Positions 1-64,000 of a DNA stretch of 64,000 bases are shown here, in pieces. The number at the start of each line of letters is the position of its first letter. Position 1 is the first letter of the stretch. The stretch is from Halorientalis litorea. Its GTDB lineage: Archaea; Halobacteriota; Halobacteria; Halobacteriales; Haloarculaceae. A program made the translations under genes and the position numbers. The stretch spans positions 1-64,000 of the forward strand of contig NZ_CP095483.1 of the NCBI RefSeq assembly GCF_023028225.1, given 5' to 3'. The notes under the pieces are model-generated. The model was not told the origin of the DNA. It worked only from the letters and a program-made list of their open reading frames with translations, and made no database searches.

Positions 1-120
1 AGAGGGCCAGGGGACCAGCGGGGGCAGTAGGCAGACTGACGAGGGCAGTCAAGCGATGGTCCGAAGTCGACGAACGCGTCCAACCATCCAGTCAGCAATA
101 CCGACCAGCGATACACACCA

Positions 121-240
121 GTGTTACAGTACAGTAGTACCGTGCAGTAACATCTGCCAGTAATATCAAATGTTGCTACTGCCCAATAATACTGAACAGA
201 AATACTGGGCAATATTATTAATAATACTGTTCAGAATGTC
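121..240. repeat. CAGTA-rich repeat leader upstream of parA (candidate partition or operator site)
   Basis: This AT-rich leader holds repeated CAGTA/TACTG words. The 15-mer AATAATACTGAACAG lies at 185-199 and AATAATACTGTTCAG at 220-234, so the two form a direct repeat with a 35-bp period whose CTGWWCAG cores are reverse complements. CAGTA words also occur near 128, 133, 145 and 157. The position just before parA fits a centromere-like site or an autoregulatory operator. That role is inferred from position only. Confidence 0.5.
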
Positions 241-282
241 TGACGAGTATTTATGTGCAATAGGTGTGTTAGCTAGTACTGT

Positions 283-1164
283 ATGATATCGTACGCGCTG
301 TGGAGCGAGGCCGGTGGAGTCGGGAAGACGGCTCTGGCGGTCAATCTCGCAGCTGCACACCAGCGGCACGGCCAGCGGACGCTCCTCATCGACCTCGACC
401 CGCAGAACGGCGGCGCGAGCCACCACCTCGGCGTCGACGACGACAGGGCGGACCCGGACGTCGACAACATCGTTCGGCACCTCATCGACCGGCCGAAGGG
501 CGAGTTCGCCGACCTCGTTCGGACCACGACCCACGGGCTTGACGTGGTACCGAGTCACAACATGCTCGACAGTTTGGAGACGAACCTCCAACGAGCACAG
601 GAGATGGAGCGCGATATGGGCGGCCGGTTCGTGAAAGAACTACAGCTTCGCCGCGTCCTCCGGGATGCCAACCTCTCGCAGACGTACGACGCCGTCGTCA
701 TCGACCCGCCCGCGACCGGCGGCCAACACGTCTACAACGCCGTCTCGGCCACGTCCAACGTCGTCATCCCGCTCGAACTGTCACCGAAGGGCGAGCAGTC
801 GCTTCGCGGCTTGGAAGATACGGTGTCGAATCTGGAAGCGGAACTCGATTCCGAGGTCGGTGTCGTCGCCGTCGTTCCCAACAAGGTGCGCCGGACACGG
901 ATGCGCGACAAGTACGAGGAAGCACTCGAAGACGTCTCGTACCCGGTCGCGCCCGTCCAGATTCCCGTTCGGGAGGCGATGCTGAACGGCGCGTGGGACG
1001 AGCAAACGACTGCGTACGAGTACGTCGCCAATCACGGCCGACCACAGCGGGAACGGGAGACGCTCGAACTGTTCGACGAACTCGCGCGGTTCATCGCGGC
1101 GCAGTTCGACGTCGACCTGTCCGAAGCTGACATCGCAGAGGAGGAACGCGAGGTGGTCGCATGA
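283..1164 (+). CDS. parA: ParA/Soj-family partition ATPase
   Basis: Deviant Walker-type ATPase of the ParA/MinD superfamily, which in this family drives segregation of plasmids or chromosomes with a DNA-binding partner. The P-loop SEAGGVGKT is at residues 8-16, and IDLDPQNGG and VIDPPA carry the later nucleotide-binding positions. The family's signature lysine before GG is absent (AGG instead of KGG); I recall the same SEAGGVGKT form in other haloarchaeal ParA proteins. Length 293 aa is normal. The only ATG giving the complete P-loop is at 283, just behind a repeat-rich leader. The next gene overlaps its stop by 4 bp, so the two should be cotranslated. The fold assignment is firm; the partition role is inferred from family and replicon context. 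Confidence 0.9.
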   Translation: MISYALWSEAGGVGKTALAVNLAAAHQRHGQRTLLIDLDPQNGGASHHLGVDDDRADPDVDNIVRHLIDRPKGEFADLVRTTTHGLDVVPSHNMLDSLETNLQRAQEMERDMGGRFVKELQLRRVLRDANLSQTYDAVVIDPPATGGQHVYNAVSATSNVVIPLELSPKGEQSLRGLEDTVSNLEAELDSEVGVVAVVPNKVRRTRMRDKYEEALEDVSYPVAPVQIPVREAMLNGAWDEQTTAYEYVANHGRPQRERETLELFDELARFIAAQFDVDLSEADIAEEEREVVA

Positions 1165-1544
1165 AGTCCGGTGCTTCCGACCCCTTCGCGGACGACGAAC
1201 AGTCAGAGGACACAGCGGACGAGTCGATGCCGGAGCGGCCGTCGGAAACGGTGGCCGAGGAGTCGGAACCACCGACAGGTGACTCGGAGAGTGCCGGTCT
1301 CTCCCGCGAGGAACTCCCGTTCGTCCTTCGTCGAGAGCGGGTCAAGGACGAACGGCCCGAGGTCCATCAGTTGTTCGTACAGGCAGACACCCACGAGCGG
1401 GCAGTCGACGCGGAACGAGAGTTAGAGTCCCGCCTCGACAGGGACCTCGCACGGACCGACGCCCGGGAAGCCATCTATCTCGCCGGGATGGCACACCTAG
1501 ACGACGCCGAGGCGGTTCTGCGCGAGTGGGGGTACGACCTGTAG
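1161..1544 (+). CDS. Small acidic ParA-partner protein (hypothetical)
   Basis: 127 aa, starting with the ATGA overlap on the parA stop. The first 50 residues are low-complexity and very acidic (runs of Asp, Glu, Ser). The rest is a compact, probably helical domain of about 75 residues beginning at SREELPFVLRRERVKDER and ending EWGYDL. I do not recognise a named domain or a clear helix-turn-helix. The overlap with parA and the size are what one expects of a ParB-like adaptor or centromere-binding protein, so it is the best candidate partner, but this is inference from position. Confidence 0.75.
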   Translation: MKSGASDPFADDEQSEDTADESMPERPSETVAEESEPPTGDSESAGLSREELPFVLRRERVKDERPEVHQLFVQADTHERAVDAERELESRLDRDLARTDAREAIYLAGMAHLDDAEAVLREWGYDL

Positions 1545-1651
1545 CACTCGACATCTTCGCGCGAAACCTTACATCCGGTTGGCGTACACGTCTTACGAGA
1601 TGAGAGAATCCACGTCACGTCAGCGCGGTCACGAGGAGGGGGGATAAGCGA

Positions 1652-2854
1652 ATGGTCGAAGTGGTGTTCTGGGGACTCGTCGGCCTCGCGACGGGGACAG
1701 GGTTACTGACTGCGTGGACACTCGGTGCCAACAGCAACTCGCCACCATTCGCACCCGCCATCGGCGCGAACGCCATCTCCACGATGCGGGCCGCCTTCCT
1801 CATCGGCATCCTCGCCGCACTCGGCGCGCTGACGCAGGGCGGGAGCATCTCGGAGACGGTCGGTGCCGGACTCATCGACGGAGTGGCGATTACCTCACTG
1901 GCGGCGACGGCAGGCCTCTTGACGGCGGCGGGGTTCATGGCGTTCGGCATCTACTCCGGGTACCCAGTCCCCGCCGCGTTCGCCACCACCGGCGCGATGA
2001 TCGGTGTCGGCTTGTCGCTCGGCGGGTCCCCCACCTTCGAGACGTACCAGCGCATCCTCGTGTTCTGGGCACTCGTGCCTCCGGTGTCCGGTGGGTTAGC
2101 GTATTTCACGGCCACGATACTCCGGCGTGACGACATCCCCGAGACTGTCAGTGTGCCGCTTCTAGCCGCCGTCGTCGGGGCGATAGTGGCGAACGTCGAG
2201 TTGAGCATCATCCCGTCACCGCCCGGAGAGACACAGGCGTCGCTCGCCGGGTTCGGCGCGAGCGTCCTCAACCTGCCGACAGTGGCGGACATCGACCCGG
2301 TAACAGTAGCGGTCACGCTCGGGTTCGCACTGTTGAGTTTCAAGTTCATCAGGGGCCGGACACAAGTGTCCGCCGATAAGGGTATCCGGACGTTCCTCGT
2401 CCTGCTCGGGAGCGTCGTCGCCTTCTCCAGCGGTGGCAGTCAGGTTGGCCTCGCCACCGGGCCCCTCGAGAACCTCTACCGGGCGGAACTCGGTTTGCCG
2501 GGACTAGCCCTACTCGCCGTCGGTGCCGCCGGGATTCTCGGCGGCGCGTGGATGGGCGCGCCGCGACTGCTCCAAGCCACGTCCCGGGAGTACGCACAAC
2601 TCGGCGTCAGGCGGTCCATCGCCGCCCTCGTCCCGGGGTTCGTCATCGCGCAGGTGGCCATCGCGCTCGGCATCCCCATCTCGTTCAACAACATCATCAT
2701 CTCCGGCGTCATCGGCGGTGGCCTCGCTGGCGGGTCGGCGGGCGTCTCGCGTCGGAAAATCGGCGTCACCGTCACCTTCTGGGTCGTGACACTCGGGACG
2801 TCGGTCGTCATCGGGTTCGGCGTCTATCGCCTGTTCGCAGCCATCCTCGGCTGA
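1652..2854 (+). CDS. PiT-family inorganic phosphate permease
   Basis: 400-aa polytopic membrane protein of the phosphate transporter family (PF01384), which imports phosphate in symport with a cation. The sequence is almost wholly hydrophobic with about ten membrane segments. The two inverted-repeat signature regions are visible: GANSNSPPFAPAIGANAIST near residues 25-44, and GIPISFNNIIISGVIGGGLA near 340-360. The classic GAND/GANDVANA aspartate is replaced by Ser/Asn here, so ion or substrate details may differ. It converges on the universal stress gene with only 6 bp between stops. A Pit-Usp pair is a layout I recall from other haloarchaea and suggests shared stress or phosphate control. Confidence 0.88.
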   Translation: MVEVVFWGLVGLATGTGLLTAWTLGANSNSPPFAPAIGANAISTMRAAFLIGILAALGALTQGGSISETVGAGLIDGVAITSLAATAGLLTAAGFMAFGIYSGYPVPAAFATTGAMIGVGLSLGGSPTFETYQRILVFWALVPPVSGGLAYFTATILRRDDIPETVSVPLLAAVVGAIVANVELSIIPSPPGETQASLAGFGASVLNLPTVADIDPVTVAVTLGFALLSFKFIRGRTQVSADKGIRTFLVLLGSVVAFSSGGSQVGLATGPLENLYRAELGLPGLALLAVGAAGILGGAWMGAPRLLQATSREYAQLGVRRSIAALVPGFVIAQVAIALGIPISFNNIIISGVIGGGLAGGSAGVSRRKIGVTVTFWVVTLGTSVVIGFGVYRLFAAILG

Positions 2855-2860
2855 ATACCA

Positions 2861-3292
2861 TCACCGGACGACGGTAACGGTGGCGGGGGCTTCCCCGACG
2901 ACGGCCGTCGCGACGGTCCCGAGGAGGCGGCGCGCGAGTTCGTCCCGTGTCCCACCGTGGCCACCCATCACCACGTGGTCCACGTCGTGGTTTTCGACGT
3001 ACTCGACGATGGTGTCTGCAGGGTCACCGGACTCCACCACCGTTTCGACACGCCGGCCGGCCGCCGTCGCGCGCTCGCGTGCTCGCTCGACCATCTGTTC
3101 GGCACGGTCCGCCGCACTCTCGTGCCGGTCGTCATCCGGTTCGAGGATGCCGCCCTCACTCATCGAGGTGTCGATGGGTGTGACGACGTTCAGCACCGTT
3201 ACTCGACAGTCGAACGTCTCTAGTGCGTGTGTCAACGCGTCGTCAGCCAGTGGCGACCCGTCGAGGGGAACGAGAACGTGTGTCGGTGCCAT
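2861..3292 (-). CDS. Universal stress protein, UspA family
   Basis: 143 aa, one UspA domain. The N-terminus HVLVPLDGSPLADDAL is the typical first strand and nucleotide-facing loop. The C-terminal MGGHGGTRDELARRLLGTVATAVV carries the G-2x-G-9x-G-(S/T) ATP-binding signature of ATP-binding Usp proteins. It converges on the phosphate permease gene, with its own promoter in the gap after 3292. The biochemical role is probably nucleotide-dependent stress or regulatory signalling; the target is not visible. Confidence 0.92.
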   Translation of the reverse strand: MAPTHVLVPLDGSPLADDALTHALETFDCRVTVLNVVTPIDTSMSEGGILEPDDDRHESAADRAEQMVERARERATAAGRRVETVVESGDPADTIVEYVENHDVDHVVMGGHGGTRDELARRLLGTVATAVVGEAPATVTVVR

Positions 3293-3387
3293 ACGGGAGT
3301 ACGGAGTGGGAGGGATAAGTATGCTCGTGAGTGAGTACGAAAGACACGGTCAGGTCCCGTCTTCCGTCGCCGCACGTGGGCGCGGAG

Positions 3388-3636
3388 TCACGTCGTCCCG
3401 TCCTGTTGACTCGCTGTCACCGAGACTGAGCCGTTCTGGTCGATGGTGACGGAGAGTCCTTCGTAGGCAAAAGATACCCTCCCTTCGCGGTGGTCGGTAC
3501 CGGGGGCAGAGGCAAAGAGCGCGTCCAACGCCTCCGGGTCCACCACGTCGCTAAGCGGGCGCAGTTCCTCGGGTGGCACGTCTTTCCGCTCGGCGACTTC
3601 TTGCACGACGCTATAGGTGACTGACGTGTCTCCCAT
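3388..3636 (-). CDS. HalOD1-domain small protein
   Basis: 82 aa if started at the internal ATG (3636); an ATG at 3648 would add four residues (MTSC). The pattern VTYSVVQEVAERKDVPPEELRPL, then VVDPEALDALF, then a C-terminal beta hairpin VSFAYEGLSVTIDQNGSVSV, matches the halobacterial output domain HalOD1. This domain is found alone or attached to receiver domains in haloarchaeal signalling. No receiver is present, so it is a single-domain output protein. Its partner is unknown. The nearest neighbour upstream is orc1/cdc6. Confidence 0.8.
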   Translation of the reverse strand: MGDTSVTYSVVQEVAERKDVPPEELRPLSDVVDPEALDALFASAPGTDHREGRVSFAYEGLSVTIDQNGSVSVTASQQDGTT

Positions 3637-3756
3637 ACATGATGTCACAGGCGAATGTACTTATGACCTTGGGGCGCGTGGGAAGTCGTTACATCAACTG
3701 CCGAACAAGAAGGAGTCTCGACACCGGTGGGCATCCCCGACCGAGTGGGAGAAATC

Positions 3757-4956
3757 TCATTCGACGGTTTCGGCGAGAACCGTTTTGACCACGTCCGGGT
3801 CTTCGAGAAGTTGGTGTTCGGTGTAACTCCCCTCGGCACTCCCGCCGCTGTGACGCGACTGTTCGAGGATGTCGAGGAACGCGTGTTCTTTCAGTAGGTC
3901 ACGAACCCGACGGAGCGAGAGCGAATCGGCACCCTCCTGTCGGCATATCTGCTGGTACACGTCGAACACGCGGGTGGTCCGAAACGCTTCTTCGTGCGGT
4001 TCGTCGAGCGACAGAACTGTCAGTGCCTGCAGGACGAACCGAGAGTGTGGTGTCGACCCCCGGATGAGTTCGCGGAACCGGTCCGTCTCCGCACGCTCGC
4101 GCGCTTGGATGACGAACTCCTCGCGGACCGTATCCATGTCGTTTGACTGTGCTATCTCCCCGGCGTAGCGCAGGATGTCGATTGCTTTTCGTGCGTCGCC
4201 GTGTTCCTTCGCGGCGAGTGCGGCCGCACGGGGGATGACCGATTCGGCCAGCACACTGTCACGGAACGCGTCGCTCCGTGCCTCCATGATGTCCCTGAGT
4301 TGGGTCGCGTCGTACGGTGGAAACACGAACTCGCGTTCACACAGGCTGGATTTGACGCGCTCGTCCATCCTGTCTTTGTACTTTATCTTGTTGCTGATGC
4401 CGATGACGCCGATTTTGCAGTCCTCTATCTTCCCCGCCTCGCCCGCACGGGACAGTTGCATGAGAATGTCGTCGCCGTCGAGTTTGTCGATTTCGTCCAG
4501 AATGACCAGCGTCACGTCGAGTTGGTCGTCGAGTATCGACCAGAGACGTTTGTAGTACGTCGCGGTACTGATGCCCCGGTCGGGTATCTTGACGCCGGTG
4601 GCCGCTCGGTCGTTCAGGGCACTGGCTATGGTCTGGACCGCTTGGGTCTCTGTCGAGTCTTGGGCACAGTCGACGTAGGCGAACGACGCGGTAACCCCCT
4701 CCTGGTCGGCGGTATTTATCAGTCTCCGGGAGACGTACTTCGCACACAGAGACTTACCCGTGCCCGTCTTCCCGTAGATGAGAATGTTACTAGGACTCTG
4801 GCCGAAAATCGCCGGGTTGACCGCGTTCGCGAGTTTGCGAATCTCCTCGTCACGCCCGACGATGCGGCCCTCATCCGGGAGGTGGTTTATCTCCAGCAGT
4901 TCCTTGTTGGCGAATATCGGGTCCTGCCGGATGAACAGGTCGTCGGATTCGGGCAT
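3757..4956 (-). CDS. orc1/cdc6: Orc1/Cdc6 replication initiator
   Basis: 399-aa AAA+ initiator that binds origin-recognition boxes and loads the MCM helicase. Walker A GKTGTGKS is at residues 62-69 and Walker B VILDEID at 151-157. A sensor region follows (GVIGISNKIKYKDRMDERVKSS), then the Orc-type lid with HGDARKAIDILRYAGEIA, and a C-terminal winged helix including SLSLRRVRDLLKEHAFLDI. Length is usual for archaeal Orc1/Cdc6. The ATG at 4954-4956 is 4 bp from a near-canonical origin box (4961-4981), implying that the protein binds its own promoter. It reads away from an AT-containing intergenic region with further boxes, the normal haloarchaeal origin layout. Confidence 0.95.
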   Translation of the reverse strand: MPESDDLFIRQDPIFANKELLEINHLPDEGRIVGRDEEIRKLANAVNPAIFGQSPSNILIYGKTGTGKSLCAKYVSRRLINTADQEGVTASFAYVDCAQDSTETQAVQTIASALNDRAATGVKIPDRGISTATYYKRLWSILDDQLDVTLVILDEIDKLDGDDILMQLSRAGEAGKIEDCKIGVIGISNKIKYKDRMDERVKSSLCEREFVFPPYDATQLRDIMEARSDAFRDSVLAESVIPRAAALAAKEHGDARKAIDILRYAGEIAQSNDMDTVREEFVIQARERAETDRFRELIRGSTPHSRFVLQALTVLSLDEPHEEAFRTTRVFDVYQQICRQEGADSLSLRRVRDLLKEHAFLDILEQSRHSGGSAEGSYTEHQLLEDPDVVKTVLAETVE

Positions 4957-5395
4957 CCTCTCACACCTCGTTTCCGGTGGAGTTGACTTTACTCTTTCCC
5001 CGGGTTACGGACACCGACCTTCCGGTGAAATCGCCGCCCACGTTTCCTCAGAGAGGTGTTTACAGCACACTCGTGTTCATCGGAAAGTGTGTAATATACT
5101 CGACTGTTTCGATGGTAAAACAGAGTAAGATTCCTTCGTGACGGCAGCCAGATAAAGAGTAGGAAGTGATTACTGCTACACGGAGCGGACCTGTCAGCTC
5201 GCCAGATGCGCATATACGTCCCGGTAGAAATACCTATATAATTTGAGAGAAACACCGTGTTTCCGGTGAAATTGTCGACTGGCGTGGGTGCTAGCCGCCT
5301 GTTCTGCCGTGGGATGTACCGTCATACTGGTTGCACTACGGTACCCTTTTCATACGGATTCACCGTGGCTTCCGTGTCCGCCCGATGTAAGTTAA
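4957..5395. other. Replication origin next to orc1/cdc6, with origin-recognition-like boxes
   Basis: Gene-free 439 bp between orc1/cdc6 and the tnpB element. On the minus strand, TCCACCGGAAACGAGGTGTG (box at 4961-4981) resembles haloarchaeal ORB sequences. Related boxes are at 5009-5031 (TTTCACCGGAAGGTCGGTGT) and 5251-5272 (ATTTCACCGGAAACACGGTG). A degenerate copy in the other orientation lies near 5076-5092. AT-rich stretches TACCTATATAATTTGAGAG (5233-5251) and GTAATATACT (5091-5100) could be unwinding elements. Origin function is inferred from repeats plus initiator adjacency. Confidence 0.8.
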
Positions 5396-5415
5396 CCCAC
5401 GGCTAAAGCCGTGGG
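5396..5415 (-). ncRNA. Right-end hairpin, likely 3' scaffold of the TnpB guide RNA
   Basis: Perfect 8-bp stem with a TAAA loop (TTTA on the coding strand) at the tnpB 3' end. In this family the guide RNA scaffold ends at or near the right end and the guide is read from the adjacent flank, here the minus strand from 5395 downward (TTAACTTACATCGGGC). Existence of the RNA is inferred from the family. Confidence 0.5.
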
Positions 5416-6632
5416 CTTTCACCGTGGACTCCCGCTCTAACCGAATCCGGCACGGGTTTGACCCCGTTCGCGTTCAGCATCCCGGTGTTCAAGCGCACAC
5501 CTACGGGTGCGCCTCCTTCACCCCCGGTTTGGTTGCGAAGGAGTGTGTAGCCGATGTTCTTCGCCGCGTTGTAGTCCGCGTGATTCTCGTACCCACAGGA
5601 TTGACAGCAAAAGGTATCCTGTGCCGGGCGGTTGTCCTCGTGGGTGAACCCACACGACGAACACCGCTGCGACGTGTTCTTCGGATTCACCTTCTCAACG
5701 TGGATGCCGCATATCTCGGCTTTGTACGAGACGTACTCGTACAGCCGGCGGAACGCCCACTCGTGGAACTTGCGGGCGTTGGGCATCCGGTCACGGATGT
5801 TCGTCAAGTTTTCGAAGGCGATTACCGTACAGCCGTTGTCGATGGCTTCCGCGACGAGTTCGTTCGCCACGCGGTGAAGGTACTGCTGGAAGTGGCCCGT
5901 CTCCTTGCGCCCGACCGCTTGGACGTTCTCGTGGGCATACCGCGACCCGCACTCTTGCAGGGATTTGCGGCGCTTGACATACTCCTGTCGCCAGTGGTTG
6001 AGTTCGTCGGCAGACCAGAACACGCCGGTCGAGGTGACGGCGATGTTCTCAATCCCGAGGTCCACGCCGAGAACCGTTCCGTTCTCGACTGGTTCGGGGC
6101 TGTCCACGTCCGCCTTTGTTCGGATGTGGAGGTAGAAGTCGCCACGGCGGTAGTGGAGTGTCGCGCCGGTCGTTTCCCACTCGTCGGATGCGAGATATTG
6201 CGAGTGGGGTGTGTCACGGTTCTCGCCGGGCAAGACGTACTCGGCGGTAACGCGCCCATCGACGGTGGACAGCGAAGCGTGGTCGTCGTGGAACGTGGCG
6301 TTGCGCTGGTTGTATTCGCAAAACGGCGTCGTGAACGTCGGCAACGATGCGTATTCGCCCTTCGACCACTTGGCGACCACACTATCAAGTGCATCGACAG
6401 CGCGGTTACGAGCCGATTGGACGTGGTTGCTGTGGAGGGGCGTCTGTTCGCGCACCTTGTCGTAGGTCATGTCGTGGAGGACCGACGAGCGCGTTTCGGC
6501 CCACTCGCCGTCCCACGCGGCGTCTACGACGTAGTTGGCGGCCCACAGGAACTCGTCAATCGTCTCGTGGAGCAGGTCCGCCTGTTCGTCGGTCACGTCG
6601 AGTTTGACCGGGACGGTGCGGCGGACCTCCAT
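5403..6632 (-). CDS. tnpB: TnpB, RNA-guided nuclease of an IS1341-type element
   Basis: 409 aa from the ATG at 6632 ([13 protein letters not shown], the usual TnpB start); upstream in-frame starts reach 6665. The RuvC-like catalytic residues are present: Asp in [11 protein letters not shown], Glu in [13 protein letters not shown], and Asp in [13 protein letters not shown] four-cysteine zinc ribbon lies between them (RCSSCGF and CCQSCGY). TnpB proteins cut DNA using a guide RNA made from the 3' end of the gene and the adjoining flank. The catalytic set and length look intact, so it may be active. The last codons form the right-end hairpin, as expected if the RNA scaffold overlaps the gene. Confidence 0.92.
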
Positions 6633-6811
6633 ACTAATCACAACACAACGCATGCTTAAAAGCATTAATATAGTCTAGTGGGGGAGTCAGCCACCGGCAA
6701 CGGCGGTAGTGTAGCTAAGCGAACGCGCTTCCTCCCACCCCTGAAGGGTTGGGTTTCCGCGCTGTGGTATCTATGAGTCCCGGGCACGCACGGTTCGTTC
6801 ATCGGGCTGAT

Positions 6812-6850
6812 TTAACCAACGCTTCGAGCTTATCCGGCGGTTGTTGGTTA
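6812..6850. repeat. Interrupted dyad TTAACCAAC-N22-GTTGGTTA, copy 1
   Basis: Nine-base arm TTAACCAAC, 22-bp spacer, then GTTGGTTA (the ninth base of the second arm does not match). Two nearly identical dyads with 23-bp spacers lie at 20800-20840 and 21297-21337. The spacer ends share TCCGGCGG/GCCGGAGCG-like words, so these look like copies of one element about 40 bp long. Confidence 0.6.
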
Positions 6851-7203
6851 CCGCTTGGTAGAACGCGACCGTCCGGGGTAGACAGGGTTCAGCCACTGGC
6901 GCACGCTCTTTTGGCCGAGTATCGGCACACCGGCGAGGCATCTCGTTCTCAGTCGACTGAATCGTTCGGTGTCGTTCTCTCCTGTCGATAAGACAGAACT
7001 ATCCTAAACATACTGGAAAAGGAGACGAAAGGACACTGCACGGGCGTCGGCTGTCGGATAGTTGGTACTGCGTAAGAACGAATTATGTACTGACCCAAGA
7101 TATAGTGTGTCGGGCAGACGTTCTGTGGGTAGGCTTACTCTCAGCCGGGACGCGCAAACAGTCTGTGGTACTTATGTCGCGATAGAAGGGCGTATCTGCT
7201 AGT

Positions 7204-7223
7204 CCCCGATGCAGCAATCGGGG
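7204..7223 (+). promoter_or_regulatory. 5' leader hairpin ahead of the 7234 gene
   Basis: CCCCGAT, six-base loop, ATCGGGG. The stem ends 10 nt before the ATG, and the G-rich run that could pair with 16S rRNA lies in or beside the 3' arm. Folding could limit translation initiation. Structure is seen; function is inference. Confidence 0.35.
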
Positions 7224-7233
7224 GGAACAAACA

Positions 7234-7857
7234 ATGAACGGCAGTTCAGTTGACCCAGATGAGTGGTTGGAACAGAAAGCACGAACGTTAGGGAGTGACC
7301 GCCCGGTGTCCGTCGAGGTGTATCTCAGGTCGTTCGCTCCACCTATCGGTGCCAGAGAGCGTCAAGAGGAAGTCATCGGCAAACTACGCGAACTCGCAGA
7401 GCGCGGCCGTCTGGAGACGGTCGAGGTCACGGTTTGGGGGGACGCCGTGTGCCCGGACGGGTGCTGCGCCGAAACCCACACCGGACGTGAGATACTGGAG
7501 CGAATGATGGAACTACAGCAGTGGGGGGAGGACGAGCCGTGTTCGGTCGAGCGGACGTTCGAGGAGAAGCACGTCACCTCGGCAGTGACGGACGAGGCGT
7601 TCAAGAAGATAATTCCCCCCCGAATTACTCTCGGCGTCTACAGCAGGGGCGACATCCTACTCGTCTTCCCCTGTCGTCTCGGCGGCGAGGCAATCTGTGT
7701 GAACGACTTTCTCCAAGCACTCGAACGGACCGAGCCGATGCAACAGAGCTCAGCGTCCTCGTCTCAGGCGGACACGCCACTCTCGAATCGAAGCGACATC
7801 GGTTCGAGTTCATCGACCGAGAACGCCGCGGAGTCGCCTCCCGAGCGCGTCGAGTAG
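7234..7857 (+). CDS. Conserved haloarchaeal protein, possible HTH domain
   Basis: 207 aa. The core, residues about 20-165, runs VSVEVYLRSFAPPIGARERQ, EVIGKLRELAERG, VEVTVWGDAVCPDGCCAET, then ITLGVYSRGDILLVFPCRLGGEAICVNDFLQALE. I recognise this as a haloarchaeal family often annotated with an HTH_63-type domain, but the exact function is unknown. Notable are the clustered cysteines CPDGCC and one in the C-terminal FPC motif. The last 40 residues are Ser-rich and disordered. Its 3' end overlaps the opposing membrane gene by 48 bp. A leader hairpin sits just before the start. Confidence 0.7.
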   Translation: MNGSSVDPDEWLEQKARTLGSDRPVSVEVYLRSFAPPIGARERQEEVIGKLRELAERGRLETVEVTVWGDAVCPDGCCAETHTGREILERMMELQQWGEDEPCSVERTFEEKHVTSAVTDEAFKKIIPPRITLGVYSRGDILLVFPCRLGGEAICVNDFLQALERTEPMQQSSASSSQADTPLSNRSDIGSSSSTENAAESPPERVE

Positions 7858-8388
7858 CGGCGTTCCGTCGGCTGTCCAAAGAGCGAGTGCCACTCCGACC
7901 AACCCGAGTTCGGCGACGAGGTACGCCGTCCCCGTCGGTGTCCCGAGAAACGACACGAACTCCGTGAACAGGTCGGCAACCCGACCGAAGAACGCACCGC
8001 TGGGATACGGGGCAGGTTCGGTGAGCGGATAAAACACGAACCCCAGTGCGAGCGGGTCGCCCGTGGCGACGGGATAGAGGATATCACCGGCAACGTGTGT
8101 GAGATAGCCAACAGCGAAAGAAACCGGGAGGTTCCGCCGTCCACTGGCGACGCCGACGACACCTGCCACGAGTACGGTAGGCAGTGCGAACAGGAGCGAG
8201 TGGGCCAGCGACTGTCCCGAGGGGAGGATGGCAACCCCCCACGCGAGAGGCTTGTCGACGATATCCGGGAACTGCGTGCCGAAGAGCAGAACCAGTACCG
8301 GCGCGTCGCCAGGTGGACGGCGTGCAATCCATCGCCACGCGAGTGAGGCGCAGATGTACCCGACTGCAGCGTGTTCCCACGGCCACAT
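7810..8388 (-). CDS. Membrane-bound metal-dependent hydrolase (YdjM/PF04307-like)
   Basis: 192 aa from the ATG at 8388 (MWPWEHAAVGY); longer in-frame versions reach 8448 but add no family sequence. Motifs fit the LexA-binding/YdjM-type inner-membrane hydrolase family: WEHAAVGY, FGTQFPDIVDKPL, QSLAHSLLF and YLTHVAGDIL supply the conserved His and Asp residues expected to bind metal. Three to four membrane spans surround them. Substrate unknown. It ends inside the 3' end of the preceding plus-strand gene (48-bp tail-to-tail overlap). Confidence 0.75.
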   Translation of the reverse strand: MWPWEHAAVGYICASLAWRWIARRPPGDAPVLVLLFGTQFPDIVDKPLAWGVAILPSGQSLAHSLLFALPTVLVAGVVGVASGRRNLPVSFAVGYLTHVAGDILYPVATGDPLALGFVFYPLTEPAPYPSGAFFGRVADLFTEFVSFLGTPTGTAYLVAELGLVGVALALWTADGTPLLDALGRRLRGVLGR

Positions 8389-8923
8389 CGTCACTCCGAG
8401 AACGTGACGGCAGTCCGTTCGAGACACCTGCCCTCGCTCCCGTGCCACAGTGCTGCCGAGCCAATCGAATAGACAGCCCGTGGTTCTCGACCGTGGGTGT
8501 GTTCACGCATAGACGGAACCGAGAGATCCGAGCGCATAGTTACACAGGCATTACTGAGCCGAGTTGCCGAACACAGGAGGAGAACCGTCGGCGTGGTGGT
8601 ATGCGTGTTGAACCCACACATTCGCGCGCCGGCTCCGAGTAGTATAATCCTACGGTCGCGGACGCTGGCTTGGCACAAAGTCTGCATACAGATGGCAACT
8701 AACAGAAGCCAAGCAATGTCCAAGCATAGGGTTTTGGCGGTGTTACGGGCGATACCATTATCTGGGTAGGTTGATGCTACCGGAGCATGGCACGTCGTCG
8801 GAACGCTGATTCGAGTTGGAAATTGCTACTTACCGAGGGACGGAGAACAGCACCGAGCGAAGCAGGAACTGCAAGCGAACCACAGACGGGACCGGCAGCC
8901 TGTGGCTCCGGGGGCGAGAAGCG
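8389..8923. other. Gene-free stretch
   Basis: 535 bp between the hydrolase start and the small 8924 gene. Short open frames on both strands lack acidic haloarchaeal composition. I see no repeat, RNA gene or strong promoter beyond moderately AT-rich patches near 8700-8770. Confidence 0.5.
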
Positions 8924-9142
8924 ATGACAGCCAGCGAGTCGGACGGGAAAGACTGGGACAACCTCCCGGCCGACCCCGAGCCCGAGGACCTCGGATACGA
9001 CCCGATGGAACTCGACATCACCGAATCCTCCGCCGATGGTGGGCACTACGTCATCCTCCCACACGACGAGGGTTTCCTCCGACAGGAGGCGTTCATCGTC
9101 GCCGACAGCGAGTCCGTCTCCGACCTCGACGAAATGCTCTGA
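8924..9142 (+). CDS. Small acidic haloarchaeal protein
   Basis: 72 aa from the internal ATG at 8924 (MTASESDGKDWDNLP). The longer frame back to 8816 is basic and unlike haloarchaeal protein. The sequence is strongly acidic, with ADPEPEDLGYDPMELDIT and GGHYVILPHDEGFLRQEAFIVAD. I recognise the general pattern from small conserved haloarchaeal proteins but know no function. No obvious operon partner: the next gene is opposing and 217 bp away. Confidence 0.65.
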   Translation: MTASESDGKDWDNLPADPEPEDLGYDPMELDITESSADGGHYVILPHDEGFLRQEAFIVADSESVSDLDEML

Positions 9143-9359
9143 CGGCAGACACGCTATCCCGAGAGTCGTCCCGTCGCCCGGTGGCTCGGTTCCCATCGGC
9201 TGGTCGGGAGTCGGACGTTCTCTGAGCGTGCCGTCTTGGCGTCGTCGCCCTGCGAGAACGGGTCACCACGACTACAACTCAGGGGTGTGGCAGATGCTCG
9301 TGGGGTTTAGGACGTGCTTAATCGCAGGACATGGAGCCCGAGAGTCACCGGGACGGTCA

Positions 9360-10298
9360 TCAGTCCGGTGAGATTCCAGTCGCCTTGTGTTCGGCACGAG
9401 TTTCGGCGGCCACCTCGTCCATCGTGCGAACACGGACCGCGGACTCGTTCCGGCGTCGGTCGAGGTACTCGAAGACGCACTCTATGCGGCGGGCGTCGCG
9501 GTCGGTGACGATGTTGTTCGGATGGAGCCACATGTGGAAGACACCGTCGGCGGCGGCCGCCGCGTCGATGCCACGTTTCGCGTGCCTGAGAACAGGGTCA
9601 CCGAAAACGGGTGCGACCGTGGCTCGTGCGGCCCCTTCGAAACTGAAGAGAAACAGCGACGCGGGCACGTTCACGAGGCCAGCGTCGTCCACATATGGCG
9701 TCACGATGCGAGGGTCCGACCGTGCGACAGTCGCCACCGCGAGTTTCCGAAGCGTCCGCCCCGGGCCACGGATACCGGGGCCAGTCCCACGGTACGATTC
9801 GATACCGTACGACGCGAGGACCTCCCGATGGTCGATTCTGTTCCGCGGGAAGACGAACGACGTCGGGTCGAGGCCGCGTGCTCGGGCCGCATCGAGTGCG
9901 CGACCCACTTCTGCACGGGCCACCTCGCGGGTCGTCGTCGGGTCGTCGAAGAGAACGTGCGAGAACGTGTGGAGGCCGATATCGTGGTCGACGGTGGATT
10001 CGACGATGTCGTCGACGAGGCCGTCGGCGAACCGGAGCGACCGCGGCATCGCGTCAGGGCCACGCTCGTGGTCGAACCATCCGTCCGGTGTCGGGTGGTC
10101 GGTGTGGCGGCCGTCGCAATCGTCGCACAACAGGTGGCCGACGACGGCCCACGTGGTCGGTATCTGGTACTGCTCACAGAGTTCTGCGAACCACCGCCAC
10201 CCGTCCCGGGCGTTGGCGAGGCGTTCCTCGGGCCGGTCCCGCAGGTCGTGGAATCCCCACCCGAGTTCGGCGTCAGCGGAGATGACGACAGTTCCCAC
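9360..10298 (-). CDS. Polysaccharide deacetylase (NodB-like)
   Basis: 312 aa. I place the start at GTG 10298, because GGAGG lies 7 bp upstream (complement of 10306-10310) and the family begins here with GTVVISADAELGWGF; upstream in-frame sequence to 10517 is atypical. The NodB motifs are visible: the catalytic/metal Asp in ISADAELGW and the metal-binding HTFSH. Such enzymes remove N- or O-acetyl groups from sugars in cell-surface polymers. There is no signal peptide, so it acts in the cytoplasm or on lipid-linked sugars. It faces away from the acetyltransferase gene (10547), whose product adds acetyl groups, so the pair may shape the same glycan. Confidence 0.8.
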   Translation of the reverse strand: MGTVVISADAELGWGFHDLRDRPEERLANARDGWRWFAELCEQYQIPTTWAVVGHLLCDDCDGRHTDHPTPDGWFDHERGPDAMPRSLRFADGLVDDIVESTVDHDIGLHTFSHVLFDDPTTTREVARAEVGRALDAARARGLDPTSFVFPRNRIDHREVLASYGIESYRGTGPGIRGPGRTLRKLAVATVARSDPRIVTPYVDDAGLVNVPASLFLFSFEGAARATVAPVFGDPVLRHAKRGIDAAAAADGVFHMWLHPNNIVTDRDARRIECVFEYLDRRRNESAVRVRTMDEVAAETRAEHKATGISPD

Positions 10299-10546
10299 AG
10301 TGAAGCCTCCGGTACCCGAACACTTTGTTACTCGGCGTACAGAAACAAAGTAACGGGCTACCGAACCAACGGGCAGGCACCTATAGCCATCCCGAGACAG
10401 TGCCGTCCAGCGACGAGAACTCACACGACCCGGTAGGATATCCATAACAATGCCTCGCGGCTGCTTGTCACCGACAGACGGGACTGGGGGCGGCGGGCAG
10501 GTGCGGTCGTCGCACACCGCAGTTCCACGAGCTTGTGAGATGTGCT

Positions 10547-11128
10547 ATGAGTACGAACGTACAACTCGGCGAGAACTGTGATATCGACGCCTCGGTACGG
10601 TTCGAATCGGCGGGCCCGGGAACACGGCCAGTACGGCTTGGCGACGGTGCGACGGTCAGGTCCGGTACCATCATCTACCCGGACGTCACCGCTGGACCGA
10701 ACCTGACGACGGGCCACAACGCGGTCATCAGGGAGGGGACGACGTTGGGTGCCGATGTCGTCGTCGGTACTGACGTCGTCGTCGACGGCCGGGCGTCCAT
10801 CGGGTCACGAGTGAGTATGCAAACGGGCGCGTACGTCCCGCCGGAGACGACGATAGCCGACGACGTGTTCCTCGGCCCGCATGCCGTGCTGACGAACGAC
10901 CCGTACCCACTCAGAGAGGATGTCCCGTTGACGGGACCGGCCATCCAATCGGACGCTTCCGTCGGTGCCAACGCGACAGTCCTCCCGGGCGTGACCGTCG
11001 GGGAGCGTGCGTTCGTGGCTGCGGGGGCTGTCGTAACCGAAGACGTGCCACCCGACACGCTCGCCAAGGGTGTGCCCGCGACCCACCACGAGCTCCCCGA
11101 GCCGCTCGACGGGCCGAACGTCTACTGA
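10547..11128 (+). CDS. Left-handed beta-helix N-acetyltransferase (WlbB/WbpD-like)
   Basis: 193 aa from the ATG at 10547. Hexapeptide repeats ([LIV]-G-x4) run through the whole protein, for example VRLGDGATVRSGTIIYPDV and ASVGANATVLPGVTVGERAF. The active-site region FLGPHAVLTNDPYPL matches sugar-nucleotide N-acetyltransferases of the WbpD/WlbB type, which acetylate the 3-amino group of UDP-2-acetamido-3-amino-2,3-dideoxy-glucuronate. The other enzymes of that route are 3.6-7.6 kb downstream (14754-18196), which supports this substrate. A 16-bp motif shared with the upstream region of the aminotransferase gene lies at 10442-10457. Confidence 0.85.
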   Translation: MSTNVQLGENCDIDASVRFESAGPGTRPVRLGDGATVRSGTIIYPDVTAGPNLTTGHNAVIREGTTLGADVVVGTDVVVDGRASIGSRVSMQTGAYVPPETTIADDVFLGPHAVLTNDPYPLREDVPLTGPAIQSDASVGANATVLPGVTVGERAFVAAGAVVTEDVPPDTLAKGVPATHHELPEPLDGPNVY

Positions 11129-11159
11129 CGAAGGCGGTTCGGGACGGTTCTGTCCGGCC

Positions 11160-11215
11160 GCGTTTCGATAATACTGTCCAGTAAGGTTTGCCAGTAATAC
11201 GGGTTCGTAGTACCG
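11160..11215. repeat. Second CAGTA-repeat site, upstream of the epimerase
   Basis: Contains CAGTAAGGTTTGCCAGTAAT, closely matching CAGTAACATCTGCCAGTAAT in the parA leader, preceded by ATAATACTGTC. It lies in the 226-bp gap between the acetyltransferase and epimerase genes, so the motif may be a common operator and not only a parA site. Confidence 0.4.
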
Positions 11216-11354
11216 TAGATACCGGTTACTCCACGGCTGGGTCCGACAGCGGACGGCACTCGACGTATAACTTTTAGCGTCACCCGGGTAGCCACTGGCG
11301 CGCCCCGGAAACTGCGTCGCCTCGTCTGTCGGCCGGTCCGGGGCGTCGTCCACC

Positions 11355-12275
11355 ATGGAAGACGCGATATCTGACCGACGCGTACTCGTCACTGGCGGTG
11401 CCGGATTCATCGGACGGCACCTCGTCGAGTCGTTGCTCCCGGACAACGAGGTCACGGTTCTGGACCACCTCTCGACGAGTTCACCACAGGACGTGCCCGC
11501 CGGTGCGAGCGTCGTCGGAGCGGACGTCCGCAATCGGGACGTGCTGGAACGGGCAATGGACGGCGTGGACACCGTGTTCCACCTCGCCGCGATGGTCGAC
11601 GTGGGGGCGTCGGTCGATAGCCCGTTCGTCTGTCACGAGACGAACGCCAGTGCGACGGTGGCACTCCTCGAACTCGCGCGCGCTGAGAATGCGCGAGTCG
11701 TGTTCGCCTCAAGTGCCGCCATCTACGGGCACCCGACGGCACTCCCGATTCCGGAAGACGAGCCGAAGTGTCCGGCCTCACCCTACGGCATCGCGAAACT
11801 GACCGCCGACCTCCAAGTACGACGGTTTCAGTCGCTGTACGACCTGCCGACCGTCGCCCTGCGGTTTTTCAACGTGTACGGACCGCCACGCGGGGGTGGT
11901 GTGGCGAACGGTGTAGTGGGTGCCTTCCTTGAACGCGCGCGTGACGGCGACCCGATGCTGGTCCACGGTGACGGCCAACAAACGCGTGATTTCGTCCACG
12001 TCTCCGACGTCGTCCGTGCCCTCCACCTCGCGGCGACCACTGAACACACCGGTGAGGCGTTCAACGTCGGCACGGGCCAGGGAACCAGCGTGCTGACGCT
12101 CGCCGAGACAGTCCGAGACCTCGTCGACCGCGACGTACCCATCGAGCACGTGAGCGAGCGGGCGGGCGATGTGGCTCACAGCCGGGCAGATATCACGAAA
12201 GCACGGTCAGTGCTCGGCTTCGAGCCGTCCGTTCCCCTGGATAGCGGTCTCCGGTCGACGGGCTTCAATTCGTGA
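11355..12275 (+). CDS. NAD-dependent nucleotide-sugar epimerase/dehydratase (extended SDR)
   Basis: 306 aa of the extended short-chain dehydrogenase family (GalE/WbpP type). Rossmann motif VTGGAGFIGRHLVESLL is at residues 11-27. The catalytic Ser region is VFASSAAIYG and the YxxxK motif is SPYGIAK near residue 144. Later NVYGPPRGGG and FVHVSDVV are typical of NDP-sugar 4-epimerases. The exact sugar is not deducible. It lies within the nucleotide-sugar set, so UDP-GlcNAc or UDP-Glc 4-epimerisation is the likeliest role. Upstream is the CAGTA-type repeat. A stem-loop (12307-12322) follows the gene. Confidence 0.85.
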   Translation: MEDAISDRRVLVTGGAGFIGRHLVESLLPDNEVTVLDHLSTSSPQDVPAGASVVGADVRNRDVLERAMDGVDTVFHLAAMVDVGASVDSPFVCHETNASATVALLELARAENARVVFASSAAIYGHPTALPIPEDEPKCPASPYGIAKLTADLQVRRFQSLYDLPTVALRFFNVYGPPRGGGVANGVVGAFLERARDGDPMLVHGDGQQTRDFVHVSDVVRALHLAATTEHTGEAFNVGTGQGTSVLTLAETVRDLVDRDVPIEHVSERAGDVAHSRADITKARSVLGFEPSVPLDSGLRSTGFNS

Positions 12276-12570
12276 AACCAGTTAGACTACAGCGGTAAGA
12301 GGGGGCCACAGCTTTAGCTGTGTGAGGGTCGACAGTCACGTAGCGTTCTGTCCCGTCTCCGGTAGCGGCAGTGTCGTGCCGGTACTGTCGGTAAGTGTGT
12401 CCTCCCGTGAGTGGTCTGGAAGCGTGGTACCACTACTGAGGCAGGGTGGCAATCCGTGCTCTCGCCCAACATCACAGCCCGCACACACCGTTCGAAGTGG
12501 AGTATGAGAAGGTTTCCCGCAAACTAAGCTCAGTATTACTAAACAGAAATCCCTCTTACATGTATCTCGT
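12276..12570. other. Intergenic stretch, no gene seen
   Basis: 295 bp. It contains the 12307-12322 stem-loop and, at 12533-12551, CAGTATTACTAAACAGAAA, which recalls the AATACTGAACAGAAAT words of the parA leader and lies just ahead of the 38-codon gene at 12571. Confidence 0.4.
12307..12322 (+). terminator. Stem-loop after the epimerase; also resembles a TnpB right-end hairpin
   Basis: CACAGC-TTTA-GCTGTG, perfect stem. The TTTA loop is the same as in the right-end hairpin of the tnpB element at 5396-5415, so it is either a transcript-end structure or a relic of an IS1341-type end. No tnpB sequence is visible upstream of it. Confidence 0.4.
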
Positions 12571-12687
12571 ATGTCGTCACGGCTGACAGACACGGAACGC
12601 GAGCGGATGACCGAATTCGCACAGACACCCATGCACGAGCGCTCTCCCGAGCAGTTGCTCCCGGAGAACGGCGAGAGCGAGGACTGA
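12571..12687 (+). CDS. Very small acidic protein (38 aa)
   Basis: MSSRLTDTERERMTEF onward, ending PENGESED. It is charged, acidic and GC-rich in third positions, typical of small haloarchaeal proteins, and the leader before it is AT-rich as for a leaderless promoter. No domain can be assigned at this length. It converges on the winged-helix gene at 12740. Confidence is moderate because coding support for short frames is limited. Confidence 0.5.
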   Translation: MSSRLTDTERERMTEFAQTPMHERSPEQLLPENGESED

Positions 12688-12739
12688 ATCGGCGAGCATC
12701 GGCAGGAAGTGGGCCGACTGGAGGGGCACGGAGAGGCAG

Positions 12740-13015
12740 TCAGACCATGTTTTCAGCCTCGATTTTCTCCCATACCTGACTTCCACGCTCGGTGACACCG
12801 TAGACTCGTCCTTTGCGGCGGTCTTCGGAGACGAGAAGCTCGACCAAGTCTCTGTCACGCAGGCCCTGCAGGGCCCGCGAGATGTGAGCGATACCGAGGT
12901 CGGCGTCGTCGGCGATTCTGGACGGCGTCGCTGGGCCGTCAGAGAGCCGTTGTAAGACGGCGATACGGTACTGCGAGCTGATGACGAAGCTGACGTCGTC
13001 CCAGTCTGAGTTCAT
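12740..13015 (-). CDS. Winged-helix transcriptional regulator
   Basis: 91 aa from the ATG at 13015 (MNSDWDDVSFVISSQYRIAVL), with a purine-rich GGGGGAGG 10-18 bp upstream; the frame can extend to 13111 but without family sequence. The winged-helix pattern is clear: YRIAVLQRLSDGPATPSRIADDADLGIAHISRALQGLRDRDLVELLV, then a wing with VYGVTERGSQVW. This is the ArsR/MarR-like fold common in haloarchaea. Target unknown. The upstream DNA on this strand contains an inverted repeat resembling the left end of IS1341-type elements. Confidence 0.8.
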   Translation of the reverse strand: MNSDWDDVSFVISSQYRIAVLQRLSDGPATPSRIADDADLGIAHISRALQGLRDRDLVELLVSEDRRKGRVYGVTERGSQVWEKIEAENMV

Positions 13016-13440
13016 TTGTGGCAGGCCTCCCCCAGCCGTGGGGTTCCGCGTGTCGTTTTCGTTGGTCCGCACCGTCGAGCAGTGTCGTCCACAGACGCGA
13101 CGCGTCACCACACCGTGTCGCTCACGATATCGTCGTCTCGTGTACGCACCTCACTGAACGGGTGGCCATCTGTTCGTCGTCACCCTGTATAATTTTACAC
13201 CCCTTATCCAACTGTTGTACATAGTTTCTCATGCAGAACGAATATAGTCCGACCTTGTTGTTCAGTAACCGCGTTCACCCGTGTGAGAGGTGAGAACGTT
13301 TGGTAGGACCGAAACCGCAGGACAGTGCTGCCCCTATTGGATGATAGCGAACAGGGGTGCGACGACATCCGCCACGACGGCCAACGGAGGAAGTAGCCCG
13401 AGTATAACAAAGCACCCCCCGGACCACCGCCGAATCGGAT
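13016..13440. other. Intergenic stretch with an IS-end-like hairpin
   Basis: 425 bp. Near 13027-13046, CCTCCCCCAGCCGTGGGGTT followed by CCGCG resembles the tnpB element left end (CCTCCCACCCCTGAAGGGTT followed by GGGTTTCCGCGC). AT-rich TATAATTTTACACC at 13189-13202 could serve a promoter. No convincing gene. Confidence 0.4.
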
Positions 13441-13632
13441 ATGACCGCGGAACTAGGTGCAGTCATCGACGAGCGCCAAGGAAGTACAAACACGACGTGC
13501 CGCAACTGCGGCAGTTACGTCACGGAGTCGTTCACACGCGTCTTCGGGGACAACGACGACAACGTGTACGCCTGCTTAGAGTGCTCGACGATGCGCGCGC
13601 TCCGTACCGGAAGCGGCGTCCTCCACGACTGA
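13441..13632 (+). CDS. Small zinc-finger protein (DUF7563-like)
   Basis: 63 aa with two CxxC pairs, TTCRNCGSYV and YACLECSTMRAL, separated by a conserved FTRVFGDNDDNV segment. I recognise this as a small haloarchaeal zinc-finger family, DUF7563 as I recall. The four cysteines should bind one zinc. Such mini-proteins are abundant in Halobacteria and several affect stress or biofilm traits, but the role of this one cannot be read from sequence. ATG at 13441; its stop faces the opposing DUF7344 gene. Confidence 0.8.
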   Translation: MTAELGAVIDERQGSTNTTCRNCGSYVTESFTRVFGDNDDNVYACLECSTMRALRTGSGVLHD

Positions 13633-13711
13633 ACGACCGATACCACTCAGGGGTGGGTCGGCCATCATTTCGATTCGGCGAACCGTGACACCGTTTAACT
13701 GCGCGGATGTA

Positions 13712-14257
13712 TCACCGGTTCCGTTCCAGTTCTCTCGGGATTCGTTGCCGTTCCTGTCGTCGGTAGAGATAGTGACCGATGGCTGAAACGGCGAAGGCCA
13801 CGGTGATGCCGACACCGACGGCAACTTCTGGAATGGCGGCGAACGGCCCGACACTCAGCCAAACGAGCGTGAGCATCGCGGCACTGACGAGGGCGAGTCC
13901 GAGGTAAAATTGCTGCCACGGAACGTCACTGGTCGACACCGTGAGATACGAGTCGATTTCGTGGGCACGGTCCGTCAACTCGACGAGGCCGCTCTGTTGG
14001 TCGTGGTCGACCAGCCCAATGGAATCGAGTTTTGGGACGTGTGTCTGGTACAAAGAGACGTACACGCGCTTTCGTTGCTGGTCGGACAGCTCCTCGACCG
14101 GTAGTTCGTTCTCCCACGCTGCCACGTGCTCGGCGAGGTCGTTGAGTTCGACCGGTTCGTCAGCCTGCCGGAGGTAGAACAGTACGTACCGCCGGCGCGA
14201 GCTACTAAGAATGTCGAAAACAACGTCTTGTGTCAGTTCTTCCTGTTCGGATGCCAT
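13712..14257 (-). CDS. DUF7344 winged-helix membrane regulator
   Basis: 181 aa. Residues about 8-105 form a winged helix: VVFDILSSSRRRYVLFYLRQ, ELNDLAEHVAAWENE, QRKRVYVSLYQTHVPKLDSIGLVDHD. Two membrane spans follow (FYLGLALVSAAMLTLVWL and VAVGVGITVAFAVSAIGHYLY). It is a membrane-tethered DNA-binding protein of the haloarchaeal DUF7344 family. A paralogue lies at 18583-19182, and the pair brackets the aminotransferase, oxidoreductase and dehydrogenase genes, so regulation of surface-sugar synthesis is plausible but unproven. Confidence 0.85.
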   Translation of the reverse strand: MASEQEELTQDVVFDILSSSRRRYVLFYLRQADEPVELNDLAEHVAAWENELPVEELSDQQRKRVYVSLYQTHVPKLDSIGLVDHDQQSGLVELTDRAHEIDSYLTVSTSDVPWQQFYLGLALVSAAMLTLVWLSVGPFAAIPEVAVGVGITVAFAVSAIGHYLYRRQERQRIPRELERNR

Positions 14258-14753
14258 CAGGACCCCAGTACGTCGGGTTCACTCACTCGCCGATACGGCG
14301 GACCGCCACCTTCGTTCTGACTGGTGTAGGCTGGAAACTCTCAGCCCGTCCCTTTGTTACACCCCTCTTACGAGCGGTAGTTCTGTGATACCCGTCGCCC
14401 GCGCCGGTCTCGACCCGCACAGCCCCGGAATACGGACTGCAGCACCAGGACTAGTGCGACTCGGGGACTGAATCGGTCCGGGTAGGTTCGGGTAACGGAG
14501 CGATTATACCATGGCTGTGGGGCCGATAAAGGGGCTCCATAACAAAGCCTCGTCTCGAACTGGATTCGGGCGTGCAACCGACAATCGAACACGGTGGTGG
14601 CCTCGGGTTCCGCTCCGGGCCGCCATCCCCGAGTTCCTGTACTGCTGTTCGCGCCCCACCCACGACGCACGGCGAAGTGACACAGCACTCCCTGTCCCGG
14701 TACTACCCCCGGAGCGGTCCGTCGAGCGAGACAGCCGACACGGAGGTGAGCGC
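14258..14753. other. Divergent intergenic region
   Basis: 496 bp between the DUF7344 gene and the aminotransferase gene. It holds CCATAACAAAGCCTCG at 14537-14552, one base different from 10442-10457 upstream of the acetyltransferase gene, and GGAGGTGA at 14742-14749 as ribosome-binding site for the 14754 start. The open frame running through it is basic and probably not coding. Confidence 0.5.
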
Positions 14754-15866
14754 ATGTCGCTGAAAGAAGAGCAGAGCCACTCGGTCGCTATCGCCGACCC
14801 GCAACTCGGCACGCGTGAGTCCCAGCGCGTGGCGGAAGTCGTCGAGTCGGGACGGCTGGCCGCAGGTGAGACTGTCACCGCCTTCGAGGAGGCGTTCGCG
14901 GAGTTTTGCGGTGCCGACACCGGCGTCGCGACGAGCAACGGGACGACGGCCCTCCACGCAGCACTCGAAGCCCTCGGCATCGGTGAGGGTGACCGGGTCA
15001 TCACGACGCCGTTCTCGTTCATCGCCTCGGCGAACGCCATCCGTCTGGCCGGTGCCGAGCCGGTCTTCGCTGACATCGACTACGAGACGTACAACCTCGA
15101 CCCGCACGCCGTCGAAGCCACCATTCGGCAGCACGACGGCGACGTCGACGCCCTTCTCGTCGTGCACCTCTACGGCCTCCCGGCCGCGATGGAGGCACTC
15201 ACCGATATCGCCGACACGTACGACCTCGCCGTGGTCGAGGACGCGTGTCAGGCCCACGGCGCGCGCTACCGGGGTGACCACGTCGGGACGATAGGCGACA
15301 TCGGCTGTTTCAGTTTCTACCCGACCAAGAACATGACTACCGGCGAGGGCGGTGCGATAGTGACCGACAGGGAGGCTATCGCCGAGCGTGCCCGACGGTA
15401 CGTCAACCACGGACGCGACGGTGGGGACAGCCACGTCGATGTCGGGCACAACTTCCGAATGACCAACGTCGCCGCGGCCCTCGGCATGGTTCAACTCGAA
15501 CGCCTCCCGTCGTTCAACCGCGCCCGCCGTGCCAACGCGGAGTACCTGACTGAGGCACTCGAGAAGAGTCCCGTCGTTCCGCCGGTCGAACCCGACGGGC
15601 GTCGGCACGTCTACCACCAGTACACCGTCAGAGTGGACGACCGGGACACGGTCCGGGAGCGACTCGACGAGGTCGGTATCGGTACCGGCGTCTACTACCC
15701 GACGCCGATTCACCGGCAACCGGCGTACGACGAGACGACTGCGACCGCACCAGTCGCGGAGCACGCGGCAGGGGAGGTCCTCTCGTTGCCGGTCCACCCG
15801 AACTGCCCCGAAGCGGCACTCGACACTGCCGCGAGCGTTCTCAAGAGCCACGCAACCGATGACTGA
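14754..15866 (+). CDS. DegT/DnrJ/EryC1 family sugar aminotransferase (WbpE/WlbC-like)
   Basis: 370 aa from ATG 14754, chosen because GGAGGTGA is 4 bp upstream and the family begins IADPQLGTRESQRV. It is a PLP-dependent fold type I aminotransferase acting on keto-sugar nucleotides. The Schiff-base lysine is in CFSFYPTKNMTTGEGGA, near residue 192. TSNGTTALHAAL binds cofactor phosphate, and VVEDACQAHGARY is the Asp/His cofactor site. With the Gfo/Idh oxidase (8-bp overlap) and the UDP-sugar dehydrogenase downstream it fits amination of UDP-3-keto-GlcNAcA to the 3-amino sugar. Confidence 0.9.
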   Translation: MSLKEEQSHSVAIADPQLGTRESQRVAEVVESGRLAAGETVTAFEEAFAEFCGADTGVATSNGTTALHAALEALGIGEGDRVITTPFSFIASANAIRLAGAEPVFADIDYETYNLDPHAVEATIRQHDGDVDALLVVHLYGLPAAMEALTDIADTYDLAVVEDACQAHGARYRGDHVGTIGDIGCFSFYPTKNMTTGEGGAIVTDREAIAERARRYVNHGRDGGDSHVDVGHNFRMTNVAAALGMVQLERLPSFNRARRANAEYLTEALEKSPVVPPVEPDGRRHVYHQYTVRVDDRDTVRERLDEVGIGTGVYYPTPIHRQPAYDETTATAPVAEHAAGEVLSLPVHPNCPEAALDTAASVLKSHATDD

Positions 15867-16848
15867 GTCCACACTCGCCGCGGGCGTAATCGGCGTCGGA
15901 GCCATGGGGCGTCACCACGCTCGCGTCTACGACGAGGTCCACGGTGTCGACCTCGTCGGCGTCACCGACACCGACCGGAAGCAAGCACTCGAAATCGCAA
16001 CGACGTACGATACAGAAGTGCGCTCTCGCACCCAACTGTTCGAGGCAGCGGACCTCGTGTCCGTCGCGGTGCCGACACGCTATCACTACGAAGTGGCGCG
16101 GGAGGCGATAGCGGCCGGGGTCCACGTCCTCGTGGAGAAGCCGTTCGTCTCGGACATCGAGCAGGGCCGCGAGTTGGTCGGGCTCGCGCGAGAGCAGGGG
16201 GTGCTGATACAGGTCGGCTACGTCGAGCGGTTCAACCCGGCGGTACAGGCGGTGAGCGACATCGCCGACGACCTCGACATCATCGCCGTCGACGTGCGCC
16301 GCCTCGGCCCACCGGTCGACCGCGACACGAGAGACGGCGTCGTCCTCGATTTGATGATACACGACATCGACATCCTCGGTCATCTCGTCGGCAGTGACAT
16401 CGAGCGCATCTCCGCCGCGAGTGCCCGGGACCACGACCACGTTACCGCGCAACTACGGTTCAGCGACGGCATCGTCGGCAACCTCACCGCTAGCCGTGTC
16501 ACCCAGGAGAAAGTCAGGGACCTCGCCATCACCGCCGAGGACTGCCGCGTGAGCGTCGACTACGAACGCCAGTCTGTCGAGATTCACCGCCACTCGGTCC
16601 CGGAATACTACGAATCGGACGGGGACCTACGATACCGACACGAGAGCATCATCGAACGCCCGACCGTCGAGAACGGCGAACCCCTCAAAGCGGAGTTGTC
16701 GGCGTTCGTCGACGCCGTTCGGGCGGGCGAGCAACCGCCGATTACCGGCGAGGACGCTCTCGACGTGTTGGAAATCGCCCAGCGAGTGAGTGAGCGGGCC
16801 ACTCCGCAGGGAGACAGTTCACGGGGGCAACATGCACACGAGCAGTGA
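15859..16848 (+). CDS. Gfo/Idh/MocA oxidoreductase (WbpB/WlbA-like)
   Basis: 329 aa. NAD-binding motif AAGVIGVGAMGRHHARVYDE at the N-terminus. The family lysine is in VLVEKPFV, near residue 94. The second domain has GYVERFNPAVQA and DLMIHDIDILGHLVG, containing the substrate-binding His/Asp. It is expected to oxidise C3 of UDP-GlcNAcA to the 3-keto sugar, the substrate of the aminotransferase whose gene it overlaps by 8 bp. Its own 3' end overlaps the UDP-sugar dehydrogenase start by 17 bp, so the three form a tight operon. Sugar specificity is inferred from the gene set. Confidence 0.9.
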   Translation: MTESTLAAGVIGVGAMGRHHARVYDEVHGVDLVGVTDTDRKQALEIATTYDTEVRSRTQLFEAADLVSVAVPTRYHYEVAREAIAAGVHVLVEKPFVSDIEQGRELVGLAREQGVLIQVGYVERFNPAVQAVSDIADDLDIIAVDVRRLGPPVDRDTRDGVVLDLMIHDIDILGHLVGSDIERISAASARDHDHVTAQLRFSDGIVGNLTASRVTQEKVRDLAITAEDCRVSVDYERQSVEIHRHSVPEYYESDGDLRYRHESIIERPTVENGEPLKAELSAFVDAVRAGEQPPITGEDALDVLEIAQRVSERATPQGDSSRGQHAHEQ

Positions 16849-18196
16849 ACCGACCGTGGGACTGTACGACTGCCGCCTCGGTGCGGACGAGCAGGTCGAG
16901 CGGGTCCGCGCGGGGGGCGTACCGGTCGCCGTGTACGGGTTGGGGAAGATGGGGCTTCCACTGGCGTCGGTCTTCGCCGACGTGACGGGGAACGTCACCG
17001 GTGTCGACATCGACCCGGGTGTCGTCGAGAGCGTCAACGCCGGTGCGTCGCCGGTTACTGGCGAACCGGGCTTGGACGAACTGGTCGAGGAGTCCGTCGC
17101 CACGGGAGCACTCTCCGCGACGGCGGACATCGACGCGGCCGCGCGTGCCGCGCGGGTTCACGTCGTCGTCGTCCCGACGTTAGTCGAGGACGGGACGCCA
17201 GACCTCTCGAACATCCGTGTAACCGCCGAGCGAGTCGGTGCGGGGTTGACGCCGGGTGACCTCGTGTGCATCGAATCGACCGTGCCTCCGGGGACGTGTC
17301 GGGACGTGGTCGACCCGATACTCCAAGCCGAGAGCGACATCGGGGCCGACGAGTACGGTCTCGCGTTCTGTCCCGAGCGCACCGCCAGCGGGCGGGCGTT
17401 GCGGGACATTCGTGGTGCATATCCCAAGATAGTCGGCGGCCGGGACGAGGAGAGCGGGCGGGCCGCGGGTCTGTTGTACGGCCAGATTACCGACAACGAG
17501 GTCCGGCGGGTCGCGGACGCGACGACTGCCGAATGTGTCAAAGTGTTCGAGGGCGTGTACCGCGACGTCAACATCGCGCTCGCCAACGAACTCGCACGAC
17601 TCGCAGACGAACTCGGCGTCGACGTTCGCGAGGGGATCGCGGAGGCGAACACCCAGCCGTACTGCGACATCCACCGGCCCGGGCCGGGCGTCGGTGGACA
17701 CTGCATCCCGTACTACCCGTACTTTCTCATCGACTCGCTCGACACCGAGACGCCGTTGCTGCGGACTGCACGGTCGGTGAACGAGGAAATGCCAGCCTAC
17801 ACCGCCCGGACGGTCATCGACGAACTCGCGGCGGCCGGTATCGACCCGGCCGAGGCAACGGTCGGCGTCCTCGGTATCGCGTACCGACCGGGTGTCGACG
17901 AGACACGCGAATCACCAGGTCTGGCAGTTATCGAATCCCTTCACGAGGCCGGCGTGGAGACTGTCGCGTTCGACCCGGTTGTAGACCTCTCCGAGTGCGA
18001 CGTTCGGTCCGCTCCAGTGAGTGCGTTTCCGGACCTCGGCCTTGATGGCGCGGTACTCGTGACCGACCACGGGGAATTTACGAACCTCCCGTGGGATTCC
18101 ATCGATAGCGGTATCGTCGTGGACGGGAGAGGCACCCTCGACCGGACAGCCCACCCGTCTCGATTGAAAATACTCGGTGACGGACAGGACGGATGA
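16832..18196 (+). CDS. UDP-N-acetylhexosamine 6-dehydrogenase (WecC/WbpA/WbpO-like)
   Basis: 454 aa, ATG 16832. It belongs to the UDP-glucose/GDP-mannose dehydrogenase family, which makes a uronic acid by two NAD-dependent oxidations at C6. NAD motif VAVYGLGKMGLPLASVFAD, IESTVPPGTC, FCPERTASGRAL and VKVFEGVYRDVNIALANELA are present. The catalytic cysteine lies in GVGGHCIPYYPYFL at about residue 291. The C-terminal domain has LGIAYRPGVDETRESP. In this cluster it would supply UDP-GlcNAcA or UDP-ManNAcA for the Gfo/Idh and aminotransferase steps. Overlap with the preceding gene indicates cotranslation. Confidence 0.9.
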   Translation: MHTSSEPTVGLYDCRLGADEQVERVRAGGVPVAVYGLGKMGLPLASVFADVTGNVTGVDIDPGVVESVNAGASPVTGEPGLDELVEESVATGALSATADIDAAARAARVHVVVVPTLVEDGTPDLSNIRVTAERVGAGLTPGDLVCIESTVPPGTCRDVVDPILQAESDIGADEYGLAFCPERTASGRALRDIRGAYPKIVGGRDEESGRAAGLLYGQITDNEVRRVADATTAECVKVFEGVYRDVNIALANELARLADELGVDVREGIAEANTQPYCDIHRPGPGVGGHCIPYYPYFLIDSLDTETPLLRTARSVNEEMPAYTARTVIDELAAAGIDPAEATVGVLGIAYRPGVDETRESPGLAVIESLHEAGVETVAFDPVVDLSECDVRSAPVSAFPDLGLDGAVLVTDHGEFTNLPWDSIDSGIVVDGRGTLDRTAHPSRLKILGDGQDG

Positions 18197-18582
18197 AATC
18201 TGTTACGGGTAGAGTGTCACGGTCCTCCGGTGTCTTGGTAATCCCTGACATAGAACCTGTATTCATTTTTAAAAGGCGTGGAAATAACTGGTTCTTTTAG
18301 TATCAGATAAATTGTCATAAATGCCAGCAGTTTATAAATAGCCTGATTTCTCCGCATTTGAGTCCTTAAACAGCTAGTATTCTATTGGTAGTCTCGTTGT
18401 AGAGTGTTAATATTCCGACAGCAAACAGTTAAGTAGTCAACTATTGTTACTGCTAGTGCCTCGGAGACAATCGGGGCTACCAACGCGGTCGTCGGTCTAC
18501 TGTAACCACTGCCTGCACGGAGTCCGCTCCGACGAATCAGTGGGAATGGGGGGAGACCGACACTATAGGGAGAAACAAAACG
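18197..18582. other. AT-rich intergenic stretch
   Basis: 386 bp, distinctly AT-rich from 18255 to 18450 (for example TTTTTAAAAGG, TTATAAATAGCC). It probably carries the promoter of the DUF7344 gene at 18583. CAAACAGTTAAGTAGTCAAC near 18423 is another CAGT-containing word. No gene seen. Confidence 0.5.
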
Positions 18583-19182
18583 ATGAGCAAATCTGAAACG
18601 GGGTCTAGCGGCTCACCAAAGCAGACACTAGATGAATCAACGGAACAGGTTGTCGACGCCGGGTCCGTCGGGGAAGAGGCCAAAGAGCTTGAACTCGACC
18701 ACATCTTCGAGATACTAAAGAACGAGCGGCGTCGGAAAGTAGTCCACTACCTTCGGGAACACGAATCCCGAGTCACGCTGAGTGACTTGGCAGAACACAT
18801 CGCGGCACTGGAGAACGACACGGACGTCGCGTCGATTACGTCGCGCGAGCGCAAGCGAGTGTACGTCGGGTTGTACCAGTGCCACCTGCCGAAAATGGCC
18901 GACATGGGAATCGTGAACTTCAATCAGGACCGCGGAATCATCACACTCGGTCCGACTGCACCAAAACTGTACCAGTACCTCGACGCCGAGTCGGGCGATT
19001 CGCGCGACTGGTACAAGTACTATCTCGGCATCGCAGGCCTCGGCACCGTTCTGTTCGTGGGTACAGCTCTGCTCTCGGTGTCGGCCCTCTCCGGCACGGC
19101 GGTGCTGGCTGCGACAGTGTTCGGCTTCGTTGGTTGCTCGCTCTATCACACGGTCGTCGAGAGCGACAGAGAAGAGACGTAG
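18583..19182 (+). CDS. DUF7344 winged-helix membrane regulator, second copy
   Basis: 199 aa. After a 40-residue acidic tail comes a winged helix: DHIFEILKNERRRKVVHYLRE, LSDLAEHIAALENDTDV, RKRVYVGLYQCHLPKMADMGIVNFNQD. Two membrane spans follow near residues 142-185 (YYLGIAGLGTVLFVGTALLSV and AVLAATVFGFVGCSLY). It is clearly paralogous to the 13712-14257 product (shared LAEHxAAxEN, RKRVYVxLYQ and PK motifs). It sits downstream of the nucleotide-sugar operon behind a 386-bp AT-rich gap. DNA target unknown. Confidence 0.85.
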   Translation: MSKSETGSSGSPKQTLDESTEQVVDAGSVGEEAKELELDHIFEILKNERRRKVVHYLREHESRVTLSDLAEHIAALENDTDVASITSRERKRVYVGLYQCHLPKMADMGIVNFNQDRGIITLGPTAPKLYQYLDAESGDSRDWYKYYLGIAGLGTVLFVGTALLSVSALSGTAVLAATVFGFVGCSLYHTVVESDREET

Positions 19183-19532
19183 TCCGGTAAAGATCGGGAG
19201 AATACCGATTTCGTCGTCTTTTCCGCTCTGTCTGAGGGGTCCCGGGCTCCTCGATTACTTTATTTGTGAGTGATACATCACCGAGTGAGGGACAGGTCAA
19301 CAACGGCGTCGTGACTGGTTACTATCCATCGACCGTCTCTGTCGACACCGGTGGTGTTCGGGTCGTACACTGTCCAACTGAATCTGCCATCGGCGTGGTC
19401 TACACTGACCGCCTCCAGGCAGATGTGGCGTCGGTCAGGACCGGTCGGTTCTGGTCTCGTCATGGTCCGTTCCGTCTGTGTCGAATCTCACTCACACGCT
19501 TTGCCTGCGTGGCGGCCCGATGCCAGTTGGGA
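19183..19532. other. Gene-free stretch
   Basis: 350 bp between two converging genes. No convincing reading frame, repeat or RNA; the frames present are not acidic. Confidence 0.5.
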
Positions 19533-19826
19533 TTACACCGGAATCGACTCTTTTCCTTCGAGGTACTGGTTCTCCCACTCTTTCCTGTCCTGTAGCTCCC
19601 GGATGCCCCGGTCAGTGAGACGGTATACGTTGGTGCGTCGGTCTTTTTTCCCCTTCTTGACCAACCCTTTCTGGACCAACTCGTCGAGGTTCGGATACAG
19701 ACGCCCGTGGTGAATTTCGGACTCGTAGTACGTCTCGAGTTCGTCCTTTATCGCGAGGCCGTGTGGTTCATCGAGACCAGCGATGAGATACATCATGTCT
19801 CGCTGAAAACCGGTCAGGTCGAACAT
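19533..19826 (-). CDS. PadR-family transcriptional regulator
   Basis: 97 aa, all winged helix: FDLTGFQRDMMYLIAGLDEPHGLAIKDELE, then HHGRLYPNLDELVQKGLVKKG with the PadR-type LYPxLxxLxxxGL motif, then a wing with RRTNVYRLTDRGIREL. It is the minimal PadR length without a C-terminal dimerisation extension. It reads away from the second origin-like cluster, so its promoter lies at the edge of that region. Target unknown; association with the origin may be accidental. Confidence 0.88.
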   Translation of the reverse strand: MFDLTGFQRDMMYLIAGLDEPHGLAIKDELETYYESEIHHGRLYPNLDELVQKGLVKKGKKDRRTNVYRLTDRGIRELQDRKEWENQYLEGKESIPV

Positions 19827-19935
19827 TGTTCCGTCTCGGGATTGAGAACATCAGTCTATAGTTATGTCCTCGCTACATCCGGTAACGTGTCCTGAGAGGA
19901 GACGACGGCGTGGTCCGTCGGGCGCGCAAAACGAG

Positions 19936-19956
19936 ACACCGGGTTTCCGGTGAAAT
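19936..19956 (-). repeat. Origin-box repeat a
   Basis: Plus strand ACACCGGGTTTCCGGTGAAA. The left arm of the second cluster. Centre spacing to repeat b is 49 bp. Confidence 0.7.
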
Positions 19957-19984
19957 GGTTTATAAAGGAACCGGGTAGAGACAC

Positions 19985-20005
19985 ACACCGGGTTTCCGGT
20001 GAAAC
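19985..20005 (-). repeat. Origin-box repeat b
   Basis: Plus strand ACACCGGGTTTCCGGTGAAA followed by C. Same orientation as repeat a; a G-run follows, as in many archaeal origin boxes. Confidence 0.7.
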
Positions 20006-20262
20006 GGGGGGAGGGAGGTGGAGGGGTGCAGTTGAAGCGGGGGTTGCGGCAGAACAGAAGACGGACCGGAGTGAACTGCCGCTACACAAGTGAGGAAAGG
20101 TATGACCAGTCTGACGTAGAGAATGGGACAAAGAGGGCTTCTTAGTACGGAAAGCACGGATGGTACGATGGAACGTTTCGTCACCAAGCCGAGATAGCCA
20201 CGCTCGTGCTGGAATAGGGACAGCAGAGAAGGAGAGAAGGTCCGAAGGATAGGGAGAACTCA

Positions 20263-20304
20263 GGAGTCCTTCGACTCCAGCTACAATGAGCTAAAGCTCA
20301 TTGT
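20263..20304. other. Two adjacent perfect hairpins within the second origin-like region
   Basis: GGAGTC-CTTC-GACTCC at 20263-20278 and ACAATGAGC-TAAA-GCTCATTGT at 20283-20304. The TAAA loop equals that of the tnpB element right end (5396-5415, plus strand). They could form a structured transcript, a fork-stalling structure, or a relic of a transposon end. Confidence 0.5.
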
Positions 20305-20340
20305 CACTTTGTCCATAGGAGTCAGTGGACTTTTCGTCTT

Positions 20341-20420
20341 GTACTGTATTATACATTTTGTAGTCTAATTAATATATATGCCGCACTACTCACTCCACCT
20401 AGAGATACACTATATAAACA
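20341..20420. other. AT-rich core, candidate DNA-unwinding element
   Basis: Contains GTCTAATTAATATATATG and ACTATATAAACAG, the most AT-rich block of this region, placed directly before the rightward origin boxes. Confidence 0.55.
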
Positions 20421-20459
20421 GTCCCGCTTACAGCGACTCGCCAGTCCCTCTAGCACCCG

Positions 20460-20480
20460 GTTTCACCGGAAACACGGTGT
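20460..20480 (+). repeat. Origin-box repeat c
   Basis: GTTTCACCGGAAACACGGTG, identical in its core to the box at 5251-5272 beside orc1/cdc6. Confidence 0.7.
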
Positions 20481-20545
20481 GTGTGCGCGCCAGTCTTTCG
20501 GTACAACTGTCCCCGAATTCTAGTTCCGACCCTCTCAGAACCTCA

Positions 20546-20566
20546 GTTTCACCGGAAACACGGTGT
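20546..20566 (+). repeat. Origin-box repeat d
   Basis: GTTTCACCGGAAACACGGTG, the same 20 bases as repeat c, 86 bp further on. Confidence 0.7.
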
Positions 20567-20768
20567 GTCTCTCTCGTAACTCGGTGCTCCTGACTCGGTG
20601 GCCCTCCTCCTTACCTCTCGAGTGAACCTTCGATACATCCGTATGAGCCCGCATTCGCCCGTTCTCACTGTCCAATGTTGGCCCCAGCGTGCCCCGTCCT
20701 CTCTCCTCTCAGTAGTCTCCGTCAGTACAATCGTCCACCCTCTCTCCTGTGCCGACCACTGAGAGCCC

Positions 20769-20789
20769 ATTTCACCGGAAACCCGGTGT
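20769..20789 (+). repeat. Origin-box repeat e
   Basis: ATTTCACCGGAAACCCGGTG. It lies 10 bp from the interrupted dyad at 20800-20840. Confidence 0.7.
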
Positions 20790-20799
20790 GTGTGCGAAC

Positions 20800-20840
20800 T
20801 TAACCAACATCTCCCCGCTCTGCCCGAGGGTGTTGGTTAA
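20800..20840. repeat. Interrupted dyad TTAACCAAC-N23-GTTGGTTAA, copy 2
   Basis: Perfect 9-bp arms with a 23-bp spacer ending CCCGAGGGT. It follows the last origin box and lies about 100 bp before the 20939 gene. Confidence 0.7.
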
Positions 20841-20938
20841 GACTGGAAATAACCGTCACAGCTGGCAACCGAGAAACACAGCGGTGCCCTCCGCGAACGG
20901 CAATCACATCACTGTCGAGTCCGTCAGAAGCGACTGCA

Positions 20939-21226
20939 ATGGAAACCTTCCGGGTAACTGTCGTTCACGCCGTCGCCCCGGACCGCCTCGACGAATACGA
21001 GGTCGAGGGCGAGCTAGCAGCACTCGCTGCAGGACGGCACGTGCTGGTCTGCCGGAAAGGTGGAACGCCATCGTGGCTCGAACGACTGTGGTCGTTCTTG
21101 CAACGGTCTCCGATCGAGGCCGTCACGCTCGTCTCGGAAACGGCGGCGAGTGAGGGACAGGAAGTCTCCGTGACCGTCGAGGAAACCGAACTACCGGGCG
21201 TGTACGAAGTCAAGCATCTCCAGTAG
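20939..21226 (+). CDS. Small hypothetical protein
   Basis: 95 aa from ATG 20939 (METFRVTVVHAVAPDRLDEYEVEGELAALAAGRH). It has alternating beta-strand character with a short amphipathic middle (WLERLWSFLQRSP) and an acidic C-terminal half (VSVTVEETELPGVYEV). No family recognised. Reading-frame composition is haloarchaeal. It sits between two copies of the TTAACCAAC dyad, and the dyad at 20800-20840 lies where a promoter operator would be. Confidence 0.55.
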   Translation: METFRVTVVHAVAPDRLDEYEVEGELAALAAGRHVLVCRKGGTPSWLERLWSFLQRSPIEAVTLVSETAASEGQEVSVTVEETELPGVYEVKHLQ

Positions 21227-21296
21227 TACGCCACACCACCGCGTTGCTGTAGGCAACCGATGTTTGGTAACTGGTACCACAGAAACTCGCACCGAG

Positions 21297-21337
21297 TTAA
21301 CCAACAAATTGACCACCTGCCGGAGCGTGTTGGTTAA
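21297..21337. repeat. Interrupted dyad TTAACCAAC-N23-GTTGGTTAA, copy 3
   Basis: Perfect 9-bp arms, 23-bp spacer ending GCCGGAGCGT. It ends 13 bp before the start codon at 21351, a position suited to a repressor site or leader structure. Confidence 0.7.
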
Positions 21338-21350
21338 TACGACCGAATCG

Positions 21351-21671
21351 ATGTCCAGCACCCCACCGACACCACCGGACGCCCTCTCGCACCGCCTCGT
21401 CGAGGAACTCGACGACCTCCCACCGGACAGCCTTCGCGATGTCGCCGCCTACGCCGACGCACTCGCCGAGTTCCGTGAAACGACTGACCGGACGACAGAC
21501 GGGGAAGACGACGAGCCGGATACCGGAACCAAGCCGGAAAGTCGACCCACGGATGTCCCGTCGAAGGCCACGATAACGGTCAAGGAAATCAACGGCAACC
21601 GGTACAACTACTGGCAGTGGCGCGACGGCGAGCAAATCAAATCGAAGTACAAGGGTCCCGCCGAGGAGTGA
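21351..21671 (+). CDS. DUF6788-like small acidic protein
   Basis: 106 aa from ATG 21351; the longer frame to 21264 would read through the dyad and is unlikely. The N-terminal half holds a helical segment HRLVEELDDLPPDSLRDVAAYADALAEF. A disordered acidic linker follows, then a C-terminal motif ITVKEINGNRYNYWQWRDGEQIKSKYKGP. The tyrosine/tryptophan-rich end, in which RDG precedes KSKYKGP, matches the DUF6788 type that I recall from archaeal plasmids and viruses. Function unknown. Confidence 0.65.
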   Translation: MSSTPPTPPDALSHRLVEELDDLPPDSLRDVAAYADALAEFRETTDRTTDGEDDEPDTGTKPESRPTDVPSKATITVKEINGNRYNYWQWRDGEQIKSKYKGPAEE

Positions 21672-21730
21672 CGATACTATCAGGGGAACAGGGTACAACA
21701 GTAAAGTATCCTTGCCGCGGACGTATCGGC

Positions 21731-22216
21731 ATGGGTGACGAGGACATCGACGAAGTTGACAGGGCCATTCTATACGCGTTACAGGAGGACGCCCGCAACA
21801 TGTCGTCCAAGGATATCGCGGAGCGGACTGGCACCTCCGACAGCACCGTCCGCAAGCGTATCCAGCGTCTCGAAGCGGAGGACATCATCAAAGGCTACAG
21901 TGCCGAAGTCGACTACCAGCAGTCGGGCTACCCGCTCCGCATGCTTCTGTTCTGTACTGCGTCGATTCCCGAACGTGGCGAAATCATCCCCGAAATTCTG
22001 GACATCGACGGCGTCGTCTCGGCACAGGAACTGGTCACCGGCGACCAGAACATCCTCGTGACGGCCGTCGGAGAGTCAGACAGCGACATCACGCCCGTCG
22101 CACAGGAACTGCTCGAAATGGGACTCACAGTCGCCGACGAGGTGCTCGTTCGGAGCCACGAGACGACGCCGTTCGGAGAGTTCGACCCCGGAAAACACGC
22201 CGAAAACGGTCACTAA
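21731..22216 (+). CDS. Lrp/AsnC-family transcriptional regulator
   Basis: 161 aa from ATG 21731. N-terminal HTH: DEVDRAILYALQEDARNMSSKDIAERTGTSDSTVRKRIQRLEAEDIIKGY. It is followed by an AsnC/RAM-type alpha-beta domain (LRMLLFCTASIPERGEIIPEILDIDGVVSAQELVTGDQNILVTAVG) that normally binds small ligands and mediates octamer assembly. Its stop overlaps the end of the opposing amidohydrolase gene by 4 bp. With the amidohydrolase it lies just upstream of dabB-dabA, so it is a candidate regulator of that locus, though it may regulate elsewhere. Confidence 0.9.
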   Translation: MGDEDIDEVDRAILYALQEDARNMSSKDIAERTGTSDSTVRKRIQRLEAEDIIKGYSAEVDYQQSGYPLRMLLFCTASIPERGEIIPEILDIDGVVSAQELVTGDQNILVTAVGESDSDITPVAQELLEMGLTVADEVLVRSHETTPFGEFDPGKHAENGH

Positions 22217-23229
22217 AGCAAGACGCGTTCGACATCACCCACGGTTGCACGCCGGACGACAGCCCCGACTGGGTCGACGGAACCTGCCAGATTGTCCGAG
22301 TCGCCATCGAGGACGGTAAGTGAGGCCCGCCGTCCGGGAGCGACGACGCCACAGTCGAGGCCAGCGATTCCGGCTCCGGCTGTCGTCGCCATTCGCAGCA
22401 CGTCCCGCGCGGACACGTCGAACCGCTTCACCGTGTAGGCCATCTCCCGAAACATCGAGGGTGTATTCAACATGACGTTGTCCGTCCCGAGCGCGACAGT
22501 CGTATAATCGAGCAAATCACGTATCGGTGGCCGACCGACATCGAGGACGGTGTTCGCGCGCGGGCAAACTACAACCGGGACCGACTGGTCGGCGACGCGT
22601 TCGAGGTGCTCCTGTTCGGCGTGAACCATGTGGACGAGCAAATCGGGGTCCAAATCGAGCGCGGGGTGGATGTCCGTCGCGTCCGGTTCTCCCGCGTGGA
22701 TGGCGAACGGGACGCTGCGGTCCCTGCACGCCGCCCGCTGGGTGGTGAACTCGTCGTCGTTCGCACCGCTCGCCCCGAACCCGTCGGCGATGTCGAGAAC
22801 GGACTGGTCCCCACTCCCGAAAATAAACGGGTCGATGTCCAGTGGCTCCGCCGCGTCCCGGAGCGCGCGGGCACCCGCTACGCCCGACTCCCGGAAGTCG
22901 AGACACGAGACGGTCCCGCTCTCAGCCATGAACCGAAGTGTCCGACGCATTGCCGCCACGAGTTCACTCCGACTCGCGTCGGCCAGTCGGCGGTGTTTCA
23001 GGCTGTCTGGCGGTGCGACCGCCTCTTCGAGTGAGAGTCCGACACCGGCCTCCTTCGCGACGGAATCGCCGAGGTGCGTGTGGGCGTTGACGAACGCCGG
23101 CAAGATGATGTCCGTCGATTCCGTCGCGACTTCTTCGACTGCCTCGACGCGCCCGTTCTCGACGACGACACGCCCGGATATCGGCTCGAACGATTCCCCG
23201 ACGAGGACGGTCCCCTCTAACTCCTCCAT
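22213..23229 (-). CDS. Amidohydrolase-family metal-dependent deaminase/hydrolase
   Basis: 338 aa from ATG 23229 (MEELEGTVLVGE). It is a TIM-barrel amidohydrolase with composite beta-sandwich ends. Metal ligands are visible: HxH in FVNAHTHLGD, His in FAIHAGEPD, His in LLVHMVHAEQEHL, and the catalytic Asp in VALGTDNVML. The pattern is of the cytosine deaminase/chlorohydrolase branch, whose members hydrolyse purine, pyrimidine or triazine amino groups. Substrate cannot be told. It is transcribed divergently from dabB (407-bp gap) and overlaps the Lrp gene tail to tail by 4 bp. Confidence 0.85.
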   Translation of the reverse strand: MEELEGTVLVGESFEPISGRVVVENGRVEAVEEVATESTDIILPAFVNAHTHLGDSVAKEAGVGLSLEEAVAPPDSLKHRRLADASRSELVAAMRRTLRFMAESGTVSCLDFRESGVAGARALRDAAEPLDIDPFIFGSGDQSVLDIADGFGASGANDDEFTTQRAACRDRSVPFAIHAGEPDATDIHPALDLDPDLLVHMVHAEQEHLERVADQSVPVVVCPRANTVLDVGRPPIRDLLDYTTVALGTDNVMLNTPSMFREMAYTVKRFDVSARDVLRMATTAGAGIAGLDCGVVAPGRRASLTVLDGDSDNLAGSVDPVGAVVRRATVGDVERVLL

Positions 23230-23636
23230 AGCAGACCACTGGTCTGGGTAACGATATGGTTTTCTAACACTGATTCGCGAACAACTTGGTAACTGTGGCT
23301 GCACGGTCAGTGATAGTCGTGACTGGACCGCCCTAGAACAGCAAATGGGGGCGACAGACGAAGGAACCGCAACGACCGTCTTAGTTCCTCTACGCCGATA
23401 CTTCGACTCTGATTGTAGCTCTCAGGTGGCCACTTTCGCCACGACTCACTCCCCGAACGGAACTGTGGTAACTGACCACAATGTTCAATGCAACTGCTGT
23501 TCAGGAACAATATGGTTGTATAGATAGATTTAATAGACATTCTGTTCGTAGAACGGGGTGAAGACGACCGATGACTGTGGTCGCGTGAATCGGCGTGAAC
23601 TGTCGCCGCAGTGGTCGGTCAGAGACGAGCCAAAGG
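23230..23636. other. Divergent promoter region between the amidohydrolase gene and dabB
   Basis: 407 bp. It becomes AT-rich at 23470-23545 (TATAGATAGATTTAATAG at 23518-23535), a plausible dabB promoter zone. No gene or clear operator dyad seen. Confidence 0.5.
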
Positions 23637-25124
23637 ATGACAGGAGACAAACAGGTGACGACCGTGGGACAGGCTCCGACGCCGACCAGTGAGGAATCGC
23701 GCGTGCCGGCGGTGTCGACCCGACTCGTGTGGCTTCTGTGGGTCGGGAGCATCGGCGCGCTCGCGGCGAAACTCTGGGTCGGCGGGACGTGGGACCTCGC
23801 GGGACTCGCGGTCGTCGACGGGTTGACGCTGGTGATGTGGGTGGCAGTTACCTTCTTCAGCGGCATCGTTCACAGTTACTCGCGGCGGTATCTGGACGGT
23901 ACCAGAACCATCGACCAGTTTTTCGCTCGCGTGTTCGGGTTCACACTGGTCGTGATGGTACTGGTCGCGGCCGATAACTTCGTGCTGTTCGGGGCCGCGT
24001 GGCTCCTGATGGGTCTCGTGATGGCTGACCTCATCGGCCACGTCCGCGGGTGGCCCCAAGCACAGGCTGCGGCCGCGCTCGCGCGGCGGTACTTCCTCCT
24101 GAGTAGCGCGTTCCTCGCGGTGGCACTCGGGACGCTCTGGTGGTCCACTGGCACGACGGCGGTCTCGGGTCTCGCGTCGACAGTGGAGACAGCCCCCCCG
24201 AACGCTGTGTTGGTCGCCGCTGGCGCGCTCCTGCTCGCGGCGATGGTCCAATCGGCTCTCGTCCCGTTCCACACGTGGTTGCTCTCGTCGATGACGGCAC
24301 CGACGCCGGCCTCGGCGTTGATGCATGCTGGCTTCGTCAACGCCGGTGGTATCCTCTTGGCGCGGTTCGCACCCGTTGTCACCGTCGATGCCGGTTTCAT
24401 GCTCGTCGTGGTGCTCGCCGGTGCGACGAGCGCGCTGTCGGGGAAGATTCTGAAGACCATCCAACCCGATATCAAGGCCAAACTCGGCTGCTCGACGGTC
24501 GGGCAGATGGGCTTCATGATTATGCAGGCTGGCTTGGGTTTTTTCGGTGCCGCCGTCACCCACCTCATCCTCCACGGGTTCTACAAGGCCTACCAGTTCC
24601 TGGCGGCCGGGAGTCAGGTCGCACACGAGAGCCCGACGAAGGCCAAGTCAACTGCCTCGACAGGCCCCATCGGCATCGCCGTCGTCGTCGGGACCGCGCT
24701 CGCGGGTGGACTCCTGTTCGCGACACTCACCGGCAAAGGAACAAAGCTAGACAGCGGTCTCCTGTTGACGTTCCTCGTCGTCCTGACGGTGCTCCACGCC
24801 GCCCGCGCTGTCGTCTCCGAGGACTCGCTTCCGGCCACGGTTCGCTACGGTGCCGTCCCGCTTGTCGCGCTCCCGGCGATTGCCGTCTACGGTGTGGTCT
24901 ACCGTGCCATCGAGGGACTGCTGGCCGGAACGCCGATGGCCGGGCAGTCGGCCGAACTGACGGTGGCCCACGCCCTCGTCGCCGTCGCGTTCCTCGCAGT
25001 GTACCTCGCTATCGAGAGTGGGGTCCACGAGAAAAGCCACCGGCTGTACGTGCTCCTGATGAACGCCGCCCAACCCCCGTCACAGACGCAACTGACCGCC
25101 ACGGAGGACTACAATGAGTACTGA
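23637..25124 (+). CDS. dabB: DabB, proton-conducting membrane subunit of the inorganic-carbon transporter
   Basis: 495 aa from ATG 23637. It is a NuoL/MrpA-like antiporter subunit with about twelve membrane spans. The family core is VPFHTWLLSSMTAPTPASALMHAGFVNAGGILLARF, with HGFYKAYQFLAAGSQVAHE later. It lacks the long NuoL C-terminal arm and is followed by DabA, the arrangement of the DAB system, in which a proton-motive-force-driven DabB is coupled to DabA to trap CO2 as bicarbonate. An 11-bp overlap with dabA implies translational coupling. Presence in an apparently heterotrophic haloarchaeon suggests anaplerotic carbon supply. Confidence 0.88.
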   Translation: MTGDKQVTTVGQAPTPTSEESRVPAVSTRLVWLLWVGSIGALAAKLWVGGTWDLAGLAVVDGLTLVMWVAVTFFSGIVHSYSRRYLDGTRTIDQFFARVFGFTLVVMVLVAADNFVLFGAAWLLMGLVMADLIGHVRGWPQAQAAAALARRYFLLSSAFLAVALGTLWWSTGTTAVSGLASTVETAPPNAVLVAAGALLLAAMVQSALVPFHTWLLSSMTAPTPASALMHAGFVNAGGILLARFAPVVTVDAGFMLVVVLAGATSALSGKILKTIQPDIKAKLGCSTVGQMGFMIMQAGLGFFGAAVTHLILHGFYKAYQFLAAGSQVAHESPTKAKSTASTGPIGIAVVVGTALAGGLLFATLTGKGTKLDSGLLLTFLVVLTVLHAARAVVSEDSLPATVRYGAVPLVALPAIAVYGVVYRAIEGLLAGTPMAGQSAELTVAHALVAVAFLAVYLAIESGVHEKSHRLYVLLMNAAQPPSQTQLTATEDYNEY

Positions 25125-27543
25125 ACCCGCTATCGAGGAGAGTATCGAAGCAGCAGCAGACACCGTCGGCTCCGCGTGGCCGCTCCACTCGTTCGTCACG
25201 GCCAATCCGCTCGCCGGCTTCGAGGACCAGCCGTTCCACGAGGCTGTCACGGAAGCCGAACAGGTTCTCGGCGGCGACGGCTACCCGAGTTCGGACGTGT
25301 TCCGCCGCGCGTGGGAGTCCGGTCGCATCGACCCCGAGGCCCTGCGGGCCGAACTGACTGCCAACGGATACGACAGCGACCCCGAGGCGACACTCGACCG
25401 GATGGCCACCACGGACACGTCCGACACGGTGGAGACGGCACCGACAGCCACGGACCGAGTCGACGCGGTGTTGACGAAGTGGCTGGCTGCGTTCCTCGAC
25501 CAGGGGCAAGCGGAGTGGCCGATGCCGAACCGCGAGCAGGGTTTCTACGACGCATTCCGTACCGTAGCCCCCCACGACGGCGACATTCCCGACAACGAGG
25601 CGATTGCCGAACTCCCCGACCAACCCGCAGACGCCATCCGGAACTGTCTCGCCGATTATCCCGTGGGGCAGTGGCAGGACATCTTCGAGTCACAACTGGC
25701 GGCACTCCCGGGCTGGACCGGGTTCCTCAAGCAACGCGTCGTCGACGACGACGCGTGGCAGTCGGCCTACCCGACTACCGTCGAGGGGTATCTGGCTGTT
25801 CGCCTGACGCTCGTCGACCTGTTCGACGCCCCAATCGCGCCTGCCGAAGCCCACGAGGACGCCGACACTCCGACGGCGGACGGGCCCCTCCCGCTGCCAG
25901 AAGTCTGGCTGACCGCGTGGGAGGCGACCTATCGCTCGGAACTCGTGGACGCGCTCACCGACGCCAGCCCGTCGACCGGGGACGCATCCGACGACGGACG
26001 CCCGGACGCCCAACTGGTGTTCTGTATCGACACCCGGTCCGAAATCATCCGTCGGCACATCGAGGCCGCCGGCGACTACGAGACTCACGGGTACGCCGGG
26101 TTCTTCGGTATCCCGATGCGCCACACCGAACACGATGCGGACGTGACCGTGGACGCCTGTCCACCCATACTCGACGCGGAGCACCGCATCGCGGACCGCC
26201 CCACGAACGACACCGACGGCCAACACGAGGCGTACGAACGCTGGCACGCAACCGTCGAGACCGGCAAGAAGGCAGTCAAGACCCTCAAATCCAACGCCGC
26301 CACCGTGTTCAGTTTCGTCGAGAGTGCCGGTGTGGGGTACGGGGCCGCCTTGGCCGCGCGGACGCTTCTCCCGGGACGCGTGTACGACTTCCTCGAGTAC
26401 GCCGACCGGACGGTCCCGGACGACCACGAAGTCCGTGCGCCGACGGTTGATTACAACCCGGACTCGGTCAACGAACTCCGCGAGGGGCTGACCCTCGAAG
26501 AGAAAGTCGAGTACGCCGCGACGGCCTTCGACCTCATGGGCTGGGAACAGTTCGCCCGCGTCGTCGTCTTCGCCGGGCACGCCAGTCAGACCGCGAACAA
26601 CCCGTTCGATTCGAGTCTCGACTGCGGTGCCTGTGCCGGGAACCCCGGCGGTCCGAACGCGCGCGTCCTCGCCGCCATCTGTAACGACGATGCGGTCAGG
26701 GCGGAACTTCGGGACCGCGACATCGACATCCCGGACGACACCGTCTTCGTCGCCGGCGAGCACAACACGACGACCGACGAGGTGGAACTGTACGCGTCCG
26801 ACGTGCCCGAGACACACCACGCGGACATCGACCAACTCCGTACGGACCTCGCGACGGCACGCGCCGGTGCGGCCGCCGAGCGTGCCGAAGACATGGGTGC
26901 AGACGCCGATTCGGGCGTCCGTGAGACCGAACGCCGCGCCGTCGACTGGGCCGAGACCCGCCCGGAGTGGGGGCTGGCCGGGAACGCGGGCTTCGTCGTC
27001 GGCCCCCGGACGCTCACCGAGGGTATCGACTTGGACGGCCGTTCGTTCCTCCACTCCTACGACTGGACGACGGACGCCGACGGCGAGGCACTCGAAGCCA
27101 TCATGACTGGCCCGATGGTCGTCACCCAGTGGATAAACACACAGTACTACTTCGCGACGGTCGACAACGCGGTGTACGGGAGTGGCTCGAAGGTGACCCA
27201 CAATCCCGTCGGCAACATCGGCGTCTATCAGGGCAACGGCGGCGACCTGATGACCGGTCTCCCGCTACAGTCGCTGATGAGTGCCGACGAGACGCCGTAC
27301 CATCAACCGCTCCGCCTCTCGACGGTCATCCACGCACCCGTCGAGCGCGTCACCGATGTCCTCTCGGAACACGACGAGGTGGCCACGCTGCTGGACAACG
27401 ACTGGCTCTCGCTGACTGTCGTCGACCCACAACAGGACCACCGGGCGTTCCACTACACCGACGACCTCAGTTGGACGCCGATAGACGAACCACCGACAGC
27501 GCGGCCGGAACAGACGAATAGTCCCACCGTCGCGGACGACTGA
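25114..27543 (+). CDS. dabA: DabA, zinc-binding inorganic-carbon transporter subunit (DUF2309)
   Basis: 809 aa, the usual family length. It carries the beta-carbonic-anhydrase-like zinc site of DabA: Cys307 and Asp309 in VFCIDTRSEII, His489 in FAGHASQTANNPF, and Cys504/Cys507 in SSLDCGACAGNPGGPNARV. YAGFFGIPM and YQGNGGDLMTGLPLQSL are other family blocks. The protein is very acidic, as expected in a high-salt cytoplasm. GGAGG lies 6 bp before the ATG inside the end of dabB. Together they should form a membrane complex converting CO2 to bicarbonate vectorially. Catalytic residues look intact. Confidence 0.93.
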   Translation: MSTEPAIEESIEAAADTVGSAWPLHSFVTANPLAGFEDQPFHEAVTEAEQVLGGDGYPSSDVFRRAWESGRIDPEALRAELTANGYDSDPEATLDRMATTDTSDTVETAPTATDRVDAVLTKWLAAFLDQGQAEWPMPNREQGFYDAFRTVAPHDGDIPDNEAIAELPDQPADAIRNCLADYPVGQWQDIFESQLAALPGWTGFLKQRVVDDDAWQSAYPTTVEGYLAVRLTLVDLFDAPIAPAEAHEDADTPTADGPLPLPEVWLTAWEATYRSELVDALTDASPSTGDASDDGRPDAQLVFCIDTRSEIIRRHIEAAGDYETHGYAGFFGIPMRHTEHDADVTVDACPPILDAEHRIADRPTNDTDGQHEAYERWHATVETGKKAVKTLKSNAATVFSFVESAGVGYGAALAARTLLPGRVYDFLEYADRTVPDDHEVRAPTVDYNPDSVNELREGLTLEEKVEYAATAFDLMGWEQFARVVVFAGHASQTANNPFDSSLDCGACAGNPGGPNARVLAAICNDDAVRAELRDRDIDIPDDTVFVAGEHNTTTDEVELYASDVPETHHADIDQLRTDLATARAGAAAERAEDMGADADSGVRETERRAVDWAETRPEWGLAGNAGFVVGPRTLTEGIDLDGRSFLHSYDWTTDADGEALEAIMTGPMVVTQWINTQYYFATVDNAVYGSGSKVTHNPVGNIGVYQGNGGDLMTGLPLQSLMSADETPYHQPLRLSTVIHAPVERVTDVLSEHDEVATLLDNDWLSLTVVDPQQDHRAFHYTDDLSWTPIDEPPTARPEQTNSPTVADD

Positions 27544-27837
27544 CCCGTCGCAACTGCCTCGCTGCGTCTCACCTCTACCCCGGACGGGGGTGTGAGCGTC
27601 ACCGTGCGGCCGTCCCTCTGGTGGAAGTGGTTCCGCGAACTCGTCACCGAACGTGTCGCGCTGACTGCGCACCGAGGGCTCGCTATTTCCAACGATGTGC
27701 GCGAGTGTTCTCATTCGAGAGGAACAGACCGCTGCGTACAGAGCGTGGGTTCAGCAGAGAACCGTGCCGGCATCGGTGTTTCCGAGCGTGAAACCGTGCC
27801 CCGACTCCGTTAATACCGGGGCCGAATATCCGAACCG

Positions 27838-28227
27838 ATGGTAGCAGTAATTGACTCTTCGGTCCCGTTACAGAACATTGGTAGCACTGGCGTCGAACTG
27901 TTCGCCGTGGTGGCCCTCGCTATCGTGGTTTTCGCCGGGTTCTGGAAAACGTTCGAGAAGGCCGGTGAACCGGGATGGGCTGGAATCGTACCGATTTACA
28001 ACCTGTACGTCTTGGTGAAAATAAGCGGAAACGCGTGGTGGTGGTTCCTTCTGTTTTTCGTCCCATTCGTCAACTTCTTCGCCACGGTAAAGATCAGCAT
28101 CGATGTCGCTGGCAAGTTCAACAGGGGCATCCTGTTCGGCCTCGGTCTCACGTTCCTCTCGTTCATTTTCTTTCCAATCCTTGGATTCGGAAACTACCAG
28201 TACCAAGACAGAACACAGCTCAGCTGA
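27838..28227 (+). CDS. DUF5684-type small membrane protein
   Basis: 129 aa with three to four membrane spans. The diagnostic run is EKAGEPGWAGIVPIYNLYVLVKISG, then WWWFLLFFVPFVNFF, then FLSFIFFPILGFGNY, matching DUF5684 proteins that sit beside signal peptidases or secreted proteins in many bacteria and archaea. No partner of that type is here. ATG 27838 follows TTAATACCGGGGCCGAATATCC, compatible with a leaderless transcript. Function unknown. Confidence 0.8.
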   Translation: MVAVIDSSVPLQNIGSTGVELFAVVALAIVVFAGFWKTFEKAGEPGWAGIVPIYNLYVLVKISGNAWWWFLLFFVPFVNFFATVKISIDVAGKFNRGILFGLGLTFLSFIFFPILGFGNYQYQDRTQLS

Positions 28228-28605
28228 GGGAACAGCATCCGTTCGGAGGACACCCAGAGACCATCACGGTGCCTTTCTCTGACACCGACACTTCGAACGA
28301 CCGCCACCGGGTGACGCTGTCGCGTCGCCCTTCCCCGCTCCGCTTCCACAGCGGCAGTTCTTCGTGCACGGTCGTTTTTCCTGACTCGCGGCTTCGATAT
28401 CGCAGCCGAACGAGCAGGGACGACACCTTCACGAGGACTTCGACTCACTGTTTCTGAACCAGAATGAGGAAACAATACTAAAAACACACCGGGACTAAGC
28501 GAAATCTGTGCGCTGTGTCCGAACCCGGCCCTCTCGCATGGGTCCGCGGCGGCTGACGGGACCAGCGGTCTTACGAGAAGTCAACAGGAGGACCGAAGGA
28601 GACCG
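28228..28605. other. Gene-free stretch before the sensory block
   Basis: 378 bp. No convincing frame. AAGGAG at 28597-28601/2 precedes the 28606 start. Nothing else recognised. Confidence 0.5.
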
Positions 28606-29643
28606 ATGACAGACGAGTACAGTGCTGCAATCCCGCTGGACGAGTTCCCTGACCCAGTTCTCGTCTACACTGTAGACGATGATGGTGACGCCCGCATAAC
28701 GGCGACGAACACGGCCTTCGAGCGGCTGTTCGACGACGCCCCGTCAGAAACATTCGTTTCGCCGATGTTAGAACGATTCACCGGTAGTCAAACGACCTCC
28801 AACCGGGAGCTAATGACCTCCCTCGTTCAGGGGTGTCAGGGCGAGTTTCCCCTCGATGGGAACGGTGAGCAAGGACCGTTCATGGCACGAGTAATCCCGT
28901 CGCACGGGGAGACCGGGTACCTCGTGCTTTCAGACCCATGCCCGCATCCCGATACCGAGGAGATGCCCGCTGTCGATCAAGTAAACAGTGTCATCAGCCA
29001 CGACCTCCGCAATCCGCTGGATGTCGCCAAGGCACATCTACAGGCCGCACGGGAGACGGACGACCCGGAGCATTTCGACTCTGTTGCCGACGCACACGAC
29101 CGGATGGAACGGATTATCAGCGATGTACTCACTTTGACGCGGGAGGACGATGTCGTGGACCCGTCGGAACAGGTCTCTATCGAAACCGCCGCGACGGACG
29201 CGTGGCAATCGGTCGATACCGAACAGGCTGTCCTCGACCTCTCGGACTCACTTCCCACTACCACCGCAGACCCGGACCGCGTCCGCAGACTGTTCGAGAA
29301 CCTCTTTCGGAACAGCGTAGAACACACCGCAAACGCGTCCGTGGACAGCACGGACCAAGACTCTGTGGCCGAATCTGCCCATGACGACGGTGAGAGTGAA
29401 GCCCGCGAAAACAAGGTAACGATTACGGTTGGCAGCGGAGCGGACGGCTTCTACGTCTCCGACGACGGCCCGGGTATCCCCCCGGAAAAGCAGGAGACGG
29501 TCTTCGAGCCGGGACACTCGACCCGAGACGGCGGGACTGGACTCGGCCTCGCTATCGTCGAACGCATCGCTGCCGCACACGACTGGGACATACGTCTCAC
29601 TTCAGCCGACAGCGGTGGTTCGCGGTTCGAAATTCGATTCTAA
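28606..29643 (+). CDS. Sensor histidine kinase (PAS-like, HisKA, HATPase)
   Basis: 345 aa, soluble. Residues 1-115 form a degenerate PAS-like sensor. HisKA has the phospho-acceptor His132 in VISHDLRNPLDVAKAHL. The HATPase domain shows N box LFENLFRNSVEH, G1 VSDDGPGIPPEKQETVFEPGHSTRDGGTGLGLAI and an acidic haloarchaeal insertion near 245-265. There is no membrane span, so the signal is cytoplasmic or comes by protein contact. The Bat-like regulator gene follows at 67 bp on the same strand, and the HalX receiver gene is 1.7 kb on, opposite strand; either could be a partner. Confidence 0.9.
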   Translation: MTDEYSAAIPLDEFPDPVLVYTVDDDGDARITATNTAFERLFDDAPSETFVSPMLERFTGSQTTSNRELMTSLVQGCQGEFPLDGNGEQGPFMARVIPSHGETGYLVLSDPCPHPDTEEMPAVDQVNSVISHDLRNPLDVAKAHLQAARETDDPEHFDSVADAHDRMERIISDVLTLTREDDVVDPSEQVSIETAATDAWQSVDTEQAVLDLSDSLPTTTADPDRVRRLFENLFRNSVEHTANASVDSTDQDSVAESAHDDGESEARENKVTITVGSGADGFYVSDDGPGIPPEKQETVFEPGHSTRDGGTGLGLAIVERIAAAHDWDIRLTSADSGGSRFEIRF

Positions 29644-29709
29644 TACCGATGACCCGTCGAAACAGTTCAACGATCAAACAGGGAGCGACCGAAGGAGGTG
29701 CCTTCTGCG

Positions 29710-31248
29710 ATGGATGAACGGTGTCAGCGAGCACCGTTCGGCGTTCTCGACGTCACGGCGAAGGGGACAGTGTCGGCCATCAACGAGACTGGCCGGACAC
29801 TAATCGACGCTACGGACCCAACCGGTGCCCAGCTTGCCGAGGTATTCCCTCGGTCTGTCGACGATACCATCCTGACTGCGTTCGGGGGTGACTCAATCAC
29901 CGAAACAGAGTTCGAGGAGTATTATCCTGACATCGATAGGTGGTTTGCTGTTTCGGTCGTCCCACTCGAGAACGGGGGGACAGTCTACCTCCAAGACATA
30001 ACGGAGCATTACCGCGAGAAACAGTTGCTGCAGGAGATACAGCAGGAACGCAGACGAACCACGCTCATCGACGACGTGCTTTCGGACATTCTCGCGGCAC
30101 TCGTCGATGCAACGTCCCGTGAAGAAATCGCCGAGACGGTCTGTCGAGGACTCGGTGAGACGGACCTCTACGAATTCGCTTGGGTCGGAGAACGCGACAT
30201 GGGAGGTGACGACGTAGCGGTTCGTGCCGTCGCCGGTGAAACCGGCGAAACGTTCCGCGCTGTTCGTGACGCAATCGACGACGGGAGTGTAACGACGCCA
30301 GAAGAGCGTGCAGTCGAGAGCGGCCGGCTGGAGGCCGTCCAACCACTCACTGCCAGTTCCGCGATTCCTGAATCGGTCCGTACAGCCGGCTTTGCCGACG
30401 GCATTCAGTCGACACTGGCGATTCCACTCGTGTACGAACCGCACGTCCACGGTGTGGTCGGGGTCTACGCGGGAGGCACCGAGACGTTCTCCGAACGAGA
30501 ACGCGCAAGTTTCGACACGTTGGGTGAGGTAGCCGGGTTCGCGATTACTGCGGTTCGGAACCGGAACCTACTGTTCTCTGACCGTGTCGTCGAGGTCACC
30601 TTCGAACTCGGCGAGGGGTCAGTTCTAGCCCGACTGAGCCAGTCCCTCGACGCGACGCTAACCGTAGAAGGGATGGTTCCACAAGCCGACGATCCGTTGC
30701 TCTGTTTCGTCTCGGTCGAGGGAGAAGGGGCGGAACGCGTCGGACAAGAGACCGCGGGCATAGAGACAATCGAGCGGACGCGAACCATCAGCGCGTCAGA
30801 GTCGGGCGGCACTGTCGAACTGTCCGTCCGCGGTCCGACTGCCTTACTGGCCATCTCTTCGTTCGGTGGGACTATCCGACGTGCCAGCTTCGACAGCGGA
30901 ACGGGTCGCCTCGTCGCGGACCTCCCTCCGGACGCCGATATCCGCCACGTCGTCGAGACTGTCAGCAGTGAATACGACGGGGAGTTCGTTGCGAAGGAGT
31001 CGCGGCAACGGTCGGTGACGACTGCCAGTGAGTTCCGCGACGAACTGGATGACCGACTGACGGAGCGACAGCGGACAGTCCTCCGAACCGCGTATCTCGC
31101 CGACTACTTCGAATCTCCTCGGGGAAGCACGGCCGAAGAAGTCGGAGCCGCGCTCGATATAACAGGGTCGACGTTACTGCACCACCTCCGTGCTGGCCAG
31201 CGAAAACTCCTAGATGCGTATCTCGACCGGACCCCCGAGGGCCGGTGA
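29710..31248 (+). CDS. Bat-type regulator: PAS, GAF, bacterio-opsin-activator domain, HTH_10
   Basis: 512 aa from ATG 29710, with GGAGGTG 9 bp upstream; a GTG at 29698 is in frame but sits on that site. N-terminal PAS (about 1-100), a GAF domain (about 120-285, IPLVYEPHVHGVVGVYAGGTETFSERE), a bacterio-opsin activator domain (about 295-425), and a C-terminal HTH_10 (LTERQRTVLRTAYLADYFESPRGSTAEEVGAALDITGSTLLHHLRAGQRKLL). This is the standard layout of haloarchaeal Bat homologues that sense redox, light or small ligands. Ligand and targets unknown. Same-strand neighbour of the 28606 kinase. Confidence 0.9.
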   Translation: MDERCQRAPFGVLDVTAKGTVSAINETGRTLIDATDPTGAQLAEVFPRSVDDTILTAFGGDSITETEFEEYYPDIDRWFAVSVVPLENGGTVYLQDITEHYREKQLLQEIQQERRRTTLIDDVLSDILAALVDATSREEIAETVCRGLGETDLYEFAWVGERDMGGDDVAVRAVAGETGETFRAVRDAIDDGSVTTPEERAVESGRLEAVQPLTASSAIPESVRTAGFADGIQSTLAIPLVYEPHVHGVVGVYAGGTETFSERERASFDTLGEVAGFAITAVRNRNLLFSDRVVEVTFELGEGSVLARLSQSLDATLTVEGMVPQADDPLLCFVSVEGEGAERVGQETAGIETIERTRTISASESGGTVELSVRGPTALLAISSFGGTIRRASFDSGTGRLVADLPPDADIRHVVETVSSEYDGEFVAKESRQRSVTTASEFRDELDDRLTERQRTVLRTAYLADYFESPRGSTAEEVGAALDITGSTLLHHLRAGQRKLLDAYLDRTPEGR

Positions 31249-31369
31249 CGATACCGGCACGCATCCAGAGAGTGACTCACCGGAGCGTTCCGACCGTCTC
31301 CCTGTGAACTGGCCGGGGTCGCCGATGCGTGCTGTCCGCCAGCTCGTCACCCCTGCCCGGTGGTGGTCG

Positions 31370-31948
31370 TCACATCTCCTTGCGGTCGACTGCGTCGAAC
31401 TGGTCGAGAATCTCGTCATCGGCCAGCAGCCGTCTGGCTCGGTTTTCGAGCCGCTCCGCTCGCTCCGCCACGTCTGTATACCTCTCGTGTTCACTGTGCT
31501 CCTCGGAACTCAGTTCCGATTCAAGTACCGCCCGCCTCGCCTCGGCGGTAAAGTACTCCCCGAGCGTTTCGGACGCGAGAATCCGCCGTTGTTGGTCGAT
31601 GACCGCACGGATGTCTTCGCGCTCTACCGGTTTACACAGATAATCGTCGAACGGCATATCGAGGACTTTGACTCCGGGGTCGACTGCGGTCACCATCACC
31701 ACCCGTCCGTAGTACCCACGCTCGACCAGTTCCGAGAGTACCTCATCTCCCGACAGCCCCGGCATGTGCCGGTCCAGAAGCACAACATCAACCGGCGAGT
31801 CATCGATGGCTGACAGTGCCGCACTGCCGGTATAAACCGTCTCGACGTCACAGTACCCTTGCAGTCGCAGGGCGTATGCGTCCGCTACCTCTTGCTCGTC
31901 GTCGACAACGAGCGTGCGGACCGCCGCCGCGCTATCGTTTTCGGCCAT
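31370..31948 (-). CDS. HalX-domain response regulator
   Basis: 192 aa. Receiver domain residues 10-125: TLVVDDEQEVADAYALRL holds the acidic pocket, VVLLDRHMPGLSGDEVL the phosphorylated Asp (about 58), MVTAVDPG the Thr, and LCKPVERED the Lys. A coiled HalX domain follows (RRILASETLGEYFTAEARRAVLESELSSEEHSEHERYTDVAERAERLENRARRLL in two helices). HalX proteins are haloarchaeal receivers without a DNA-binding domain. Flanked by two histidine-kinase genes and a Bat regulator, it probably takes phosphate from one of them. Confidence 0.92.
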   Translation of the reverse strand: MAENDSAAAVRTLVVDDEQEVADAYALRLQGYCDVETVYTGSAALSAIDDSPVDVVLLDRHMPGLSGDEVLSELVERGYYGRVVMVTAVDPGVKVLDMPFDDYLCKPVEREDIRAVIDQQRRILASETLGEYFTAEARRAVLESELSSEEHSEHERYTDVAERAERLENRARRLLADDEILDQFDAVDRKEM

Positions 31949-32101
31949 CTATCTCGGCTGCCTACACGAAAGTCGGCACCGAATCCACATAATTGATGCC
32001 TTTCCCCGAGCGTCGACATCTGCACTCCTAGAGGTGACGAGGCCGCGCAATCTCGATGCCTAGCATCGCAATCCAGTAGGACCGAGGCCCTCCCCAGTAG
32101 T

Positions 32102-32449
32102 ATGTCCACTCACTCACCGGCTCGACTGGAGCGGCGAACTGACCGGACGGAGGATACTACCCTTTCGGGAACCGAATTGTTCGAACTCTTCGGAGACGAG
32201 TACACGCGTCGCGTGTACCGAGCAGTTGCAGCGCGGCCACGAAGCGGTCGTGCTGTCGCCGAGGCGGCAGATGTCTCACGGCCGACGGCGTATCGTCGCC
32301 TCAACGAACTCCGTGACGCGGGTCTCGTCCGTACCGAGATGATGATCTGTGACGGCGGCCATCACAAAGAACGATACGAAGCTGTCGCCGAGTCGGCCGC
32401 TATCTCTCTTGACGGCGGTTTTGAGGCGACAATCGACATCGCTGACTGA
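32102..32449 (+). CDS. Winged-helix regulator
   Basis: 115 aa. HTH: LFELFGDEYTRRVYRAVAARPRSGRAVAEAADVSRPTAYRRLNELRDAGLVRTEMMI, with a His-containing tail (CDGGHHKERYEAVAE) that might form a small-molecule or metal site (one Cys, two His). It is ArsR-like, close to the HTH_20 type frequent in haloarchaea. ATG 32102 directly follows a G-poor leader. Placed between the HalX gene (divergent) and a second histidine kinase. Confidence 0.82.
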   Translation: MSTHSPARLERRTDRTEDTTLSGTELFELFGDEYTRRVYRAVAARPRSGRAVAEAADVSRPTAYRRLNELRDAGLVRTEMMICDGGHHKERYEAVAESAAISLDGGFEATIDIAD

Positions 32450-32559
32450 CCCTGCAGGTGACGTACTGTACTCGCAGGCCGAGGAGGGAGGAGGGGGTGC
32501 GTCGGGGTCTGCCCCGAGGGAGCCCACTGCGAGATAGCACACCTACAGGTGCCACTCGC

Positions 32560-32694
32560 TCAGTAGACGAAACACCGCTCTTCGCTCCATAGCTCCGACT
32601 CGAAGAGCTGTTCCTCCGTGCCGACTTCCCGAGCGTCACCCTGTGCTGTAGAAACCACAGCCTCGTGCTGCTCGGGGCTGATTGCAACCACCAC
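32560..32694 (-). CDS. Possible short gene or gene fragment (44 aa)
   Basis: Minus-strand frame VVVAISPEQHEAVVSTAQGD onward, ending WSEERCFVY. It starts at a GTG pair following a TGA stop three codons further upstream. Composition is acidic and protein-like, but there is no ATG and no ribosome-binding site. It could be the 3' remnant of a decayed gene. No family recognised. Confidence 0.3.
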   Translation of the reverse strand: MVVAISPEQHEAVVSTAQGDAREVGTEEQLFESELWSEERCFVY

Positions 32695-32752
32695 GTCACA
32701 GCGTCGGCTTCAATCGACACAGAATTGAAACTGTAGGCAGAGGCATCGAACG

Positions 32753-34396
32753 ATGGACCTCATCACTACGTTGAGCGTGCTGGTACTCAACGCGCTGGCG
32801 TCCGCACTCTTAGCATGGCGGACGTGGACAGCTTACCAGTCCAGAGAACAGCCCAGCGCGACTCCGTTTATATTCCTTCTCGCGACGCTGACATTGTGGG
32901 CGATCTGTTCTCTCGGCTCGGAAGTCCCCGGCGTGTCGACTGTAGGCCCCCTTTCGTCGGCCCTCGATCTCGTTCAGCTCGGTGCCAGCCTGATAGTCCC
33001 CGGAATCTGGACAATATACTCGCTCACTTACACTGGTCGTGGAACTGGACTGACGACAAAGCGAATCGTCCTGTTAGCTGGCATCGCACTCCCAGTGGTG
33101 ATTAGTGGCATCTACATCGCGCTCGGCCCTTCCGAGACGGAACTCGAACGAACGCTCGCTCCGCTAATCGGTTGGGAGATACTCTACCTCTTCGCTCTGT
33201 TCCTGTACGGAACGTATCTGCTCGTCGGTCTCGGCGGGAGCCACCCTCGCGTCTCGAACACACAAGTGGCTGTTTTGACAACCGGCATCGCCGCGCCGTA
33301 CCTCGCAGTTATGGCCGACGCCACCCCCGACTACGTTACGAACACGACTGCGGGATTGCTGCTCTCCGGCGTGTTGCTATCCGTCGCTGTGCGACGGTAT
33401 CCGGTAATGACCGGCTTCCCGAAGGCCGATTACGTAGCCCGGACGCGCGTGGTCGAAACCTTACAGGAGGTACTCGTCGTCCTCGACTGGGACGACCACA
33501 TTCTCGACGTCAACGAGGCGACGGCGGAGCTATTCGACCGGGCTGCGGAGACGATGATTGGCGAACCGATTCGGTCGGTCGTCGACGGTCTCGATGGGAC
33601 CGAACTTCACACGGGAGCGACAGGAACAGTCGCGCTCCGAACGTCGAAAGGCCGCCGACAGTTCCAATTTAGCGTCTCTGCGGTTAACGAAACCGAGACG
33701 GACGACGAAAGCGACCCAGTCGCCAGGACCGTGCTCTTTCGTGACATCACCGACCGGCAAACCAGAGAACAACGACTCGCGGTTCTCAACCGCACACTCC
33801 GACACAACGTGCGAAATAACTTGGATGTCGTACTCGCGTACGCTGACCGTATCGACGACGAGGAGCTACAGAACGGGATTCGAGAGAGTACGACGGACCT
33901 TCTCGAACTGAGTAAAAAAGTTAGAGACGCGCAAGCGGTCATGACTGAGACCACCGAATCACCGGAACCCATCGACCTGAGCGACGTAGTGAGTACCGTC
34001 GCTGATGGGCTTCGAACCGACGACCGTCCGGGCAACATCTCGGTCGAGTGTCCCGACGAAGTGTTGATTTCTTCTCACCGGAGTGTGATTCGACAAGTCC
34101 TCCAAGAACTGGTCGGAAATTCGCTCGAACACGCGTCTGCGGACTCACCACACGTCGAAATCAGCGTCCGAGAGACATCCGATGGGACTGTCGAAATCAC
34201 CATCGCGGACGATGGACCCGGGCTCCCCGAGCGGGAACGGGAGATTCTCGCTGCCGGAACCGAGACACAACTCAAGCACGCACAAGGTATCGGCCTCTGG
34301 TTCGTCAATTGGGCGATTACTCAACTAGGTGGAACGGTTCAGTTCCGAGAGAACGACCCTGAAGGCAGTATCGTCACCATTCGTCTCTACCGGTAA
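32753..34396 (+). CDS. 7TM-type membrane sensor histidine kinase with PAS domain
   Basis: 547 aa. Residues 1-220 hold seven membrane spans of the histidine-kinase N-terminal 7TM type (for example TPFIFLLATLTLWAICSLGSEVPG and ILYLFALFLYGTYLLVGLGG). A PAS domain follows (LVVLDWDDHILDVNEATAELFDRA). The phospho-acceptor His is near residue 350 in RTLRHNVRNNLDVVLAYADRI. HATPase motifs are LQELVGNSLEHA, IADDGPGLPERE and QGIGLWFVNWAI. It is membrane-anchored and may sense a lipophilic or membrane cue. No cognate regulator is adjacent; the HalX gene 0.8 kb away is a candidate. Confidence 0.92.
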   Translation: MDLITTLSVLVLNALASALLAWRTWTAYQSREQPSATPFIFLLATLTLWAICSLGSEVPGVSTVGPLSSALDLVQLGASLIVPGIWTIYSLTYTGRGTGLTTKRIVLLAGIALPVVISGIYIALGPSETELERTLAPLIGWEILYLFALFLYGTYLLVGLGGSHPRVSNTQVAVLTTGIAAPYLAVMADATPDYVTNTTAGLLLSGVLLSVAVRRYPVMTGFPKADYVARTRVVETLQEVLVVLDWDDHILDVNEATAELFDRAAETMIGEPIRSVVDGLDGTELHTGATGTVALRTSKGRRQFQFSVSAVNETETDDESDPVARTVLFRDITDRQTREQRLAVLNRTLRHNVRNNLDVVLAYADRIDDEELQNGIRESTTDLLELSKKVRDAQAVMTETTESPEPIDLSDVVSTVADGLRTDDRPGNISVECPDEVLISSHRSVIRQVLQELVGNSLEHASADSPHVEISVRETSDGTVEITIADDGPGLPEREREILAAGTETQLKHAQGIGLWFVNWAITQLGGTVQFRENDPEGSIVTIRLYR

Positions 34397-34493
34397 TCGA
34401 ACTGGATTTTCACAGGGTAGACTTCGATTTCACTGTTTCAGTCGGTGAAACGCGGGACTCACAACTTTTGATGTAGTGCCTCAGTAGCTACAC

Positions 34494-34943
34494 ATGCAAC
34501 CCACCGATATCCTGTTTCTGATCGGATACGCGGTAATCGGAGTTGGCGTCTTCTCCGTGGCGTGTAGCCCAGTACTCGGCATACAAAGTGTACGAGCACG
34601 AATCGAGGAGTGGCCGGGACATCGACTCTCGTTCAACTACATCCTGATCGTCGGTAGCGTGCTGGTCAGCCACTATTTGTTACTGGCCGCAACGTGGCAA
34701 CCACTCGATATGACCAATCACGTTGGTCGCGCCGTCGGCATCATCGTCGGGTACCCGGTTGTCCTGTGGCTAGCCGGCACTGTCGTGCTTCGCCTGCGGA
34801 GTCGGCGACGGCCTGCGTCACCACGGATGACGTTACGAACTGTCGGTGCTTTGGGTGTCGGTACTATCCTGTACATTTTCGCTAGCATCGCACTGTCGTT
34901 CGTCGTCCTTCTCATCGGCATCTTCACCTCACTCCCGACGTAG
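34494..34943 (+). CDS. Hypothetical membrane protein (4 spans)
   Basis: 149 aa with four membrane spans: near 4-24 (ILFLIGYAVIGVGVFSVACS), 45-65 (FNYILIVGSVLVSHYLLLAA), 75-97 (AVGIIVGYPVVLWLAGTVVL) and 118-145. An Arg-rich cytoplasmic loop RLRSRRRPASPRMTLR lies before the last span. No family recognised. It follows the 7TM kinase gene on the same strand after 97 bp, so it may be cotranscribed with it. Confidence 0.65.
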   Translation: MQPTDILFLIGYAVIGVGVFSVACSPVLGIQSVRARIEEWPGHRLSFNYILIVGSVLVSHYLLLAATWQPLDMTNHVGRAVGIIVGYPVVLWLAGTVVLRLRSRRRPASPRMTLRTVGALGVGTILYIFASIALSFVVLLIGIFTSLPT

Positions 34944-35044
34944 AGACACTGGCGACAGTCCTCCTTTTCGCACGGTTTCATCGTCAGCAACACAGTGTGT
35001 CGGATTAACTTCTCTCCGTGCGTACCTACGGACCGTCCTCCAAA

Positions 35045-35530
35045 ATGAACAGCGAACGACGCCTCGAAACTAGCCCTCTCACCCGGCGACAACTTCTGGC
35101 AACGAGTGGAACAGTGATGTCGACAGCGATGGCTGGATGCTCGACAGTAGTGGACATCATTGGGGACCAAATCCTCGAAGATGTCAACATATTCAACCAG
35201 CTGAATCGTGACGTCAGCGGGAGCATCGAGGTCACCGCCCCGGACGGCGACAGTGCCCTCGACGAGAGCTTCAGCCTTCCCCCAGTCGAAGCAGACGGCG
35301 AAAGCAATACTGTGACCTACAGTGACGTGTGGACCGACAGCGGTGAGTACGAGGTCGAGATAGAACTCACAAACACCGAAATCGAGAGTACCTCACAGGC
35401 AAGCGAGTCGATACGTATTACTGATACCGACGAACAGATGGCTGCCATCGCGCTCGGTGGGCCAGATATCGACGAGCCGATCGCCATCCGCGTCGGAAAA
35501 GAAATGACGGACTTCTCTCAGGAAGAGTAA
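35045..35530 (+). CDS. Tat-exported lipoprotein
   Basis: 161 aa from ATG 35045. Twin-arginine motif TRRQLLATSG at residues 13-22, a hydrophobic stretch, then lipobox MAGC, so the mature protein should be lipid-anchored on the cell surface from the cysteine. The mature part is acidic and beta-rich (DVSGSIEVTAPDGDSALDESF, YEVEIELTNTEIES), reminiscent of an immunoglobulin-like domain. No known binding motif. Its neighbours are the 34494 membrane protein upstream and an opposing membrane gene downstream. Confidence 0.78.
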   Translation: MNSERRLETSPLTRRQLLATSGTVMSTAMAGCSTVVDIIGDQILEDVNIFNQLNRDVSGSIEVTAPDGDSALDESFSLPPVEADGESNTVTYSDVWTDSGEYEVEIELTNTEIESTSQASESIRITDTDEQMAAIALGGPDIDEPIAIRVGKEMTDFSQEE

Positions 35531-35601
35531 CCGAGTGGCGTCTCGGCCCGGACGATACGGGCAGGTCGACGCTCGTCGCCTACGACGGCTTCCGGGAGCG
35601 T

Positions 35602-36249
35602 TCAAGCCGCGATACTGTACTGTTCGTCGCGCCCGACGACCACGTACCCCTGTGCTCTGAGGGCTTCGTCTCGGTATCGAGTCGCGACGTACCGCTGTGG
35701 GAGGCGACGAAGACCGAACCGCCGGTTCGTCGTGTACTCGTACTCGACTATCGTTTTGCTGTCCTTCGTCTCGACGGTTGCGACGTACGTGGACCACGGC
35801 TGGCCGCCAACTGTGACTTCCAATTCGACTTGGCGTTCACCGCTCGGCACGCGAACGGTCCGCGTATCGACCGTCACTTCGACCGAACGCAACCCGAGCA
35901 GATACGTGAGCCGGTACGTGACCGCCCCGTCCTCCGCGGTTATCTCGTCTGCGATGCCCCACTGAAACACGAGAACCGGCGGTGTCGGACCCGTGAAGGA
36001 TTCGACCACGGCCTCGGACTGTTCGTCAGTTCGGAGACGAACGTTGCCGCGTGGCTGAACGAGTGGTGCGCGGGTTACGACGACGAGACCCGCTCCGACC
36101 AGAATCGCCGGGACCAGTGATGTCGCGAGATACGTGCCGAGAAAGACACTCACGACGAGGACCGTCAATAGGCCGCTCGCCGTACGCTCACGACGAAGGT
36201 ACTGTTTTGCAACGTTGCGAGCCGCTTGTGGTCGGTCGACATCTTGCAT
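35602..36249 (-). CDS. Hypothetical membrane-anchored protein
   Basis: 215 aa from the ATG at 36249; a GTG at 36258 is the only longer start. Two adjacent N-terminal membrane spans (residues about 25-60, LLTVLVVSVFLGTYLATSLVPAILVGAGLVVV) are followed by a soluble beta-rich region ending VATRYRDEALRAQGYVVVGRDEQYSIAA. I know similar haloarchaeal proteins without assigned function. The soluble face is probably cytoplasmic, as there is no signal peptide. Confidence 0.65.
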   Translation of the reverse strand: MQDVDRPQAARNVAKQYLRRERTASGLLTVLVVSVFLGTYLATSLVPAILVGAGLVVVTRAPLVQPRGNVRLRTDEQSEAVVESFTGPTPPVLVFQWGIADEITAEDGAVTYRLTYLLGLRSVEVTVDTRTVRVPSGERQVELEVTVGGQPWSTYVATVETKDSKTIVEYEYTTNRRFGLRRLPQRYVATRYRDEALRAQGYVVVGRDEQYSIAA

Positions 36250-36960
36250 GGAGGGCACGACGAACCTTCTCGCGACACGCTATTGTGACTGTTGAAGTCT
36301 TCTGTCTCCTTGGCAGAGTGCCGCGACTCCCGAAACAGGGAACGCTGACGGACGGCCATCGAACTGGCCGAACGTTGCATTGAAAACGTCCTCGTCCTCA
36401 ATAAGCGGAACTCGTGACGAGGAGTCACTCACCGGCGGACTCGGCGCGCTCCCAACTGTCCTTCGATGGCCGTCACCTCGTTTTATTGGTACGTTACGAA
36501 TCGCGTCACTGGAGACGCGCTGGCCGAAAAAGAGGACGAGAGGCAGTACGCAGTCTGTGGAACGTACTGGCCGCGGGCTACCCGGCCGACGACGGCATCA
36601 AAAGGGGGATAGTGGGGGGCTTGGCGGAGCCCAAATCAGGGTGGCTGGATACGTGCCGCCTCCAGCCGTGGCGGGGCAGCGGAAGTGTGTCGACAGGCGC
36701 GTCTGTGTGTGTCCGTCGGATATTTCCGTCGTTCGCCTCCGACCGGCATGTACACGTGCCGGTGGAACAGTAATCAACCCCACCCGAGGGTTTCCGACTC
36801 TGAAACACGCCGGGTCGTTGCCCCTCTTTGATGCTCGACTCCCGTCCGGATCGAACCAAACCGAACGTGCGTTCGTTACCCCGCCGAGGAGGGCTTGACG
36901 TTGTTCGGCGACCTCATCACACTCGAAAGTCGAGAACGCCCCTCCCACTGCATATGATTG
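36250..36960. other. Gene-free stretch at the edge of the rearranged zone
   Basis: 711 bp with no convincing frame on either strand and no recognised repeat. It lies directly before the decayed toxin-antitoxin pair and is probably debris of lost genes. Confidence 0.45.
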
Positions 36961-37158
36961 GATTCTCCCGGAAAGGTACTGTTCCGAGAGACCGAGGGCG
37001 ACGAGGTGGTCGTCGAACACGTCCGCTCGCCGGGTGAGATGCGCGGCTTTGCCGCCCGCAGCGAAGCGTCCACCGACAGGCCCGCGACCGAGGTCCTCTA
37101 GGAGAAGCGCGAACAGGAACGAGAGGAACGTGACGCGCAGTTCCCTCCGGAGGAGTGA
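36961..37158 (+). pseudogene. Remnant of a VapB/AbrB-type antitoxin with an in-frame amber codon
   Basis: In this frame the DNA reads DSPGKVLFRETEGDEVVVEH, then VRSPGEMRGFAARSEASTDR, then PATEVL, TAG at 37099-37101, then EKREQEREERDAQFPPEE and TGA. A TGA also lies two codons before the start of the homologous stretch, so the 5' part is lost. The PGEMRGFAAR...ATEVL-x-EKRE pattern is one I recognise from haloarchaeal antitoxins preceding PIN toxins. The next gene starts on its stop codon. Confidence 0.65.
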
Positions 37159-37466
37159 TGATGGTCCCTGACAGTGTCGTCTCTGACGCTGAGCCGCTGA
37201 TTGCACACGCTGATGATGAACCCGGGAGCGACGTGGTTGAGGAGTATCTCGACTGGCTCACCGATCTCGGAATCGAGACCGTGGAGGTCGGTGACTCCTG
37301 GCGGGAGGCCTCAGAGTACATTCTTAGGTACGACCCAGCACTCAGTGACTCCTCTGCACTGGAGACCGCTGAAGCGGCCGAGGCGACGCTCCTAGTCGGC
37401 GGTGACGGCGACTATGACGAAGTCTCCGATGTCCCAGTAGAGCGGTTCCGTGACGGCTCCGCATAG
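37158..37466 (+). pseudogene. VapC-type PIN toxin with an internal deletion
   Basis: 102 aa: N-terminus VPDSVVSDAEPLIAHADDEPG with the first PIN acidic residue, and the C-terminal half WLTDLGIETVEVGDSWREAS then LETAEAAEATLLVGGDGDYDEV with the last acidic cluster. The expected middle (about 25-50 residues with the conserved Glu helix) is missing. The join EEYLDWL could have arisen by recombination between two EYLD-like words. SSALETAEA replaces the family's usual DSFALATA, removing another active-site Asp. Probably inactive. It overlaps the antitoxin remnant at ATGA-type spacing. Confidence 0.65.
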
Positions 37467-37622
37467 ATGACTGAAGACGTCGATGCCGCGGGTCCCCGAC
37501 CCGAGGGGCACTACCAAATCGCTCGGGGTGCGGAGTGGCACTACGTGACTGACAACTTCGCAGAGACGATATCGCTCGGCCCGGCGACGATTGGCCCCTT
37601 TCGTTCACGCCTGAAGGTCTGA
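37467..37622 (+). CDS. Short open frame after the decayed toxin (51 aa)
   Basis: ATG immediately follows the toxin stop. The protein MTEDVDAAGPRPEGHYQIAR onward, ending IGPFRSRLKV, has ordinary haloarchaeal composition, with a run GAEWHYVTDNFAETISLGPATIG that looks structured. No family recognised. It may be a real small gene or a fragment; position suggests a third gene of the old module. Confidence 0.35.
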   Translation: MTEDVDAAGPRPEGHYQIARGAEWHYVTDNFAETISLGPATIGPFRSRLKV

Positions 37623-37869
37623 TCGGAACTTAAGACCAACTATCTTATCGACACGGCCACAGTTTCGGAGGGTCGAACTGATGCGTGCCTTTTTTCGCCG
37701 CCAGTAGGGGTGAGTCATCCGTTCAGTACGTCCGTGTGTTGACCGGATACTTCATTTACGACTCTGAATAGAGAAACTGTTTGACAAACACATAGGGTGT
37801 CATAGAACAGTTACCATACCCTGCCAGTCCACACGGACTGAATTGCTCGGTACAGACTGGAGACAGACT

Positions 37870-38217
37870 ATGGAATACGTTTTAATTATCCAAACGCTTT
37901 ATCAGGTCGAACTCTTGCTCAAACGTATGAACGGACTTCCACGGATGATGTTTCGTGAGCCAGATGGACGAAGGAAGGGGTTTTTGTTCTTTTCTTTGTC
38001 CTTCGTATGCCTTCTTTCGTGGGTGTATACCGCTGTCATACTTGATGGTCCCCACTTCTTCTTATTTATGGGAATTGCGCTTGGATTCACCGGACTCGCC
38101 GAATCGCTACCTCCGGACCAACGACGTTCAGCAGGAGTATTTCGAATAGTAGCCGTTGGGATCCTCCTCGTCTTCCTCACCCTGCTCGCATCAGTTCCAG
38201 ATTTATTATTAGGGTAG
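37870..38217 (+). CDS. Hypothetical membrane protein (3-4 spans)
   Basis: 115 aa from ATG 37870. A short N-terminal amphipathic segment MEYVLIIQTLYQVELLLKRM is followed by spans near 40-60, 64-80 and 92-112. No recognised domain. Codon use and AT content are higher than in the first 35 kb, in line with the accessory character of this zone. Confidence 0.5.
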   Translation: MEYVLIIQTLYQVELLLKRMNGLPRMMFREPDGRRKGFLFFSLSFVCLLSWVYTAVILDGPHFFLFMGIALGFTGLAESLPPDQRRSAGVFRIVAVGILLVFLTLLASVPDLLLG

Positions 38218-38360
38218 GGAAAATCGCCCGGGTTTGATAGATAACTGGAATATACTGGTGTTCTTCCGAGACGGTCAGTCGATAAGCACGCTTAGTCAGC
38301 AGCGTATTCAACCAATCAACGCTGAAAATAATCGCCTTGTGAAGAGTTCTATGACGCCCT

Positions 38361-38560
38361 CTGAACACAAGGCAACGTACTGGGCCGTAACTGACGACGA
38401 AGATCGACTAGGCGGGTATAGTGGCTACGAACGGGCGACCGTTCTGTTCAACGAGCAACTCGGTGACGAAGACAAGGAGTCGTGGCACGAACACGCCCCC
38501 AGCGAGCCACATCCGAGTGTGGAGAACGAGCAGTGACTGACGAGGACCCGTCAAGGGCGG
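38361..38560 (+). pseudogene. Truncated second copy of the HTH/MazF module
   Basis: EHKATYWAVTDDEDRLGGYS and GYERATVLFNEQLGDEDKES match the C-terminal half of the 49903-50274 antitoxin-like protein nearly residue for residue. The GTGA start of the following toxin is kept (GTGACTGACGAGGACCCG), but the match ends after about six codons. The HTH half and nearly all of the toxin are gone. The sequence then joins a beta-propeller fragment. Confidence 0.8.
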
Positions 38561-39015
38561 TAACACCCATTCCGGACGCCACGAAGACCTCGGTAGCATC
38601 GTCCTCGTCGACCTGTGCAGTATCGAGGTCTTCGCCAGCAGTGTCGGCCTTCCACGCGAGCGAGCCATCGGCGTTCAGCGCGATGGTGAACTCGTTGGTC
38701 CCGACGACAACTTCCTGTCGCCCATCCGCGTCAACGTCACCGACCGCAGGCGCGGCCCAAACCGTCGCGTTCAGCGAGCGGGTCCAGTACACCTCGCCAT
38801 TGCCCCCAGCCACGACGACGTGGCTGTCGATATCGCTCGTGACGATCTCCGGTCCGGGTGCGGCCGTTACCTTGTCAATCGTCGGTTTCGCGTACCCGTA
38901 GGTGGACAGCGGGACGCGGAACTCTTCGGACCCGTCGGCCGCCGAGTAGGCGATGGTGGCGTTGCGGGTCGTGGCCGCGACGACCTCGACCGTCCCGTCG
39001 CCGTCGAGGCACTGG
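38561..39015 (-). pseudogene. Fragment of an FG-GAP/beta-propeller protein
   Basis: Minus-strand frame shows repeated propeller blades: GDGTVEVVAATTRNATIAYS, AAPAVGDVDADGRQEVVVGT and VDEDDATEVFVASGMGVTAL, with the D-x-D-x-(D/G)-G-x-x-E calcium-loop motif. Both ends are cut: no signal peptide, and each end joins unrelated sequence. Intact relatives are large secreted or membrane-anchored proteins. It lies among other truncated genes. Confidence 0.7.
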
Positions 39016-39404
39016 CGACCGGCGACGCGACAAACTGGATTGCTGCCGTACGCGCGTTCGCCCCGACCGTCGTTCCCATCGCCGCGGCGTACGAAGTCGC
39101 GCACAACTACCCGTTCGTCCTCCGGAACCTCGGCCAGCTGCTGACCATGCCCCTCGAGTTCTTCGGGGACGGTGGGGCAACGGTTTCCCTGCTGGGATGG
39201 CTTTCCGTTCCAGTATTCTGGGGTTCACAAGTCCTCCTCATCGTCGGTGGCCACGCCGTCGCAGTCGTCGCCGCCCACCGGGTCGCCGTCAACCGCTACG
39301 AGACGCTCACACTGGCGCGCCGGGGGCACCTTCCGCTCGTCGTCGTGATGGTCGGATACACAGTTCTCTCACTATGGATCGTCTCCCGCCCGTTCGCGTC
39401 GTAG
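39011..39404 (+). pseudogene. C-terminal fragment of a membrane protein
   Basis: From LATGDATNWIAAVRAFAPTV to the stop at 39404 the frame has good codon character and three membrane spans (VPVFWGSQVLLIVGGHAVAVVAAH, HLPLVVVMVGYTVLSLWIV). The upstream part of the same frame is the antisense of the propeller fragment, so the 5' portion of the gene is lost. AAYEVAHNYPFVLRNLGQLL looks like a conserved loop. Original function unknown. Confidence 0.6.
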
Positions 39405-39466
39405 AAGCAACCAAACGGCCGACTGCGCCGGCCGGTTTGAAACGGACTCCCATTCGTCGAGGTCGA

Positions 39467-39817
39467 TCACACGATGTCTTCACGCGAGACTGATCCTGTT
39501 CCGCTCCTGTACACGGCGTAGAGAACTAGCATAGCAGCAAGGAAATCGAGCAAATGTGCGACCACATGGTGAACGGTCATTGGGACAACGCCGAAGACGG
39601 TGCCCCACCCGACGACGGTTCGGGTCGCGAGTGCCCCCAGTGCCAGACAGATCAGCAGGTACCGCCGCTGAAGGCGTTTGGTATACGCGACCACCGAGAG
39701 GGCGAACAGTGATAGCGTTCCGAGCCCGGCAAGGATCAGTCCGGCGACTAATAATGGAGCGAATTCCGGCGCGACCCAGTCCGCAGGGAAATCGACTACG
39801 AGTATATCCAGTACCAT
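39467..39817 (-). CDS. Small membrane protein (DUF7471-like)
   Basis: 116 aa from ATG 39817 (MVLDILVVDFPADW). Three to four spans: PLLVAGLILAGLGTLSLFALSVVAY, YLLICLALGALATRTVVGWGTVFGV, HHVVAHLLDFLAAMLVLYAVYR. I recall this family, DUF7471, from haloarchaeal iron/copper loci beside DUF7405 and DUF7350 genes, remnants of which follow here. It appears intact although its neighbours are broken. Confidence 0.65.
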   Translation of the reverse strand: MVLDILVVDFPADWVAPEFAPLLVAGLILAGLGTLSLFALSVVAYTKRLQRRYLLICLALGALATRTVVGWGTVFGVVPMTVHHVVAHLLDFLAAMLVLYAVYRSGTGSVSREDIV

Positions 39818-39928
39818 GTGTCTCACCTTGTCGTTACAGGGTTGGCGTATTGAGCCACACGGTGGTTCGAGACGGGATTCGACGTTCGCACCAGAACGCA
39901 CATTCCGCGTTCGTCCCTAGCTAACCCG

Positions 39929-40570
39929 ATGTCAGAAGACCGCGACCGTGGGATCTCGCGGCGGGCGTTTACCAAGTCCGCCGTGGCGATCGGGGGACGG
40001 CCGCGCTTTCGGCCTGTCTGGACTGGTTCGGTGGTCCCGACGTACCACAGGGGCCGTCGGACCTGTCGACGCTCCCGACCCGTCAGCACGCCTGGAACGA
40101 CGCCCTCTCGACCGACCAGCACGGCAACGTGGTCACGCCGCGCCACCACGTCCTGCTTCTGGTGAATTACGACGGCAGCGGTCGGCCGTCCGACGGCGAC
40201 CGCGAACAGATCGAACGGGCGTTCCGAAGTCTCGAACACGCCTATCGGCGCGGGAACGACGGTCTCCTCTTTACGGTGGGATATACGCCGTCGTACTTCG
40301 AGCGGTTCGACGGGTCGCTCCCCGAGGCCGTCGACCTGCCGGCACCAGCGGCGATGGCTCCCTTCGAGGACCCCAACTTCGACACGCCCGACGCTATTGT
40401 CCACCTCGCCAGCGACTACTCGCAGGTCGTCCTCGCCGCCGAGGAAGTGCTGAAGGGCAACCAATCGGAACTCAACGGTATCGAGATGAACGGCTCCTTC
40501 GACGGCGTCTTCTCCGTCACGGATCGGCGGACGGGGTTCATCGGCGAGGGGCTCCCGGCCGAACACGACG
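39929..40570 (+). pseudogene. Frameshifted DUF7405-like Tat protein (possible EfeB/DyP-peroxidase analogue)
   Basis: Starts MSEDRDRGISRRAFTKSAVA with a twin-arginine motif. Near the G-run at 39992-39996 the frame shifts by one, and the protein continues TAALSACLDWFGGPDVPQGP, then VTPRHHVLLLVNYDGSG, FTVGYTPSYFERFDGSLPEA and FDTPDAIVHLASDYSQVVLA. It stops matching after TGFIGEGLPAEHDDV. The order and motifs are those I know from a haloarchaeal iron-dependent peroxidase-like family, DUF7405. The C-terminal half with the haem-binding part is deleted. Confidence 0.7.
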
Positions 40571-40801
40571 ATGTCGATGACGGCCACTGTCTCCGGGGGC
40601 GACGAGTCGAAATTCGACGGACCGCTGACCAGCACACTCGACCCCAACCTGAAGTACCACTACGGGGCAGTCGTCGACGGGATCGAGTCCGACGATACCA
40701 TCACGATCACACCCCAATCCGCCCCACAGGTCGCACGCCACGAGGGGTACGAGATGGCGTTTCTCGACATGTCGGAAATGGAGCTAACGGTCGAGAGCTA
40801 G
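40571..40801 (+). pseudogene. C-terminal fragment of a DUF7350-like protein
   Basis: FDGPLTSTLDPNLKYHYGAV then APQVARHEGYEMAFLDMSEM to the stop at 40801. This is the tail of a family I recall from haloarchaeal iron-uptake loci (p19-like, DUF7350). It is joined directly to the DUF7405 fragment in another frame, so one deletion removed the 3' end of one gene and the 5' end of the next. Confidence 0.6.
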
Positions 40802-40925
40802 CATACCGACGGAATATTCATCTCCGTGGACCTCGTTAATTTAGTAGTCGCCTGAGGAGGCGAAGTAGATCGGTGGTGGACTGTTCTCCAGCGTATACTC
40901 TGACCGAATCGACACCGGCGAGCCC

Positions 40926-41483
40926 ATGTTCCCCCGAATCGTCACGCTCCCAGTACAGCCATGCCGCTTCCTCGTTCCCGTCGAGTCCCGTGTCCCCGAC
41001 CGGGAACTCAGAACGAGTGCCTCGTCACTCTCGCCGAATGAATACGAACGCTACGTGGAAGAAGAGGTGTTCCCATTGCTGGACCAGGCACTCAACGAAA
41101 CAGTCCCGAGCGAGTTCCGTGAGAACGAACGGTTCAACGTGCGCGTGATCTACGCCCTTCTCGAACGCGTTGATGAGGAGTATACTGGTAGACTTAACTC
41201 GTCAGGGGCAGTCTAGGGCGTCGACGGGTATCGAGAGTATTGGGATGCCCGCGGGTTCATCCTTCAGGCACAGGAAAACTTCGACGAAGAGATTGCACCA
41301 ACGCTCGGTCAAAACGAGCGCACGGCAATCGACGAACAATTCACTGAACTCCAGGCTCTGGCATCGAGACAGGCATTACCCTCAGAAGTGACTACTGTTA
41401 CTGCCGACTTGCGATCGATGCTTTCGGACACTACGAATGTGTCCACTGCCACAACGCCATCTGGCACCGAGTACCCTCCCTGA
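40926..41483 (+). pseudogene. DUF5059/EfeO-like gene fragment with an in-frame amber codon
   Basis: The frame encodes EYERYVEEEVFPLLDQALNE, FRENERFNVRVIYALLERVD, then TAG at 41214-41216, then in the same frame GVDGYREYWDARGFILQAQE and onward to TGA at 41481-41483. The residue replaced is probably Glu (GAG to TAG). The helical, acidic pattern fits an EfeO/M75-like or DUF5059 protein of iron uptake. The N-terminus is missing or scrambled. Confidence 0.6.
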
Positions 41484-41560
41484 CCATATCTGATCTCTAC
41501 TAAACACCCCATATGCGATTTCAAAGTTTCCAATGGGTGATTTCGGGGGCCTCTCACACA

Positions 41561-41576
41561 TTTAGGCGCACCTAAA
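41561..41576. promoter_or_regulatory. Iron-repressor-like box 1 (TTTAGGCGCACCTAAA)
   Basis: 16-bp palindrome TTTAGG-N4-CCTAAA. It matches the core of DtxR/SirR/Idr-type metal-repressor operators (TTAGG...CCTAA). Centre is 36 bp from box 2. Confidence 0.7.
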
Positions 41577-41596
41577 AGACGTTACGCTTATTGGTT

Positions 41597-41612
41597 TTTA
41601 GGCATACCTAAA
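41597..41612. promoter_or_regulatory. Iron-repressor-like box 2 (TTTAGGCATACCTAAA)
   Basis: Second palindrome, ending 6 bp before the ATG at 41619, so a bound repressor would block the promoter of the downstream operon. Confidence 0.7.
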
Positions 41613-41618
41613 CCATAA

Positions 41619-41755
41619 TGGCGCGACTCAAACGAAATCTCCTGATGTCAAACAGGGTCATTCCCGGTGAGTTTGAATCTGCCGGTCCTGAGAGATCTAT
41701 TTCTCGGTTATCTACTTACGGTCTTGCAGGTGATTGCGGGGGATGTACATGGTGA
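41619..41755 (+). CDS. 45-aa peptide with C-terminal CGGC, first gene of the iron-box operon
   Basis: MARLKRNLLMSNRVIPGEFE onward, ending YGLAGDCGGCTW. The N-terminus is basic and the C-terminus has a CxxC. It begins 7 bp after the second iron-repressor-like box and its end overlaps the next gene's start by 13 bp, suggesting translational coupling. It could be a leader, a small metal-binding protein, a truncated gene start or a peptide precursor. No homologue recognised. Coding is supported by position more than by composition. Confidence 0.45.
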
Positions 41756-42663
41756 GACTGACGCTCGTCAGATTGAGGGAGCGCATCTACTCGCTCGCCA
41801 GCGACGAAGGGACGTATGATCTCATCTGTGTAGAGACCGGTGACCAGCCAATCCCCACGAATGGACTGCGAGTTGCGACTCGTGACGTTGCTCGGCGTGC
41901 AGCACGTGCGACTGAACAGTACCGGGCTATACTGCGTCAGTATGATTCACAGTTCCAGCACTCTGATCTCATCATCTGTCAAGGCAGTGACTGCCGATCA
42001 AATTATCCGGAGGGTTGTCCATTTCTTCGTTCTCCCGAACTGCCATCCAAAGACAGACGAGCTGGACAGAACCCGACATCGGAACGTCCACAGCTTGTGA
42101 TATTCTGTCTCAATGTTGCGGCAGCACTGTTCGAGACGCTCGCTTCCGGCGGCTACGAAACCATTGAATCGGCTATGATGGATGCATATGCTGACCTCGC
42201 AAGAACGCATACTGATCCCACGGATCTCTGTGTGCGGTTGCTCGAACGCATGGCACTCGAACTGGATGCTGGACTATCCGCCGGCGAGCAGCGCAGTGTC
42301 ATCAGCCATGTCGTGAGGCGACTCGAACCTACTGAATCGTCCACGGAACCGGTTAGAGCGACGTTTCGGCTGGTTCAGGAGATGGGCCTGGTCGGCGACT
42401 ACACGCAGACTCCGTGGTCAATCGATCTCATGGAGGGCATCCAATCAGCTGTTGTCCGCCTTTCAGAGTATGCACTGGAGCCCCAGAACGGCCAGCTTCC
42501 TGTATTACCAATCGTAGTCGATTTACAGCGCCGACGGCCTGAGTGGTCACTGTCTTCGCTTCGGGTTGTCGACGACGAGAACGGATGGCGAGTGACAGTC
42601 GAACAGAGCAGGGAAGCAACTCCGACCGGACGGGCAAGTGTCCCGATCCAGTCAAACGTATAG
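41743..42663 (+). CDS. Conserved haloarchaeal protein of unknown function (DUF7551/7552-like)
   Basis: 306 aa from ATG 41743, with GCAGGTGA 9 bp upstream; the frame can begin at TTG 41734 or ATG 41749. The N-terminal domain (about 1-80) reads LVRLRERIYSLASDEGTYDL and LRVATRDVARRAARATEQYR, a pattern I recall from haloarchaeal DUF7551/DUF7552 proteins. The middle is helical (QLVIFCLNVAAALFETLASGGYETIESAMMDAYADLA). The C-terminal 60 residues look like a beta-rich domain ending WRVTVEQSREA. No catalytic motif seen. It stands one base pair from the next gene, under two iron-repressor-like boxes. Confidence 0.75.
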   Translation: MYMVRLTLVRLRERIYSLASDEGTYDLICVETGDQPIPTNGLRVATRDVARRAARATEQYRAILRQYDSQFQHSDLIICQGSDCRSNYPEGCPFLRSPELPSKDRRAGQNPTSERPQLVIFCLNVAAALFETLASGGYETIESAMMDAYADLARTHTDPTDLCVRLLERMALELDAGLSAGEQRSVISHVVRRLEPTESSTEPVRATFRLVQEMGLVGDYTQTPWSIDLMEGIQSAVVRLSEYALEPQNGQLPVLPIVVDLQRRRPEWSLSSLRVVDDENGWRVTVEQSREATPTGRASVPIQSNV

Positions 42664-42664
42664 T

Positions 42665-43453
42665 ATGACCGTCGAAACCCACATTCACCGGGCTCGGGAC
42701 CGAGTACAGGCAGAACGAGACGCAGTCGATGCAAAGCTCGATGCGTTCGAATCATTCAGTGATCGGATCACAGCGATTCCAGCGGAGACGGTGTCATCCC
42801 ACTCACCAGCCGTCCTGGCGACGGCAGGGGGACAGATTACTTCCGACACGTCGACATCTGATCGGTGTCGAAAAGTCCGAACAGCGTTTGCGGAAACACT
42901 CCGTCCGCACAGTGTCGCCGATGTCGAGCAGTCCGAATCGTTGTTGGCAACCATTCAGAACGAACTCTCCGATTCCATCGCCGTTGCGCTCGCTCCAACG
43001 ACGGACACTTGCTTCACTGCCAAACTCAAGAACGCGGTTCTCTCAGCGACCGACGAACAGAAGACGAAAACAGCACTCATGTCTCAAGTTCTTGGGAAAG
43101 AACACCGGCAGCTGGATACCGCTACGAACCTCGTCGACGAAATCACGGACTGGATAGCTGACGCAGACGAAACACCACTAAGTCAACTGGGATACGAGGA
43201 GCTTCAGCAGCGCCATCAGACACTCTCGGTTCATCGAGACCGGTGCGAGGAACATCTGTACGAACGCCAAACGTTTCTCCAGAGAGTAACGAACCGGAAC
43301 CTTGATTCTGGGATTCCACATCGAAGTCTGATCTCGTATCTCTACCAGAATTTCTCAGTCGACCACCCGGTCCTTGCGACGGTCGCCCGTCTCGAAGACA
43401 CCTGTGCGACGTGCCAAAAGCCGGTTCGTGATCACCTCGTTCGGAGGGTCTGA
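42665..43453 (+). CDS. Helical DUF7260-like haloarchaeal protein
   Basis: 262 aa from ATG 42665, one base after the previous stop. It is almost wholly alpha-helical with coiled-coil character: HIHRARDRVQAERDAVDAKLDAFESFSDRI at the start, and QQRHQTLSVHRDRCEEHLYERQTFLQRV later. A C-terminal CATCQKPVRDH motif holds a CxxC that might bind metal. I recall this as DUF7260, often paired with the preceding family. Soluble, no signal. Coupled expression with the 41743 gene suggests that they act together. Confidence 0.75.
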   Translation: MTVETHIHRARDRVQAERDAVDAKLDAFESFSDRITAIPAETVSSHSPAVLATAGGQITSDTSTSDRCRKVRTAFAETLRPHSVADVEQSESLLATIQNELSDSIAVALAPTTDTCFTAKLKNAVLSATDEQKTKTALMSQVLGKEHRQLDTATNLVDEITDWIADADETPLSQLGYEELQQRHQTLSVHRDRCEEHLYERQTFLQRVTNRNLDSGIPHRSLISYLYQNFSVDHPVLATVARLEDTCATCQKPVRDHLVRRV

Positions 43454-43455
43454 CC

Positions 43456-43599
43456 ATGACACTGATCGGACCTCGACGGAAGCGTGCCCGGTTGTGGGCG
43501 GGTGTGTACGCTGGGGTGTTCGGTTCGGGAGACGATACTGATGGCGAGGACGAAACAGATACTGAATCCGACACCTCCTCAGAACCCGCCGGGACGTAG
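43456..43599 (+). CDS. 47-aa acidic tail-like protein, last gene of the operon
   Basis: MTLIGPRRKRARLWAGVYAG then a very acidic Thr/Asp/Glu-rich tail ending EPAGT. ATG 43456 is 2 bp after the previous stop. A basic patch followed by one short hydrophobic stretch (LWAGVYAGVFG) suggests membrane or protein association. Too short for family assignment, but spacing and composition favour a real gene. Confidence 0.55.
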   Translation: MTLIGPRRKRARLWAGVYAGVFGSGDDTDGEDETDTESDTSSEPAGT

Positions 43600-43679
43600 T
43601 GTCCGTCATCTCTCTTTGTGACGGTACTATGTCAGAAAGAACAGTGGCGAACAAACAATACATTAGACAGTCACCACTA

Positions 43680-44441
43680 TCAGTCGTACTGAGATTCCGC
43701 GAGAGACTCATTGTGAGCGAACTCGGTTTCACCAGCCTGAACTGACCAGAGCATCGCGTACAGGCCGTCCCGCTCGTGCAGGCCAGAATGCGTTCCACGT
43801 TCGATGATCCGTCCGTCCTCGAGCACCAAGATTCGGTCAGCATCTTTGATCGTCGACAGGCGGTGGGCAATAGCGATGGTCGTCCGATCCTCGGTGAGAC
43901 GGTCGACCGACCGCTGAATAGCGAGTTCCGTCTTCGTATCCACGCTCGCCGTCGCTTCGTCGAGTACGACGATCTCCGGGACCTGCAGTAACATTCGGGC
44001 GATGGCGATGCGCTGCTGTTGGCCACCCGAGAGTTCGACGCCGCGTTCACCGACTCGGGTCTCGTACCCGTCCGGAAGTTCGGTGATGAACTCGTGGGCT
44101 TGGGCCGCACGCGCCGCCTCTCGGAGTTCGTCGTCGCTCGCCTCGAACTGGCCGTAGCGGATGTTCGCCGTGATCGTCCCGTCGAAGAGGAACGTGTCCT
44201 GACTGACGTAGCCGATAGATTGCCGGAGGCTCGCGGTCGTCACCTCCCGGACATCGTGACCATCGACGCGAACTGCGCCACCGGTCACATCGTACAGTCG
44301 CAAGAGGATTTTCGCCGTCGTCGATTTCCCCGACCCCGTGGGGCCGACCAGTGCAACTGTTTCACCCGGGTCGGCATCGAACGAGACCTCGTCGAGAACC
44401 GCCTCACCGTCGTCATAGGCGAAACTGACTTTGTCGTACCG
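43680..44441 (-). pseudogene. ABC exporter: ATP-binding domain only, 5' part lost
   Basis: The nucleotide-binding domain is complete: RYDKVSFAYDDGEAVLDEVS, Walker A GPTGSGKST, Q-loop YVSQDTFLFDG, signature ELSGGQQQRIAIARMLL, Walker B IVVLDEATASVD, and H-loop IAIAHRLSTI. The preceding membrane domain (about 330 residues) is missing. Upstream of about 44441 the frame is antisense to the IS200 transposase, so a rearrangement replaced the 5' half of the gene. The intact parent would be a type IV exporter half-transporter. The remaining fragment has no promoter or start of its own. Confidence 0.85.
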
Positions 44442-44443
44442 AA

Positions 44444-44822
44444 CTACACGGTGTACAACGTCAACTACCACTTCGTGTGGTGTCCGAAGTACCGCCACGC
44501 GATACTCGAACCAATCGAGGATTCGCTGGAAGCGAGTTTCCGCGACGTGTGCGACGAGTACGGCTACGAGATACTTTCGCTCCACATCTCACCAGACCAC
44601 GTACACCTGTTCCTTTCCGCCCACCCGAAGCACGCACCGAGCAAGATCGTGCGAACGGACAAGAGCATCACGGCGCGGGAGATGTGGGAACAGCACGAAC
44701 CGTTCTTGGAGTAGTATCTGTGGGGTGGCGGATTTTGGGAGGAATCGTACTACGTTGGGACGGCAGGCGATGTTTCGACCGACACGATTGAGCAGTATAT
44801 CGAGCGAACGGAACACCTCTAA
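44444..44822 (+). pseudogene. tnpA: tnpA (Y1 transposase) lacking its first codons and carrying an amber codon
   Basis: Frame from YTVYNVNYHFVWCPKYRHAI through HISPDHVHLFLSAHPKHAPS (HUH metal site H-x-H) to EQHEPFLE, then TAG at 44712-44714 where family members have Glu or Asp, then in the same frame YLWGGGFWEESYYVGTAGDV and DTIEQYIERTEHL with TAA at 44820-44822. The catalytic tyrosine (EQYIERTE) lies after the amber, so a truncated product could not cleave DNA. The N-terminus is cut by the junction with the ABC gene. Confidence 0.85.
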
Positions 44823-44866
44823 CGGGGCTTACGGGCTTCACCCTCGGGGTCAAGCCCCGAGGCACT
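44444..44866 (+). mobile_element. Truncated IS200-type element
   Basis: Contains the tnpA remnant and, after it, a right-end-like hairpin CCTCGGGG-TCAAG-CCCCGAGG (44842-44862). The left end and first tnpA codons are missing at the junction with the ABC gene near 44441. The right side cuts the HEAT-repeat gene. It marks the breakpoint between two formerly separate loci. Confidence 0.75.
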
Positions 44867-45217
44867 CGGCCTGCTCCGCCTGTAGGACTCGTCGTCGTCG
44901 GCCAGTCGGTCCGCAAGGGTCGATACCGCATCCGTCGCGGTCTCGGGTTCAGCCTCCGCAACTGTGACAAGTGCTTTCGCAGTGGTCAACCGCACCGCTC
45001 GTTGCTCGTCGCCAAGAAATCCGACCAGGGATGACAGCAGCGGCGTGACGGTTCGTCCCTCCTCACCGCACTCCGTCACTCTACGGATGGCCTTCTTCGG
45101 TGTTTCCGGGTCGGCGGTTCTGACACGGTCGAGCGCGGTGCTTGCCGCGTCGAATTGGCCAGTCTCGATCAGTGTCGACAGCCGGTCGGGGGAGGACTGT
45201 CGTGCTGAGTCATCCAT
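44819..45217 (-). pseudogene. HEAT-repeat protein, 3' end truncated by the IS200 element
   Basis: From ATG 45217: MDDSARQSSPDRLSTLIETG, then HEAT-like helical pairs TPKKAIRRVTECGEEGRTVTPLLSSLVGF and RAVRLTTAKALVTVAEAEPE. After about 100 residues the frame runs into the insertion element's right end (SGLDPEGEARKPR). Intact relatives have further HEAT repeats and in haloarchaea often adjoin transport or regulatory genes. What is left may still make a short protein, but it is not the native one. Confidence 0.7.
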
Positions 45218-45344
45218 CGTAGTACAGCGCAGTTGGCCAGTGCTACTCACCCCATCAATAAGAAAGTACGTAGGAGGACCGCTTCCTTCAGTCACGAACG
45301 CGACAATCCACGTGCGTCCCGGAGGGCCAGCGACCCCTCGAGAG

Positions 45345-45971
45345 TTACCCGTTGACGATCCGTCTGCGTTTGACGCTCGTCTCGTCGACGGTCGGCTGGT
45401 CGTGGGCGAGCCGGACCGTCGTGACGGAACACTCACCCGGAGCGTACGCCCCGAACCTGTCGACCGGGTCAGCACCAGCGATGGTCCCGAGAACCGTCGC
45501 GATCGGGAAATCGTGCGTAACCACGAGAATCCGCTCGTCGTCGCCAGCCTCCTCACACAGCCGACGCCACCGATCCAGGATGCGATGGCGTCCCGCGGTC
45601 AGCGTCTCCCCGCTCCGCGGAAGGGGCTGTAGCACGTCCACGTCGGTTCGCGGGGAGTCCGGCTCGTCGGTGAGTGCCAGTTCCTCGTAGGCGAGGCCTT
45701 GGTACACACCGGCGTCGCGCGGACGCCACGCCGGTTCGATGGTTGGCCGTGGCTCGACGCCCGCGAGACGGACGAGTGCGGCCGTCTCCCGTGCGGCGAG
45801 CGTCTCGGCGGCGTACACCCGGTCGAACTCGTACGTCGAGGCGAGCCCCTGCCCGATCGTCTCGACCGACTCGCGGCCGGCCCGAGTGAGTGGGACGGGC
45901 GCGTGCCCGTGCAGGCGGTCCTCTCGATCCCATTCGGTCTCTCCGTGTCGTAGCAAAACGATCTCTGTCAT
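45345..45971 (-). CDS. Histidine phosphatase (phosphoglycerate-mutase-like)
   Basis: 208 aa. The RHG motif IVLLRHGETEWDREDRLHGH is at residues 4-23, and the second catalytic His is in ILVVTHDFPIATVLGTIAGAD near 150-170. The acid residue is in LPRSGETL. It removes phosphate from small phosphorylated molecules. It is downstream of and on the same strand as the ComA-like gene (99-bp gap), so it may dephosphorylate that enzyme's product, in the way that ComB follows ComA in other archaea. Substrate not established. Confidence 0.85.
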   Translation of the reverse strand: MTEIVLLRHGETEWDREDRLHGHAPVPLTRAGRESVETIGQGLASTYEFDRVYAAETLAARETAALVRLAGVEPRPTIEPAWRPRDAGVYQGLAYEELALTDEPDSPRTDVDVLQPLPRSGETLTAGRHRILDRWRRLCEEAGDDERILVVTHDFPIATVLGTIAGADPVDRFGAYAPGECSVTTVRLAHDQPTVDETSVKRRRIVNG

Positions 45972-46070
45972 GGTCTGGTGGATGGCAACGGTGTGGTTGT
46001 GCGCCGTGGACGAGTGCGTCCCGACGCTGCTGCCGCAGGTGTCTGTCGGTCCAACCGGTTTGGACGGCGG

Positions 46071-46898
46071 TCACTCCTCGCGACGGAACGTCGTCGCCCG
46101 GCCCCAGCTGGTCGTTTTCCCCCACAGGCCTGAGCGCATACACTCGAGTTCGACGATCTGGGAGTTGTCGACGAAGAGGTTCACGTTCGGCCCGAAGTTC
46201 TTGACGTACCACTCGAACATCTCCGGCCCCGGGGCCTCGAACACGAGATTCTCCATCCCGAGTTCGTTGGCCAGTTCGTAGACCACGTCCGTCCGCCACT
46301 CGTGGACCTCTTCGGTGATCCCCTCGGCTTCGACCATCAGAAGGTCCGCGCCGGCGTCGAGGTGGCGCTGTCCCTCCCGAATGGCCATCGACGGGTCCTG
46401 CTGGCCCTCGCGCTCCAGGTCGTCCGGATCGGAGGCCCCGCCGGCCCCGAACTGGACGTTGATCTCCGGCTTCGGCTTGAGGCCGTAGTCCGCGGTCAGT
46501 TCGGTCAGTGCAACGAGGTCTTCCGTGTCGATAGCCAGAAAGCCACTGGATATCTCGACGATGTCGAAGCCGAGCGTCTTCGCCTCGGCGACGTAATCCT
46601 CGACTTTGTCGTTGTCACGCACGAGTACGTTCTCGATGAACCCACCCGTCGAAACCTCGACGTCGTAGTCGTGGCAGATACCGATGAGTTCCTCGACAGT
46701 GTCGCGGTCCATCAGCGCGAACGACCCGCCGGAGAACTTGTAGATGTCGACGTACTGCCCCATCGTTTCGAGGATATCACGGAGCTCTCGCGGACCCATC
46801 GGATCGTAGTATGGGCCGCGAATCTCCGTGATTCCCTTCGTGCGCGGTTTCTCGGGTCTGTCGTTGACGTGCAGGAAGTCGAACGCTCGTTCTGACAT
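46071..46898 (-). CDS. ComA-like (phosphosulfolactate synthase family) protein
   Basis: 275 aa from ATG 46898 (MSERAFDFLHVNDRPEKP); ATG 46904 adds two residues. It is a TIM-barrel of PF02679. Family blocks visible are KPRTKGITEIRGPYY, VDIYKFSGGSFAL, VEVSTGGFIENVLVRD, FDIVEISSGFLAI and LMVEAEGITEE. Authentic ComA joins sulfite to phosphoenolpyruvate for coenzyme M, which haloarchaea are not known to make. This member may use another nucleophile. A perfect iron-repressor-like palindrome sits 37 bp upstream (46935-46950). Confidence 0.88.
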   Translation of the reverse strand: MSERAFDFLHVNDRPEKPRTKGITEIRGPYYDPMGPRELRDILETMGQYVDIYKFSGGSFALMDRDTVEELIGICHDYDVEVSTGGFIENVLVRDNDKVEDYVAEAKTLGFDIVEISSGFLAIDTEDLVALTELTADYGLKPKPEINVQFGAGGASDPDDLEREGQQDPSMAIREGQRHLDAGADLLMVEAEGITEEVHEWRTDVVYELANELGMENLVFEAPGPEMFEWYVKNFGPNVNLFVDNSQIVELECMRSGLWGKTTSWGRATTFRREE

Positions 46899-46934
46899 GT
46901 GCATGACTCCCTACAGTGGCCACCCATTTGTAGT

Positions 46935-46950
46935 TTTAGGCTAGCCTAAA
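46935..46950. promoter_or_regulatory. Iron-repressor-like box 3 (TTTAGGCTAGCCTAAA)
   Basis: Perfect 16-bp palindrome upstream of the ComA-like gene. It is the cleanest of the five boxes and within normal promoter distance of the 46898 start. Confidence 0.75.
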
Positions 46951-47047
46951 ACAAGCCACAGTATTGCGTTTTCCGGCCCAGAAGCTATCGACGGGATGGT
47001 TGCCGACGGGTTCGAGCGGAAGGTCAGTGAGTCAGGCTCGCTCCCGG

Positions 47048-48400
47048 TTAGTTCAGGAGGTCCACCAGATCCGATACCTCGTAGTGTTCGAGGTTCCTGA
47101 CCGTCTCGATGATCTCGTTGCGGCGCGACTCGTCGTATCGGTCGCGGGTCATGATCTCGAATTTCTCTTCGACCTGCTCCCAGTCCATCGGGTTGTTGGG
47201 GTGACCCTGGAAGTCGTCCTTGAGGACTTCGTGACTTGTTCCATCCGTGAGCGTGATCGTCAGGTTCGCGGGCATTTCGCCGGATTCGAACCGGTCGGTC
47301 AGGTCGGGATCTTCCTCGACTGTGACTTTGCGCAGGAGTGACTGCACGTCATCGCGCTGGATTCGCTCTGGGTCGTAGGCGTCGTTGGTCATCTCACGGT
47401 CGATCAGCGCGGCCGCAAGCATGTAGGGCAGCGAGTGGTCGGCCTGGGCTTTCGTCTCGACTTCGTGACGGTCGCCTTCGCCACCGCCGATGATCAGTTT
47501 CGCGCCGTGGAACGTATCGAGGTGGATCGATTCGACTTGGTCGTGATCGAGGTCGTGCATCTCGGCCAGTTCGATGATGCCTTCGACGGCCGACTGGGCG
47601 TAGGTCTCGGCGACGTAGCGCTTGGTCATCGTATCGAAGACGTGTTCACATCCTGGGTCCAGCTCCACGTCGAACTCGTCACTGATGATGTGTTTCCACC
47701 CCTTTTGGCCCTCGAAGAGGTTGACGGGCCCCTCCATGCCGTTTTCGGCCAGCAGACAGGAGTAGACGCCGTTCCGGGCGGCGTTCGCGCTGGCCATTCC
47801 TTTCCACTCGTTGATACCGCCTGTCCGGGTAACCCGGAGTGCGTTGTGTGCGGTCCCGGCGATGCCGACGGCGTTGCGTAGCTGCTCGTGGTCGAGACCC
47901 AGAATCGCACCCGATCCGGCGGCCGCGGACAACACTGTGTGCGTAACATGGTCCCAGCCTTTGTCTCGTACTGGCGCGTTCCACGCGAGTTCACCCTGGA
48001 GTTCGTAGGACACACCGACTGCCTCGATGAGGTCTTTTCCCGTGGCATCTTCCCGTTCACCACAGGCGATGACGCTCGCGATGTTGTCGCTCGGGTGTGG
48101 TGTCTCACCAGGTGCCAAAAAGGAGTCCATGTAGTCCAGGTAGCGAGTCAACGCCGTGTTGTGCATCGCTGCTTGCGACGGTGATGCAGTGAGTTCTCGA
48201 CCCCAGAGCGTACAGGAACCGTCACTGCTTACATCCGAAACCGTCTCTGCGACGACTTCCACTGGTGGTTCTCCCAGTGCACCGACACCGATTCCGACGG
48301 AGTCGAGCACTCGTTTCTTGAGTTCTTCGACCACTTGGTCGCCGAACTCGTCGAACTCGACGGCCTGTACGAACCCGGCAATCGTCTCTGTCGTTGCCAT
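47048..48400 (-). CDS. MmgE/PrpD-family protein
   Basis: 450 aa, usual length for the 2-methylcitrate dehydratase/aconitate decarboxylase family (PF03972). Diagnostic runs are KKRVLDSVGIGVGALGEPPV, AAMHNTALTRYLDYMDSFLA, PHPSDNIASVIACGE and the C-terminal QADHSLPYMLAAALIDREMT. Enzymes of this fold dehydrate or decarboxylate tricarboxylates without an iron-sulfur cluster. No prpB, prpC or acnB is nearby, so a propionate methylcitrate cycle is not indicated. Two iron-repressor-like boxes directly precede the start at 48400, which suggests expression in low iron, fitting a cluster-free substitute enzyme or metallophore precursor route. Confidence 0.88.
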   Translation of the reverse strand: MATTETIAGFVQAVEFDEFGDQVVEELKKRVLDSVGIGVGALGEPPVEVVAETVSDVSSDGSCTLWGRELTASPSQAAMHNTALTRYLDYMDSFLAPGETPHPSDNIASVIACGEREDATGKDLIEAVGVSYELQGELAWNAPVRDKGWDHVTHTVLSAAAGSGAILGLDHEQLRNAVGIAGTAHNALRVTRTGGINEWKGMASANAARNGVYSCLLAENGMEGPVNLFEGQKGWKHIISDEFDVELDPGCEHVFDTMTKRYVAETYAQSAVEGIIELAEMHDLDHDQVESIHLDTFHGAKLIIGGGEGDRHEVETKAQADHSLPYMLAAALIDREMTNDAYDPERIQRDDVQSLLRKVTVEEDPDLTDRFESGEMPANLTITLTDGTSHEVLKDDFQGHPNNPMDWEQVEEKFEIMTRDRYDESRRNEIIETVRNLEHYEVSDLVDLLN

Positions 48401-48404
48401 AGCT

Positions 48405-48420
48405 TTTAGGCTACCCTAAA
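48405..48420. promoter_or_regulatory. Iron-repressor-like box 4 (TTTAGGCTACCCTAAA)
   Basis: Palindrome 4 bp upstream of the MmgE/PrpD start codon. Confidence 0.72.
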
Positions 48421-48438
48421 TATTGAAAGATCTTTTGT

Positions 48439-48454
48439 TTTAGGCTGGCCTAAA
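48439..48454. promoter_or_regulatory. Iron-repressor-like box 5 (TTTAGGCTGGCCTAAA)
   Basis: Second box of this promoter. Centre-to-centre distance to box 4 is 34 bp, close to the 36 bp of boxes 1 and 2. Confidence 0.72.
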
Positions 48455-48760
48455 ACCTAGTATTGGCTAAGGACGAGGTCGATCAGACCAGATCAGCTAC
48501 CTCGCCGCAGAGAACGTATGGCTAACTGTCAACGCTCTGGTGGCGTAGATTGTTGGTGACGTTCTTGCGGATTGGGTGAGTTCCCTGAGATTCCTCGTCA
48601 ATCGATCTCGCCGGTTCTGGATCGACTGATCACGGAGTCTGGTTCTTACAAAACTACCAGACAGCTCTCCATCAACAATCCTCTAGTCAAGAGCGTGTCT
48701 AGTATAGGACCTCCTCGGCAAGAGTGCGGCCATCTAATACTTGGTTCGGCCAATTAGGCG
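48455..48760. other. Gene-free stretch between the iron-box promoter and IS6
   Basis: 306 bp with no convincing frame or repeat. Probably remnant DNA next to the insertion sequence. Confidence 0.45.
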
Positions 48761-49446
48761 GTGTTCAGATAAGGATGAGAAGTGAGGCGATGTGGTTTCT
48801 GAGTGTCCATGCCCGAAAACACACGCCTCGGCGGGAGTATCGACCAGATCGACTTAGAGTCTGTTGAACGAGAAGCGACACCGCGACTGCTGATGAAGCT
48901 CGGTATTCAGTTGCATCTCGCTGGACTCTCGCTTTCGAATACTGTTTTGGTTCTTGATATATTTGGTGTCGAGCGAGCGCGATCCACCGTGCATAATTGG
49001 GTTCACAAGGCAGATCTACAGCCCGAAACTGGATGCAGTCCGGATCACGTTGCGGTCGACGAGACCGTGATCCGACTCAACGACGAGCAATACTGGCGGT
49101 ACGCTGCGGTCGATCCCGACACGAACGAATTACTCCACACAAAGCTTGAACCGGTGAGAACGAACGCTCTCGCTCACGTTCTTTGCCGAACTTCGCGAGA
49201 AACACGACGTGGACGATGCGGTGTTTCTCGTCGATGGTGCGGCACCACTGAAAGACGCTTGCCAGCGACACGGCCTCGATTTCAGATACGAACGCCACGG
49301 AAATCGGAACAGTGTCGAACGTGTCTTTTGTGAGGTAAAACGCCGTACCTCTTCGTTCTCAAACTGTTTCAGCAACGCCCAGCGAGACACAGCTGACAAC
49401 TGCCTCCAATTGTTCGCCTTCGCATGGAATCAGCTAATCTGAACAC
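48761..49446 (+). mobile_element. IS6-family insertion sequence
   Basis: Terminal inverted repeats GTGTTCAGATAAG (48761-48773) and CTAATCTGAACAC (49434-49446), 12 of 13 matching. One transposase gene, frameshifted. Length 686 bp is normal for haloarchaeal IS6 members. I see no 8-bp target duplication, so the flanks may have been rearranged. Its right end truncates the nuclease-like gene. Confidence 0.85.
48809..49442 (+). pseudogene. IS6 transposase with a frameshift
   Basis: First frame: MPENTRLGGSIDQIDLESVE, HTH ARSTVHNWVHKAD, first catalytic Asp in DHVAVDETVI, to LEPVRTNALAH. Near 49178 the frame changes and continues FFAELREKHDVDDAVFLVDG (second Asp), ACQRHGLDFRYERHG, and the catalytic Glu in NSVERVFCEVKRRT, ending FAWNQLI at 49442. 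All three DDE residues survive, split over two frames. A single small indel explains it; IS6 elements are not known for programmed frameshifting. Confidence 0.88.
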
Positions 49447-49844
49447 TACCCATCGGGATGGGCGAAAATATACCCCAATCCAGAGGCGACAGCATCCAGC
49501 TCATGGCATTTTCGTGGAAGAAATGTCGTCCTTCGAGCCAATAAACACAGATCAACCCACTCGTCGATAATATCGGCAATCTTGACGTTGGTCCGCTCAG
49601 CAGACTCCAACAATCGGTTTTCATCGAAGCTGTTCCCAGCGTAGTATACGACAGTTGGCATCTCCTGTTGTTTTAGATAGTCACGGAAGTCTGCTAGTAG
49701 TGACCTTTCGTCATCAAGCGAAACCAGTTGTGTGAACTCATCGTCGCGATAGCTGTATAAACCGATCCAGAAGATGAGACTGATCGTCTCAATGCATACG
49801 GTTCTCAAACTCCTTCGTGATGGACAGTGATTCGCCTTCAGCAA
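49446..49844 (-). pseudogene. Truncated RNase H-like (YprB-type) nuclease fragment
   Basis: Frame contains IETISLIFWIGLYSYRDDEF, RDYLKQQEMPTVVYYAGNSFDENRLLESAE and WVDLCLLARRTTFLPRKCHE LDAVASGLGY, fitting the predicted DEDD exonuclease (YprB) fold with its Glu in IET and Asp in NSFDENR. The C-terminal part is cut by the IS6 right end at 49446. The N-terminus before residue 18 does not look native. Probably not functional. Confidence 0.55.
49775..49802. repeat. 28-bp direct repeat, left copy
   Basis: TGAGACTGATCGTCTCAATG followed by CATACGGT. It matches 50699-50726 at 26 of 28 positions. The two copies bracket the HTH/MazF module 924 bp apart. Confidence 0.65.
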
Positions 49845-49902
49845 TTTTCGTATCTTTCACACCTAACACTCTTCACAGCGGATGACGTACCTTCTTTCAA
49901 CC

Positions 49903-50274
49903 ATGTCCATCGACCGAGACACATTCAAGAACGCGAGCGAGGACGAGCTCGCGGATCTTTCGGTCCCTGACCAAGTCCTCGGATTTCTCGCCGCCAACGA
50001 GGATCGGGCGTTCAAGGCCCGCGAAATCGCCTCTCAGATTGGCACCGACGAGGGCGCGGTCAGCACTGCTCTCTCACGATTGAAGGATCGTGATCTCGTC
50101 GAACACAAGGCAACGTACTGGGCGATCACCGACGACACCGAGCGACTCGAAGGATACAGCGGCTACGAACGGGCGACTGCTCTGTTCAACGAGCAACTCG
50201 GCACAGAAGACAAGGAATCTTGGCGCGAACACGCGCCCAGCGAGTCACACCCGAGCGTTGAGGACGAACAGTGA
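49903..50274 (+). CDS. Winged-helix antitoxin-like protein paired with MazF
   Basis: 123 aa from ATG 49903. Winged-helix core: VPDQVLGFLAANEDRAFKAREIASQIGTDEGAVSTALSRLKDRDLVEHKATYWAI, then an acidic tail SGYERATALFNEQLGTEDKE. In TA modules the DNA-binding antitoxin precedes the toxin and represses the pair; here the stop overlaps the toxin's GTG by 4 bp (GTGA). MarR-like, not the usual AbrB or RHH antitoxin of MazF systems. A truncated copy lies at 38361-38560. Confidence 0.8.
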   Translation: MSIDRDTFKNASEDELADLSVPDQVLGFLAANEDRAFKAREIASQIGTDEGAVSTALSRLKDRDLVEHKATYWAITDDTERLEGYSGYERATALFNEQLGTEDKESWREHAPSESHPSVEDEQ

Positions 50275-50618
50275 CCAACGAGGAGACGCCGATTTTCGAA
50301 CGCGGTGACATCGTCTACGGCGATGACCCGTTCAAAGGTGATGAGGATGCTCGGCCTTGGCTCATTCTCTCGAACCACGAAGGTCGTCCGTTCCACGGCG
50401 AGCAGTATATCGCGGTAACACTAACGTCGAAGTCTTGGATGGATGGCCTCATCGCCATTCCTGGGGAGAGCTGGCTTCGTGGCGGTACGCCAGACGAGAG
50501 CCGGATCGTTCCATGGAGTGTGCAATCAATCGGCCACGAGGACATCGATTTCTGGCAGGGTCGTCTGACGGATGATATCGTCGATAACGCGACTACTGCT
50601 CTCGTCAAAGAATTATGA
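50271..50618 (+). CDS. MazF/PemK-family toxin
   Basis: 115 aa, GTG start at 50271 inside the antitoxin stop. PemK/MazF barrel: FERGDIVYGDDPFKGDEDARPWLILSNH, EQYIAVTLTSKSWMDGLIAIPGESW, then SRIVPWSVQSIGHEDIDFWQGRL. The Arg-Pro-Trp-Leu and Thr-Leu-Thr/Ser strands match the RNA-binding and catalytic face. Family members cleave mRNA at short sequences. The gene appears intact and is bracketed, with its antitoxin gene, by 28-bp repeats. Confidence 0.85.
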   Translation: MTNEETPIFERGDIVYGDDPFKGDEDARPWLILSNHEGRPFHGEQYIAVTLTSKSWMDGLIAIPGESWLRGGTPDESRIVPWSVQSIGHEDIDFWQGRLTDDIVDNATTALVKEL

Positions 50619-50698
50619 TAGCTACTTTCGAGTACTCACGTCTCTACGCGTTACACCTTCTTCTGAGCGAAGTCTCAGCTTCCACAGGCCGCAATAGT

Positions 50699-50726
50699 TG
50701 AGACTGATCGTCTCAGTGCATATGGT
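50699..50726. repeat. 28-bp direct repeat, right copy
   Basis: TGAGACTGATCGTCTCAGTG followed by CATATGGT. The plus-strand frame through it reads ETDRLSAYGTGTVHRYLENL, resembling the end of some helix-turn-helix protein, so the repeat may be a shared gene fragment and not a recombination site. Confidence 0.65.
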
Positions 50727-50772
50727 ACTGGCACGGTTCATCGATATCTAGAGAACCTCCTGCTTCGGCAGT

Positions 50773-51693
50773 TCATCCGCGAACCGAGAGGAAGAGCATT
50801 ATTACCCCCAACAACCCGAGTGTCGCGGCCGCATATGCAACGACAGGAAGGGCGTCGGCCCCGACAATGGCGAATACTCCCGTCGTCCCGAGGAAAAGAA
50901 CGCCGAGTCCCCCGAGAACGATTCGGACTGGTCGGTCTAATCCTCCGTCCGGGGCCCAGTCGGCCGTCCGGATCACGGTATCGAGAGTCGTCTTTGCTTC
51001 GGTAGCGGTGTCGTTCGGGACGACGAGTACGAGCGGTCGACCCCACCGTCCTCGGGGTCGATATCGGGGGATGAAGACGGTGTAATCGTCTACTTGTCGC
51101 TGGTAGACACACTTGAGCGGCGAGAGGTCGAACGTCCGCACCCGCCTGTCGCTTGTGTCCAGCCCCGCGTCATCAGCGTATTCCGCGGCTGCTGCACCGC
51201 GTACCTGCTGGAGGCTTGCCGTGTCCGGATCTATCCGACCGATCGTATACCGAAGGTCGACAGCCGTCTTGCAGATGATGAGTCTGATCAGATACACGAG
51301 CAGAAGTCCGGGCTGGATTCCCAACGACAAGAACAGGATACCACCACCGAGCAGGCTAACCGGTATGTAGCGAAGGCGAAACCACCCAATCGACGGCATC
51401 AGCTTCTGCACTTCGCGCTTGGAGCCGTACTCGACTGCGAGCAGAAGATACACCAACGAGGCAGGACCACCGATAAGTGCGAGAACGACCACGAGGATGG
51501 CAGGTCCGACGTTTTCTACGGCGAGTCCGTTCGCGAGGGTAACTGCGAGTAGCACCAACACAGCGAGCCCCATGATCAGGGGAACACCGGCAGCGAGATG
51601 CAATACCACGAGCCGAAATCGGTCGGTGGAGCGGTCCGGGAACGCCGTCCACGTAACGACCTGACCGCCAGTGTCAGTCTCGGTGGGCGTCAT
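50773..51693 (-). CDS. Hypothetical membrane protein (6-7 spans)
   Basis: 306 aa. Spans near 31-55 (LHLAAGVPLIMGLAVLVLLAVTLA), 62-88, 110-140 and two at the C-terminus (IVLGGLGVLFLGTTGVFAIV, ALPVVAYAAATLGLLGVIMLFL). Between them is a soluble domain of about 90 residues (RTFDLSPLKCVYQRQVDDYTVFIPRY and VVPNDTATEAKTTLDTVI) that resembles the PH-like insert of some haloarchaeal membrane proteins. First of a run of membrane genes reaching 57.4 kb. Function unknown. Confidence 0.65.
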   Translation of the reverse strand: MTPTETDTGGQVVTWTAFPDRSTDRFRLVVLHLAAGVPLIMGLAVLVLLAVTLANGLAVENVGPAILVVVLALIGGPASLVYLLLAVEYGSKREVQKLMPSIGWFRLRYIPVSLLGGGILFLSLGIQPGLLLVYLIRLIICKTAVDLRYTIGRIDPDTASLQQVRGAAAAEYADDAGLDTSDRRVRTFDLSPLKCVYQRQVDDYTVFIPRYRPRGRWGRPLVLVVPNDTATEAKTTLDTVIRTADWAPDGGLDRPVRIVLGGLGVLFLGTTGVFAIVGADALPVVAYAAATLGLLGVIMLFLSVRG

Positions 51694-51853
51694 TATCGGG
51701 GAATAGGGTATCGTATTCGCGTCTCGGGGTCGACAGTTCGAATCTCGCTACCTGATCGGTTCCGTCTGAGTTGACAGTGCGAATTCCAATCCGATCGGTG
51801 TTTCCGTTCCCGTTGAGACCGGTCCGGGTGATCGCAAATACGATAGGCAGCCC

Positions 51854-53242
51854 CTAGACTCGCCTGAGCGCCGCCCAGATCATGAGCACGACCGGCAGCA
51901 AAAAAATCGGTCCAACGCCGATGGCGAGTCCGATCAGCTGTGCGGTGTCGACTTTCGGGCTGAGGGCGAGACCAGCGGGAACAGCGAGAAAGAAGAGTGC
52001 GAGCAACAGGGCAGATGCGATGACGGCCGAATCACGCTCGGGGCGAGCGGGGTCCGCTACGGGGAGTTCGAGCCTCTCGATCGTTGCGTCGAGGTCGGCA
52101 ACCGGGCCAATTTGAGTGTCACGGTCGTCGGGATCGGTCCCGGATACCTCCAGCGTGCCGGTGTCGAGCAGTCGGTCCGGGATTGCGTTGCGGATCGAGA
52201 ACGTCGCCGAGTCCACCGGGGCAGTCCACTGGACGGCTCCGAGTGCCGTATCGTAGGCCACGAGTTGCTCCTCGTACCGGCGATACTCGATCGTCCCGTA
52301 CCGCAGGTAGTAGCTACCGATACGCACACTGGCGACGACGAGGACGAACACTAGCCCTAAGACGAGCCAGACCCAGCCACCGGTGAGTGCGGCGAACGCC
52401 AGCCCGATCAGGATAGCGAACGTGGACCGGTGAGCGAACCCGAACGCGATCATCGGGAGGCTGCCGAGCAGGACGGGTGCCGCGTCGACGGATACCCGTC
52501 CACGAACGGGTCCGTCCGGGGTGTCGATATCCGGACGTGGCTCGGCGTGGCTCCCGTCGAACGCCCCGTCGAGGACGGACGGCACTGGGAGGTCCGTGTG
52601 ATCAGTGACGATCCGATAGACCGAGGTCGTAGTCTTGACAACGACGATGCCGGTGAGGAGGACTAGCCCACCGGATCGGTCGCCGGCGCTCGCGAGCAGA
52701 CCCAACGTGAGAGTCACGAGGCCGAGCTGTAGGGGTTCACGCAGGATCTCTTGGGCGGAGACGTCGGCGTACTCCTGTCCGGCGAGGTAGTCGGACAGGA
52801 ACTCGTGGAGCTGTGTGATCACCAGTCCGACACCGCCGACGAGCAGGGACCGCGACGGGCGTATCACCGGCGTCGCCGCCAGCCAGTAGAGGACGCTCGC
52901 CGGGAGGACGGCGACGGTCCAGAACCCGAGTATCGACGCCGCGAACGGGACGTTCCGTGGATAAACCGCGGGTAGCCGGGAGACGGGACGCCAGCCACCA
53001 CGCTTCTCACGAAGCTCGTGAAGCGGCTCGATATCGGGAAGCCCCGGCGAGCCACGTTCGGCGAACAGTGCCTTCGCCGCAGCCAGCAACACCGTCACCA
53101 GTCCCTCGATCCAGTAGAGCACCAGCAGCGAGTAGACGTTCCAGCCGAGGGCTAGGACGCCGACCAGCGGAACGAGATTGGCGACGGCCGCAACGCTGCC
53201 CACGCGATGTCTTTGCCACTCCGTCGGTGGGTGGACACGCAT
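51854..53242 (-). CDS. DUF6498-family membrane protein
   Basis: 462 aa, about eight to ten spans. The DUF6498 part is N-terminal: VGVLALGWNVYSLLVLYWIEGLVTVLLAAAKALFAERG, then YPRNVPFAASILGFWTVAVLP. A second membrane module follows after residue 260, with a soluble stretch GTIEYRRYEEQLVAYDTALGAVQWTAPVDSATF that resembles a PH-like domain. A truncated N-terminal paralogue lies at 56962-57381. Function of DUF6498 is unknown; the conserved YWIEG motif suggests a functional membrane core. Confidence 0.75.
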   Translation of the reverse strand: MRVHPPTEWQRHRVGSVAAVANLVPLVGVLALGWNVYSLLVLYWIEGLVTVLLAAAKALFAERGSPGLPDIEPLHELREKRGGWRPVSRLPAVYPRNVPFAASILGFWTVAVLPASVLYWLAATPVIRPSRSLLVGGVGLVITQLHEFLSDYLAGQEYADVSAQEILREPLQLGLVTLTLGLLASAGDRSGGLVLLTGIVVVKTTTSVYRIVTDHTDLPVPSVLDGAFDGSHAEPRPDIDTPDGPVRGRVSVDAAPVLLGSLPMIAFGFAHRSTFAILIGLAFAALTGGWVWLVLGLVFVLVVASVRIGSYYLRYGTIEYRRYEEQLVAYDTALGAVQWTAPVDSATFSIRNAIPDRLLDTGTLEVSGTDPDDRDTQIGPVADLDATIERLELPVADPARPERDSAVIASALLLALFFLAVPAGLALSPKVDTAQLIGLAIGVGPIFLLPVVLMIWAALRRV

Positions 53243-53309
53243 ATATCAACCGAGTTGTGGACGCGAGGTCTTGCAGCGTTTCATACCGGCGTGGACGAAC
53301 GGCCGACGC

Positions 53310-53525
53310 TCATCGCCAGCGGCGGGCGAGTTCGTAGGCGAGGGTCACTGGAATAGTGATACTCAAGACCACGAACGTCACGTCGTCGACCGTCGGACTG
53401 GATCGAGTGAGCGCGGCGACGAACACGAGCGCGCCGACGGCGAGGACCCCGACGACGGTCGCAACGTAGTCCGGGCTCGTCCAGTCCGCTCGGGACGTAT
53501 CGGAGAGCACGTGCGATGGCACCAC
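53310..53525 (-). CDS. Small membrane protein (2 spans)
   Basis: 71 aa. Two spans YVATVVGVLAVGALVFVAAL and VTFVVLSITIPVTLAYELA separated by TRSSPTVDD, ending RRWR. Composition and the hairpin topology support a real gene. It lies 67 bp before the DUF6498 gene on the same strand and may be cotranscribed. No family recognised. Confidence 0.6.
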   Translation of the reverse strand: MVPSHVLSDTSRADWTSPDYVATVVGVLAVGALVFVAALTRSSPTVDDVTFVVLSITIPVTLAYELARRWR

Positions 53526-53543
53526 GGTGTCGTATCGAAGCGA

Positions 53544-54068
53544 TCATGAAGAATACTGGTTTCGGATCTCTCTCACGGCGACGGTCGTAGCTTCCTCCCC
53601 TACAGTTCCGTGGACACATGGACGACGAGTACGCAGTAGATAGTCTCCCGCGGCCGCGTCCGTGGCGTCGTCATCCGCTCGGTCCGCCGACGTGGTCGAG
53701 GACACGATCGAGCGGGCCACGATAGGCGAGCTTGCTCCCGGCCCCAGAGGCCCCACCCATACGCCGACACCGATACCGGCGGCGATGGGGTCCGGGAGTA
53801 TACCGGTCGTCGCCTCCCATAGGTGGCTCCCGACGACGCATCCCGCGACGAAGACGGCGGCAAACGTGAGATGGTGTGGGAGACGGCCCGCTTCGTGTGC
53901 GTGACCGAGGCTCACCACGACGAAACCGAGGAGGAGCCCCACCGCGACGAGCGCGAACGCCGTGGTCCGTACCCGACCGTCGGTAACGAGGCCCCCGATG
54001 ATGAGCACAGCGAGGGCGGCGACCGTGAGGCCGCGGCCGGCGGTCCGGAGCCATCCAAATCTGGCCAT
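53544..54068 (-). CDS. Hypothetical membrane protein (4 spans)
   Basis: 174 aa from ATG 54068 (MARFGWLRTAGRGLTVAALA); an upstream start at 54089 exists. Spans near 9-28, 36-56, 66-85 and 92-110, with conserved-looking HAHEAGRLPHHLTF between spans 2 and 3. The last 70 residues are polar and less protein-like (DRADDDATDAAAGDY), so the true 3' end may have been altered. No family recognised. Confidence 0.5.
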   Translation of the reverse strand: MARFGWLRTAGRGLTVAALAVLIIGGLVTDGRVRTTAFALVAVGLLLGFVVVSLGHAHEAGRLPHHLTFAAVFVAGCVVGSHLWEATTGILPDPIAAGIGVGVWVGPLGPGASSPIVARSIVSSTTSADRADDDATDAAAGDYLLRTRRPCVHGTVGEEATTVAVREIRNQYSS

Positions 54069-54281
54069 CCACCGAATCCGAGGTGTCAATGCAAAATTTC
54101 GTTACGGTTCATCACGCGGAACCACCTACGACCTCGAGACGTGACCGTCCGATCCGTCGGCGTGAGCGCACGGGAGCGATGACGCGTGAGATGTCCAGTA
54201 CCAGCAGCGAATCCCGACCGAGCCGTACGATGGCGAACCGCACCGCACAGGGTTTATGACGCGTCACACGAAGCCCAGGAC

Positions 54282-54650
54282 GTGCCCTCCATCCGCGATG
54301 TTCGACCCCGACTCCTCACGCCGGAGAATGCAGGTATCACCGTCGCCATTGTCCTCTCCGTCGTCGGCGCGTACGTGATCCAACTCCGCGTCAGTACGGG
54401 CGTCGCCGCGTTCTTTGGACTGATCGTCCTCGGCGTCTCGACGCCGACGACGCTCACGTCACACGGCCTGTTGGGGACACGGTTCGCCTCCGCGGTCGTC
54501 CGTACGGGCACCGCGTGCACCGCCACCTTCGTCATCTACGTCGGGTTGTTGATCGTCGTTTCCGGACGGGACGGGAGTCTCCTCGATGCTGCAGTGGCGT
54601 TTACCCTGACCGCACTCGCGGTCGAGGCTGCCGCTCGCGCACTGGATTGA
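54282..54650 (+). CDS. Small membrane protein (4 spans)
   Basis: 122 aa from GTG 54282 (read VPSIRDVRPRLLTPENAGI); upstream in-frame sequence from GTG 54186 is basic and atypical, and there is no ATG. Four spans: TVAIVLSVVGAYVIQLRVS, VAAFFGLIVLGVSTPTTL, ACTATFVIYVGLLIVVSG, AVAFTLTALAVEAAARAL. The start is uncertain. Same strand as the DUF3592 gene 64 bp on. Function unknown. Confidence 0.5.
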   Translation: MPSIRDVRPRLLTPENAGITVAIVLSVVGAYVIQLRVSTGVAAFFGLIVLGVSTPTTLTSHGLLGTRFASAVVRTGTACTATFVIYVGLLIVVSGRDGSLLDAAVAFTLTALAVEAAARALD

Positions 54651-54714
54651 GGATCGGATATGCGAGCGGCAGACATCACTCTCATACTGTTGGATTGCCA
54701 TATTCGCGACCGAA

Positions 54715-55698
54715 ATGAAACTCCCCGTGGGAATCACCACCCTCCACCTCTCACGAAAGAGCGCCTACCTGCTGGCCTTCGCGGTCGCCCTCGTCGGAGC
54801 CGGTGGATACAGCTACGTCCAGCAGGGACAGGCTGTCGACGACGCCGTCGCCGTCGAGGCGACGGTCGACAGCGCACAAGTGGAGCGGATAGATAGCCGG
54901 CGAAGCATCGATTACGAACCGGAGATCGAGTACACGTACGAGTATCAGGGCGAAACGTACACCAGCGAGCAGGTGTTCCCGGGGCCGACCATTCGAACCT
55001 ACTCGGATCGGTCGGAAGCTCAGTCCGTCGTTCGGTCGTACGAGCCGGGGACGACGGTCCAAGCGTACGTGCGGCCATCGGCTCCGAGTAACGCGTTCCT
55101 GATCAGGGAGCGGACCCCGTGGCCGACGCGAGCGCTCGCCGTTGGGAGCGTCCTGCTTGGCCTCGTCGTGCTCGCCGGCCTGGGGGAGAAACGTCCGGGC
55201 CGACACGAGCTCCGCCCGGAGCGCGAGGTGCGGTCGCCGCCGTCCCAAACGTGGGTCGAACGCAACGACGAAAGGCTCCGTCGGCTGTCGAAGTGGGTGC
55301 TCCTCGTCTGCTTCGTGGCGTTCTGGCTCTCGATGGTCGGGTTGGCGTTCGGCATCCTGAGCCTGGCTGAGGGGTCGGCACGATCGGTCGAGGCCGACCT
55401 CCTCGGACCGGTCGGCCTCCCGCTGCTCGCGGCGGCCGCCTTCTGGATCGGCATGATCCTCTCGTTGTGTCTGTACGGCGTCCAGTCGTTCAGTCGGTAC
55501 CGACGACTCCGGCGGCGGCTCCCCGAACCGCGGCCGCCGAGTCCGTTCAGACATCCGAGTCGGCTCGTCACGATACTCGGGACCGACGGCGACGAGTTAC
55601 CCGAGTACGGACGGCGCGTCCGGGTAACCGGCTGGGCGTTCCTGATCGCCATCGGGATGACCGCCGTCCTCGTACAACTCCTCTACACGGCGAGCTGA
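54715..55698 (+). CDS. DUF3592-domain membrane protein
   Basis: 327 aa. One N-terminal span (YLLAFAVALVGAGGYSYVQQG), then an extracytoplasmic beta-rich DUF3592 domain (VEATVDSAQVERIDSRRS, EIEYTYEYQGETYTSEQVFP, EPGTTVQAYVRPSAPSNAFL), then a span at about 136-156. The C-terminal half has three more spans (WVLLVCFVAFWLSMVGLAFG, GLPLLAAAAFWIGMILSLCLYG, GWAFLIAIGMTAVLVQLLY). The domain is widespread and of unknown function. ATG 54715 agrees with the start of the hydrophobic region. Confidence 0.75.
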   Translation: MKLPVGITTLHLSRKSAYLLAFAVALVGAGGYSYVQQGQAVDDAVAVEATVDSAQVERIDSRRSIDYEPEIEYTYEYQGETYTSEQVFPGPTIRTYSDRSEAQSVVRSYEPGTTVQAYVRPSAPSNAFLIRERTPWPTRALAVGSVLLGLVVLAGLGEKRPGRHELRPEREVRSPPSQTWVERNDERLRRLSKWVLLVCFVAFWLSMVGLAFGILSLAEGSARSVEADLLGPVGLPLLAAAAFWIGMILSLCLYGVQSFSRYRRLRRRLPEPRPPSPFRHPSRLVTILGTDGDELPEYGRRVRVTGWAFLIAIGMTAVLVQLLYTAS

Positions 55699-55773
55699 GA
55701 CGCATCTGGGCGGCCGTCTCCCGTGGATTCGAGCCGGATCGAACAGTCATCTGAACGGTGTGGCCGCGTCGAT

Positions 55774-56142
55774 TCAGGACGCCCTGTGAGCAGCGGTCGC
55801 CGACAGGAGCAGGAACGCGAGCAGCCCGAGTTGCCACACGACGACGCCGATCACCCCCGAGTTCGACAGCCCGGCGTATTCGCTGACCGCCAACGGCCCG
55901 ACGCTGACTCCGAATAGACCGACTGCATAGCCGAATTTATGCTCACGGTCGGTGAACTCGACGTGCGTCCCGAGAAGGGGGATGTCGAACGCGAGGTAGA
56001 AATAAGCCGCCCCGGTGTAGGTCGCTGCCGTGGCGAGCGCGGGGAACCAATCCGGAAGGAGGAACTGATAGACGACGGCACCACTCACCACTCCGAACAG
56101 TCCAGCGACGGGGAGTGCTACCTCGGGGGCCCGATCGGTCAT
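55774..56142 (-). CDS. Small membrane protein (4 spans)
   Basis: 122 aa from ATG 56142 (MTDRAPEVALPVAGLFGVVS). Four spans, with the soluble loop HVEFTDREHKFGYAVGLFG between the second and third. No family recognised. It reads toward the DUF3592 gene and ends 75 bp from it. Part of the uncharacterised membrane-gene run. Confidence 0.55.
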   Translation of the reverse strand: MTDRAPEVALPVAGLFGVVSGAVVYQFLLPDWFPALATAATYTGAAYFYLAFDIPLLGTHVEFTDREHKFGYAVGLFGVSVGPLAVSEYAGLSNSGVIGVVVWQLGLLAFLLLSATAAHRAS

Positions 56143-56182
56143 AGTACGAAGGTAGGCGGTTCGACACGTCGGCCGACTCCGT

Positions 56183-56392
56183 TCAGTACGGGTTCCATAC
56201 GTACACCACCCCTGCGTACCGGACACCACTTATCGCTCCAACAGAGAGTGCTTCGATACTAGCTCTCTCGGTGAGCAGAAACGCAGTCAGCGAAACGACG
56301 GCGAACCAGAGCGCCCCGTGAACCAGGGATTGCTGCTCCCGTGATAGCGTCTCCGACCAGTTGCCGACGGCGGTCCAGTCGTCAGCCATCAT
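56183..56392 (-). CDS. Small membrane protein (2 spans)
   Basis: 69 aa, MMADDWTAVGNWSETLSREQ then spans SLVHGALWFAVVSLTAFLL and ALSVGAISGVRYAGVVYVW. Acidic N-terminus and hairpin topology are protein-like. Same strand as the 55774-56142 gene, 40 bp upstream of its start, so the two may be one transcript. Function unknown. Confidence 0.45.
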   Translation of the reverse strand: MMADDWTAVGNWSETLSREQQSLVHGALWFAVVSLTAFLLTERASIEALSVGAISGVRYAGVVYVWNPY

Positions 56393-56961
56393 CAGTCAGG
56401 ACCGCCCCCGCTTTATCGACCACGTCGCTGACGTACTGGGTACCCTGTCTCGCGGACCAGTGGCGACGACTGCGACAGCAGTCCGTGTCTCCGCGCCGCT
56501 CGAACGGGCGGGGTCCTCGCCAGCGGTGACCATATTCGAACGTCCGGCTGACAGTGAATAAATGTGAGTTCCCGTTTCCACGCGAGAAACCGGCGCCGAA
56601 CCGGGACGGGATGCACCGCTGCGGTTCGGTCGATCGGACGCTGCCGCGTTTCGGGGAGGGAAATACGGCCCCTGTACTTATTCTATATCGTCGATTTGGA
56701 ACCGTTTGTGCGAGACGTGCATACGTCACCGGTAGCGTCCGTCACCCTCGGCTGGCTGTACAGTATCGCAGCATCGCTTCGTGTCCCGGTCACAGGGTTG
56801 GCAACCCCCTTCACGGACGACGCGTCTCTCGGTGCGCATTCGAGTACCGATACTGCCACGCGCTCGTGCGTTCGACCGACACTGCGCGTTACGCTCGACC
56901 GACACGTCGCCCACCAACGCGGAGCTGTACGCGACGTCGAGCGTCCCGAATCACGGAATCC
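56393..56961. other. Gene-free stretch
   Basis: 569 bp without a convincing reading frame; the long frame through it is arginine-rich and not haloarchaeal in character. No repeats seen. Confidence 0.45.
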
Positions 56962-57381
56962 ATGCATCTGATCGGGGATCGCAGGATACTCTTCGGGTCG
57001 GTTTGCGTCGAAACCGTCGCCGCAGTACTCGTCTTCCTGTACGGGCACCTCTCGCTGCTAGCCGTCGCCGTCCTGTACTGGATCGATCTTCTCTTTCTGA
57101 CGCTTCGGGTAACGGCACAACAGTTGTTCTCGCGGCCCGTGACTGACCGTCGTTCGACCCTATTTCAGCGCCCGTTCCGGCTGCTAGCCCACAAGCGCGG
57201 ATCGATCACCGTTAGTGACCGCCTTCCGGGGATTTACCTGCGAAATGTTCCGGCGGTCTGGGGAGCGGCGTTCGTACTCGTCTTTTCGGCGAGCACGACG
57301 GCGTACGTTGCGGCCGTCGATGTTCCCGGGGAACTGTGGCGTTCTCCGGTCGCACCGGTTTCAACGTCAAATTTGGTATAG
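56962..57381 (+). pseudogene. Truncated DUF6498 gene (N-terminal part only)
   Basis: ATG 56962, 139 aa. VAAVLVFLYGHLSLLAVAVLYWIDLLFLTLRVTAQQLF and GIYLRNVPAVWGAAFVLVFS align with YWIEGLVTVLLAAAKALF and YPRNVPFAASILGFW of the 462-aa DUF6498 protein at 51854-53242. After ELWRSPVAPV the frame ends in STSNLV at AT-rich DNA, leaving about two thirds of the gene missing. The break lies 230 bp before a tyrosine recombinase gene, suggesting that integration or deletion at this site cut it. Confidence 0.7.
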
Positions 57382-57612
57382 CGAAATAAGATTTACAAAA
57401 GACGAAAACACTAAAATACTGCTGTAGCGCGTCTCTACCCGGGGATAACGGTTCGAAACACTTATTGAGGGTGTTCCTGATTATTCTGGTAATCACGACC
57501 ACTTTCAAGTACCACGCCGCCGTCGGTGAAGGACGAATGCTGCAATCGCCTCACGCCGCCTCTCCCGGGGGAGAGCCGTCGAAACCGCACTCGCAGGAGT
57601 ACGGAGAGTCGC

Positions 57613-58848
57613 ATGCCTGATCGAGCGCTTTCAACGCCGCTCGACGACAGCTTCGAGCGCTACCTCCAGGACAAAGGGAAAGGCCGCGGCGGCGACGGTG
57701 GGAACTACCGCCGGAACGCCGCCCGCGAACTCGAACGATTCGCGGCGTGGGCCGCAGGCGACGGCGGTGACGACGACTGGGCCGGAATCATCCTGGACGG
57801 TGCCGACCGTGAACCCAGGTTCGGGGACCTCGACGAACGGGTCTTCCGCGAGTACGCCCGCCACCTCGCTGGGGACCGCGGCCTGAAACAGAACACCGTC
57901 CAGACCTACTACGCGTACGTTTCGGCGTGGTGTGGTTGGTGCGTCAACGAGGGGTATCTGGAGTCCCACTACGCCCAGCGAGCCAGCGCGATGGCACCGC
58001 TCCCGGAGGACGACGGCCGCAAACCCGGCGACCAGCAGGCGTGGACCTCCGAACAGCGACACCGACTGACCCGCCACGTCGACGAACAGGCCCGGGACGC
58101 TATCGAGGCGTACACCTCCCTGTCCACAGATGTCGATGAAATCGACACACAGCGCGCTCGCTACACAGCCCTGAAGAAAGCTCGGGACCGGGCACTCGTG
58201 TTCGCCCTCGCGTACACCGCCGTCCGCGTCGGTGAACTGCTCCGGGACCCGAACGACCCGCGTCGACGCGGCGTTCGGTGGGAAGACATCGACCTCGCGG
58301 ACGGGAGTATGGATGTCTACCGGAAGAAACAGCAGTGGGACGCCGCCAGTCTTCCCGACCCCGTCATCTCGCCGCTACGCAGTTACCGGACGCTGCTGGC
58401 CCCACCGACCGAGCGGTGGCCGGTGTTCCCGACGTTCGATCAGCGGACGCTCGCCAACACGGTTCGAGCTGAACTGGCCGACCGCGGCGTCCGCCCTGCG
58501 GCCGTTCAGGAACGACGGGACGCCTCCGCTCGTGACCTACTGTTGGCTCTCGACGCGGATATCCGACCGGAGTCGCTCACGACTGACGGTGCCCGCTCGA
58601 TTCTCGAACGACTTACCGACGACGCCGGTATCGAAATTTCTCGTTCGAAACACGAGTATCTCGCGCCCCACGGCGGCCGCCGCGGAATGGGCGAGGTACT
58701 GGTCCGGGCGTTCGGGTACACCGTCGCCGCCCGATATCTCGACAACTCAGAGGAGATGGTCCGTGAGCGGTACTCTCACATCGAAGCCGGGGAACTCGGT
58801 GACGTCGCGACGGAGGCCCTCGACGAGATCGACGGGAGCGTCCAGTGA
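57613..58848 (+). CDS. Tyrosine recombinase/integrase
   Basis: 411 aa from ATG 57613. N-terminal SAM-like core-binding domain (FERYLQDKGKGRGGDGGNYR, LKQNTVQTYYAYVSAWCGWC). Catalytic domain with Arg in AYTAVRVGELLRD, Lys region YRKKQQW, H-x-x-R in APHGGRRGMGEVL, a His/Asn-like position in ARYLDNSEEMV and the nucleophile Tyr in RERYSHIEAGEL. The set R-K-HxxR-Y is complete, so it may be active. It resembles plasmid- and provirus-borne haloarchaeal integrases. No attachment site pair was identified; the truncated DUF6498 gene lies just upstream. Confidence 0.9.
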   Translation: MPDRALSTPLDDSFERYLQDKGKGRGGDGGNYRRNAARELERFAAWAAGDGGDDDWAGIILDGADREPRFGDLDERVFREYARHLAGDRGLKQNTVQTYYAYVSAWCGWCVNEGYLESHYAQRASAMAPLPEDDGRKPGDQQAWTSEQRHRLTRHVDEQARDAIEAYTSLSTDVDEIDTQRARYTALKKARDRALVFALAYTAVRVGELLRDPNDPRRRGVRWEDIDLADGSMDVYRKKQQWDAASLPDPVISPLRSYRTLLAPPTERWPVFPTFDQRTLANTVRAELADRGVRPAAVQERRDASARDLLLALDADIRPESLTTDGARSILERLTDDAGIEISRSKHEYLAPHGGRRGMGEVLVRAFGYTVAARYLDNSEEMVRERYSHIEAGELGDVATEALDEIDGSVQ

Positions 58849-58899
58849 GCAGAGTCAAACCAGCGGGCTCTCGAACGACAACACGCGCCGGAGTACCAC

Positions 58900-59607
58900 T
58901 CAGCGACTGTCCAGCCAGTCGAACACCCGCTGACGGAGCGTCGCCTCTGCGGCGCGAGAGAACCGGTGGCCCTCACCGGCGAACTTTTCGAGGCATACGT
59001 GCGTATCGAGTGCGGCGGCCGCGTCGAAACTCCCGGCAATCGGCACCACCACGTCGTCGGCTCCGTGGAGTATCGCGACGGGACAGCAAAGCCTCTCCGA
59101 CACGTCTTCGAAGGGGTACCGGTCGAAGTCCTCGAAGAACCGCTCGTCGATGCTGACACCGGTGTCCAACTCGACGGTTCCCTCGCGTTCGACGATGGCC
59201 CGGTAGTCTTCGAATGCCTCGTTACTCGTCACTGGGGCACGCGTGACGACGGCGGTCACTCGCTCGTCCGTCGCGGCCGTGTGGAAGGCGACTTTCCCGC
59301 CGAAACTGGACCCGAACAGGACGTACTCCCGCGGGTCGAAGTGGTCGACGACAGCTTCCAAGTCGGCGAGTTTCGCGGTGAGTGTCTGGTCGACGAACGC
59401 GCCGTCGGACTCGCCACAGCCACGGAAATCGAACCGGACCGCGTTGTAGCCTTCCTCGACTGCGCGCTCACACCTGGTCTCGTAGCTCCCACTCTTGTCG
59501 CTGAGGAAGCCGTGACAGAAGAACAGCCAGTCGTCCGCCGGTGCCTCGTGGTGGACCACCGCGACAGACTCGCCGTCCGCGACGGGGACCCGTTGTGTCG
59601 TCGGCAT
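58900..59607 (-). CDS. Alpha/beta hydrolase (esterase-like)
   Basis: 235 aa from ATG 59607 (MPTTQRVPVADGESVAVVHH). Alpha/beta-hydrolase fold: oxyanion segment LFFCHGFLSDKSGSYE, VRFDFRGCGESDG, nucleophile elbow VLFGSSFGGKVAF, acid in ILHGADDVVVP, and catalytic His in FAGEGHRFSRA. It acts on an ester or similar small substrate; no lid or signal sequence is visible, so it is cytoplasmic. Relatives are often annotated as dienelactone- or serine-aminopeptidase-like. It converges on the integrase gene. Confidence 0.88.
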   Translation of the reverse strand: MPTTQRVPVADGESVAVVHHEAPADDWLFFCHGFLSDKSGSYETRCERAVEEGYNAVRFDFRGCGESDGAFVDQTLTAKLADLEAVVDHFDPREYVLFGSSFGGKVAFHTAATDERVTAVVTRAPVTSNEAFEDYRAIVEREGTVELDTGVSIDERFFEDFDRYPFEDVSERLCCPVAILHGADDVVVPIAGSFDAAAALDTHVCLEKFAGEGHRFSRAAEATLRQRVFDWLDSR

Positions 59608-59669
59608 GGACCGTCTGCGATGGGCCGACACAAGTAGCCTTCGGGCGGTGTCGGGCCTGTGCTGGACCC

Positions 59670-60065
59670 TCAAACAAGCTCTACAGGGAGTCCGTCGACA
59701 GCGGTGAAATCCCTGTCACTGGTCACGACAGGCTCGTTGTACTGTAGCCCTGTCGCAGCGACGACAGCGTCCCCAGTCCCGAGGTCCGGTTTGCTGTCGC
59801 TGGCGATATGTTGCCCTTCCAGCGCGCCCGCCTGTCGTGCAATCGCTTCGTCCATCTCAACCACGGGTTTGTTCGCGACCAACGCCTCGTACTTCCGGGC
59901 GTTCGTGAACGATTCCGACCCCGCACCGACAGCGACGTAGAGTTCCTGCACCACGACCGTCGTGACCCGCAACGGTACGCCGTCCGCTTCGAGTTCTGCC
60001 GCCGTCTCGATGGCTTCCGGGTTCCCTGCGTCGAGGTCGACGAGAAAGTCCGTGTCAAGTATCAT
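59670..60065 (-). CDS. vapC: VapC toxin, PIN-domain ribonuclease
   Basis: 131 aa from ATG 60065. All PIN acidic residues are present: Asp in MILDTDFLVDLDAG, Glu in VVVQELYVAVG, Asp in LGTGDAVVAATG, and Asp in PVVTSDRDFTAV. Family members cleave specific RNAs (often tRNA or rRNA). The start overlaps the stop of the antitoxin gene by 4 bp. Intact, unlike the decayed PIN gene at 37158-37466. Confidence 0.92.
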   Translation of the reverse strand: MILDTDFLVDLDAGNPEAIETAAELEADGVPLRVTTVVVQELYVAVGAGSESFTNARKYEALVANKPVVEMDEAIARQAGALEGQHIASDSKPDLGTGDAVVAATGLQYNEPVVTSDRDFTAVDGLPVELV

Positions 60066-60307
60066 TCGTCGACTTCGACGCCCATCCGCTCGAGTCGTGC
60101 TCTCGTGTCGTCGCTGCTCTGCCGCTCGGCCTGTTCGAGAATTTCCCGGTGTGCCGCCGTGTCGATTACGGCGTCCCCTTCGGCGAAGTTGAGGAGCGTC
60201 CACGCACCGGTGAGCCGCTCTATCGCCTCGGAGAACGTCTCGTCGTCGCGTTTCCGACTCTTGATGTGTTCGTACACGTCGTCGTCGAGTCGGACCTGAT
60301 GGCTCAT
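60062..60307 (-). CDS. vapB: VapB-type antitoxin
   Basis: 81 aa. N-terminal ribbon and helix HQVRLDDDVYEHIKSRKRDDETFSEAIERLTG, the pattern of archaeal VapB antitoxins (DUF217/PF02697-like) with the conserved ESFSE-like DETFSEAIERL. The C-terminal helix ILEQAERQSSDDTRARLERMG would wrap the toxin. Expressed just ahead of vapC with a 4-bp overlap. It should repress its own promoter in the gap 60308-60388. Confidence 0.9.
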   Translation of the reverse strand: MSHQVRLDDDVYEHIKSRKRDDETFSEAIERLTGAWTLLNFAEGDAVIDTAAHREILEQAERQSSDDTRARLERMGVEVDE

Positions 60308-60388
60308 GTGAATACGTCGTTGACAGAGCGTAAAAACCCTGTCGGGGCCCGAGACGGCTATCGCCTGACCGGACGTAGGCGAACGCCC

Positions 60389-60556
60389 TCACCCCCACTC
60401 CTCGACGACGACGGCCTCCGAACTACAGAGGATGCAGGACCCACCGTGACGGATGGCGACCACCTGTCCGCCGCAGTCGAGACAGTGTAACAAACGTCGG
60501 TTCCCCTTCTGTAACTCCTGCCGTATCTCGTCCGTCTGTGGCGGGATGAGTGTCAT
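60389..60556 (-). CDS. Small zinc-ribbon protein next to the aldehyde oxidoreductase gene
   Basis: 55 aa from ATG 60556 (MTLIPPQTDEIRQELQKGNR). Two CxxC pairs, LLHCLDCGGQVVA and SCILCSSEAVVV, form a zinc or iron ribbon. It lies 62 bp downstream of the aldehyde oxidoreductase gene on the same strand. It may be a rubredoxin-like electron carrier or an assembly factor for that enzyme; the spacing of the cysteines is closer to a zinc ribbon than to rubredoxin. Confidence 0.65.
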   Translation of the reverse strand: MTLIPPQTDEIRQELQKGNRRLLHCLDCGGQVVAIRHGGSCILCSSEAVVVEEWG

Positions 60557-60618
60557 ATACGACGGTATCGAAACGTGGGGCTCCGGCCTCAAAATACCTC
60601 GGCGGTGTCACGAAGGCG

Positions 60619-62313
60619 TCAGTCGCCGGCCGCCGTCGACTCGCCGACCGGTTCCCCGAGGCCGGGGACGACGCCGTCCTCGCGCCACCCGCGTGCCTCG
60701 TAGTACTCCCGGATTGCGGCATCGAGGTCGCCCTCGATGTACTCGCGGTAGGGCAAGTCGTCGTCCTCGACGTCGAAGCCCCGCCGGTTGTTGAACGCCC
60801 GTTCGAGTTCGACCACGCGCCCACCCACGTCGAGCAACGTCTCGTAGTCGGCCTCGAAGAGATCAGAGAGACGCTCGGGCGTCATCATTCCGCGGGAGAA
60901 CCGACAGAGGACGCCACAGTCCTCCAGTGCGCGGGCGTTCTCCTGTTTCGCCACGGCCGCGGGCTTGTCTTCGAGTCCCTTCTGTGGGAACGCTTCGTCC
61001 GGGTCGACGAGCGGGTACTCCCACGCGTAGAACGTCGCGTACATGTGGTCGGCACCCCGGTTGGCGACGGCGTAGGCGAGTCCCTGCCCGTGGAGCGTTC
61101 GCCCCTCGTGTGCCGCGAAGTCGAGGTTCTTGACCGTGTAGTCCGTCACGCCGAGTTCCTCGTGACAGCGGGCGATTCCCTCCGCGAGCGTGTCACCGAC
61201 GCCCTCGCGGTGGGCGATTCTCTCCACGAGGTCGTGTATCAGGTCGGTGTTGCCGAACTCGTCCTCGCTGGCGAGATACGCCGCGATGGTGTTCCCACAG
61301 GAGATTGTGTCGACGCCGTAGATGTCACACTGCTCGTTGGACTTCATCACGTCCACGATGTCGTCGACGCCCGCGTTCGACCCGAACGCCATCACCGTTT
61401 CGAACTCCGGCCCTTCCGTCTCGACGCCGCTCTCCTCGTCTTTCGTCGGGAGTTTACACGCGAAGGCACACTGCGAACAGGTCCCCTTCTTGAACTTCTT
61501 CGCCTCGACGCTGTCGCCGTTGATGCCCTCGATGCCCTCGAACTGCCGGGCCGACCAGTACCGCGTCGGCATCCCGTTGACTTCGTTGGCGAGGTCAGTC
61601 ACAGAGGTGGTGCCCTGCCGTTTCATGATGCTATCGGAGGTGGCGGCGTCCCGGTGAACATCCGCCGCCGTCGGACTGATTTCGACCGACGGAGCAGAAT
61701 CACCCTCGAAGGTAATCGCCTTCAGGTTCTTCGCTCCGAGGACGGCACCGAGGCCCCCGCGGCCGAACGCCCGCGACTCGGTCGTCATAATCGAGGCGAA
61801 CCGAACCAGATTCTCGCCGGCCGGGCCGATGCAGGCTATCTGGTCTTCATCGAGACCGTGCTCTCCCGCCATGTAGTCGTCCACCTCGGGGACCGTCGCC
61901 CCGTCGAGTTCCGGGACCGCCTCGAAGGTGACGCCGTCGTCGGTGACGTGGACGGCGAGGAGTTCGTCGCTCTCGCCTTTGATTTCGACCGCACCGTAGC
62001 CAGCCCCCGTGAAGTTCCGCGAGAGGAACCCGCCGGCGTTCGAGGACAACAGACCGCCGGTCAGGGGTGAGACTGCCGTCGCGTTCATCCGGCCGGTGAA
62101 CGACATCTGCGAGTACTGGAGCGGGCCAGTCGTGAAGTAGAGCCTGTTCTGGGCCCCGAGCGGGTCGGCATCGAACGGGAGGCGGTCGAAGGCGAGTTTG
62201 GATGCGACTCCGCGGCCGCCGATGAACGATTCCTGTTCTTCGGTGATGTCTTCCGTGTCCGTGGTCTGTGTACTGAGGTCGATGGAGACAAGTGGACCGC
62301 GAGCGTGTTGCAT
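60619..62313 (-). CDS. Aldehyde ferredoxin oxidoreductase (tungsten-pterin)
   Basis: 564 aa. AOR-family enzyme that oxidises aldehydes to acids with ferredoxin and a tungstopterin. N-terminal domain FIGGRGVASKLAFDRLP, pterin-binding SPLTGGLLSSNAGGFLSRNF and TTESRAFGRGGLGAVLGAKNLKAI. The Fe-S cysteines are CSQCAFACKLP (C-x2-C-x3-C) and DCGVLCRFSRG. A second pterin motif region is GVDTISCGNTIAAYL. Length is slightly under the 600 aa usual for the family. The start at 62313 fits MQHARGPLVSIDLS. A zinc-ribbon gene follows on the same strand. Confidence 0.92.
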   Translation of the reverse strand: MQHARGPLVSIDLSTQTTDTEDITEEQESFIGGRGVASKLAFDRLPFDADPLGAQNRLYFTTGPLQYSQMSFTGRMNATAVSPLTGGLLSSNAGGFLSRNFTGAGYGAVEIKGESDELLAVHVTDDGVTFEAVPELDGATVPEVDDYMAGEHGLDEDQIACIGPAGENLVRFASIMTTESRAFGRGGLGAVLGAKNLKAITFEGDSAPSVEISPTAADVHRDAATSDSIMKRQGTTSVTDLANEVNGMPTRYWSARQFEGIEGINGDSVEAKKFKKGTCSQCAFACKLPTKDEESGVETEGPEFETVMAFGSNAGVDDIVDVMKSNEQCDIYGVDTISCGNTIAAYLASEDEFGNTDLIHDLVERIAHREGVGDTLAEGIARCHEELGVTDYTVKNLDFAAHEGRTLHGQGLAYAVANRGADHMYATFYAWEYPLVDPDEAFPQKGLEDKPAAVAKQENARALEDCGVLCRFSRGMMTPERLSDLFEADYETLLDVGGRVVELERAFNNRRGFDVEDDDLPYREYIEGDLDAAIREYYEARGWREDGVVPGLGEPVGESTAAGD

Positions 62314-62396
62314 ATGGGGTACTCAGTCCGACCGGTATTAAATCTACGAGGGGGTTTCACCCCATCTCGGTTCGAATTTTGTCCGACAGCGGTTCG

Positions 62397-62672
62397 CTAT
62401 CCGGTCTGTTGGTGACGCTCACGCCACTCCCACGCGAGTTCGAGGACCATCCACGCCGACAGCCACACCACGACGGCGGCGAGTACGAGCCACGTCGACG
62501 ACAGTAGATGGAACTGGCGTACCACTGCGACCAACAGTGGATACAGCACCACCACACCGAGTGCTGTGGCGGCCAATCCCGCGGCTCCACAGGAACAGTG
62601 TTTAATTGGCGCGTCCGCTATGCGTCCGGAATACGCTTCTTCGTGGTCCCTGCCGGGAGCGTGCGGGGTCAT
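62397..62672 (-). CDS. Small membrane protein (2 spans)
   Basis: 91 aa. Two spans CGAAGLAATALGVVVLYPLLVAVV and WLVLAAVVVWLSAWMVLELAWEW, with an N-terminal polar tail containing KHCSCG. It lies 83 bp upstream of the aldehyde oxidoreductase start on the same strand and might be cotranscribed with it. No family recognised. Confidence 0.55.
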   Translation of the reverse strand: MTPHAPGRDHEEAYSGRIADAPIKHCSCGAAGLAATALGVVVLYPLLVAVVRQFHLLSSTWLVLAAVVVWLSAWMVLELAWEWRERHQQTG

Positions 62673-63183
62673 ACATTCTGCCTCGTATGTCTCTTAATCA
62701 CGAACATTGATAACGTTTACCGTGGTAAATTACGATAGCTACAGTGCGTATCGCTGAGCGAGTACGAAGGAGAAAAGACAACAAATATGCCATTATAGCA
62801 GTAACGTAAAACAAATTATGGCAATAAAAAATTCGTGCACTTCGTTTTGACCGACAGATAATTAATCGTCCGCGCTACTGTCCCTCTCGCAAAATGCGGG
62901 AGAATAACTGAAACGTCGAAAAATCACCTTCACCGGAATAGATACACTGTCCATCGAACGGAACGTGTACTGACTCCGAGGCGGACCGAACGACTAATTA
63001 CAATCTACCCGAGCAAAGTAGAAAAAGAACATGTACGAAAAAGAACGTGGCACGAGCATCCGCCTCCGACGCGCTGTCCCACCAGTGTGAACGCCCGTTC
63101 AGAAGGGCCGAATAAACGGCGAAGAAGCGGTCAGGAATTTAGGACAAGGTTATTTGATGGGCTTGCTGTAAACGTACCATAGG
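62673..63183. other. AT-rich intergenic stretch
   Basis: 511 bp, distinctly AT-rich at 62740-62860 (for example AAAACAAATTATGGC, AATAAAAAATTCG). No gene recognised. Probably the promoter region of the SMC-like gene; no origin boxes of the TTTCACCGGAAAC type are present. Confidence 0.5.
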
Positions 63184-64000
63184 ATGGGCGTCCAACAGCA
63201 AGAGAACCCAGCGGCGGATTTCCACGTGGAGAAGGTTGGTGGTATCGACGAGACTGACGTGACGGTTTCGGCGGGTGTAACCGTCCTCAGAGGACGGAAC
63301 GCGACGAACCGGACTTCGTTTCTACAGGCCATCATGGCCGTCTGCGGAAGTGACAAGGCTTCGATAAAAGGCGACGCCGACGAGGCACTGGTCGAACTGA
63401 CAACCGGTGACGAGCAGTACACGCGACGCCTCCACCGGCAGAACGGGACAGTCACTGCGACCGGAGAGCCCTATCTGGACGACCCGACGGTCGCCGACCT
63501 CTTTGCGTTCCTCGACGAATCGAACGCGGCACGCCGCGAGGTCGAGCGGGGTGACGACCTTCGGGAGTTACTGATGCGTCCCGTCGACACGGACGAAATA
63601 CAGGCCGAAATCAACGACCTCGTTCAGCAGCGACGACGTGTCGACGAGGAACTCGACGAGATAGACGACCTGAAGGGGGACCTCCCAGCACTCGAAGCGG
63701 AACGCACCCAACTCGAGGAACAGATAGCGGAGAAGCGGCACGAACTGTCGGAGACCGAGGCCGAACTCGATGCACACGACCGGGAAGTCGAAGAGAGCCG
63801 TGAAGAAAAAGACCGTCTCGAAGAGAAACTGGAACACCTCCGGGCAAAGCGGTCCGACTTGGACGACGTTCGGTACGACATCGAGACAGAGCAGGAGAGC
63901 CTCGAAGAACTCCGCCGAGAAGGTGCTGAACTGGAGGAGGAACTGTCCGCCCTCCCGGATACTCCGGTCGGAGACATCGGCGAGATAGAGGCCGAAATCG
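63184..64000 (+). CDS. Archaea-specific SMC-related protein (5' part; runs off the window)
   Basis: Open from ATG 63184 to the window end, 272 codons. The N-terminal ATPase half has TVLRGRNATNRTSFLQAIMA in the place of a P-loop: GRNATNRTS lacks the canonical GxGKS lysine, a form I recall in the haloarchaeal SMC-related (Sph/Asp) family. From about residue 140 a long heptad coiled coil begins (DEIQAEINDLVQQRRRVDEE, EAERTQLEEQIAEKRHELSE). Such genes often adjoin rdfA, a rod-shape determinant, which would lie beyond this window. Role in DNA organisation or cell shape is inferred from family. Confidence 0.85.
   Translation, partial: MGVQQQENPAADFHVEKVGGIDETDVTVSAGVTVLRGRNATNRTSFLQAIMAVCGSDKASIKGDADEALVELTTGDEQYTRRLHRQNGTVTATGEPYLDDPTVADLFAFLDESNAARREVERGDDLRELLMRPVDTDEIQAEINDLVQQRRRVDEELDEIDDLKGDLPALEAERTQLEEQIAEKRHELSETEAELDAHDREVEESREEKDRLEEKLEHLRAKRSDLDDVRYDIETEQESLEELRREGAELEEELSALPDTPVGDIGEIEAEI

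Follow-up and report, generated by a model that had tools for sequence, protein, structure and literature searches.

Which process is served by a compact operon of haloarchaeal proteins without assigned function that is preceded by two perfect iron boxes? The operon lies on the plus strand of Halorientalis litorea DNA in what we refer to as the window, that is, the whole 64,000-nucleotide stretch analysed here, at the start of a plasmid-like contig of 156,912 bp. A sequence-only reading had described it as an operon of four genes without known function under an iron-responsive promoter.

Promoter and genes of the operon

The promoter elements and ORFs of the locus are as follows:

41562..41575, no strand assigned: DtxR/IdeR-type iron box 1 (TTAGGCGCACCTAA), an exact match to the 14-bp consensus
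41587..41594, plus strand: TATA-like element (CTTATTGG) between the boxes, assigned by its position
41598..41611, no strand assigned: DtxR/IdeR-type iron box 2 (TTAGGCATACCTAA), an exact match over the expected transcription start region
41618..41755, plus strand: 45-aa CxxC ORF, most likely 5' leader; no relatives and no conserved ORF in homologous leaders
41749..42663, plus strand: DUF7552-DUF7551 protein, 304 aa (PF24422, E 3e-26; PF24420, E 2.5e-54); start chosen by alignment
42665..43453, plus strand: DUF7260 protein, 262 aa, all-helical with long coiled-coil helices (PF23921, E 4e-73)
43456..43599, plus strand: 47-aa member of a small conserved family without a name; head PRRxRAxLWxxxYxxxFG, tail acidic

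The 14-mer TTAGGNNNNCCTAA has been proposed, in a structural study (PMC8464063) of IdeR, as the consensus to which a single IdeR/DtxR dimer binds, and given their identity with this consensus, the two window boxes are putative DtxR/IdeR operators. Both match it exactly and are separated by 36 bp, a spacing that is kept in relatives; the TATA-like element has a counterpart (CTTATCAT) at the equal position in Natrinema relatives. The window contains five matches to the 14-mer, all of them exact, compared to 0.26 expected at one mismatch or fewer, and the whole 3.2-Mb genome contains 17 exact sites, compared to 2 in the reversed control. Two DtxR-family (PF02742) genes are present in the genome, both chromosomal. 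In view of the two exact boxes, the genome-wide counts and the boxes upstream of relatives described below, the iron-responsive promoter proposed earlier holds, and the operon almost certainly belongs to a DtxR/IdeR-type iron regulon.

The locus has four ORFs, all on the plus strand: 41618-41755 (45 aa), 41743-42663 (306 aa), 42665-43453 (262 aa) and 43456-43599 (47 aa). These are the four ORFs reported before, except that the start given as 41619 was off by one, and their tight packing is borne out: adjacent ORFs either overlap or lie 1-2 bp apart. The count of four genes is not, although the description as an iron-responsive operon of unknown proteins stands: the first ORF, which had been taken for a CxxC peptide gene, is very likely no gene at all. 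It has no relatives in the loci searched, its composition is non-coding-like (GC3 0.39, pI 8.9), and the chance of such a frame remaining open upon shuffling is 11%. At the equivalent place, Natrinema relatives have non-conserved untranslated leaders that end in GGAGG-type ribosome sites. The absence of relatives, the non-conserved leaders and the non-coding composition together lead us to reject a conserved CxxC or leader peptide, and the ORF is probably the 5' leader of the operon. Since its start coincides with the expected transcription start and its 3' end overlaps the next gene, the leader may still be translated.

For the next gene, an alternative ATG at 41743 gives 306 aa; the ATG at 41749 (304 aa) is preferred on account of the homologue alignment and of a GGGGG Shine-Dalgarno-like run at 41738-41742. 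Its product passes the curated cut-offs for DUF7552 (91.9 bits against 27) and DUF7551 (184.6 against 52.6), and the 262-aa protein passes that for DUF7260 (246.3 against 27). The earlier statement that none of the proteins has a known function is therefore accurate, yet the two large ones already belong to Pfam families, to which Pfam assigns no function. A search of NCBIfam with the operon proteins gave no matches. In the literature searched, we found no described function for these proteins, which may nevertheless have been mentioned as iron-regulated genes, no papers on DUF7260 and no experiment on the window operon. The 47-aa acidic protein of the earlier description proves to belong to a conserved small family (PRRxRAxxWxxxYLxxFG head, acidic tail); a profile search identified its homologues in 16 loci, next to DUF7551/DUF7260; they are 40-61 aa long, apart from one that was read as 81 aa because of an upstream start.

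Iron boxes and iron-uptake genes around DUF7551 in haloarchaea

DUF7551 is present in 168 of the 292 sampled haloarchaeal genomes, which suggests that it is a common part of the haloarchaeal iron-shortage response without an assigned role. A first scan of genome contigs with the window DUF7551 protein as the query detected no relatives, the query being too divergent; the relative set consists of 80 named haloarchaeal DUF7551 loci, 1.4 Mb in total. These loci contain 166 exact boxes, compared to none in the reversed control and none in Markov-resampled sequences. Of the 80 loci, 74 have an exact box in the 8 kb upstream, at 400 nt or less from the DUF7551 gene in 44 and farther away in 30, and the spacing between neighbouring boxes is 36 bp in 48 cases, 35 bp in 15 and 37 bp in 7. 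In many single-gene copies of DUF7551, including the chromosomal copy of the H. litorea genome, the box ends 1 nt before the start codon. The sequence-only reading had regarded relatives without boxes throughout as the result that would speak against it and had proposed a search for the same gene order with boxes in other Halobacteria; this comparison gave the opposite result, with boxes upstream in these 74 loci, in the company of iron-uptake genes.

In annotated plasmid relatives, DUF7551 is accompanied by FecB-like binding proteins, FecCD permeases, ATPases (FecE) and FAD-dependent oxidoreductases, and further by HEAT proteins, exporter-type ABC proteins, DtxR-type (Fe_dep_repress) regulators and DpsA. 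On the same strand, between -3.5 and +2.5 kb, DUF7260 is encoded in 34 of the 80 loci, a binding protein in 30, an FAD oxidoreductase in 18 and DtxR in 12. The binding protein, permease and ATPase of the ferric-siderophore uptake operon, present in many relatives, are missing from the window operon.

The DtxR genes could be taken to indicate that the operon adjusts the activity of the iron repressor itself, sequestration of DtxR being one possible way. In several loci (e.g. L105, L107, L120, L139, L167), a DtxR-family gene follows the DUF7551, DUF7260 and acidic-protein genes in a conserved order, and 12 of the 80 named loci have a DtxR gene close by on the same strand. However, neither the window operon nor most of the loci have a DtxR gene alongside, and where the DtxR genes of an iron operon are autoregulated, a partner of this kind is unnecessary, so that a function of the operon as a regulatory partner of DtxR appears improbable.

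The plasmid carries a second iron-box unit on the minus strand (45345-48400; boxes at 46936, 48406 and 48440), which consists of an MmgE/PrpD gene with two boxes 34 bp apart, a gene for ComA phosphosulfolactate synthase with one box and then a histidine phosphatase gene; the prpD-comA pair recurs in other haloarchaea. As a counter-control, plasmid prpD has boxes and 0 of 10 prpD relatives do, which indicates that the association between DUF7551 and boxes is no general property of these genomes. By the same count, iron control of the plasmid prpD-comA pair looks newly acquired.

Two further observations concern iron clusters elsewhere. A chromosomal cluster of the H. litorea genome (L199, G000:C1:152500-171500) contains six exact boxes, with genes for DpsA, FecB/FecC/FecE-like proteins and a second iron ABC transporter. 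In the iron operons of L042, L129, L139 and other loci, a 57-aa unnamed protein adjoins the binding-protein and FAD-oxidoreductase genes; its L042 copy has no Pfam match.

DUF7260 is found in 118 of 145 genomes, mostly without a link to iron, and 14 of 20 sampled copies not linked to DUF7551 have no box, which rules out DUF7260 as an iron-specific family. The C-terminal CxxC of the 262-aa protein, pointed out in the sequence-only reading, is nearly invariant in DUF7551-linked copies (at least 90%) but is not conserved in the wider family. Among the matches listed, 8 of 11 stand-alone DUF7552 genes adjoin a DUF7260 gene, which suggests that the two probably work together, and gene adjacency of this kind makes a DUF7552-DUF7260 contact probable. 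Several stand-alone DUF7552 genes have iron boxes. Homology between DUF7551 and DUF7260 was considered and is not believed (hhalign probability 8%).

The helical module of DUF7551 and the iron-box kinases

In the AF2 model of the DUF7552-DUF7551 protein (pLDDT 89.6), a small N-terminal domain of the alpha/beta type is followed by a helical bundle, and the end of the chain is rich in beta structure. The 262-aa protein, already described as helical, is all-helical in its AF2 model (pLDDT 84.5), with coiled-coil helices at 119-167 and 177-209. Foldseek gave no useful fold match for the DUF7260 model, and a sequence search of solved structures found none for DUF7551 and only chance coiled-coil matches for DUF7260.

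For the DUF7552-DUF7551 model, the best Foldseek E-value is 0.02, with TM-scores below 0.5 for the relevant matches. The top matches include DmpR, PoxR, MopR, soluble guanylate cyclase, H-NOX, a TRAPP subunit and YslB, which we take to represent one superfamily, and could accordingly be read as a sign that the C-terminal part of DUF7551 is a ligand sensor of the V4R/H-NOX kind, a distant member of this haem/phenol-binding superfamily. Against this reading, the E-values range from 0.02 to 0.2, the TM-scores are mostly 0.25-0.42, and when the C-terminal region is compared with haloarchaeal V4R proteins by hhalign, the probability is 0.2%. Such homology is thus hardly likely; we rejected it for want of profile support and retain the fold similarity as a hint and a weak lead.

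A far stronger match comes from within the iron loci themselves. The profile of the DUF7551 C-terminal region matched the N-terminus of PAS-histidine kinases in two of them, L114, where the kinase gene lies 3' of the acidic-protein gene, and L076, where the kinase has its own box. These N-termini match Pfam DUF7551 with E-values of 1e-6 and 1e-4, their scores falling short of the cut-off; hhalign of the DUF7551 helical region against the kinase N-terminal domain gives a probability of 97.3% (E 2e-11). The reverse search with the kinase N-terminal domain retrieved about 22 kinases in 194 genomes, along with DUF7551 proteins at E ~1e-5. An exact box is located at the start codon in 19 of the 22 kinase genes; two have a one-mismatch box, one of these further upstream of an incomplete match, and the remaining one sits inside a DUF7551 operon. 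The kinase genes are scattered (loci L249-L270 and L281-L300), and no conserved neighbour of the iron-box kinases was found. By profile comparison, then, a family of PAS-histidine kinases carries the helical part of DUF7551 at the N-terminus as its input domain, a relationship that is new here. The boxes at both the kinase genes and the DUF7551 operons link the helical module to the iron regulon in two different types of protein.

The module common to DUF7551 and the iron-box kinases leads us to favour, tentatively, a role of DUF7551 as a cytosolic sensor or adaptor in iron starvation. The main rival, suggested by the operon company and the conserved cysteines, is a cytosolic accessory of iron or siderophore processing: DUF7552-DUF7551 would receive the ferric siderophore or released iron after import by FecCD/FecE, an FAD/NAD(P) oxidoreductase partner would free or store the iron, and DUF7260 would be a scaffold. 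DUF7551 is indeed often encoded at the 3' end of operons with FecB-like proteins (30/80) and FAD oxidoreductases (18/80). Furthermore, Cys27, Cys120 and Cys161 are invariant across 61 DUF7551 sequences and are all kept in the window copy, which lacks the nearly invariant His121; three invariant cysteines are unusual for haloarchaeal cytosolic proteins, and judging from the helix order in the model, Cys120 and Cys161 could lie on one side of the fold. But many DUF7551 genes are solitary, with a box of their own and no transporter nearby (e.g. L044, L147, L151, L183), and the helical module recurs in kinases without an adjoining transporter, so we consider the accessory role possible and, on balance, unlikely. 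The three cysteines are not kept in the kinase input domain, the ligand of which may therefore differ.

Origin of the plasmid copy, proposed role and relation to known systems

In the tree, the window DUF7551 protein falls in a clade with copies from Haladaptatus and Halococcus, well apart from the same-genus chromosomal copies, which group with Halorientalis persicus; its branch is long (1.09), and its exact placement has weak support. The GC3 of the operon is 0.56-0.60, compared to 0.70-0.84 in three neighbouring genes. Outside the operon, two remnants represent protein types found in the iron clusters of relatives:

43680..44585, minus strand: remnant of an exporter-type ABC protein (nucleotide-binding part)
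44882..45229, minus strand: remnant of a HEAT-repeat protein

The former shows 61% identity to residues 344-624 of the cluster exporter of Halobaculum sp. CBA1158, with the membrane part missing, and the latter 46% identity to a Halobellus limi HEAT protein over 105 aa. Between the two lies a fragment resembling an IS200-type transposase (44423-44714, plus strand; judged by eye from the translation), which may explain the missing membrane part of the exporter. Just upstream of the operon, overlapping-frame remnants of DUF7405/DUF7350 genes (40129-40836 and 40571-40798, plus strand) probably represent a broken gene cluster. The simplest reading is that the window copy was probably acquired horizontally, as a fragment of an iron cluster in which this operon is still intact.

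In view of the broken neighbours, the long branch and the lost His121, the window copy may also be in decay, or it may act solely in trans. In the extreme case, it would be a plasmid passenger without a present function, in line with the DUF7405/DUF7350 remnants on one side and the ABC exporter, transposase-like and HEAT fragments on the other, and with the low GC3. The three conserved frames are intact, however, the boxes are perfect and at the conserved 36-bp spacing, and Cys27, Cys120 and Cys161 are kept, which makes mere decay an unlikely account.

Returning to the sensor/adaptor reading, we propose the following scheme. DtxR/IdeR proteins repress transcription when iron-loaded and bound at the operator. 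Under replete iron, such a repressor would occupy both boxes, covering the TATA and start region and blocking transcription; when iron is scarce, the operon would be switched on. Its products would be a soluble two-domain DUF7552-DUF7551 protein, the coiled-coil partner DUF7260, whose probable point of contact is the DUF7552 domain, and a small acidic protein. The DUF7551 helical module, related to the input domain of the iron-box PAS-histidine kinases, would act as a cytosolic sensor or adaptor of iron status beside the genes for ferric-siderophore uptake and reduction. As a whole, this explanation, in which a haloarchaeal iron-starvation operon reached the plasmid by horizontal transfer, is repressed by DtxR and encodes a sensor/adaptor, has in our estimate a probability of roughly 45%. 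Its firm part, at the level of sequence, comprises the boxes, the gene order, the conservation, the family membership and the domain shared with kinases.

More speculatively, a second layer of iron sensing might exist, in which the DtxR-box-induced helical module, stand-alone and at kinase N-termini, would detect an intracellular iron-related signal and link siderophore uptake to a phosphorelay. The module common to DUF7551 and the kinases would then offer a testable route from iron state to a two-component system in archaea, one that would go beyond the DtxR repressors themselves. The question can be addressed now, in genetically tractable Haloferax species, which have a DUF7551 gene with a box directly upstream, at a distance of about 86 nt in L148 and L158.

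The operon is no new kind of system but an undescribed part of the known iron-starvation response. It resembles the regulons of DtxR, IdeR, SirR and Idr, represented by Idr1/Idr2 of Halobacterium salinarum and by Idr, SirR and TroR of Haloferax volcanii, in the identical 14-bp operator over the promoter, in the DtxR-family genes of the genome and in the iron-uptake neighbours of its relatives; it differs in that the controlled genes have no assigned function and the putative operators are known here from sequence. Bacterial DtxR/IdeR operators form an overlapping 19-bp site, whereas the window operon has paired boxes at 36 bp. The haloarchaeal FecB/FecCD/FecE siderophore-uptake operons with FAD oxidoreductases have the same boxes and in relatives are often part of the same operon, but the window operon contains none of their genes and is adjoined only by the exporter-type ABC and HEAT remnants. 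The stand-alone H-NOX/V4R sensors that act with histidine kinases offer an analogy, in that a soluble sensor-type protein and kinases would take part in one response; their fold similarity to DUF7551 is weak, with no sequence relationship detected, and in the case of DUF7551, the kinase itself has the common module.
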